The notes: generated from the sequence alone by a model not told the origin. 36,302 nucleotides of DNA from Candidatus Flavonifractor merdigallinarum (GCA_019115265.1 DXDX01000031.1:1-36302); one strand, 5' to 3'. Shown: positions 1 to 36,302, counted from the first letter of the stretch. Numbers and translations: made by a program.

Positions 1-95
1 AAGCAGCCCTACGGCTCAACCAGGAGGTAGAGAACTTGACCCTGCTGTCCTACAGCTATTGTATCACGGGCATCTCTAAGCCTGCTGATATCTGA
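1..95 (+). CDS. 3' end of upstream ORF (partial); C-terminus ...AALRLNQEVENLTLLSYSYCITGISKPADI*; possibly tail tube-like
   Basis: Open frame from window start to TGA at 93-95; C-terminal 'EVENLTLL' resembles 'VVEKITIV' of the next (tube) ORF. Confidence 0.5.
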   Translation, partial: AALRLNQEVENLTLLSYSYCITGISKPADI

Positions 96-134
96 ATTAT
101 TAACTTTCAAACTTATTATACGAGGAGGTAACGC

Positions 135-524
135 ATGGGAGTGAAAGGATTTCCCACCAGCAGTGATATTTACCTGGAGATCGACGGGAAAAAGGTGGCG
201 GTGGTGCAGAGCTACGCCGCTAAGAGTACCCGTACCAGTCAGACGGTGGAGGCCTTCGGCGAGGATGAGCCGGTGGCCACCATCCCCGGTCCGCGCAACC
301 ACGTCATTGAGCTCACCCGGCTGTATGCCACCGACGAGGCCATCCGGGACAACATTGACTTCCACACCCTGAGTGATTTCAGTCTGGTGATCTGCAAGCC
401 CGACCGGAAAATCATCTACTCCGGGTGTCAGTGGAGCACCATCAACGAGACTGGCGCGCTGGGGGCTATGGTAGTGGAGAAGATTACCATTGTGGCTGCC
501 AAGCGCATTGAGATGGCCGCATGA
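135..524 (+). CDS. Phage tail tube-like protein (XkdM/gp19-like)
   Basis: 129 aa, good RBS (gaggaggtaacgcATG), size and sequence style of tail tube proteins, first of a syntenic tail gene run. Confidence 0.7.
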   Translation: MGVKGFPTSSDIYLEIDGKKVAVVQSYAAKSTRTSQTVEAFGEDEPVATIPGPRNHVIELTRLYATDEAIRDNIDFHTLSDFSLVICKPDRKIIYSGCQWSTINETGALGAMVVEKITIVAAKRIEMAA

Positions 525-1159
525 GCAAGGCCGTAGGTGCGCTGCGGGCCGGAGCGGAACGGCTGGATTTGGGGGAGGGGCGGGCGCTGCGCCTCCTCTC
601 CGCCCAGGAGACTTTGGAGGCCCGGCGGGAGGGGGCGCTGCTGGCCCAGGACGGGACAGAGCGGGCCCTGTGTGCCAACGCCGCACTGCTGGCCCGGGCG
701 CTGGTGGGGGCGGAGGACGCCCCCCTCTATGAGAGCGGCAGCGCGGTGCTTCAGGCCCTCACCGCCCGGGAGATTGGCCGTCTGGCCCGGATTTGGGCCA
801 GATTTGACCGGATGGAGAATCCCACCCCCGCGACCGAAGAGGAGGGGGAGCGCTGGCTGGAGGAGCTGCGGGAGGATCGGGAGGGACGTCTGCGCTGGAA
901 GGTGCTGCGGACCTTTGGGGCTTTGCCCACCGAGGAGCGGGCCAGAGCTATGAAAGAACGGGATTACCTCTGGTGCGCCCTTCAGCTGCTGCTGGATCGG
1001 GAGGAAGAGCTGGACCGGCTGTGTCCTACCTGCCGCGCACAGGCTATGGAGGAGCGCTGTCCTGTGTGCGGTGCCCCCACCGAAAGCGGAGAAGGGGGAC
1101 AGAACGCCGCCTTTGACCAGAGCCGCTATGAGGCCATGTGTCGGGGAGAGAAACCGTGA
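521..1159 (+). CDS. Tail-cluster protein in the tail-assembly-chaperone position, with C-terminal CxxC...CxxC zinc-ribbon-like motif
   Basis: ATGA overlap with tube gene; 'LCPTCRAQAMEERCPVCGAP'. Confidence 0.6.
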   Translation: MSKAVGALRAGAERLDLGEGRALRLLSAQETLEARREGALLAQDGTERALCANAALLARALVGAEDAPLYESGSAVLQALTAREIGRLARIWARFDRMENPTPATEEEGERWLEELREDREGRLRWKVLRTFGALPTEERARAMKERDYLWCALQLLLDREEELDRLCPTCRAQAMEERCPVCGAPTESGEGGQNAAFDQSRYEAMCRGEKP

Positions 1160-1989
1160 GAGATATTTTAGCGGATTTGCTGGAAGAGCAGGAGGAGGCG
1201 GTCCAGCGGGAAACCGCCCTCCCGGAAGAAGAGGAATCGGTGGCGGGAGGGTACCTCCCGCCGCTGGTTGAGAAGCGCGTGGGACGGTCTGCTACCGAAA
1301 CACAGACCGATTTCACCGTGGAGAGAGGGAAAAACGGGCGGGAGACGGCTGCCCCTGTGGAAAACCCGGAAGAGGGGGAGCAGGATGGAAGCGAGATGCA
1401 GAGAGAGCCGCTTTCCCAGCCCGATTTAATCGAGAACAGCAAACAGTTTGACCTTGGAGCGGAGTGGGAGGGCCGGATTCCCGCAAAAACGGAGCCGCTT
1501 CCCATTGGCAGAGGACAGGCGCAGGGGGATGGGGAAGCTCCCGTTTCGGTGTCGGCCCGGGGAGTGACGGAGAGTTGGGCGGAACAGGTTTTGAATGTGC
1601 TGCCCGGCGTGACAGCGGCCCTCTCGGTAAAAAAGTCCGATTCTGTACCGGAGGGAGTGGCGCTCAACAGGGCTCCAGTGCCAACTGTTGAGCCGAGCGG
1701 AGAGAATGCTTCACCGGCAGAAACGGGGATAGATGGGGTATCCGTACAGGAGAAGGGGAGTGGGGTTCAGGAGAACCGCCGGACCTGGAGCAGCGGGACG
1801 CTCTATTCCACTCTGCGGCGCTGGGAGAGTGCCGCATCCTGGCCGGAGAGTGCCGGGCGGTCTGCGCCTGTCCCCCTGTCTGCCGCTGTATCTCAGTCCG
1901 GTGGGACAGGCGGGCTCACCCTGGAGCAGCTGGACCGGGCCGCCCAGCGGGATGCCCGACGGTTTGACGCCCCCTTTCCGCTCTACTGA
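1156..1989 (+). CDS. Uncharacterised low-complexity, Glu/Gly/Ser/Pro-rich tail-cluster protein (tape-measure position)
   Basis: GTGA overlap with previous CDS (alternative GTG at 1138); lies between chaperone-position gene and LysM gene; no recognisable domain. Confidence 0.55.
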   Translation: MRDILADLLEEQEEAVQRETALPEEEESVAGGYLPPLVEKRVGRSATETQTDFTVERGKNGRETAAPVENPEEGEQDGSEMQREPLSQPDLIENSKQFDLGAEWEGRIPAKTEPLPIGRGQAQGDGEAPVSVSARGVTESWAEQVLNVLPGVTAALSVKKSDSVPEGVALNRAPVPTVEPSGENASPAETGIDGVSVQEKGSGVQENRRTWSSGTLYSTLRRWESAASWPESAGRSAPVPLSAAVSQSGGTGGLTLEQLDRAAQRDARRFDAPFPLY

Positions 1990-2000
1990 GGAGGGATAGC

Positions 2001-2585
2001 ATGAGACTGAGCCCCATGCGCTACAAGGATTTTGTGTGGCCCCACAATCCCCGCACCTATGTCATTGAGTACGAGCGGGTGATGGCGGTCAATAAGGTGC
2101 CCTACGGGCGCTATCAGCTCCAGGACTTGGGGCCCACCCGGCGGATACTCCGGGGGGAGGGGGAGTTCGTGGGGGAGGACGCCTACCGCACCTTCCAGAG
2201 CCTGGCCACCGTCTTTTACCAGGAGGGGCCGGGGTTGCTGGTCCATCCGGTGTGGCAGTGCGCCAACGCCTATTTTGTGGAGCTCTCCCTGGCGCAGGAG
2301 CCGAGGGCCGACTATGTGCGCTATACCTTCACGTTCTGGGAGAGCTATGACGACTATGTGGAGCGCCTAACCCCGGTTGGAGGTACGTCTGCCTCTGCGG
2401 GAGGGGGAACTGGAACAGGGAACAACACCGCAGGCACAGGGACCTGGCATACCGTCCGGCGGGGTGAGAGTTTGTGGGCCATTGCCCGGCAGTATGGGCT
2501 GAGCCTCGGCGCACTCATTGCCCTCAACCCCCAGATTAAAAACCCAAACCTCATCTATGTGGGGCAGAAAGTGCGGGTGGCGTGA
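2001..2585 (+). CDS. LysM-domain baseplate/tail protein (XkdP/gp53/Afp7-like)
   Basis: C-terminal LysM 'WHTVRRGESLWAIARQYGLSLGALIALNPQIKNPNLIYVGQKVRVA'; tail cluster context. Confidence 0.85.
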   Translation: MRLSPMRYKDFVWPHNPRTYVIEYERVMAVNKVPYGRYQLQDLGPTRRILRGEGEFVGEDAYRTFQSLATVFYQEGPGLLVHPVWQCANAYFVELSLAQEPRADYVRYTFTFWESYDDYVERLTPVGGTSASAGGGTGTGNNTAGTGTWHTVRRGESLWAIARQYGLSLGALIALNPQIKNPNLIYVGQKVRVA

Positions 2586-3526
2586 TGGAGTGCTGGCTGA
2601 CCGATTATCGAGGGGAGCGCCGGATGCTGCCTCCCCGGACCGCATGGCGGTTTACCTACACATCAGGGACCCCCTGCGACTCCTTTCAGGTGGAGTGCCT
2701 GTGGGGCCAGGAGCGGGAGGACGCTCTGGCCGATGCGGTGCTCTTTGGGGCCTTTGAGGGGGGCGAGACGGTGTTCACCGGCGTGGTAGACGAGTGTGAG
2801 TGTACCTGGGACGGCAATGGCAGCCGCCTTATCGTGACGGGGCGGGGGATGGCAGCCCGGCTGCTGGACAATGAGGCCAAGGGGGCGGACTACCTGGTGG
2901 CCACCTGGGACGATGTGCTGCGGGACCATGTGACCCCTTACGGCATCACGGCGGTGGGTGGGGAGAACCTGCCCCATGTGACGGGCTTTTCCGTGGAGAC
3001 GGGGAGCAGCGAGTGGACGGTGGTGGAGTCCTTTGTCCGCTACTACGGTGGACAGGAGCCCCGGTTTGACCGGATGGGACAGCTCATCCTCTCCGGCTGG
3101 GCCAGCGGCCAGCGGCGAAAGCTGGGGCCGGACTGCCCGGTGACCTCCGCCGTGCTGCGGGACAAGCGCTATGGGGTGCTCTCCCAGGTGCTGGTGCGCA
3201 ATCCCAACGACCAGGGGGAGGAGACGGTGACCAATGAGGATTTTGCACAGCGGGGCGGGATGCGCCGTCAGGTGCTCACCATGCCCCGCAAGAGCGGCTT
3301 TGAGGCCATGCGCTACCGGGCCGACTACCAGCTCCGCCGCTCGGCGGAGGAGCTGCGCCGCCTCACCCTCCGCTCACCCCGGGCCTTTCTGGCCTATCCG
3401 GGCGATGTGGTGGAACTGGAGTTGGAGCGGCCCAAGCTCAGCGGGAGCTGGCGGGTGTGGGAGAGCACCTGCGGAAGCGACGAGAAGGGGACCTATACCG
3501 AGCTGGAGCTGAGCCCGGTATCCTGA
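2582..3526 (+). CDS. Late control gpD / XkdQ-like baseplate hub protein
   Basis: 314 aa, follows LysM gene with 4-bp overlap, order as in PBSX-type tails. Confidence 0.7.
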   Translation: MMECWLTDYRGERRMLPPRTAWRFTYTSGTPCDSFQVECLWGQEREDALADAVLFGAFEGGETVFTGVVDECECTWDGNGSRLIVTGRGMAARLLDNEAKGADYLVATWDDVLRDHVTPYGITAVGGENLPHVTGFSVETGSSEWTVVESFVRYYGGQEPRFDRMGQLILSGWASGQRRKLGPDCPVTSAVLRDKRYGVLSQVLVRNPNDQGEETVTNEDFAQRGGMRRQVLTMPRKSGFEAMRYRADYQLRRSAEELRRLTLRSPRAFLAYPGDVVELELERPKLSGSWRVWESTCGSDEKGTYTELELSPVS

Positions 3527-3543
3527 GAGAGGAGGAAGGGAGC

Positions 3544-3939
3544 ATGTGGATTTCCGACCGAAGGCGGAGAGCACAAGAGGGAGAGGAACCGGTCCAGATT
3601 GGACGGGTGACCATCCCCGGTGACCCAGCCTGTGTGTGGACGGGCAGCGAGCGGCGGGATGCCCCTCTGTTTGGCCCCGGCGGGTACATCTGGCGGCCCA
3701 ACCTGGGAGATGAAGTGCTGGTGCTCAAAACCGGCGAGGGATTTTGCGTGGCCGGTGTCCGAAACAGCGGCGCCTATCTGGCGCCCGGTGAGGTGGCCAT
3801 TCTGGGGCAGAACAACACCCAGATTGTGCTGCGTTCCAACGGGGTCATTCAGATAAATGGGCAGGCGCTGACATTCAATGGAGAAGTGTTGGCCGGAAAG
3901 TTGCCGGAGGAGGAGAGCGGAGAAGGGGGAGAGGAGTAG
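3544..3939 (+). CDS. Baseplate spike-like protein (gpV/OB-fold type)
   Basis: RBS gagaggaggaag before ATG 3544; 'LGDEVLVLKTGEGFCVAGVRNSGAYLAPGEVAILGQNNTQIVLRSNGVIQINGQ' beta-repeat style. Confidence 0.6.
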   Translation: MWISDRRRRAQEGEEPVQIGRVTIPGDPACVWTGSERRDAPLFGPGGYIWRPNLGDEVLVLKTGEGFCVAGVRNSGAYLAPGEVAILGQNNTQIVLRSNGVIQINGQALTFNGEVLAGKLPEEESGEGGEE

Positions 3940-3940
3940 C

Positions 3941-4297
3941 ATGGAGCTGAAGCTGCGGGACGGAGATTATGTGTCCGATGGCCTGGGCGGGGTAGAGCGG
4001 GTGGAAGGAGCAGAGGAGCTCTTGCAGCGGGTGCTGTGGAAGCTGGCCGTGCGGCGGGGAAGCTTTCCCCTGCTGCCGGAGCTGGGCAGCCAGCTCCACC
4101 TTCTCACCCGGGCCAAGCCCGCTGAGCGCTCCGCCCTGGCCAGTCAGTATGCCGCCGAGGCGCTGGCCGACGAGCCGGATTTGCACCTCCAGGCCGTCAC
4201 CCTCACCGAGTCGGGGAGAGAGGGAAGGCTGCGTCTGGAGCTGATGTGGCAGGGGGAGACCTTTACGGTGGAGACCGTACTGGGAGGGAGGGAGTAA
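3941..4297 (+). CDS. gp25/XkdS-like baseplate wedge protein
   Basis: 118 aa; 'LLQRVLWKLAVRRGSFPLLPELGSQLH' resembles gp25/XkdS-type proteins; position before baseplate J. Confidence 0.65.
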   Translation: MELKLRDGDYVSDGLGGVERVEGAEELLQRVLWKLAVRRGSFPLLPELGSQLHLLTRAKPAERSALASQYAAEALADEPDLHLQAVTLTESGREGRLRLELMWQGETFTVETVLGGRE

Positions 4298-4298
4298 C

Positions 4299-5363
4299 AT
4301 CAAAACGATTCAAGAACTGTATACAGATATGCTGGAGACCTTTGAGACGGAGACCGGCAGCGCCCCCGGCGGGACCAGTGACTTGGCAGTGCGCCTCTAT
4401 GCGGTGGCGGCGCAGATCTATGCCCTGTATGTCCAGAGTGAGTGGGTGACCCGGCAGTGCTTTCCCCAGAGCGCCCAGGGAGAGTATCTGGACCTCCACG
4501 CCGCCCTGCGGGGGGTGGAGCGGAAGGCCGCCGTACAGGCCCAGGGGGAGATTGCTTTTCAGGTGGAAGAGGCATCCCAGAATGCGCTGACCATCCCGGC
4601 GGGCACCGTGTGTCTGACGGCGGGGCTGGTGCGCTTTGAGACCCTGGAGGAGGGCGTTCTCAATCCGGGGGAGACGCAGGTGCTGGTGCCCGCCCGGGCG
4701 GTGGAGCCGGGGGCGGAGGGCAATGTGGCGGCGGGGACCATCCGTTCTATGGCGGTGGCCCCGGTGGGCATTGAGGGCTGTTATAACCCCCAGTCCTTCA
4801 CCGGCGGCAGCGATTCAGAGGACGATGAGGGCCTGCGGGCACGGGTGCTGGAGACCTACCGGCGCCTGCCCAACGGCGCCAACGCAGCCTATTACTATCA
4901 GGAGGCTATGTCCTTTGAAGAGGTGGCCGCTGCTTCCATCCTCTGCCGCCCCAGAGGGGTGGGAACGGTGGATGTGGTGGTGTCCACTGCCCAAGGGGCA
5001 CCCGGCAAAGAACTGCTGGAGACCCTCCAGGCCCATTTTGAGGAGCGGCGGGAGATTTCGGTGGACGTGGTGGTCCGCGCCCCGGAGGAGCAGACGGTGG
5101 ATTTGGAGATGAAGGTCTCCCCGGCGGAAGGGTACACGTCAGAGGAGGCACGCACCGCTGCGCAGAGCGCGCTGGAGGGCTGGTTTGACGGTACCAGACT
5201 GGGCAAGAGTGTGCTGCGGGCAGAGCTGTGCAGCCGGGTCTTTGCCCTGAAAGAGGTGTCCAACTGTGCCCTCACCAAGCCCGCGGAGGACCAGCTCCTG
5301 GATGCCGATGTGCTGCCCCGTCTGGGTCAGCTCACTGTGGGCGACCTGGGGGTGGGCGTGTGA
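4299..5363 (+). CDS. Baseplate J/gp47 (XkdT)-like protein; start uncertain (ATC 4299 or ATG 4329)
   Basis: 'SGGSDSEDDEGLRARVLETYRRLPNGANAAYYYQEAMS' style baseplate-J signature ('TGGSDSEDDEGLRARV'). Confidence 0.85.
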   Translation: MKTIQELYTDMLETFETETGSAPGGTSDLAVRLYAVAAQIYALYVQSEWVTRQCFPQSAQGEYLDLHAALRGVERKAAVQAQGEIAFQVEEASQNALTIPAGTVCLTAGLVRFETLEEGVLNPGETQVLVPARAVEPGAEGNVAAGTIRSMAVAPVGIEGCYNPQSFTGGSDSEDDEGLRARVLETYRRLPNGANAAYYYQEAMSFEEVAAASILCRPRGVGTVDVVVSTAQGAPGKELLETLQAHFEERREISVDVVVRAPEEQTVDLEMKVSPAEGYTSEEARTAAQSALEGWFDGTRLGKSVLRAELCSRVFALKEVSNCALTKPAEDQLLDADVLPRLGQLTVGDLGVGV

Positions 5364-5941
5364 GCTATGGGCAGTATCTGAAAGACCTGCTGGAGCCTAT
5401 GGGGGTGTACCGCCTCCAGAATTCCCTCAACGGCGCGGAGCTGGAGAGCGAGGGAGCCGCGCTGGACGGGGTGGACAGCGCCCTGGAGCACATCGAGAGG
5501 GAGATGATTCTCCTCACCGCCGAGGGGGAGGGTCTGGAGAAGATTGAGAGCCTTCTGACCCGCCGGCCGGTGACCACCACCCTCAACGCCCGGCGGGCCG
5601 CTTTGGCGGCCTTGCTGCGCATCGGTGGGGACAGCTTTACCCTCACCGCCATCAATGACAACCTCCGGGGGTGCGGCATCCACGCGGTGGCCAACGAGAC
5701 CGGGCGGCCCAACTATGTGCAGGTCTCCTTTCCTAATGTGCCCGGTATCCCCAAGGGCTTTGAGGAGATGCGCAAAATTATCGAGGACATTCTCCCCGCC
5801 CATATCGGGATTGAGTATGTCTACTGGTTCATCACCTGGGCGGAGCTGGAGCGCCGGTTTGACACCTGGGGAGAGATTGAGGATATGCATTTGAGCTGGG
5901 AAGAGCTGGAGACCCTGGTGCGGGAAGAGGAGGATCTATGA
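5360..5941 (+). CDS. Tail protein I / XkdU (YmfQ)-like
   Basis: GTG start with GTGA overlap (MSYGQYLKDLLEPMGVYRLQNSLNGAELESEGAALDGV...); follows baseplate J. Confidence 0.75.
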   Translation: MSYGQYLKDLLEPMGVYRLQNSLNGAELESEGAALDGVDSALEHIEREMILLTAEGEGLEKIESLLTRRPVTTTLNARRAALAALLRIGGDSFTLTAINDNLRGCGIHAVANETGRPNYVQVSFPNVPGIPKGFEEMRKIIEDILPAHIGIEYVYWFITWAELERRFDTWGEIEDMHLSWEELETLVREEEDL

Positions 5942-6402
5942 GAGCGGAACAGAGACAGCGCGGACTCATTGTCTATGAGATGGAGTGGGAGGACCGGGTG
6001 CGGCAGGCGATGGAGCAGATGCTGCGCCTCAGCGCCCAGAGCTTGGATGACCAGCAGGCCGCCCAGGTGGGGGCGCTGTTCCCCCGCTGGGAGGCGGGGA
6101 TGACCTATGAGGCGGGAACGCGGCTGGCCGATGAAATGGGGAATCTCTACAAGGTGGTACAGAGCCACACCAGCCAGAGCGACTGGCCCATGGAGGGGAC
6201 TCCCGCGCTCTACACCTGTCTGGGTGTGACAGCGGAGGAGCCCGACTCGATTCCCGACTGGCGTCAGCCTACCGGGGCCCACGACGCCTACCAGAAGGGA
6301 GATAAAGTGCGCTATGGCGGGAAGATCTACCGTTCCCTCATGGACGGAAATGCCTATGCGCCTGATACCCCCGGAGAGCTGTGGGAATTGCTGGAGGAAT
6401 AA
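5938..6402 (+). CDS. Terminal tail-cluster protein with carbohydrate-binding (CBM5/12-like) modules, putative fibre/receptor binding
   Basis: ATGA overlap; 'AYQKGDKVRYGGKIYRSLMDGNAYAPDTPGELWELLE' and 'TYEAGTRLADEMGNLYKVVQSHTSQSDWPME'. Confidence 0.65.
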   Translation: MRAEQRQRGLIVYEMEWEDRVRQAMEQMLRLSAQSLDDQQAAQVGALFPRWEAGMTYEAGTRLADEMGNLYKVVQSHTSQSDWPMEGTPALYTCLGVTAEEPDSIPDWRQPTGAHDAYQKGDKVRYGGKIYRSLMDGNAYAPDTPGELWELLEE

Positions 6403-6407
6403 AAATT

Positions 6408-6449
6408 AAAACCCGCTGGGGAACGGTCAACTGTTCCCCAGCGGGTTTT
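6408..6449. terminator. Bidirectional intrinsic terminator between tail cluster and ABC-class ATPase
   Basis: aaaaCCCGCTGGGGAAC-ggtcaact-GTTCCCCAGCGGGtttt. Confidence 0.9.
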
Positions 6450-6469
6450 CTGTGTTTGTTGAGTGGTAT

Positions 6470-8173
6470 TTACAGGTTCAAATCCCGATAGCGGTTGAAA
6501 CAGGCGAGCATTTCCTGCCGTCTGGGCCGGGCCAGGAAGGGGATGCCCGAGCGGCTTTCACACAGGGCGGACAGCCCTTGTGTTTCCAGCAGCTGCTCCA
6601 ATGCGTTGGCAATCTGCCGCAGGGTTCGCCGGCCATCCATCAGGTGCTTTTGGGCGTAGAGAAGGCAGTAGCCCAGGGCGGTGAGCTGCTCGCTGTCGGT
6701 GAGCTGCTCCACAGAGCGCAAATCAATGGTCTCCCGGTTGAGGCACACGCTGTCCCGGCCCAGGGTTTTGAGCTTCACCCGCTCGCCACCCTGAAAGGCC
6801 GGTGAGGGCTTGGGGCGGCGATCAAAGGCCGGTGCGCGGGCGGGCTGCAAGGGGGCGTCGGGGAGGGGGAAGGCGCGGGCGGCCTCTTTGGCCCGGGCGG
6901 TGATGTCGTGGGGCACATACCGGTCCATCTGAATCACACAGTCGGCGGGGTGGAAGTAGGCCCCGGAGCTCCCCGCCACCAGAATGGTGGAGATGCCGTG
7001 CTGGTCATAGAGCTCCCGGACGCGCTCCAGGAAGGGGGTGATGGGCTCCATGTCCCGGTGGATGACCTGCTGCATCAGGGCGTCCCGCACCATGAAGTTG
7101 GTGGCGCTGGTATCCTCGTCCATGAGGAGAAGAGAGGCGCCGGCTTCCAGGCTCTCCACCACATTGGCCGCCTGAGAGGTGCTGCCGCTGGCGTCCTCGG
7201 TGGTGAAGTGGACGGTGTCCTTGCCGTTGGGCAGGTCGTTGATGAAGAGGGAGATGTCGGTGTTGCGGATGCTCCGCCCGTCCTCAGCCCGGATTTTCAC
7301 CGCAGTAGGGTCTGTGATGACATATTCCCGCCCATCCCCGGCAATGTGGGGATAGACCCCCAGCTCCAGTGCCTGGAGCAGGGTGGATTTGCCGTGATAG
7401 CCCCCGCCCACAATGAGGGTGACGCCCCGCTGGATGCCCATGCCGGTGAGCGCGCCCCGGTGGGGCAGGTTGAGCGTCACCTCCAGCTCGGAGGGAGACT
7501 GGAAGGGAATGGCGCCCTTGAGGGGGAGAGAGGAGACGCCGGAGGCCCGGGGCAGGATGCTGCCGTTGGCCACAAAGGCGCACAGGCCCAGCTGGGGCAG
7601 TATGGTGCGGATATACTGCTGGTCCTCCGCCAAATCGGCCACGGCCTGGAGCTGCCGGGCGTCCAGATTGCGGTAGAAGAGGGAGGCGGCAGCGTAGCGG
7701 GGCAGCAGCTCAAAGAGAATTTTCTCCAGCTCCCGGGCGTTGATGGTCCGGCCATTGGCAGGAAAGCCCACCTCCAGACGGAGCACCAGGTCGCCGTTTT
7801 TGGGGTCCAGCGTGCAGGCGGTGCGCTCCAGCACCTCTTGCCCGCAGCGGCTCACCGCAATCAGGCCGCTGTGGCCAGAGCCCTTGGCCTGGAAGGAGGC
7901 CTGGCTGGCCTGATGGCCAAACCGGCGGGTGAGGGCGTCCTGGAGCGCCACCCGCTGGCAGGGGGTACGGTAGAGGGCCGGTGGGAAACCGGCCTGTTTT
8001 CCGGGGATGTGGATGCTCAGCTTGGAGGGGGCGGCAAAGGGGTCCCCCTGAACGTGGTCAATAGACAGGACATAGTCGGGAAACTGGTAGCTCTCCCGGG
8101 TGTCCTTGTAGGCGGGATAGCCCCGCCGGTCAATGCGGGTGAGCAGATTTTTCAAATCAGCTGCGGTCTGCAT
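6470..8173 (-). CDS. Predicted ATPase of the ABC class (COG3044-like)
   Basis: 'GVTLIVGGGYHGKSTLLQALELGVYPHIAGDGREYVITDPTAVKIRAEDGRSI' and 'LLLMDEDTSATNFMVRD'; start at MQTAADLKN. Confidence 0.85.
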   Translation of the reverse strand: MQTAADLKNLLTRIDRRGYPAYKDTRESYQFPDYVLSIDHVQGDPFAAPSKLSIHIPGKQAGFPPALYRTPCQRVALQDALTRRFGHQASQASFQAKGSGHSGLIAVSRCGQEVLERTACTLDPKNGDLVLRLEVGFPANGRTINARELEKILFELLPRYAAASLFYRNLDARQLQAVADLAEDQQYIRTILPQLGLCAFVANGSILPRASGVSSLPLKGAIPFQSPSELEVTLNLPHRGALTGMGIQRGVTLIVGGGYHGKSTLLQALELGVYPHIAGDGREYVITDPTAVKIRAEDGRSIRNTDISLFINDLPNGKDTVHFTTEDASGSTSQAANVVESLEAGASLLLMDEDTSATNFMVRDALMQQVIHRDMEPITPFLERVRELYDQHGISTILVAGSSGAYFHPADCVIQMDRYVPHDITARAKEAARAFPLPDAPLQPARAPAFDRRPKPSPAFQGGERVKLKTLGRDSVCLNRETIDLRSVEQLTDSEQLTALGYCLLYAQKHLMDGRRTLRQIANALEQLLETQGLSALCESRSGIPFLARPRRQEMLACFNRYRDLNL

Positions 8174-8327
8174 AAAAAATTCCTCCGGTTTTCTGGAGCT
8201 GCTCCGCATGGGGTGCAGAGCGGCTCCGAATTCCGCAAAAAGGCTGGGGCCTGGCTTCCTTCAAACATGCGAAATTCTGCAAAAACGGTTAGACTGTCGG
8301 TTTTTTGCCATTTCGGCGGGAATAGGG

Positions 8328-8591
8328 TCAATCGTCGGACCCCTGGCTGCCCGGCTGACCATCAGGGCCAGGCCGCCCGGCCAGACTGGGAAGAACGCCA
8401 TCAAGAGCCAGATCCAGCCCCAGCTCACGGCCTACCAAATCCGAGATAAACCGGGACACCGACACCCCGCGATCTGCCGCCGCTGCTTCTATCGCTTCCC
8501 TGTATTCAATCGGAAAAGTTACGCTAGACCTGTAATATTTGATTTTTTGATACTTATTTATTGCGTTTTGTGAATACCTAGAATTCCCCAC
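8328..8591 (-). CDS. Small ribbon-helix-helix-like protein
   Basis: 87 aa 'YYRSSVTFPIEYREAIEAAAADRGVSVSRFISDLVGRELGL' typical of CopG/Arc-type RHH proteins. Confidence 0.55.
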   Translation of the reverse strand: MGNSRYSQNAINKYQKIKYYRSSVTFPIEYREAIEAAAADRGVSVSRFISDLVGRELGLDLALDGVLPSLAGRPGPDGQPGSQGSDD

Positions 8592-8673
8592 AAGCTCGAT
8601 CCCCTTTTTTATGTATTAAGGTATGCCGGGGCCTCCGCCCTTCATATAATGTTGCATTATGTATATTGTGCCT

Positions 8674-8703
8674 ATTGCGTAATGTTGCATAGTGCGCTAT
8701 AAT
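8674..8703 (+). promoter_or_regulatory. Candidate sigma-A promoter overlapping TAATGTTGCAT repeats
   Basis: TTGCGT-N17-TATAAT reading plus. Confidence 0.4.
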
Positions 8704-8785
8704 AACATTGTCAAGGGGGACAACCCCAAGACAAAAAACCGCCCCGCCCGGTTGGAGCGGACGGGGCAGAAAGGAGGCGGAGCGA

Positions 8786-8875
8786 ATGAAACGCATCTGT
8801 GGAGTGTGGTACTACAAAGGCATTGCCTATCCAACAGTGAGAGCGGCGCTTCTCGCCCCGTGGCCTAGCAAGTAA
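8786..8875 (+). CDS. 29-aa small ORF (MKRICGVWYYKGIAYPTVRAALLAPWPSK)
   Basis: Strong RBS aaaggaggcggagcgaATG; missing from ORF track because of length. Confidence 0.4.
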   Translation: MKRICGVWYYKGIAYPTVRAALLAPWPSK

Positions 8876-8895
8876 CTAGGCAACCCGGAAGGGCG

Positions 8896-8913
8896 CAGGG
8901 GCGAAAGCCCCTG
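8896..8913. repeat. GNRA-tetraloop hairpin CAGGGGC-GAAA-GCCCCTG
   Basis: 7-bp perfect stem with GAAA loop. Confidence 0.6.
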
Positions 8914-8979
8914 TGTCCCCTGGATGCCTAAATAATATCACAAAACGCCGCAAGGCGCAAGGAAAAAGGAGCGAACCAA

Positions 8980-9110
8980 ATGACGATGAATGTGAGACAA
9001 TTGCCATCTTTGACAGCCTGACTCCGGCCTACGTCCACATTATGACAGAGGACGTGAGCGGCCAGGCTGTGACCGGCACACCCGCCGAGGTGGAGCACAG
9101 ATGTGGGATA
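8980..9110 (+). pseudogene. Probable truncated/frameshifted small ORF of mobile-element origin
   Basis: RBS-preceded ATG (MTMNVRQLPSLTA*) closes after 13 codons while another frame continues as SLTPAYVHIMTEDVSGQAVTGTPAEVEHRCG. Confidence 0.35.
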
Positions 9111-9137
9111 GATCGGGGGTCAAGAATATTCCGCCCA

Positions 9138-10070
9138 TCATCCGGCGCATGTGGCCGGGTTGACGTGAATCATAATGTGTTTGACATCGGGGAAGGTCTG
9201 CTCCACATTGTGGTGAATTTGCTCCGCCACTGCGTGGGCCTCCCGTAGCGACTTGTCTCCATCCACCTGGATTTCCAAGTCAATATACACCTTGTTTCCA
9301 AACATTCTGGAGCGGAGCAAATCCACACAGACCACCCCATCCTGCGCGGCAATGTAGGTGCTCAGCTGCTTTTCGTAGTCCTCCCCGCAGGAGGTGTCCA
9401 GCAGTTTGACCACAGCGTCCTTCAGGATGTCATAGGAGACCTTCAAAATAAAGAGGCAGATGACCACACTGGCCACCGAGTCCAGCACGGGATAGCCCAG
9501 CATGGAGCCCGCGATACCGATGAGGGAGCCGATGGAGGAAAAGGCGTCCGAGCGGTGGTGCCAGGCGTCGGCCAGAAACGCGCTGGAGTGAATGAGCTTG
9601 GCGTAATAGCGAGTGTACCAGTACATGGCCTCTTTGCCTACAATGGAGACAATGGCGGCGATGAGCGCGATGGCGCTGGGAATGGCCAGGGTTTCATAGC
9701 TGCGGGAGAGGATGGTCTCCAGACCGGCCTTGCCAATGCCCAGCCCGGTCAGCAGCAAAACGGCCCCCAGCAGCAGAGAGGCGATGCACTCCAGGCGCTC
9801 ATGCCCATAGGGGTGGGCGGAGTCGGAGGCTTTCTTGGAAATTTTGACGCCCACCCAGGCGATCAGCGTGGTGAGCACGTCAGAAAAGGAGTGTACTGCG
9901 TCCGAAATCATGGCGCTGGAGTGGCCGCTCACACCGGCAAAGAGCTTGAAGCCGGAGAGTACCGCGTTGCCAATGACGCTGACCAGCGACAGCTTTCGGA
10001 TGATGGCGGCCTCGTTGAGGGTGTTTGGCTGGGTGTCGGGAGAGAGGGGGGTGTTGTTCCTGGTTGTCAT
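9138..10070 (-). CDS. Cation diffusion facilitator (CDF) family metal efflux transporter
   Basis: 'AMISDAVHSFSDVLTTLIAWVGVKIS...HPYGHERLECIASLLLG...ADAWHHRSDAFSSIGSLIGI'; start MTTRNNTPLSP. Confidence 0.9.
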   Translation of the reverse strand: MTTRNNTPLSPDTQPNTLNEAAIIRKLSLVSVIGNAVLSGFKLFAGVSGHSSAMISDAVHSFSDVLTTLIAWVGVKISKKASDSAHPYGHERLECIASLLLGAVLLLTGLGIGKAGLETILSRSYETLAIPSAIALIAAIVSIVGKEAMYWYTRYYAKLIHSSAFLADAWHHRSDAFSSIGSLIGIAGSMLGYPVLDSVASVVICLFILKVSYDILKDAVVKLLDTSCGEDYEKQLSTYIAAQDGVVCVDLLRSRMFGNKVYIDLEIQVDGDKSLREAHAVAEQIHHNVEQTFPDVKHIMIHVNPATCAG

Positions 10071-10152
10071 AAAAGAATCCTCCTGTTGTCTCCGAGCTCT
10101 GGAATGGCTCTGATTTATTCTCTTATGAGCACTTGAGCAAAAACCGTTCCAA

Positions 10153-10197
10153 CAAAAAACGCATCTGTGGAACATACAACTGTCCCACAGATGCGTT
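10153..10197 (-). terminator. Leader intrinsic terminator / riboswitch expression platform upstream of the CDF gene
   Basis: Minus strand: AACGCATCTGTGG-gacagttgtatgtt-CCACAGATGCGTT followed by TTTTT. Confidence 0.9.
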
Positions 10198-10258
10198 GAC
10201 ATCTGCTGCCGCATCGCGGCCCGGCCCCATGGCCCGGAGGCCATCGCCTGCTCAGTTT
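10178..10258 (-). ncRNA. NiCo (czcD) riboswitch aptamer
   Basis: Minus strand AAACTGAGCAGGCGATGGCCTCCGGGCCATGGGGCCGGGCCGCGATGCGGCAGCAGATGTCAACGCATCTGTGGGACAGTT; conserved GAGCAGGC, GCCGGGC and GGGACAG segments, four-way junction stems, upstream of CDF gene. Confidence 0.93.
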
Positions 10259-10315
10259 GTACTGTTGAGCTCTCATCCAAAGCGGATGCGGTGCAGTGCA
10301 AAGAAGAGTTGGTTG

Positions 10316-10344
10316 ACTATACCATATCTTATGCGCAATGTCAA
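10316..10344 (-). promoter_or_regulatory. Sigma-A promoter of the riboswitch-CDF transcript
   Basis: Minus strand TTGACA-N17-TATAGT. Confidence 0.85.
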
Positions 10345-10432
10345 GAAGAAGTGCGCGAATCTTTGCGGAAAATTTGTGAGAACAGCCAAAGCGGAAGCGG
10401 AGGCACCCGGCGATTTTCCGTGGTTTTGATGG

Positions 10433-10462
10433 TTGCATATTGCTAACTATACATGCTATAAT
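10433..10462 (+). promoter_or_regulatory. Candidate sigma-A promoter of the iron ABC transporter operon
   Basis: TTGCAT-N18-TATAAT with CTAACTAT half-site in the spacer. Confidence 0.5.
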
Positions 10463-10529
10463 ACCTGCGAGATGTGCAGTGCGTGATGCATGGTAAGACC
10501 AATCGGCGCTGGACATCTTTTTTTGCACA

Positions 10530-10551
10530 ATAGTTAGTTATGACTAACTAT
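10530..10551 (+). promoter_or_regulatory. Perfect palindrome, candidate metalloregulator operator
   Basis: ATAGTTAGT-TATG-ACTAACTAT just upstream of the first permease gene. Confidence 0.7.
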
Positions 10552-10567
10552 AATATGGAAAAGAGGA

Positions 10568-11620
10568 GTGGATGGTATCAAATCTATGCGTTCAACCCCT
10601 GTTTTGGCCCTGATTCTGCTGGTGTTGTCAGTCGGGTCTCTGTTTGTAGGGGTCATTCGCCTGTCCCCCGGCGAGCTGCTGGCGGGCAATCTTTCTCTGT
10701 GGGAGATTTTTCTGGTCTCCCGGCTGCCCCGCCTGTTGGCCCTCTTGTGCACCGGGATTGGCATGAGTGTGGCCGGTCTTATCATGCAGCAGCTGTGCAG
10801 CAACAAATTTGTCTCCCCCACCACAGGCGCCACCATCTCGTCCGCCCAGTTCGGCATTCTCCTGGCGCTGCTGTTTCTCCCGGAGTCCACCCTGTGGGGG
10901 CGGGCGCTCTTTGCCTTTGCCGCCGCCATTGTGGGAACCTGGATATTTGTGTGGTTCATTCAGCGCATCCAGTTCAAGGATGTGGTGATGGTCCCCCTGG
11001 TGGGGATTATGTTCGGCAATGTCATCGGCGGCATCACCAGCTATCTGGCCTATCAGTACGAGATGACCCAGGCCCTCTCCTCCTGGCTGGTGGGGCACTT
11101 TTCACTGGTGCTCAAGGGCCGGTATGAGATTGTGTGGCTGACGGTGCCGCTGGTGGTGCTGGCGTTCCTCTTTGCCAACTATTTCAACATTGTGGGGCTG
11201 GGGAAGGACTTTTCCAAAAATCTGGGTGTCCCCTACAATCTGGTGCTCTTCCTGGGGCTGACTATTGCCGCCATGATTACCGCCTCCATTGTGGTGGTGG
11301 TGGGCTCTATCTCCTACATCGGGCTCATTGTACCCAATGTGGTGGCCATGTACAAGGGGGACAAAATCCGGGGCACACTGGCGGACACCGCCCTCTTTGG
11401 GGCGATCTTTGTGCTGGTATGCGATATGATTGGGCGTGTGGTCATCTACCCCTATGAACTGCCCATTGAGCTCATTGTGGGGATTCTGGGCAGCCTTATC
11501 TTCATTGCCCTGCTGTTCTACCGCTTGAAGCACGGGCGCAAGGCCATCCGGCTGGGGAGCGCCTCCCACAGCGGCTGTGCCGCCCCGGTGCGGGCGGTGG
11601 AAGGGGGTGGGGAGCGATGA
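10568..11620 (+). CDS. FecCD-type iron/siderophore ABC transporter permease
   Basis: 'GVIRLSPGELLAGNLSLWEIFLVSRLPRLLALLCTGIGMSVAGLIMQQLCSNKFVSPTTGATISSAQFGILLALL'; GTG start. Confidence 0.92.
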   Translation: MDGIKSMRSTPVLALILLVLSVGSLFVGVIRLSPGELLAGNLSLWEIFLVSRLPRLLALLCTGIGMSVAGLIMQQLCSNKFVSPTTGATISSAQFGILLALLFLPESTLWGRALFAFAAAIVGTWIFVWFIQRIQFKDVVMVPLVGIMFGNVIGGITSYLAYQYEMTQALSSWLVGHFSLVLKGRYEIVWLTVPLVVLAFLFANYFNIVGLGKDFSKNLGVPYNLVLFLGLTIAAMITASIVVVVGSISYIGLIVPNVVAMYKGDKIRGTLADTALFGAIFVLVCDMIGRVVIYPYELPIELIVGILGSLIFIALLFYRLKHGRKAIRLGSASHSGCAAPVRAVEGGGER

Positions 11621-12594
11621 ACCTCGCCGCTGTCCGGGCTAACCGGACCAAGCTGCTGGTACTTACGGCACTGGTGCTTCTGTGTGCCGCCGGTTATCTT
11701 CTGGTGGAGGTCAACCTCCACAACCCCAAGCTCTTTGCCTATGCCATGAAGCTCCGTACCCCCAAGCTCATCGTCATGCTCCTGACCGCCTTTGCCATTG
11801 GCGGGGCCTCCATTGTGTTCCAGTCCATCATCAACAATACCATTGTCACCCCCTGCCTCCTGGGGATGAATTCCCTGTACACCCTCATTCACACGGCGGT
11901 GGTGTTTTTTCTGGGTTCGGGGAGCGCCATTGTCCTCAACGCCAATTTGGCCTTTGGGGTGGATGTGGTGCTGATGGGGCTTACCGCCACGGTGATTTAC
12001 AGCTGGATTTTTCAAAAGACCCGGCACAATGTGCTCTATGTGCTGCTGGTAGGGACGGTCCTCACCTCCTTTTTCGGCAGCATCCAGACCACCCTCACCC
12101 GGGTGATGGACCCCAATGAGTACGACACGCTTCTCACGACCCTGGTGGCCAGCTTCAGCAACATCAATTCGGAGATTATCCTCTTTGCGGTGGTGCTTCT
12201 GGCTGCGGTGACTTTTGCCCTGCGCCGGGAGCTGGCCCTGCTGGATGTGCTCACGCTGGGGAAGGCGCAGGCCATCAATCTGGGGGTGGACTATGACAAG
12301 TGTATCCGCCGCCTGCTGCTGGGGGTGACGCTGTATATCGCGGTGGCCACCGCGCTGGTGGGGCCCATTTCCTTCCTGGGGCTCATCATCGCTAACCTCT
12401 CCCGCCAGCTGCTGAAAACCTACCGCCACAGCCAGCTGATTCTGGGCTCCGCCCTGTTTGGGATGCTGGTGCTGGTGGGAGGGCAGCTGCTGGTGGAGCA
12501 CGTCTACTCCTACGCGATTCCTGTCAGCGTATTTATCACCGTGGGCGGGGGGCTCTACTTCCTCTACCTCCTGCTCACCAGAAAGAAGGTTTGA
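11617..12594 (+). CDS. FecCD-type iron/siderophore ABC transporter permease (second subunit)
   Basis: 'FAIGGASIVFQSIINNTIVTPCLLGMNSLYTLIHTAVVFFLG'; ATGA overlap with first permease. Confidence 0.9.
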   Translation: MNLAAVRANRTKLLVLTALVLLCAAGYLLVEVNLHNPKLFAYAMKLRTPKLIVMLLTAFAIGGASIVFQSIINNTIVTPCLLGMNSLYTLIHTAVVFFLGSGSAIVLNANLAFGVDVVLMGLTATVIYSWIFQKTRHNVLYVLLVGTVLTSFFGSIQTTLTRVMDPNEYDTLLTTLVASFSNINSEIILFAVVLLAAVTFALRRELALLDVLTLGKAQAINLGVDYDKCIRRLLLGVTLYIAVATALVGPISFLGLIIANLSRQLLKTYRHSQLILGSALFGMLVLVGGQLLVEHVYSYAIPVSVFITVGGGLYFLYLLLTRKKV

Positions 12595-12596
12595 CC

Positions 12597-13349
12597 ATGC
12601 GTATCCAAGAACTGACCAAACAGTATGACGGCAAGACTGTGGTAGACGCCGTCTCCTTCTCCATTCCCAAGGGGAAGGTCATCTCCCTCATTGGCCCAAA
12701 CGGCGCGGGAAAATCCACCGTCATGGGGATGATTTCCCGCCTCATTGCCCACGACAGCGGACTGGTGGACTTTGAGGGGAAGGACATCGGCAAATGGAAG
12801 GGCCGGGAGCTCTCCAAGCGCCTGGCTATCCTCACACAGAGCAACCACATCCAGATGAAGCTCACCGTGCGGGAGCTGGTGACCTTTGGCCGCTTCCCCT
12901 ACTCGGGAAACCGGGTGACGCCGGAGGACCAGGCCATCATTGATAGGGCCATTGCCTATCTGGAGCTGAAGGAGTTTCAGGACCGCTTTCTGGATGAGCT
13001 CTCCGGCGGACAGCGCCAGCGGGCCCTCATCGCCATGGTCATCGCCCAGGATACCGAGTATGTCCTCCTGGACGAGCCCACCAACAACCTGGATATCTAC
13101 CACGCTACCAATATGATGAAGATTGTCCGCCGCCTGTGCGACGAGCTGGGCAAGACCGTCATTCTGGTGCTCCATGAGATCAACTATGCCGCCTTCTACT
13201 CAGACTATATCTGTGCCTTCAAGGACGGCAAAATTGCCAAATTTGGCACCGTCGAGGAGGTGATCACCAAAGAGAATCTGTCGGAGATCTACCAAGTCGA
13301 TTTCGAGATTCTGAACATCGCGGGAAAACCCCTGTCCATCTATTATTAA
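12597..13349 (+). CDS. Iron/siderophore ABC transporter ATP-binding protein
   Basis: Walker A GPNGAGKST, signature LSGGQRQRALIAMVIAQ, Walker B YVLLDEPTN. Confidence 0.95.
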   Translation: MRIQELTKQYDGKTVVDAVSFSIPKGKVISLIGPNGAGKSTVMGMISRLIAHDSGLVDFEGKDIGKWKGRELSKRLAILTQSNHIQMKLTVRELVTFGRFPYSGNRVTPEDQAIIDRAIAYLELKEFQDRFLDELSGGQRQRALIAMVIAQDTEYVLLDEPTNNLDIYHATNMMKIVRRLCDELGKTVILVLHEINYAAFYSDYICAFKDGKIAKFGTVEEVITKENLSEIYQVDFEILNIAGKPLSIYY

Positions 13350-13390
13350 CACAGTTTTTCGGTACTTTTTTCAGAAAAGGAGCAATTGAA

Positions 13391-14392
13391 ATGAAGAAGA
13401 CACTTCCCCTTGTCCTGGCCGCCGCCCTCTCCCTGAGCCTGGTGGGCTGTTCCGGCACCGCCGCCCAGCCCACCGCGTCCCAGTCCGAGCCCTCCGCCGG
13501 AGTGGTGGAGACGCAGGCCCCCGCGTCCATCACCATTACCTCCCTCAACGGCGCCAAGGAGGAGGTGGAGCTGGAGGTGCCCTACAACCCCCAGCGGATC
13601 GCGATTCTGGATATGGCCGCGCTGGACATTCTGGACGCCCTGGGCGTAGGGGACCGGGTGGTGGGGACCGCCGACACCAGCCTGGATTACCTCCAGAGCT
13701 ACATCACCGAGGACATTGCCAATCTGGGCACCATCAAGGAGGCGGATTTGGAGGCGGTCATGGCCGCCGAGCCCGATGTCATCTTCATCGGCGGCCGTCT
13801 GGCCACATCCTATGATGCCCTCCGTGAGATTGCCCCGGTGGTCTACCTGGCCACCGACACGGACCTGGGTGTGGTGGAGAGTGTGCGGAAGAACGCATCC
13901 ACCATCGCCTCCCTCTTCGGCCTGGAGAGCAAGGTAGAGGAGCTGATGGCAGGGTTTGACCGCCGGATTGAGACCCTCCAAACGTTTGCCGATGGCAAAA
14001 CTGCCATTGTGGGCATGGTGACCAGCGGCAGCTACAATGTGCTGGGCAACGACGGCCGCTGCTCCATCATCGGCCGGGAAATTGGCTTTGAGAACATCGG
14101 CATCAACGCCAATCTGGACACCTCCACCCACGGCAATGAGGCCTCCTTCGAGTTCATTGTGGACAAAGCCCCGGACTACCTCTTTGTGATGGATCGGGAC
14201 GCCGCCATTGGGACCGAGGGGGCGAAGCTGGCCCAGGACGTGATGGAAAATGAGCTGGTCATGGGCACGGACGCCTACAAAAATGGCCATGTGGTCTATC
14301 TGGCTCACCCCGCCGTGTGGTACACCGCGGAGGGGGGCATCACCGCGCTGGACCAGATGCTCCAGGATCTGGAGAGTGCGCTGTTGGGCTGA
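13391..14392 (+). CDS. Iron/siderophore ABC transporter substrate-binding lipoprotein (CeuE/YclQ-like)
   Basis: Lipobox LVGC; 'NPQRIAILDMAALDILDALGVGDRVVGTADT... EPDVIFIGGR'. Confidence 0.92.
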   Translation: MKKTLPLVLAAALSLSLVGCSGTAAQPTASQSEPSAGVVETQAPASITITSLNGAKEEVELEVPYNPQRIAILDMAALDILDALGVGDRVVGTADTSLDYLQSYITEDIANLGTIKEADLEAVMAAEPDVIFIGGRLATSYDALREIAPVVYLATDTDLGVVESVRKNASTIASLFGLESKVEELMAGFDRRIETLQTFADGKTAIVGMVTSGSYNVLGNDGRCSIIGREIGFENIGINANLDTSTHGNEASFEFIVDKAPDYLFVMDRDAAIGTEGAKLAQDVMENELVMGTDAYKNGHVVYLAHPAVWYTAEGGITALDQMLQDLESALLG

Positions 14393-14397
14393 GGCGG

Positions 14398-14940
14398 TCA
14401 GTCAGAGGACTCCCCGGTGGACGGGGTGTCCCCGCCGGTGCTGGGCGCGGAGGGCGCGGCCTGAAGGGAAGGACTGCTCCTTTCAGGGGCGCTGTTGTAG
14501 GTGGTGGACGCCGCATCGTCCTCCTTGCCCTGGACCGCGCTTTTCCACTTCTTGGGGTTGTCATTGGGCTGGCGGGAGGCCATGGCCATCATATAGAGCT
14601 GTGCATTGTGTTTGATGAGGTAGCGCATGTCTTTGGCGGGCACTTTGTCCCCCTTGCGGATGCGGGACGCGATTTTGGCGCACAATTTCAGCTTCTCCAT
14701 GGCGTCGCTGAGCACATCGCTGGAGTCCTCTTCTTTCTGAGGCCGGAACAGCGCAACCAGGCCCCTGGGCGCCTGGGCCTTTTGGGCCTGGGTCTGGAGC
14801 AATGCCACGGCCTGTTGGGAGAGCTGTAAGCGGTCGCTGGATGGGACGGACAGGCGAGCGGAATTCCCCGGCTGTCTGGCGGCGCTGGACTGCTTGGAAG
14901 AGCCGGGCGTTGAGGCGGCTGAGACATGGGATACGTCCAT
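14398..14940 (-). CDS. Hypothetical protein, low-complexity termini
   Basis: 180 aa ORF, conserved-looking core 'SDAMEKLKLCAKIASRIRKGDKVPAKDMRYLIKHNAQLYMMAM'. Confidence 0.6.
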   Translation of the reverse strand: MDVSHVSAASTPGSSKQSSAARQPGNSARLSVPSSDRLQLSQQAVALLQTQAQKAQAPRGLVALFRPQKEEDSSDVLSDAMEKLKLCAKIASRIRKGDKVPAKDMRYLIKHNAQLYMMAMASRQPNDNPKKWKSAVQGKEDDAASTTYNSAPERSSPSLQAAPSAPSTGGDTPSTGESSD

Positions 14941-15014
14941 CAAAAATCCTCCTTTCCATGCTTAGGTTCTCTTACTTTCTATATCGGCAGAGAATTCCAC
15001 TGGGAAAACAGCAA

Positions 15015-15053
15015 AAGGCCGGACCACAGAACTTTTTTCTGTGGTCCGGCCTT
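15015..15053 (-). terminator. Intrinsic terminator at end of pst-pho operon
   Basis: AAGGCCGGACCACAG...CTGTGGTCCGGCCTT with T-run in minus direction. Confidence 0.85.
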
Positions 15054-15066
15054 GTTTGCAGGAAAC

Positions 15067-16794
15067 TCAGGCGCAGGGGAGGGTGATGCGGAAGGTGGTG
15101 CCCTGGTCCAGCTGGCTCTCCACCTGGATGTGACCGCCGTAGAGCGCCACAATGTGCTTTACGATGGCCAGGCCCAGGCCGGTGCCCCCCGCCTTGCGGG
15201 TGCGGCCCCGGTCCACCCGGTAGAACCGCTCAAAAATCCGGTCCAGGGACTCCGGCGGGATGCCGATGCCGGTATCGGAGACAGTGAGCACCGCCTGACC
15301 ATTCTCACATCCGGTGGTGATGGACACCTGCCCGCCGGGGCGGTTGTACTTGATGCCGTTCTCCGCCAGGTTGAGGATGACCTCCCGAAGCCGGTCCGGG
15401 GAGAGGGCGGCGGTACACTCATCGCCGGAGACGGTGAGGGTGACCTCCTGCTCCTTGGCCTTCAGGTCCAAAAGGTCTGCCGCCTCGCGAGCGGTGGCCA
15501 GCAGAGGGGCGGAGCCGCCCTCCTGGTCGATGGCCACCGAGTCCAGCTCGGAGATTTTCAAAATGTCATTGATAAGGGCGATGAGCCGGTCCACCTCCAC
15601 CCCGATGAGGGAGAAAAAGCGCTTCTGGTCCTCCGGCTCGGTGACCATGCCAGAGGAGAGCATGTCGGTAAAGCCCTTGATGGAGGTGAGGGGGGTCTTG
15701 AGCTCGTGGGAGACATTGGCGGTGAAGTCGCTGCGGATGTGCTCCGCCCGCTTGAGCTCGGTGACATCGGACAGGAGGATGGAGGTGCCCACCCGCTGCC
15801 CCTCGTACTGCTGCCCCGAGACGGGGGAGAGGAAGAAGCGCAGGCTGCGCCCCGGCATGGGCAAATCGTCCACATCCAGCACCACCTGGGTCTTTTGGCT
15901 GTGGCACTGCTCCATGGCCTCCCGCAGGCGGCGGCTGCGGGTGGGGAGGAGCAGGCCGGAGAGGTCGCTGGAGTCCTCCGGCACCCCGAACAGCTCCCGG
16001 GCGGCCCGGTTACAGGCCAGCAGCCCGCCCTTCTCGTCCAGCAGGAGAAGGCCCTCGTCCATACAGTCTAGAATGAGGTTTACCTTGTCCCGCTCGCTGG
16101 TCAGGCTGTGGATGGAATCCCCCAGCCGCTCCACCAGCTTGTCAATGTAGCGCAGAATGGGCCGCAGCTCGTCGTCCCCCCGGTAGGCGTCCAGACTGGT
16201 AGGCGCCGCCCCGGAGAGCACACTGGACAGGGCGTCCCCCACCGCCCCCAGAGGGGCCACCGCCCGCTGGGCCATCCGGCGGGAGAGGGCCAGGGCCATC
16301 AGCAGCGCCACCACCGAGGCGGCCAGCAGCCCCAAAGTCCCCCGCCACACCAGACTGTCAATGGAGGAGAGGGGCATGGAGGCCCTTCCAATCATGCCGT
16401 CGGTGAAGCGCTTGGCCACATAGAGCATGGGCACTCCCACCGTGTCCGAGGCGCGGGTGTCCTCCCCCCAGCCGGTGGCCAGAGCGGCGATGACCTCCGG
16501 GCGGTTGGCGTGATTCTCCAGGGTGCCGGCCTCCGCGCCGGTGTCAATGAGGACGGTGCCGTCCGGGTCAATGATGGTCAGGCGCTTGTCGGGGGCGGCC
16601 TGCTGAAACTGCTCTGCGGCGGCCTGGGCGTTGGTAATCTGGCTCTGGCTGTCCATGAGAATCAGCAGTTCTTTCAGGCTCTCCAGCGAATCCTCCCGCT
16701 CCTGATTGAAGAGGAACCACACCCCCATGGCATTGGACACCAGGAGAGCGACCAGAACAATGAGTAAAGTGGCGGCGGTCAGACGTTTTTTCAT
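15067..16794 (-). CDS. phoR: Phosphate regulon sensor histidine kinase PhoR-like
   Basis: PAS region plus 'FTANVSHELKTPLTSIKGFTDML' and 'GTGLGLAIVKHIVALYGGHIQVES'. Confidence 0.92.
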   Translation of the reverse strand: MKKRLTAATLLIVLVALLVSNAMGVWFLFNQEREDSLESLKELLILMDSQSQITNAQAAAEQFQQAAPDKRLTIIDPDGTVLIDTGAEAGTLENHANRPEVIAALATGWGEDTRASDTVGVPMLYVAKRFTDGMIGRASMPLSSIDSLVWRGTLGLLAASVVALLMALALSRRMAQRAVAPLGAVGDALSSVLSGAAPTSLDAYRGDDELRPILRYIDKLVERLGDSIHSLTSERDKVNLILDCMDEGLLLLDEKGGLLACNRAARELFGVPEDSSDLSGLLLPTRSRRLREAMEQCHSQKTQVVLDVDDLPMPGRSLRFFLSPVSGQQYEGQRVGTSILLSDVTELKRAEHIRSDFTANVSHELKTPLTSIKGFTDMLSSGMVTEPEDQKRFFSLIGVEVDRLIALINDILKISELDSVAIDQEGGSAPLLATAREAADLLDLKAKEQEVTLTVSGDECTAALSPDRLREVILNLAENGIKYNRPGGQVSITTGCENGQAVLTVSDTGIGIPPESLDRIFERFYRVDRGRTRKAGGTGLGLAIVKHIVALYGGHIQVESQLDQGTTFRITLPCA

Positions 16795-16810
16795 ACCATG
16801 AGTACGCTCC

Positions 16811-17479
16811 TCAGTCAATCTTATAGCCCACGCCCCGGACGGTGGAGATGAGGCCATCGCCCAGCTTCTGGCGCAGGGATTTGATGTGCATATCCACTGT
16901 GCGGGTCTCGCCGGTGAAGTCATAGTCCCACACCGTGTGGAGAATCTCGTCCCGGGTGAGCACCGCGCCCCGCCGGGAGACCAGCAGGCGCAGCAGCTCA
17001 AATTCCTTATAAGTCAGCTCCACCAGCTCGCCCCCGCGGCGCACCGTGCGGGCGGCGGGGTCAATCTCCAGTTCCCCGCAGCGCAGCAGACCATCCTCCC
17101 GCCGGTGGGTGCGGCGGAGGACGGCTTTGATGCGGGCTTGCAGCTCCATGAGGCCAAAGGGCTTGACCACATAGTCGTCCGCCCCCGTCTCCAGGCCGGT
17201 GACCCGGTCCATCTCGGCGGTGCGGGCGGTGAGCAGAATGATGGGGACCTCGGCGGTCTCCCGGGCGGCGCGCAGGCGGCGCAGAAGCTCCAATCCGTCC
17301 ATGCCGGGCAGCATGATGTCCAGCAGATAGATCACAGGGGGCGTGAGGCCGGCTTCGGCGGCGAAATACTCCTCGGCGGACTCGTAGACACGGGCCTCAT
17401 AGCCGGTGGACTGGAAGTAGTAGCGGAGCATTTCGCGGATGCTGCTGTCATCCTCCACGATGACAATGGCATTGGACAT
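16811..17479 (-). CDS. phoB: OmpR-family response regulator PhoB/PhoP-like
   Basis: 'IVIVEDDSSIREMLRYYFQSTGYEARVYESAEEYF' receiver plus winged-helix 'RTVDMHIKSLRQKLGDGLISTVRGVGYKID'. Confidence 0.92.
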   Translation of the reverse strand: MSNAIVIVEDDSSIREMLRYYFQSTGYEARVYESAEEYFAAEAGLTPPVIYLLDIMLPGMDGLELLRRLRAARETAEVPIILLTARTAEMDRVTGLETGADDYVVKPFGLMELQARIKAVLRRTHRREDGLLRCGELEIDPAARTVRRGGELVELTYKEFELLRLLVSRRGAVLTRDEILHTVWDYDFTGETRTVDMHIKSLRQKLGDGLISTVRGVGYKID

Positions 17480-17494
17480 GGGGGCTTTCCTCCT

Positions 17495-18145
17495 TTAGGT
17501 GGGTGTGGCCAGGGTGCCGGTGACGCAGTAGATGGCCCACTGGGCGATGTTCACCGCGTGGTCCGCGATGCGCTCCAGATACTTGGCGATGATGATGAGG
17601 TCGATGGCCTGGTCGGCGCTCTCCCGGTTGTTGAGAATGAGCTCCACCAGCTCGGCCTTCTCGGTGCGGAAGAGCTCATCCACCTCGTCGTCCAGGCCGA
17701 TGACCTCCCCGGCGGCGTCCTGGTCCCGGTTGACATAGGCAAAAATGGCCCGCTTGACCATAAAACCGGCCTTCTGGCTCATGGTGCGGATGTGGGTCAA
17801 GTCGCTGCCCGCCTGGTTCTGGGCCAGAAGCAGGGAGATCTCCGCGATGTTGGCGCACTGGTCGCCGATGCGCTGTAAGTCGGTGACCATCTTCAGCGCC
17901 GCCGAGATGGTGCGCAAATCCCGGGCCACCGGCTGCTGCTGGAGGAGGAGGCGCAGACAGCGGTTTTCAATGCTGCGCTCCATCTGCTCCATGGTGTGGG
18001 TGAGGTCAATGGCCTGGTGGGCCTGCCGGCGATCGGGAGAGGCCAGGGAGGAGGTCACCAAATCAATGGCGTCCTCAGCGGCCGCGGCCATATCAATCAT
18101 TTCCGTCCCCAAATCGTGGAGCTCGGAGTCGAATGTTTTTCTCAT
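17495..18145 (-). CDS. phoU: Phosphate signalling complex protein PhoU
   Basis: 'FDSELHDLGTEMIDMAAAAEDAIDLVTSSL... ERIADHAVNIAQWAIYCVTG'. Confidence 0.94.
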   Translation of the reverse strand: MRKTFDSELHDLGTEMIDMAAAAEDAIDLVTSSLASPDRRQAHQAIDLTHTMEQMERSIENRCLRLLLQQQPVARDLRTISAALKMVTDLQRIGDQCANIAEISLLLAQNQAGSDLTHIRTMSQKAGFMVKRAIFAYVNRDQDAAGEVIGLDDEVDELFRTEKAELVELILNNRESADQAIDLIIIAKYLERIADHAVNIAQWAIYCVTGTLATPT

Positions 18146-18160
18146 AAGGGCCTCCTTGTG

Positions 18161-18922
18161 TTATCCGAAGCGGCCGGTGATATAGTCCTCGGTCCGCTTG
18201 TCCTTGGGCATGGAGAAGAGCTGGGTGGTCTCGCCGAACTCAATGAGCTCGCCCAGCAGGAAAAAGGCGCATCGGTCGGATACACGGGTGGCCTGCTGCA
18301 TGTTGTGTGTGACCATGATGATAGTGTAATCCTTTTTCAGTTCCACCGCAAGCTCCTCAATTTTGGAGGTGGAGATGGGGTCCAGGGCGGAGGTGGCCTC
18401 GTCCATGAGGAGGACGTCGGGCTTCACCGCCAGGGCCCGGGCGATGCACAGGCGCTGCTGCTGGCCGCCGGAGAGGCCCAGCGCCGACTTCTTCAGCCGG
18501 TCCTTCACCTCGTCCCAGATGGCCGCCCCCCGCAGGGACTCCTCCACAATGTCGTCCAGCTGGCTCTTGTTGCGGATGCCGTGGGTGCGGGGGCCGTAGG
18601 CGATGTTGTCATAGATGGACATGGGGAAGGGGTTGGCCTTCTGGAATACCATGCCGATCTGCTTGCGCAGCCAGGTCACATCCAGGCCGGGGGCGTAGAT
18701 GTCCTGCTCCCGGTAGCGCAGGCTGCCGGTGATTTTCACGTTGGGGATGAGGTCGTTCATGCGGTTGATGGTGCGCAGGAAGGTGGATTTGCCGCAGCCG
18801 GAGGGGCCGATGAGGGCGGTGATGCACCGCTCGGGGATCTCCATGTTGATGGACTTGAGCGCCCGGTTCTCCCCGTAATAGAGGTCCAGATTCTCCGCTT
18901 GGATGATGGTTTTGTCATTCAT
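18161..18922 (-). CDS. pstB: Phosphate ABC transporter ATP-binding protein
   Basis: '[55 protein letters not shown]'. Confidence 0.97.
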
Positions 18923-18937
18923 ATCGCAATTCACCTT

Positions 18938-19840
18938 TTATTTCTTTCTCAGATGTTTGCCCACCAGCTTGGCGGCCAGGTTGATGACCAGCGTGATGGC
19001 CAGCAGGACCACCGCCACAGAGAAGGCCATATCGAACTGGGCGCGCTCCTTGGCGTAGACGTACAGGGCCACGGTGAGGGTGGCGCCGGAGCTGTCCACC
19101 AGACCGCCGTCGCTGAAGAATTTCTGGAGGGTGGTGCCCATACCGGCGGTGAACATGAGGACCGCGGACTCGCCCACAATGCGCCCAATGGCCAGAATGC
19201 AGCCGGTGACAATGCCGTCAATGGATCCAGGGAGAACAATGGTGCGGATCATGTGCCACTTGCCCGCGCCCAGGCCCAGCGCGCCCTCCCGGTAGCCCTG
19301 GGGCACCGTCTTGAGGGACTCCTGGGTGGTGCGGATGATGGTGGGCAGGGTCATAATCACCAGGGTGAAAGCGCCGGCCAGCAGGGTTTTCCCTAGGCCC
19401 AACACCTGACAGAACACCAGCATACCCACCAGGGCGTACAGAATGGAGGGAATGCCGGCCAGAGTTTCGGTGGCAAACTCAATAGCGGCGACCAGCTTGT
19501 GGTTGGTGGCGTACTCGGTGAGGTAGATGGCCGCCCCTACGCCCAGAGGGAGGACAAAGAGGAGGGTGACCACAATCACATAGATGGTGTTCTGAATGGC
19601 GGGCAGAATGCCGTCGGTGCCCCGCAGCACGCTCTCCTGGGTGGTGAGGAACTCCAAGTTCAGATTGGGAAGGCCCCGATAGAGAATATAGCCGATGAGG
19701 AAGAGGAGCAGCAGACAGGTGAGCGCAGCGGAGAGGTAGAGCAGGGAGCGCATCACCACATCATAGGTGCGGCGGCGCACGCTCAGCCCCTGGGTCTGCT
19801 TCTGTTCCTCCGCGCGCACGGAAGAGATTACCTTTGTCAT
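18938..19840 (-). CDS. pstA: Phosphate ABC transporter permease PstA
   Basis: PstA-type sequence, operon position between pstC and pstB. Confidence 0.95.
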   Translation of the reverse strand: MTKVISSVRAEEQKQTQGLSVRRRTYDVVMRSLLYLSAALTCLLLLFLIGYILYRGLPNLNLEFLTTQESVLRGTDGILPAIQNTIYVIVVTLLFVLPLGVGAAIYLTEYATNHKLVAAIEFATETLAGIPSILYALVGMLVFCQVLGLGKTLLAGAFTLVIMTLPTIIRTTQESLKTVPQGYREGALGLGAGKWHMIRTIVLPGSIDGIVTGCILAIGRIVGESAVLMFTAGMGTTLQKFFSDGGLVDSSGATLTVALYVYAKERAQFDMAFSVAVVLLAITLVINLAAKLVGKHLRKK

Positions 19841-19843
19841 CCT

Positions 19844-20752
19844 TTAACCCTCCTTGTTCCGCTTGAGGAACACATTCAGGAATATATTGATGCACATGAT
19901 GAAGAGAAAGAGCACCAGGCCGATGGAGTACAGGGCGTTGCGCTGGAGGGAGCCCACAGCGGCGTAGCTCATCTCGCTGGCGATGGCGGTGGTGAGGAAT
20001 TTCACGCTGGAGAAGAGGGAGGGCATGTTGGCCACATTGCCCGCCACCATCAGAATGGCCATGGCCTCGCCGATGGCCCGGCCCACACCCAGCACCACCG
20101 CCGCGGCGATGCCGCTCTTGGCGGCGGGGGCGGTGACCCGGAAGTACGTCTCCAGCTCGGTGGCCCCCAAGGCCAGGCTGGCCTCCTCATACTCCTTGGG
20201 CACGGCCCGCAGAGCGGTCTCCGACACCGAGATAATGGAGGGGAGAATCATCACGGCCAGCACAATAATGGCGGCCAGCAGGCTGTCTCCGGCGGCCAGA
20301 TGGAAGGTCTCCCGGATGGCGGGGAGCAGGACCATCATGCCCACCAGACCGTACACCACCGAGGGAATACCGGCCAGCAGGTCCACCGCCGGACGGATGG
20401 CGGCGGCCACCTTGGGGGGCGCCACCTTGGCCAGGAACACCGCCATCAGGAAGCCCAGGGGCACGCCGATGAGAATGGCCCCGGCGGTGCCGTAAATGGA
20501 GGTGAGGATGAAGGGCAGGATACCGTAGGCGGGGTCCGTTTGATCGGTGGAGGCCCAGCGTGTGCCAAAGAGGAAGTCCACCAGGCCCACTTCCCGGATG
20601 GCGGGCAGACCTGAGATGACGAGATAGATGGTGATCAGCAGGACGAAGGCGATGGCGATAAAGCCGCAGATTAGGAAGAGGACCTTCATGATCCACTCCA
20701 TCGCCTCCTTGGGGGTGAGCTTGCCGCCGCGCCCCGGAATCAATGCTTTCAT
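19844..20752 (-). CDS. pstC: Phosphate ABC transporter permease PstC
   Basis: 'YGILPFILTSIYGTAGAILIGVPLGFLMAVFLAKVAPPK', operon position. Confidence 0.95.
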   Translation of the reverse strand: MKALIPGRGGKLTPKEAMEWIMKVLFLICGFIAIAFVLLITIYLVISGLPAIREVGLVDFLFGTRWASTDQTDPAYGILPFILTSIYGTAGAILIGVPLGFLMAVFLAKVAPPKVAAAIRPAVDLLAGIPSVVYGLVGMMVLLPAIRETFHLAAGDSLLAAIIVLAVMILPSIISVSETALRAVPKEYEEASLALGATELETYFRVTAPAAKSGIAAAVVLGVGRAIGEAMAILMVAGNVANMPSLFSSVKFLTTAIASEMSYAAVGSLQRNALYSIGLVLFLFIMCINIFLNVFLKRNKEG

Positions 20753-20821
20753 ATCAGAACCAACCTTTTTAAGAAAAATTTCTGGTGTGTGGGCGGTGTG
20801 TCAGAGAAATTTGACACGCGG

Positions 20822-20853
20822 AAGCAAGCCCCCGGAGGCCCGGGGACTTGCTT
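20822..20853 (-). other. Intercistronic hairpin between pstS and pstC
   Basis: AAGCAAGcCCCCGG-aggc-CCGGGGaCTTGCTT inverted repeat in the 122-bp pstS-pstC gap. Confidence 0.8.
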
Positions 20854-20874
20854 TTGGGGGGTATGGGAGAGAAG

Positions 20875-21759
20875 TTAGCCGTTGGCGGACACCGCACCGG
20901 CGGCGGCGATGATGTCGGCGGCGTCAGCGCTCATGGAGAAGTCCAGGAAAGCCTGAGCGGCGGGGGAGAGCTCGGCGCCCTCCTTGGTGACCATGACGAA
21001 GGGGCGCTGAATGGCGTAAGTACCGTCCAGAACCGTGGCCTCAGAGGGAGCGACGCCGCCCACCTTCACAGCCTTGACGGAGTTGTTCACCGCGGACAGG
21101 GAGGCATAGCCGATGCCGTTGGGGTTGGAGGCCACATTGCCGATGACGTCGCCGGTGGAGGAGTACTCGTTGGTGTACTTGCAGGCATCCTTCACGCCCA
21201 CAATCTCCTCGAAGGCGCCGCGGGTGCCGGAGCCAGCCTCACGGCCAAAGACGGCGATCTGGCCATCGGCGCCGCCCAGCTCAGACCAGTTGGTGATTTC
21301 GCCCTTGAAAATCTGGGCAATCTGCTCCACGGTCAAATCCTCCACACCGTTGTTGGGGTTGACCACCACGGCAACGCCGTCCAGAGCCACGATGTTCTCC
21401 ACCGCGCCGCTGCTCTTCTCCGCATCCTCCAGGGCACGGGAGGAGAGGCCGATGTCGCAGGTGCCGGCGGTGGCGGACTCAATGCCGGTGCCGGAGCCAG
21501 TGCCGGAGTAGTTGACGGTCACGTCGGGGTTGGCCTCCATAAAGGCCTCAGCCAGCGCCTTCACCACACTCTCCATGGAGGTGGAGCCGTCGGTGTTGAC
21601 GGTGCCGGAGAGCTCCGTGGGGGTATTCTCAGAAGGGGCGGCGCTGTTGGTGCCGCTGCTGGGGTTGGAAGAGGGGGCGGAGGAAGTGCCGCCGCCGCAG
21701 CCGGCCAGCAGACCCAGACAGAGCACACCGGACAGGACAAGAGAGGTAATGCGTTTCAT
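20875..21759 (-). CDS. pstS: Phosphate ABC transporter substrate-binding lipoprotein PstS
   Basis: Lipobox LLAGC; 'GSTSMESVVKALAEAFMEANPDVTVNYSGTGSGTGIESA'. Confidence 0.96.
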   Translation of the reverse strand: MKRITSLVLSGVLCLGLLAGCGGGTSSAPSSNPSSGTNSAAPSENTPTELSGTVNTDGSTSMESVVKALAEAFMEANPDVTVNYSGTGSGTGIESATAGTCDIGLSSRALEDAEKSSGAVENIVALDGVAVVVNPNNGVEDLTVEQIAQIFKGEITNWSELGGADGQIAVFGREAGSGTRGAFEEIVGVKDACKYTNEYSSTGDVIGNVASNPNGIGYASLSAVNNSVKAVKVGGVAPSEATVLDGTYAIQRPFVMVTKEGAELSPAAQAFLDFSMSADAADIIAAAGAVSANG

Positions 21760-21833
21760 GGTTTTCATTCTCCATTTCATTGTAGAATTTACATACAAAC
21801 TTTTGAGCGACCCGGTCTCCCGGGGACGGTGTT

Positions 21834-21889
21834 AGTATAGCCGAGGGTTTGTAAAGTCGTCTTGCAGGAGAATGTAAAGGCTTTGTAAA
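21834..21889 (-). promoter_or_regulatory. pst promoter with Pho-box-like TTTACA direct repeats
   Basis: Minus strand TTTACA x3 (starts spaced 11 and 23 bp) followed 10 bp later by TATACT. Confidence 0.65.
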
Positions 21890-21953
21890 GAATGGGCCCG
21901 CCCCAATGGCGGGGTTTTTGTCCTCGCCGGACGGGCGTCCTGCGCGGACAGCG

Positions 21954-22304
21954 CCCGATTTCTTTTCGCGGAAAAGAAACCGGGGAAAGAAAAGGCGGAG
22001 AGGGGAACTTCTCGTTCCCCTCTCCACTCCCCTCCAAAAGGGCGGCCTTTTCAGGGGGCCGCCCCATTGGGGGTGCAAACTGATAGTTTTTTCTGTGGCA
22101 CTGAGTTAGATATAGACGTCACCTGTCTTGCATGGCAGTACAACACTGTCCTCATAGGCAGAAAGCCTGCTTCAAATGGCACCGGGCTGGCGCAATCCTA
22201 CCGCAGCAGACCTTTAGCCCGGTTGCGCATTGGGGGGAGTGCAGAGGGGGCAGCGCCCCCTCTGCGCTTTCTTTCCCACCGCTTTCTTTGGCAAAGAAAG
22301 CGGT
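21954..22304. repeat. Array of at least five perfect or near-perfect hairpins
   Basis: 21954-21984, 21998-22026, 22040-22064, 22241-22265, 22278-22304 (ACCGCTTTCTTTGgCAAAGAAAGCGGT). Confidence 0.75.
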
Positions 22305-22343
22305 GCCCCCGCTGAGCAAGCGGCCCGCGCGGCGAGCGCAGCT

Positions 22344-23339
22344 TCAATTGGGAGTGGGACAAGCGTGGGTTACCGCCTCCAGCTGCTGGCGGTAGTGCTC
22401 CACCGCCCAGTCGGGGCTGAGGAGCTGGGCCCCCGGCCCCAGACCGAAGAGCCAGCCCAGAAACTGGGGGCTCACCACCGCGGTGAGGGAGACGGTGAAG
22501 TGCTCCTCCCCATCGGGAACCAGCATTACCTCTTGACCGAAGCGGTCCAGAATGACGCCGATGAGGCGGCGTTCACAGCGCAGACGGACCTGGGCCTCCC
22601 GGCCACTGAACATGCCGAAGTGCTTTTGTACATACGCCCCGATATCCAGTGCGGCGTACTCCTGCCCGCCGGAGCGGGGGAGGGAGGTGACCGCCAGCTC
22701 GGCCATCTTGTCCACCCGGTAGTGGCGCATCTCCTTGTGCTCGTGGTCATAGCCCGCTAAATAGTAGTTCTCATTGTCCCAGATAAGGGCGTAAGGGGAG
22801 ACCACATAGCGCCGCCCCTCCCGGCGAAAGACCGGGGCCTTTTGCAGATTGAAGTCAAAGTAACGGAACGTCACCGCCCGCCCGGCTGAAATGGCGGTAT
22901 GGAGCTGGTCAATGGTGTAGTATACTGACTCGTTGACTGTCTTGGGCCGGCCTGTAACATAGACCTGGCGCTGGAGCTGCCGGGCCTGGTGGACACTGGC
23001 CAGAGACTCCAGCTTGCGGATAAGAGCCTGGCTCTTGCTGCGGGAGATGAATTTACACGACTGCACCGCGTCCACCAGCAGCTTGAGCTCGGGGAGCTGG
23101 AACAGGCGCTCCCCCACAAACCAGCCCGCCCGGCGGCCCTTCTGGCCCTGAATATCCAGCCCAAATTCCTCCAGCGCGGCCATATCCCGATAAATGCTCT
23201 TGCGCTCGGCGGTAATGCCCAGCGATTCCAGCGCATCGATGAGGGCCTGGGTGGAAATGGGATGATCTTCGTCACTGCGCTCCAGCAAGAGTTGGCGCAG
23301 ATAGAGCAGCTTCAGCTTCTGATTGGCGCTCTTAGCCAT
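22344..23339 (-). CDS. WYL-domain, HTH transcriptional regulator (YafY/DeoR-like)
   Basis: Starts MAKSANQKLKLLYLRQLLLERSDEDHPIS; 'ISAGRAVTFRYFDFN... VSPYALIWDNENYYLAGYDHEHKEMRHYRVDKM'. Confidence 0.92.
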   Translation of the reverse strand: MAKSANQKLKLLYLRQLLLERSDEDHPISTQALIDALESLGITAERKSIYRDMAALEEFGLDIQGQKGRRAGWFVGERLFQLPELKLLVDAVQSCKFISRSKSQALIRKLESLASVHQARQLQRQVYVTGRPKTVNESVYYTIDQLHTAISAGRAVTFRYFDFNLQKAPVFRREGRRYVVSPYALIWDNENYYLAGYDHEHKEMRHYRVDKMAELAVTSLPRSGGQEYAALDIGAYVQKHFGMFSGREAQVRLRCERRLIGVILDRFGQEVMLVPDGEEHFTVSLTAVVSPQFLGWLFGLGPGAQLLSPDWAVEHYRQQLEAVTHACPTPN

Positions 23340-23458
23340 GTTTGGGGCCTCCTTCTCTGATGTTGTTTTCAGTATACACCCCCATTGGTCCAATAAGAAG
23401 GACTCTTTGCCAACGAAAAGAAGATGGGCCCTTTTTTGTCCAAATGGGAAAGGAACAC

Positions 23459-23486
23459 TTGCAAATTTCCAAAAGAATGGTATACT
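23459..23486 (+). promoter_or_regulatory. Candidate asnS promoter
   Basis: TTGCAA-N16-TATACT, 40 bp upstream of ATG. Confidence 0.6.
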
Positions 23487-23525
23487 AAACGGTGATTTTA
23501 CTTTTAGAAAATGGAGTTGACCACC

Positions 23526-24920
23526 ATGAAACGAACCACTGTCGCGCAGATCTTTGCCGACCAGGCGGCTTTCGGCGGACAGACCGTCACCGTCTGCGGC
23601 TGGGCCCGCACCATCCGGGACATGAAGACCTTCGGCTTCCTCGAGCTCAATGACGGCTCCTGCTTCCGAAACCTTCAGGTTGTCTTTGCCGACAATGAGG
23701 TGGACAATTTCAAGGAGATTGCCAAGAGCAATGTGGGCGCCTCCTTTGTGGTGACCGGCACCGTGGTCCTCACCCCCGACGCCAAGCAGCCTCTGGAGGT
23801 GAGAGCCCAGACCGTCACGGTGGAGGGCCCCTCCACCCCCGACTACCCCCTGCAGAAGAAGCGCCACAGCGTGGAGTACCTGCGCACCATCCAGCACCTG
23901 CGCCCCCGGACCAACCTGTTCTCCGCCGCCTTCCGGGTGCGCTCGGTGGCTGCCCACGCCATCCATTGCTTCTTCCAGGACCGGGGCTTTGTGTATGTGC
24001 ATACCCCCATCATCACCGCCAGCGACTGCGAGGGCGCCGGTGAGATGTTCCAGGTGACCACCCTGGACCAGGAGAACCTGCCCAAGAACCCGGACGGCAC
24101 CGTGGACTACACCAAGGACTTTTTCGGCAAGCGGGCTTCCCTCACCGTCTCCGGCCAGCTCAATGCCGAAAACTTCGCTATGGCCTTCGGCAATGTGTAC
24201 ACCTTCGGCCCCACCTTCCGGGCGGAGAACTCCAACACCCAGCGCCACGCCGCTGAGTTCTGGATGATTGAGCCGGAGATGGCCTTTGCCGACCTCACCG
24301 ACTACATGGACACCGCTGAGGCCATGATCAAGTATATCATCAACACCGTGATGGAGAAGTGCCCCGACGAGATGAACTTCTTCTCCTCCTTTGTGGACAA
24401 GGGCCTGAAGGAGCGGCTGGAGCATGTGGCCTCCTCGGACTTCGCCCGGGTGAGCTACACCGACGCGGTGAAGATTCTGGAGGAGAACAACGACAAGTTT
24501 GACTTCAAGGCCTACTGGGGCTGCGACCTCCAGACCGAGCATGAGCGCTACCTCACCGAGCAGGTGTTCAAGCGTCCGGTGTTTGTCACCGACTATCCCA
24601 AGGAGATCAAGGCGTTCTATATGCGCCTCAACGACGACGGCAAGACGGTGGCCGCCGCCGATTGCCTGGTGCCCGGCATCGGGGAGCTCATCGGCGGCTC
24701 TCAGCGTGAGGAGCGTCTGGAGCTGCTGGAGAGCCGCATCAAAGAGCTGGGCATGAACCCGGAGGACTACTGGTGGTATCTGGATTTGCGGCGCTACGGC
24801 TCCTGCAAGCACGCCGGGTACGGCCTGGGCTTCGAGCGGATGGTGATGTACCTCACCGGCATCAACAACATCCGCGACGTGCTGCCCCACCCCAGAACGG
24901 TGGGCAACGCGGAGTTTTAA
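23526..24920 (+). CDS. asnS: Asparagine--tRNA ligase
   Basis: '[25 protein letters not shown]... [11 protein letters not shown]... [34 protein letters not shown]'. Confidence 0.97.
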
Positions 24921-24930
24921 ACAACCGTTA

Positions 24931-24959
24931 AACGGGCGGCCTGCCAGGCCGCCCGTTTT
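24931..24959 (+). terminator. Intrinsic terminator downstream of asnS
   Basis: ACGGGCGGCC-tgcca-GGCCGCCCGTTTT. Confidence 0.85.
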
Positions 24960-24984
24960 CCACAGTGAATACCAGATTTGTGCG

Positions 24985-25025
24985 AAAAAAATCCGCCGGT
25001 CTCTTCGGAGACCGGCGGATTTTTT
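24985..25025. terminator. Bidirectional terminator between asnS and secG
   Basis: AAAAAATCCGCCGGTCTC-ttcg-GAGACCGGCGGATTTTTT. Confidence 0.92.
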
Positions 25026-25031
25026 CTTGGA

Positions 25032-25268
25032 TTACACCAGGCAGAGCACCAGGGCCAGCAGAATGAAGGCCACGGCCACCCACTTGGTCCAGCGGGCCAG
25101 CTTGGCATCCCAGCCCTTGGCCTTGTTCTTGGACATGAAGGTGTCGGCCACACCGGCGATGGCGCCGGACAGACCGGCACTCTTGCCGGACTGGAGCATA
25201 ACCACCATGATGAGCGCCAGATCAATGACGACCAGCACGATGCTGAGCACCAACTTGGGGATATCCAC
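25032..25268 (-). CDS. secG: Preprotein translocase subunit SecG (GTG start)
   Basis: 'VLSIVLVVIDLALIMVVMLQSGKSAGLSGAIAGVADTFMSKNKAKGWDAKLARWTK'. Confidence 0.93.
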   Translation of the reverse strand: MDIPKLVLSIVLVVIDLALIMVVMLQSGKSAGLSGAIAGVADTFMSKNKAKGWDAKLARWTKWVAVAFILLALVLCLV

Positions 25269-25397
25269 GTTACATCGTTCCTTTCGGCCCCGGAGGGCGC
25301 AGATTTCGGATTTTGGGCGCGGCAAATGCGCGCACGAATACGTGACTTTTATCATAGCACAGTTGATGCCCGATTTCAAGCACTTTTCCGCCCAATT

Positions 25398-27416
25398 TTA
25401 CAGATCCCGCAGAATCCGGCGGCTGCTCCAGCAGGTGGCCAGGAAGTAGAGCCCATAGACCACCAGAATAAAGAGGGCGGTCACCGCCGAGCTGGCCACA
25501 GTGTCCAGTTTTCCCAGCTGGGCAATGACATCGTTGGCGGCCTTCATGCCCACAATGGAGTGGACCACCGCCAGCACCAGCGGCAGGAAGAAGGCCAGAA
25601 AGACCTGGATGTCGGACGAGCGGTCCCGCATCCGCTCCTCCACCCCCAGACGGGACAAAATGCGGTAGCGCTCCACATTGTCGGCGGCCTGGGAGAGCTG
25701 CTGAAGGGCCAACACCGCCGCGCTGGTCACCAGGAAGATGATGCCCAGATAGAGCCCCAGGAAGAGGACCAGCAGCTTGGTGCCCATACTCTCGGCATAG
25801 AGGGAGAGATAGGTGGTCAGGGAGAGGGAGGAGCTCTGCATCTCCTGATGCTGGGCGATGACGTTGTGGAGGTTGTTGATACAGGCCCACAGGGCGTCCT
25901 CTGCCGCGTCAGCGTCCCCGGCGTAGTTGCCCGCTAGGAAATACTGGCAGAAGGCGTACTGGTCCTTGGGCAGAGATTCCAGAAAACCGTCCGGGAAAAT
26001 GAAGAGGCTGGACAGGCGGATGTCGCTGGTGAAGTAGGCGCCGGAGGTGTGAAAATCCGGGTCAGGGGAGTAGGTGACGCCGTCCAGCACGAACTGGGCT
26101 CCGGCCCCCCAGAAGAGGTGGGCGGTCTGATACTCCTCGGTGCCCTCCACCACGCCGTAGGTCCCCGGTTCCAGGGTATAGGGGCCCTTGCCTTGAATGG
26201 CCATCAGGGCGTTGTAGTCCGAGAGGGACATGGCGTATTCCATAACACGATTTTCATAGACCTCACCCTGGACCGTCACCGGCTGGGCCAGAGGAAAATC
26301 CACCACATAGCGGGTGACGGAGGCGTAGGCGGTGAGCTCGCTTTCCGGGTCGAAACCCGCCTCGGCCAGATAGCCCGGCAGCTCCTCCGAAAAGTTTTCA
26401 TACTCGTAATCCTCCACCCGGAGGGTCATGTCCACCGGGGCGTCCCGGCCCACATTGCTCTCCACCGTGTTGTTCACGCCTACCGAGCAGGCAGTGATGC
26501 CAATGGCCAGCAGCAGCAGGAGGCACACCACCGTCATGGAGAGATAGTGTGTGGTGATGCGGGAGTTGAACTGCCGCAGGACGAACATGTTGAGCTCCCG
26601 GTAGTAGAGCTTTTTGTTGCTCTGCCCCAGGCGGAGCAGGAAGCCGGACAGGGAGCGGAAAAACAGCAGCGTGCCCAAGGTTCCCAGCGCCAGCATGAGG
26701 GCAAAGATGCGGTCAATGGTGAGCAGTCCCCGGCGCAGGAGCAGGGTGTAGGCGATGCCCAGCAGCACCGCGCCCAGCAGGAAAAAGACCACCGAGGCCC
26801 AGAGGGACTGGAGCTTTAAGGACTGGTTCTGCCGGTTAGCCTGGAGCAGGCGGATGAGCTTCTGGCGGGCCACCGTCACCACATTGAGCACCATCACCAA
26901 AAGGAAGATGATTCCAAAATAGAGGATGGTTTTGCCCACGCCCTTCCAGGAAAAGACGAAGTAGAACTGCTCTACCCGGATGCGGAAGAGGGCGGCAGTG
27001 AAGGCGGAGAGGGCCTGGGCCAGGAAGAAGCCCAGCACCAGCCCGCATACCAGCGCCGCCAGGCCGATGACCAACGTCTCCAGGGAGAGAAGAAGGGCAA
27101 TGCGGCTGTGCTCCATCCCCAGCAGGAGGTAGGTGCCCAGCTCTTTCTTGCGCCGGCGGAGCAGGAAGCTGTTGGCATACAGGATGAGGAAGGCCAGCAC
27201 CACCGCCACAAAGACGGACACCACGTCCACCAGCTGCAAAATGGCGCCGGTGTAGTTGACGCCCCGCTCGTTGGTGTGGAGGGCCTCCATCACCCACTGG
27301 TTTTCCAGGGAGTTAAAGACGTAAAAGACACACACGCCGAACAGCAGCGTCAGAAAGTAGAGGGAGTAGTCCTTGACGCTGCGGTGGACATTTCTCAGAG
27401 CCAGCTTACAGAACAT
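25398..27416 (-). CDS. FtsX-like ABC transporter permease (BceB/VraG-type)
   Basis: 'LALRNVHRSVKDYSLYFLTLLFGVCVFYVFNSL', multi-TM with large extracellular loop. Confidence 0.9.
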   Translation of the reverse strand: MFCKLALRNVHRSVKDYSLYFLTLLFGVCVFYVFNSLENQWVMEALHTNERGVNYTGAILQLVDVVSVFVAVVLAFLILYANSFLLRRRKKELGTYLLLGMEHSRIALLLSLETLVIGLAALVCGLVLGFFLAQALSAFTAALFRIRVEQFYFVFSWKGVGKTILYFGIIFLLVMVLNVVTVARQKLIRLLQANRQNQSLKLQSLWASVVFFLLGAVLLGIAYTLLLRRGLLTIDRIFALMLALGTLGTLLFFRSLSGFLLRLGQSNKKLYYRELNMFVLRQFNSRITTHYLSMTVVCLLLLLAIGITACSVGVNNTVESNVGRDAPVDMTLRVEDYEYENFSEELPGYLAEAGFDPESELTAYASVTRYVVDFPLAQPVTVQGEVYENRVMEYAMSLSDYNALMAIQGKGPYTLEPGTYGVVEGTEEYQTAHLFWGAGAQFVLDGVTYSPDPDFHTSGAYFTSDIRLSSLFIFPDGFLESLPKDQYAFCQYFLAGNYAGDADAAEDALWACINNLHNVIAQHQEMQSSSLSLTTYLSLYAESMGTKLLVLFLGLYLGIIFLVTSAAVLALQQLSQAADNVERYRILSRLGVEERMRDRSSDIQVFLAFFLPLVLAVVHSIVGMKAANDVIAQLGKLDTVASSAVTALFILVVYGLYFLATCWSSRRILRDL

Positions 27417-28173
27417 CGCCCGAGTCACCTCCCAGCAGGGTCACCACATCAATGATCTTGGTGAAGAAGGCCTTCCGGTCGTCGTTGCCCCGGATCAGCT
27501 CGGTGAAAGGCCGGCCGTCCTTGATGAAGAGGATGCGCCGGCAGTAGCTGGCGGTAAAGGCGTCGTGCGTGACCATGAGGATGGTGGCTTCCTGCTCCCG
27601 GTTGAGGACCTCAAAGCGGTCCAGCAGCAGACGGGCGGACTTGGAGTCCAGCGCGCCGGTGGGCTCGTCAGCCAGAATGAGGGCGGGGTTGGTGATGATG
27701 GCCCGGGCGGCGGCCACCCGCTGGCGCTGTCCGCCGGACATCTGGTAGGGGTATTTGTCCAGACAGTCGGATACGTCCAGCAGCTTGGCGGTCTGTGCCA
27801 CCTGCCGCTCAATCTCCCCCGCCGGGCGGCGCAGGATGGTGAGAGACAGGGCGATGTTCTCCCGTCCGGTGAGGGTGTCCAGCAGGTTGCAGTCCTGAAA
27901 GACGAAGCCCAGCCGCTCCCGGCGGAAGCGGGAGAGGGCCTTGCGGGGGAGTTTGGTGATGTCCTGTTTGTCAATGACAATGCTGCCGCCGGTGACGGTG
28001 TCAATGGTGGCGATGCAGTTGAGCAGGGTGGTCTTGCCGCTGCCCGACGCGCCCATAATGCCCACAAATTCCCCCGCCTGGACGGAAAAGCTCAAATCGT
28101 CAATGGCGCGGGTGACATTGCCCCGGCTCCCATAGTATTTTTGCAGATGGGATACAGTCAAGATGGGTTCCAT
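27406..28173 (-). CDS. ABC transporter ATP-binding protein (BceA-type)
   Basis: 'GIMGASGSGKTTLLNCIATIDTVTGG', 'MSGGQRQRVAAARAIITNPALILADEPTGALD'. Confidence 0.95.
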   Translation of the reverse strand: MEPILTVSHLQKYYGSRGNVTRAIDDLSFSVQAGEFVGIMGASGSGKTTLLNCIATIDTVTGGSIVIDKQDITKLPRKALSRFRRERLGFVFQDCNLLDTLTGRENIALSLTILRRPAGEIERQVAQTAKLLDVSDCLDKYPYQMSGGQRQRVAAARAIITNPALILADEPTGALDSKSARLLLDRFEVLNREQEATILMVTHDAFTASYCRRILFIKDGRPFTELIRGNDDRKAFFTKIIDVVTLLGGDSGDVL

Positions 28174-28264
28174 ACCTCATTCCTCCTTGTCTGACCCCAT
28201 TCTACCACCGGTACACCGGGACAGCCATCGAAGAACCTTACAGAAAGGTGACACTTTTGTAAGG

Positions 28265-28759
28265 TTACACCACCCAGAAGCCCACCGCGCCCGCCGCTGC
28301 GGCCATCAGTGCCCCGGCCAGCACGTCGCTGGGGTAGTGGACCCCGCCCAGCACCCGTACCGCCGCCAGCACCAGACCCACCGCCAGAAACACGCTGCCC
28401 AGCGGGGGGCAGAGATACCAGAAGGCCATATCAATCACAAAGACGCTGAACACATGGCGGCTGGGGAAGGATTTTCCGTGTGTGTCCTTGTGGATGAGGG
28501 GGTGGATGTCCAGCGTCTCATAGGGCCGGGGGCGGTTGATTCCCCGGCGCAGCAGGCTGATGAGCACAAAGGACACCCCCGGCACCAGCAGCACTCGCCA
28601 GAAGCGCTCATCCCGCTGGAGGGCCAGCAGGAGAAGGGAGAGGGGATAGCAGACATAGCACAGCCGGGTAAGGAGAAAATTCACCCGGTTCAGGATGGCG
28701 GGGCCGTTGGGATGCCGGGCGATGGGAGCGCTCCAGCGCTCGTATTGCTCTTTGGTCAT
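28265..28759 (-). CDS. PAP2-family phosphatase
   Basis: 'KSFPSRHVFSVF' and 'GVHYPSDVLAGAL' signature motifs. Confidence 0.9.
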   Translation of the reverse strand: MTKEQYERWSAPIARHPNGPAILNRVNFLLTRLCYVCYPLSLLLLALQRDERFWRVLLVPGVSFVLISLLRRGINRPRPYETLDIHPLIHKDTHGKSFPSRHVFSVFVIDMAFWYLCPPLGSVFLAVGLVLAAVRVLGGVHYPSDVLAGALMAAAAGAVGFWVV

Positions 28760-28795
28760 GGATGCAGCTCCTTTTGCAGAATATTTGAGAGACAG

Positions 28796-28835
28796 AAAAG
28801 GGGCCTGCCACAGATGGTTCTGCGGCAGGCCCCTC
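28796..28835 (-). terminator. Intrinsic terminator after rubredoxin
   Basis: AGGGGCCTGCCGCAG-aaccat-CTGTGGCAGGCCCCTTTTC in minus direction. Confidence 0.85.
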
Positions 28836-28856
28836 TCTTGGCGTGGGTGTGGGGGA

Positions 28857-29015
28857 TTACTCCTTCTCGAACACGTCTTTGCCCAGGCTGCACAGGGGGC
28901 AGACCCAGTCCTCGGGCAGGCTCTCAAAGGGAGTGCCGGGGGCGATGCCGTTGTCGGGATCGCCCACCGCGGGGTCATAGACATACCCGCAAGCGGTACA
29001 GACATACTTATCCAT
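28857..29015 (-). CDS. Rubredoxin
   Basis: 52 aa '[47 protein letters not shown]'. Confidence 0.97.
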
Positions 29016-29093
29016 AGGAAATTCTCCTTTCTGCGTCTCAAGGACGCGAGTCATTTGGGGAAAACGGAGCACCGCTCCGGTGCGCGCGGGAAC

Positions 29094-30284
29094 TTACTTG
29101 GCCAGAGCGGCCACCGACCGGGCGTACTCCGCCATAGCGGTCAGGTCCTCCGGCGTGGGGGTGAAAAGCACCCGGAAGGGCTGTTCTGGGCAGGCCAGCT
29201 TGAGCTGGCTCAGGCGGGTATGAAGCATGCCGGGGGCCTCGCCGCTCCAGCCGTAGGCCCCGAAGGCCCCGGCGGACCGGCCCCGGGTGTTCACCGCGTC
29301 CAGAGAGGTGAGCACATCCCACACGGCCTTGGGGGCGTCCCGGTTGATGGTGGGGGCGCCCACCAGCAGCACATTGGCCTCATTGGCGGCCTGGGCACAG
29401 GCGGCCAGACCCTCCTTCACCACATCCAGGCATTTCACCTCATAGCCGTCGGCCTCCAGCGCCTGAGCGGCGGCGTTGGCCAGGGAGGTGGTGCAGCCAT
29501 AGGCCGAGGCATAAATCACTGCGGCCAGCTTCTTCTCCCGGGGCTGGGGGGTGCTCCAGGTGCGGTAGAGCGCCCGGCACTGTTCCAGCGTCTCGGTGAG
29601 GACGGGGCCGTGGCTGGGACAGACCATCTCCGCCTCCTGGGGGAGCTTGTCCAGTCCGCTCAGCACGGCGGAGGGGAAGGGCCCGAAGATGCCGGCGTAG
29701 TAGTACGCCCGCTCCCCCTCATAGGCGGCCTTATCGTGGATGCGGGAGTCCAGCATGGTGGGCTCGCAGAAGTGGGCCCCCAGGAAGTCACAGGTAAAGG
29801 CCACCTTGTCCGCCGCGTCCCAGGTGAACATGGAGTCGGCCCAGTGGAGCATGGGGGCGGGAATGAACTCCAGCTCCTTGTCGCCCAAATCCAGCTTTTC
29901 CCCCGCCTTTACCACCTGAATGGGGAGGGTGCGGTTGGTGATGTCCTCCAGGTGTTTCTTTCCGGCGGCAGTGGCCAGAATCTTCAGGTTGGGGACCAGC
30001 TCCAGGAGCTTGGCCACACTGCCCGAGTGGTCGGGCTCGTTGTGGTTCATGATGAGGTAGTCCACCTGCTCCACAGGGAGAACCTCTCTGATGTTATCCA
30101 AATATTCCTCAAAATAGTCGGCGTGGACCGTCTCAATGAGGACATTTTTCTCACCGGTCAGCAGATAGGCGTTGTAGGAGGTGCCGTACTTGGCCTCCAT
30201 CACAATGTCAAAGACCCGCAGGGAGGGATTGAGCACGCCCACCGACCAAACGCCGTCTTTCAGCTTGATGGCGCTCATTTTCAT
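29094..30284 (-). CDS. Flavodiiron protein (FprA/rubredoxin:oxygen oxidoreductase-like)
   Basis: MBL-like N-terminus 'NHNEPDHSGS' and C-terminal flavodoxin 'VIYASAYGCTTSLANAAA'. Confidence 0.93.
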   Translation of the reverse strand: MKMSAIKLKDGVWSVGVLNPSLRVFDIVMEAKYGTSYNAYLLTGEKNVLIETVHADYFEEYLDNIREVLPVEQVDYLIMNHNEPDHSGSVAKLLELVPNLKILATAAGKKHLEDITNRTLPIQVVKAGEKLDLGDKELEFIPAPMLHWADSMFTWDAADKVAFTCDFLGAHFCEPTMLDSRIHDKAAYEGERAYYYAGIFGPFPSAVLSGLDKLPQEAEMVCPSHGPVLTETLEQCRALYRTWSTPQPREKKLAAVIYASAYGCTTSLANAAAQALEADGYEVKCLDVVKEGLAACAQAANEANVLLVGAPTINRDAPKAVWDVLTSLDAVNTRGRSAGAFGAYGWSGEAPGMLHTRLSQLKLACPEQPFRVLFTPTPEDLTAMAEYARSVAALAK

Positions 30285-30436
30285 ACCTTCTTTCTAGGCT
30301 TTTCGGGTATAGTATGGACGTCTTGCCCACGTTTGTCAAGGGGGCCGCCTCTATTTCGTCATCTTGACTTTCCCAGGCGGGAACGATAGAATGAATCTGT
30401 TGTGAAATACCGAAGAAATGAGTGAGTTTGACTGTT

Positions 30437-31570
30437 ATGATCGTCTATCTGGATAATGCTTCCACAACTCGGGTGTGTGAGGAGGCGGCCCGGGCCGCCC
30501 TGGAGGTGATGACCCAGGAGTTTGGCAACCCGTCCGCCCGGTATGGATTGGCCCAAAAGGCCGCCCGCCGTCTGGAGGAGGACCGGGCCGCGGTGGCCGC
30601 CGCTCTGGGGTGTGAGAGCGGAGAGCTCTATTTCACCTCCTGCGGCACCGAGGGGGACAACTGGGCTGTCCGAGCGGCGGTGGAGTATGGCCGCCGCCGG
30701 GGCAAGCACATTGTCACCACCGCCATTGAGCACTCGGCGGTGCTGGAGCCGCTGAAAGAGCTGGAGGGCAAGGGGTACAGCATTACCCGCCTGCGCCCGG
30801 ACAAGAGCGGCCATGTCTCCCCCCGGGATTTGCGGGAGGCCCTGCGGGAGGACACGGTGCTGGTGTCCATGATGCTGGTGAACAACGAGCTGGGCACCAT
30901 ACAGCCCGTTCAGGAGTGCGCCGCCATTACCAAAGCCTACTGCCCCGACATTCTCTTCCACACCGACGCGGTGCAGGCCTTTTTAAAGGTACCCTTTACC
31001 CCCAAGGAGCTGGGGGTGGATCTGCTGACCATCAGCGGCCACAAAGTGCGGGCCCCCAAGGGGATTGGCGCGCAGTATATCCGCGCAGGACTGAAGCTCA
31101 GCCCCCTGCTCCGGGGGGGCGGACAGGAGAAGGGGCTGCGCCCCGGCACCGAGCCCACCGCCCAGATTGCCGCCCTGGCGGCGGCCTGCCGGGTGTGGGA
31201 GAGCTGGAGTGAGAGGTACCGCTCCCACATGGCCCAGTTAAAGGAGTACGCGTTGGAAAAGCTGTGTCAGACAGTGCCCGATTTGGAGGTGGTGAACGCG
31301 GGAGACGCCCCCCACATCTGCGCCGTGTCCCTGCCCGGCTACCCCAGTGAGATGCTGGTCCGGGCCCTCAACGACCGGGGCGTGTATGTCTCCTCCGGCT
31401 CGGCCTGCCACAAGGGCAAGCCCAGCCACGTCTTTGGGGCCCTGGGCCTGCCCAAGCGGACGCTGATGGGGGTGCTGCGGGTTTCCTTCTCCCCCGATTC
31501 CACTCGGGAAGAGGTGGACGCCCTGGCAGAGGGGCTGGCGGCTATTCGCGCCGGACATGTGGGGGCGTAA
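30437..31570 (+). CDS. Cysteine desulfurase (NifS/IscS-like)
   Basis: 'IVYLDNASTT', 'EHSAVLEPLKELE', 'DLLTISGHKVRAPKGIGAQYIR', 'SSGSACHKGKPSHV'. Confidence 0.95.
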   Translation: MIVYLDNASTTRVCEEAARAALEVMTQEFGNPSARYGLAQKAARRLEEDRAAVAAALGCESGELYFTSCGTEGDNWAVRAAVEYGRRRGKHIVTTAIEHSAVLEPLKELEGKGYSITRLRPDKSGHVSPRDLREALREDTVLVSMMLVNNELGTIQPVQECAAITKAYCPDILFHTDAVQAFLKVPFTPKELGVDLLTISGHKVRAPKGIGAQYIRAGLKLSPLLRGGGQEKGLRPGTEPTAQIAALAAACRVWESWSERYRSHMAQLKEYALEKLCQTVPDLEVVNAGDAPHICAVSLPGYPSEMLVRALNDRGVYVSSGSACHKGKPSHVFGALGLPKRTLMGVLRVSFSPDSTREEVDALAEGLAAIRAGHVGA

Positions 31571-31599
31571 CCGTCCCCCCATCATCACATTGGAAAGGC

Positions 31600-31626
31600 G
31601 CCGGCGCGGAGAGAGAACGCGCCGGC
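31600..31626 (+). other. GC-rich inverted repeat just upstream of the MATE gene
   Basis: GCCGGCGCG-gagagagaa-CGCGCCGGC, no T-tract. Confidence 0.7.
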
Positions 31627-31636
31627 TGGTGTGTCT

Positions 31637-33019
31637 ATGTTCTCCTACCTGAATCGGGGCGGCGTATTTTACCGCAATGTGTGTTCTCTGGCGCTGCCCA
31701 TTCTGTTCCAGAACCTCATTACCACCTCTCTGGGGATGATTGACACCTTTATGGTGGGCAGTCTGGGGGAGGCCCCCCTGGCCGCCGTGGCCCAGGCCAA
31801 CATCCCGGTCTTTATCATTCAGCTGGTGATTTTCGGCCTCCAGAGCGGCTCGTCGGTGCTCATCAGTCAGTACTGGGGGCGGGGCGATACCGACGCCATC
31901 AACCGCGTGATGGGCATTGGCTTTTATCTGGCGGGGGCCATCTCGGCCATCTTTGCGATCATCATGTCCTGTTTTCCCAGCGCCCTGATGGGGCTTTTAA
32001 CCAACAATGAGGAGCTTATCCCCCTGGCGGCGGGGTACGCCCGCATTGTGGGAGTTTCCTACCTCTTTAACAGCATCACCGGCGTTTACACCGGCGCCCA
32101 CCGGAGCATGGAAAATCCCAAGCTGGGGCTGTATATCTATGCCGCCTCCATGCTCACCAACACTTTTCTCAACTGGGTGTTTATCTTCGGCAACCTGGGC
32201 GCCCCCCGGCTGGAGGTGGAGGGGGCGGCTCTGGCCACCCTCATCTCCCGGATTGTGGAGTTTATCATTATGGTGGTGTACGCCCGGTGCAATAGGCGCT
32301 TCCGCCTGCGTCTGAGTCTGTGCCTGCGGCCAGACCGGGCGCTGGTGGAGAAGTTTTTCCGCTTTGCCACGCCGGTGGTTATCAATGAAACTCTGTGGGG
32401 AATGGGCACCTCCATGTATAAGGTGATTATGGGCCACATGGAGGACAGTACCCACATTCTGGCCGCCCGGGCTATCGCCGGAAATGTGGAGGACATCAGC
32501 CTGGTGGCGGTGTTTGCCATCGCCGGAACCGCCGCCATTGTGGTGGGCCGAGAGATTGGCGCGGGCCGCCGGGCCACGGTGTATGAGGTGGCCGCCGCTC
32601 TGAATACCATGGCGTTTCTGTGCGGCGGGCTCATTGGAGCGGCGCTGGTGGTGTCCGCCCACACCTGGCTGCCGGCCATTGTGTACCCCCTTTTCCACCT
32701 GACGCCCACCTCCGCCTCCATCGCCACCCTGATTCTCACCTTTACCGGCGTTCTGATGCCGCTGCGCTCCTTTGACTCCACCAATACGGTGGGAGTGCTC
32801 CGGGGCGGCGGAGACAGCCGGGCCGCCGCTATCATTGACGTGTCGGCCATGTGGCTGGTGGCCATTCCGCTGGCGGCCATCTTTGCGCTGGTGCTGCGGT
32901 GGAATATCGTGTGGGTCTATGTGGCCATCACCATCGAGCAGCTGGTGAAATTTACTCTGGGCTTTTCCCGGTTTCGTTCCCGCGCCTGGATCAACGACAT
33001 CACACGGGCCGGCCAGTGA
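31637..33019 (+). CDS. MATE-family efflux transporter
   Basis: 12-TM, 'LALPILFQNLITTSLGMIDTFMVGSLGEAPLAAVAQANI'. Confidence 0.93.
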   Translation: MFSYLNRGGVFYRNVCSLALPILFQNLITTSLGMIDTFMVGSLGEAPLAAVAQANIPVFIIQLVIFGLQSGSSVLISQYWGRGDTDAINRVMGIGFYLAGAISAIFAIIMSCFPSALMGLLTNNEELIPLAAGYARIVGVSYLFNSITGVYTGAHRSMENPKLGLYIYAASMLTNTFLNWVFIFGNLGAPRLEVEGAALATLISRIVEFIIMVVYARCNRRFRLRLSLCLRPDRALVEKFFRFATPVVINETLWGMGTSMYKVIMGHMEDSTHILAARAIAGNVEDISLVAVFAIAGTAAIVVGREIGAGRRATVYEVAAALNTMAFLCGGLIGAALVVSAHTWLPAIVYPLFHLTPTSASIATLILTFTGVLMPLRSFDSTNTVGVLRGGGDSRAAAIIDVSAMWLVAIPLAAIFALVLRWNIVWVYVAITIEQLVKFTLGFSRFRSRAWINDITRAGQ

Positions 33020-33052
33020 GCTGTGCCCCACGGGCAAGAAAGGGAGGCTGCC

Positions 33053-33835
33053 ATGCTTCGCATCACCGTCCTCATTGAAAACGACACCCACGGCCCGCTG
33101 ACGTGTGAGCACGGGCTGTCCCTCTATGTGGAATACCGGGGGACGGTCTGGCTGCTGGACACCGGCACCAGCGGTATCTTTGTGAAAAACGCGGATGCCT
33201 TGGGGCTGGATTTGGGCCAGGTGGAGGGGGCGGTGCTCTCCCACGGGCACGACGACCACGCCGGGGGCCTACCCGCTTTTTTCGGCCGCAACCAGCGCGC
33301 CAAGGTCTACGCCCGCCCCGCCGCCCGGGAGGAGTATGCCCGGGACACCGCCAATGAGGCCACACGGCCCGCCGGGGTGGATGCGGCGCTCTTCGGGCGC
33401 TTTGCCGAGCGGTTTGATTTGGATGACGGGCCCCGTACCCTGGCGCCGGGGCTGCACCTCATCCCGGACGGGGTGGAGCATGAGCAGTCCCTGGTGGCGG
33501 AGACCACGCAGGGGCTGGTGGTGATGAACTCCTGCTGTCACGCCGGCGCGGATGTCATCGTGTCCGAACTGCTGCACCACTTTCCCAGGCAGAACGTTTA
33601 CGCTCTGGTGGGGGGCTTTCACCTGGTGGGCAAGCACGGCATGGGCTCGCTGGGCAGGGAGCCGGAGGAGGTGACCACCCTCTCCCGCCGCCTCACCGGG
33701 GAGCTGGGGGTGCGGGAGATTCACACCGGACACTGTACCGGCCGCCCCGCCTTTGCCCTCATGGAGGAGGCCGCCCCCGGACGCCTCTTCCACCTGAACA
33801 CCGGCGATGTGCTTCTCTTCGACGAAACATTTTAG
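33053..33835 (+). CDS. MBL-fold metallo-hydrolase
   Basis: 'LLDTGTSGIFVKNADALGLDLGQVEGAVLSHGHDDHAGGLPAF'. Confidence 0.93.
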   Translation: MLRITVLIENDTHGPLTCEHGLSLYVEYRGTVWLLDTGTSGIFVKNADALGLDLGQVEGAVLSHGHDDHAGGLPAFFGRNQRAKVYARPAAREEYARDTANEATRPAGVDAALFGRFAERFDLDDGPRTLAPGLHLIPDGVEHEQSLVAETTQGLVVMNSCCHAGADVIVSELLHHFPRQNVYALVGGFHLVGKHGMGSLGREPEEVTTLSRRLTGELGVREIHTGHCTGRPAFALMEEAAPGRLFHLNTGDVLLFDETF

Positions 33836-33842
33836 CAATCGG

Positions 33843-33875
33843 CCCCGCGCTCTGACGATGGATGCGCGGGGCTTT
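33843..33875 (+). terminator. Intrinsic terminator
   Basis: GCCCCGCGC...GCGCGGGGCTTTTT. Confidence 0.85.
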
Positions 33876-33906
33876 TTCTGTTCACATTTAATTTACAACC
33901 GGCCTA

Positions 33907-33935
33907 TTGACTTTTTCGGGGGATGGTGGTACATT
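33907..33935 (+). promoter_or_regulatory. Sigma-A promoter of hrcA-grpE-dnaK
   Basis: TTGACT-N17-TACATT immediately upstream of CIRCE. Confidence 0.75.
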
Positions 33936-33939
33936 AAGT

Positions 33940-33966
33940 TTAGCACTCGGGGGAGCTGAGTGCTAA
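33940..33966 (+). promoter_or_regulatory. CIRCE element (HrcA operator)
   Basis: Perfect TTAGCACTC-N9-GAGTGCTAA. Confidence 0.98.
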
Positions 33967-33983
33967 AGACCAAGCGAGAGGTG

Positions 33984-35045
33984 ATGGACATGGATTTGAC
34001 TGAGCGAAAAAAGCGCATTCTCCGTGCCATCATTGAAAGTTATATTGCCACAGCGGAGCCGGTGGGGTCCAAATCCGTGGCGGAATTTCTGGACCGCAAG
34101 CTCTCCTCCGCCACCATCCGCAATGAGATGGCCGATTTGGAGAGTTTGGGGCTGCTGGAAAAGCCCCACACCTCGGCGGGGCGGGTGCCGTCCCCCAAGG
34201 GCTACCGGCTGTACGTCAACGAGCTGATGGAGGAGCACAAGCTCTCCGTCCAGGAGACCGAGCGCATCAATCACGCCCTGCGCATGAAGATGCAGGAGCT
34301 GGACCGGGTCATCGACCAGGCCGGGCGGGTGGTCTCCCAGTTGACCAACTACCCCGCCTTCGCCCTCTCTTCTGGAGCGGAGCAGGTGACCATCCGGCGG
34401 TTTGACCTTCTGATGGTGGAGCGCAACGCCTTTATCATTGTCGTGATGACCGATACCAATCTGGTGCGCAACAAGCTGGTGCAGCTGCCCAGCGACCTCA
34501 CCGAGGCCCAGCTGCAAATGCTCAACACCCTGCTCAACACCACGTTTACCGGCCTGACGCTGGACCAGATTACCCCGGAGCTGATGCGGGTGGCCCAGCA
34601 CGCCGCCGGAGAGGCCTATGGGCTCATCTCCCTGGTGGTCTCCTTTGCTATGGAGGTGCTGGAGAGCCTGGAGCACCGGCGGGTCCACACGGCGGGGCTG
34701 GCCCATCTGCTGGAGCTGCCGGAGTACCAGAATCTGGAGCGGGCACAGCCGCTGATGAGCTACCTGTCCGAGGACCAGGACGCCAGCGGCTTCCCGGTGC
34801 CCAAAAATGACCCCATGCGCATTCTCATCGGACCGGAAAACGTGGTGGACGCCCTGAAAGACACCAGTGTGGTGGTGGCCAGCTACGACATCGGCGAGGG
34901 GATGCGGGGCATCATCGGTGTGGTGGGCCCCACACGCATGGACTACGCGAAAATTACCGCCCGCCTTTCCTACTTTGCCGAGGGTTTGAGCCGCCTGTTC
35001 AATACAGGGGCCCTGCCGGAGGGCGAACAGAAGGGTGAGGAATAA
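33984..35045 (+). CDS. hrcA: Heat-inducible transcriptional repressor HrcA
   Basis: 'TERKKRILRAIIESYIATAEPVGSKSVAEFLDRKLSSATIRNEMADLESLGLLEKPHTSAGRVPSPKGYRLYV'; preceded by CIRCE. Confidence 0.97.
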   Translation: MDMDLTERKKRILRAIIESYIATAEPVGSKSVAEFLDRKLSSATIRNEMADLESLGLLEKPHTSAGRVPSPKGYRLYVNELMEEHKLSVQETERINHALRMKMQELDRVIDQAGRVVSQLTNYPAFALSSGAEQVTIRRFDLLMVERNAFIIVVMTDTNLVRNKLVQLPSDLTEAQLQMLNTLLNTTFTGLTLDQITPELMRVAQHAAGEAYGLISLVVSFAMEVLESLEHRRVHTAGLAHLLELPEYQNLERAQPLMSYLSEDQDASGFPVPKNDPMRILIGPENVVDALKDTSVVVASYDIGEGMRGIIGVVGPTRMDYAKITARLSYFAEGLSRLFNTGALPEGEQKGEE

Positions 35046-35061
35046 ACAGGAGGGAAACTCT

Positions 35062-35616
35062 TTGAGCAAGCAGAAAGAAAAAGCCGCGCCCCAGCCGGAC
35101 GCGGAGGAGACTGTGGCGCCTGAGACTCAACCCGAGGAGACCGCAGCGCCCCAGGAGGAGACCCCCGACCCGCTGCTGGCGGAGCTGGAGGCTCTGAAAG
35201 ACTCCCTGGCCAAAAAAGAGGAACAGTACCTCCGTCTGGCCGCCGAGTATGACAACTACCGCAAGCGCACCCAGAAGGAAAAGACCGACGCCTATCAGAG
35301 CGCCAAAGCGGACGCGGTGCTGGCATTCCTGCCGGTGTACGACAATCTGGAGCGGGCCCTCAAGCAGGAGACCGCCGACGAGGCGTACAAGAAGGGCGTG
35401 GAGATGACCATGACCGGCCTGAAAGAGGTGCTCGGCAAGCTGGGCGTGGAGGAAATTCCCGCTCTGGGCGAGACCTTTGACCCCAGCGTTCACAATGCGG
35501 TGATGCATGTGGAGGACGAGGGGGCCGGAGAGAACACCGTGGTTGAGGTGTTCCAGGCGGGCTTCCGCACCGGCGAAAAGGTCATCCGATTCGCCATGGT
35601 GAAGGTGGCCAATTAG
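35062..35616 (+). CDS. grpE: Nucleotide exchange factor GrpE (TTG start)
   Basis: 'LAAEYDNYRKRTQKEKTDAYQSAKADAVLAFLPVYDNLERAL... VVEVFQAGFRTGEKVIRFAMVKVAN'. Confidence 0.95.
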   Translation: MSKQKEKAAPQPDAEETVAPETQPEETAAPQEETPDPLLAELEALKDSLAKKEEQYLRLAAEYDNYRKRTQKEKTDAYQSAKADAVLAFLPVYDNLERALKQETADEAYKKGVEMTMTGLKEVLGKLGVEEIPALGETFDPSVHNAVMHVEDEGAGENTVVEVFQAGFRTGEKVIRFAMVKVAN

Positions 35617-35663
35617 CGCGAAGCGCGAAGGGCCCAGAGCAGGCGCACAGCGAACCGCGCAGA

Positions 35664-35702
35664 CCGAAAAACAGGCTGGGCAAAGCCCAGCGGCATTTTC
35701 GG
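35664..35702. repeat. Hairpin in grpE-dnaK spacer
   Basis: CCGAAAA..GCTGGGC-aaa-GCCCAGC..TTTTCGG. Confidence 0.75.
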
Positions 35703-35821
35703 CGGAGCGGTGAGCAGTGTGCCGTAGCGGAGGGCTCGCAGCGTGACAAGGAAGCGCACAGAATTCACAGTGTGACAAAAAAGCACAAAGGCGATTCAAC
35801 CGCAAGGTATGTATCGCATGA

Positions 35822-36302
<481 letters not shown>

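What the first reader, a model, noticed from the sequence alone, without database searches (positions are those of the whole stretch)
1..6402. Minimal contractile tail-like cluster without visible tape measure, capsid or lysis genes
Seen: tube, chaperone-position, 278-aa low-complexity ORF, LysM, gpD-like hub, spike, gp25-like, baseplate J, tail protein I and a carbohydrate-binding terminal protein in one tightly overlapping run. Only ~830 bp separates the chaperone-position gene from the LysM gene, where PBSX/diffocin/Myoviridae tails normally carry a long tape-measure gene. The run ends in a bidirectional terminator with no holin or endolysin, next to an unrelated ABC-class ATPase. Known: PBSX and diffocins have both a tape measure and lysis genes. 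Inference: a domesticated contractile injection or tailocin-like system with a very short tube, or one with an unusual or unlinked length determinant and non-lytic deployment.
Basis: partly seen in the sequence, partly recalled or inferred. Interest (0 to 1): 0.75.

Follow-up and report, generated by a model that had tools for sequence, protein, structure and literature searches.

The report
Half of a phage-derived DNA-packaging particle
The 'tail without a head' is the second half of a complete, anciently domesticated phage-like particle (head, DNA-packaging motor and a very short contractile tail) that gut Oscillospiraceae inherit like a normal gene set; it is probably a gene transfer agent, and it looked headless only because the assembly breaks inside an inserted transposon.

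Summary
The tail genes are real and intact, but the 'missing' head is an assembly artefact. Base 1 is a contig end inside an IS110-family insertion sequence. Contig C10 of the same genome ends in the other end of that element and carries sheath, neck, capsid, portal, terminase and protease-like genes. Intact relatives show one ~13 kb, ~20-gene operon without integrase, repressor or replication genes.

The operon is single-copy and intact in 144 of 400 sampled family genomes, is in all 9 congeners, and is rare outside the order. Its tree matches rpoB (19 of 25 splits; distance r = 0.90). All genes are under purifying selection. So it is an ancient, vertically inherited domesticated phage, not a prophage.

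The tape-measure observation holds. In 154 loci the tube-LysM gap is only 31-1550 bp. It holds a chaperone (usually made by a conserved programmed -1 frameshift) and a small disordered protein with a conserved C-terminus, probably a miniature tape measure.

In the window's lineage the small terminase has lost its N-terminal DNA-binding region. Best explanation: a gene-transfer-agent-like particle with a short contractile tail. A 2026 paper saw GTA-like packaging in Oscillospiraceae but identified no operon there. Particle production and DNA transfer are untested.

The parts
1..128 (-). End of an IS110-family insertion sequence, the cause of the contig break; the inserted copy interrupts the operon at the ribosome-binding site between sheath and tube
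   Evidence: 99%, 97% and 98% matches to three other places in the genome; transposase next to the copy in L003; other end of the element is the end of contig C10, 130 bp 100% identical to C187:1-130
135..524 (+). Tail tube protein
   Evidence: phrog_27038 1.6e-60 (function unknown) and phrog_985 8.9e-6 'virion structural'; follows the sheath gene in all contractile relatives; tube role inferred from position
521..1159 (+). Tail assembly chaperone (G/GT type), fused in one frame here; in most relatives made by a programmed -1 frameshift
   Evidence: N and C parts are offset by -1 in 58 of 69 loci, with A7G or A9C slippery run and a covarying stem-loop in the A7G lineage; best PDB fold match is the HK97 tail assembly chaperone 2ob9, weak, E 0.48
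1156..1989 (+). Low-complexity 277-aa protein, candidate miniature tape measure; conserved C-terminus ...LDRAxQRDARRxD...FPLY
   Evidence: C-terminal motif shared by most relatives while length and the rest vary; position directly after the chaperone; role inferred
2001..2585 (+). LysM baseplate/hub-adaptor protein (XkdP-like position)
   Evidence: LysM 8.8e-16, DNA_circ_N 2e-5; phrog_380, phrog_184
2582..3526 (+). Baseplate hub (gpD/XkdQ-like)
   Evidence: phrog_177 baseplate hub 5.2e-33
3544..3939 (+). Spike-position protein
   Evidence: phrog_25991 1e-19, function unknown; role by position
3941..4297 (+). gp25-like baseplate wedge / sheath initiator
   Evidence: phrog_43 8.3e-8; PF07409 8.6e-4 and PF10934 0.016, both below cut-off
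4329..5363 (+). Baseplate J protein
   Evidence: PF04865 3.5e-52; phrog_6 1.3e-66
5360..5941 (+). Mu gp48 / tail protein I-like baseplate protein
   Evidence: PF10076 2.6e-7, below cut-off; phrog_521 1.5e-18
5938..6402 (+). Carbohydrate-binding (CBM5/12) terminal protein, likely receptor-binding
   Evidence: PF02839 3.5e-13; recognisable only in close relatives
6408..6449 (.). Bidirectional intrinsic terminator, 3' end of the operon
   Evidence: 19-pair stem with T tracts on both strands

Best explanation
The cluster is the tail half of a host-domesticated phage operon of about 20 genes that encodes a complete headed particle with a short contractile tail. Shown from sequence: terminase, portal, protease-like protein, capsid, neck, sheath, tube, chaperone and baseplate genes are conserved in order, intact, under purifying selection, single-copy and vertically inherited in Oscillospiraceae, without integration, regulation or replication genes. 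Inferred: when the host expresses it, capsids are filled by the large terminase with host DNA without a phage-specific start site (the small terminase has lost its DNA-binding region in this lineage). A chaperone-loaded miniature tape measure of about 100-280 residues sets a tail tube of only some tens of nanometres, the sheath contracts on contact, and DNA enters related cells: a gene transfer agent with a contractile tail. Release probably uses an endolysin that is adjacent in some genera and unlinked here.
For: Head, neck and packaging module on the adjoining contig and in all intact contractile relatives. MCP in 144/400 family genomes, nearly always one copy and no internal stops, 89/198 in one other family of the order, and only 4/398 across the phylum including this genome; tube gene in all nine congeners. 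Element tree vs rpoB: 19/25 splits shared (label-shuffle maximum 3), patristic r 0.90 (shuffle maximum 0.36). dN/dS 0.09-0.52 for every gene between this genome and its nearest relative. Walker A, Walker B and nuclease aspartates of TerL conserved in all 12 sequences. Small terminase about 95-108 aa in this lineage, stop-to-stop only 96-106 aa in several genomes, so it cannot contain the N-terminal region of the ~150-aa form; it matches only Terminase_2 positions 63-127 against 6-128 for the long form. Third neck protein folds as a tail terminator (PhiTE connector 1.9e-7; lambda gpU; pyocin and diffocin collars). Virome contig L042 carries the element next to housekeeping genes (recG, thymidylate synthase, racemase, nucleoside phosphorylase, HAD hydrolase). 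Independent observation of GTA-like packaging in Oscillospiraceae with no operon identified there (PMC12946183).
Against: No particle, packaged DNA or transfer has been shown for any of these operons. Oscillibacter/Dysosmobacter-type relatives keep the long small terminase, so non-specific packaging is not inferred for them. No lysis gene is linked in the window's genome, and its operon is interrupted by an insertion sequence that could affect expression. The element is absent from about two thirds of sampled family genomes, so losses must be common. Two strongly supported tree conflicts remain. Characterised GTAs have non-contractile tails or none seen; the contractile relative PBSX kills rather than transfers.
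Confidence: 0.68

Rival explanations
1. PBSX-like element: a domesticated defective phage whose headed particles carry host DNA but act as a bacteriocin, killing competitors by contraction without delivering DNA.
For: Same gene order as PBSX (sheath, tube, chaperone, tape-measure position, LysM, hub, gp25, J, gp48-like; family matches). Contractile tail. The terminal CBM protein, recognisable only in close relatives, could set target range.
Against: No linked lysis module or immunity gene in the window; packaging genes are under selection at least as strong as tail genes (TerL 0.14, MCP 0.11), which killing alone would not demand; small-terminase degeneration parallels that reported for FpGTA.
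Confidence: 0.22
2. Headless contractile tailocin or injection system with no tape measure.
For: As seen in the window alone: tail genes only, tight operon, no lysis genes.
Against: Complete head and packaging module on the adjoining contig and in all intact contractile relatives; sequence conservation strong in capsid, portal and terminase.
Confidence: 0.03
3. Ordinary prophage, or prophage remnant, truncated by the contig end.
For: Every structural gene is of phage origin; IMG/VR lists similar ~13 kb stretches as viral.
Against: Single intact copy per genome, congruence with rpoB, purifying selection, no integration, repressor or replication genes recognised in intact relatives, housekeeping neighbours in L042.
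Confidence: 0.07

Closest known systems
FpGTA of Faecalibacterium (PMC12946183)
   Same: Gut Oscillospirales; domesticated operon with a TerS lacking an obvious DNA-binding domain, TerL, portal and capsid; widespread in its genus; no replication genes; packages random host DNA (8.4-8.9 kb, shown in that paper)
   Different: FpGTA I is 10 ORFs, described as probably podovirus-like, with baseplate and lysis genes in a second operon; ours is one ~20-gene operon with sheath, tube and full baseplate. Homology was not tested: no named Faecalibacterium sequence was available. Sheathless relatives L132, L046, L047 and the head-plus-reduced-tail operon L133 (~9.6 kb) look like possible intermediates.
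RcGTA (Rhodobacter capsulatus gene transfer agent; PMC7296036)
   Same: Vertically inherited phage-derived cluster of similar size; small tape measure (about 216 residues; five tube discs), comparable with the 277-aa ORF here
   Different: Non-contractile tail, different gene order; alphaproteobacterial
PBSX of Bacillus subtilis
   Same: Gene order of tail and baseplate (XkdK-XkdU), contractile tail with head, domesticated in a Gram-positive host (from knowledge)
   Different: PBSX has a long tape measure gene and a linked holin/endolysin module; here the tape-measure position holds 100-280 aa and no lysis gene is linked
Diffocins, monocins and R-pyocins
   Same: Contractile tail, tail terminator/collar fold
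   Different: These are headless; this operon has capsid, portal and terminase
Deep-sea thermophilic phage D6E and Psychrobacillus phage PVJ1 (closest TerL among named phages)
   Same: TerL 50.5% identical
   Different: Complete phages; the sheath of our element finds no named phage at E 1e-5

Membership tests
Gene transfer agent | Structural and packaging genes but no integration, regulation or replication genes in the cluster | tested here: met
   Intact operons in relatives
Gene transfer agent | Vertical inheritance with the host, purifying selection | tested here: met
Gene transfer agent | Functional-looking large terminase | tested here: met
   Catalytic motifs conserved in 12 sequences
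Gene transfer agent | Small terminase without specific DNA recognition | tested here: met
   DNA-binding region missing in the window's lineage; NOT missing in Oscillibacter/Dysosmobacter-type relatives. Loss of recognition itself is inferred
Gene transfer agent | Particles package random host DNA, in pieces too small to carry all own genes | not testable with these tools
   Needs particle purification; only indirect support (PMC12946183; virome contigs)
Gene transfer agent | DNA delivered to recipient cells | not testable with these tools
   Needs a transfer assay
PBSX-like element | Headed contractile particle with PBSX tail gene order | tested here: met
PBSX-like element | Long tape measure gene | tested here: not met
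   Gap 31-1550 bp in 154 loci; PhageMin_Tail absent from single-contig genomes G109, G395 and G159
PBSX-like element | Linked holin/endolysin module | tested here: not met
   None in the window; M15 peptidase near the operon end in nine relatives only
Tailocin / extracellular contractile injection system | No capsid or packaging genes | tested here: not met
Tail assembly chaperone (gpG/gpGT) | Two overlapping reading frames joined by programmed -1 frameshift upstream of the tape measure position | tested here: met
   58/69 loci in -1 frame, slippery A-run, covarying stem-loop; fused in frame in the window itself; frameshifting itself not measured
Tape measure protein | Position after the chaperone; length sets tube length | tested here: inconclusive
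   Position and conserved C-terminus met; ruler function not testable here

The most novel reading that the evidence does not exclude
A family-wide gene transfer agent of gut Oscillospiraceae with a contractile tail, whose tape measure has shrunk to 100-280 residues; it would account for the GTA-like packaging seen in Oscillospiraceae (Onthomonas) for which no operon was found, and may share ancestry with the Faecalibacterium GTA, giving a series from contractile to sheathless to tail-reduced particles.
Probability: 0.5. Interest if true: 0.85.

Novelty: new variant of a known kind. Interest (0 to 1): 0.74.

Why it matters
If right, a large share of gut Oscillospiraceae and related families carry an inherited DNA-packaging particle. 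That would give a concrete genetic basis for reported but unassigned packaging of their chromosomes, and a route of gene flow in a major gut lineage. It would also add a contractile gene transfer agent to the known kinds, and give a natural experiment on how small a tape measure can become. It explains why automated tools see a 'small prophage' or a 'headless tail' in these genomes.

Tried and rejected
Headless tailocin or injection system: rejected after finding the head module on C10 and in relatives. Ordinary prophage: rejected on single copy, vertical inheritance and lack of life-cycle genes. Unlinked tape measure: the commonest tape-measure family (PF10145) is absent from three single-contig genomes and from G000 itself; other tape-measure families were not searched. 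A first rpoB tree was wrong because antisense frames were picked; redone. The longest-ORF gene caller failed in this GC-rich DNA and was replaced by a codon-usage caller. A tblastn of the 30-residue C-terminal motif against phages found nothing. Alignment A3 contained three rows without the true chaperone frame and was replaced by A4. The covariation test covers only the A7G lineage, and the region is also protein-coding, which can mimic part of the signal.

Full report
WHAT IS AT THE COORDINATES. Family searches give LysM plus DNA_circ_N for 2001-2585, baseplate hub for 2582-3526, Baseplate_J (3.5e-52) for 4329-5363, a Mu gp48-like protein for 5360-5941 and CBM5/12 for 5938-6402. The gp25-like and spike-position genes are supported by PHROGs more weakly or by position. 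A strong bidirectional terminator closes the run at 6408-6449.

WHY IT LOOKED HEADLESS. The window is a complete contig (G000:C99). Its first ~128 bases occur at three other places in the genome, next to an IS110-family transposase in one of them. All four copies end in ...ACGAGGAGG directly upstream of a gene start. Contig C10 ends with the opposite end of the same element (130 bp, 100% identical to C187:1-130), right after the stop codon of a sheath gene. In congeners the sheath stop codon and the tube ribosome-binding site are adjacent (e.g. TAAGGAGG...ATG in L024). C10 carries, in operon order: a PRK06851-like ATPase gene, a short small terminase, large terminase, portal, protease-like protein, a small head protein, capsid, three neck proteins and sheath. 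That C10 and C99 flank one element copy is an inference, because the element has several copies. It is supported by identical gene order in every intact contractile relative.

THE WHOLE OPERON. Intact relatives (L024 and others) show about 20 genes over ~13 kb: small terminase, large terminase, portal, protease-like, head protein, capsid, two connectors, tail terminator, sheath, tube, chaperone, low-complexity protein, LysM, hub, spike position, gp25-like, J, gp48-like and, in close relatives, CBM. The third neck protein was modelled at mean pLDDT 82. It matches tail terminators and collars (PhiTE connector 1.9e-7, lambda gpU, diffocin and R-pyocin collars).

IT IS DOMESTICATED. The capsid gene occurs in 144 of 400 sampled genomes of the family, almost always once and without internal stops. 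It occurs in 89 of 198 genomes of one other family of the order and in 4 of 398 across the phylum, one of them the window's own genome. All nine congeners have the tube gene. Named carriers include Flavonifractor, Pseudoflavonifractor, Oscillibacter, Dysosmobacter, Intestinimonas and Lawsonibacter. For 28 genomes the concatenated element tree shares 19 of 25 splits with rpoB (label shuffles: mean 0.2, maximum 3), and patristic distances correlate at 0.90 (shuffle maximum 0.36). Two well-supported conflicts remain. Between this genome and its closest relative every gene has dN/dS of 0.52 or less, with capsid 0.11, tube 0.09 and terminase 0.14. No integration, repressor or replication genes were recognised in intact operons. 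In L042 the upstream neighbours are recG, thymidylate synthase, a racemase, a nucleoside phosphorylase and a HAD hydrolase.

THE TAPE MEASURE. Three single-contig genomes that carry the operon have no PF10145 tape-measure gene anywhere (G109, G395, G159). Two things occupy the gap. First, a chaperone: in 58 of 69 loci its two halves lie in -1 relation, with a slippery A7G or A9C run at a nearly constant distance from the tube gene. In the A7G lineage a 12-pair stem follows, with 13 cells changed on both sides (0 of 500 shuffles reach this) and 94% of cells paired. This is the signature of phage tail assembly chaperones, which normally load the tape measure (established knowledge; lambda G/GT). 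The best fold match of the fused window protein is the HK97 tail assembly chaperone, but weakly (E 0.48 and 0.96, ranks 1 and 2). Second, a disordered protein of variable length that ends in a conserved motif of the type LDRAFQRDARRYDGGFxLY in most relatives. Its position and C-terminal anchor suggest a miniature tape measure. RcGTA offers a precedent: about 216 residues and five tube discs (PMC7296036). That this protein sets tail length is inference.

PACKAGING. The large terminase keeps its ATPase and nuclease motifs. The small terminase comes in two forms. The ~150-aa form matches Terminase_2 over positions 6-128 (L136). The ~95-108-aa form of the window's lineage matches only positions 63-127, and in several genomes the reading frame is too short to hold the missing region. 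Loss of the DNA-binding part fits packaging without a specific start site, as reported for FpGTA (PMC12946183).

FUNCTION AND RIVALS. The gene transfer agent reading explains selection on packaging genes, vertical inheritance and small-terminase decay. A PBSX-like killing particle is the main rival and cannot be excluded by sequence. A 2026 study found GTA-like packaging of Oscillospiraceae (Onthomonas) DNA in faecal particles, searched an Onthomonas MAG for an operon, and reported a strong candidate only in Faecalibacterium. Virome contigs from Mexican faecal samples carry this element. They probably come from the DNase-treated particle study PMC8361208, but that link was inferred from the sample description and not verified. 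Whether Onthomonas carries the operon, and whether FpGTA is homologous, was not testable here. No paper in the library joins gene transfer agents with Flavonifractor; the library lacks most subscription journals and preprints.

VARIANTS. Some relatives lack the sheath (L046, L047, L132, L229, L264). L133 keeps the head and a reduced tail in ~9.6 kb, and in L145 only the head and neck genes were recognised. Nine loci have an M15 peptidase gene near the end of the last baseplate gene, so lysis genes are linked in some genera.

Noticed in passing
window 1-128; L003 1501-1641; L002 and L004 ends; G000:C10:1-130; G000:C187:1-130: An IS110-family element is present in four or more copies, each ending in ACGAGGAGG right before a gene start (tube, MatE-type transporter, TetR-like regulator, OppA-like protein). 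It appears to insert into Shine-Dalgarno sequences and to leave the downstream gene with an intact ribosome-binding site.
   Followed up: partly
L046 (MT836604), L047 (MT835952), L132 (G058), L229, L264: Related operons that lack a recognisable sheath gene; in L229 and L264 the tube is followed directly by the LysM gene, with no chaperone or tape-measure candidate.
   Followed up: partly
L133 2734-12310 (G757:C21): A ~9.6 kb relative with head genes and a reduced tail; its length is like the 9.6 kb reported for FpGTA I in F. prausnitzii APC918/95b, but its identity is unknown.
   Followed up: partly
L049, L050, L053, L054 and others, about 335-354 bases after the tube match: Slippery A7G run followed by a stable 12-pair hairpin, and an A9C run without that hairpin in another lineage: two versions of a -1 frameshift site for the same chaperone gene.
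   Followed up: yes
L140 15692-16366; L035, L071, L103, L105, L111, L114: An M15 D-Ala-D-Ala carboxypeptidase-type gene (endolysin-like) sits just after the last baseplate gene in some genera.
   Followed up: partly
L035 (G009:C9): G009 holds a second, diverged copy of the operon (tube 70% identical) on a short contig; second locus or assembly contamination not resolved.
   Followed up: no
G000:C94:22029-22490 (L036): A second, unrelated sheath gene in the same genome, near the end of another contig; probably a separate prophage.
   Followed up: no
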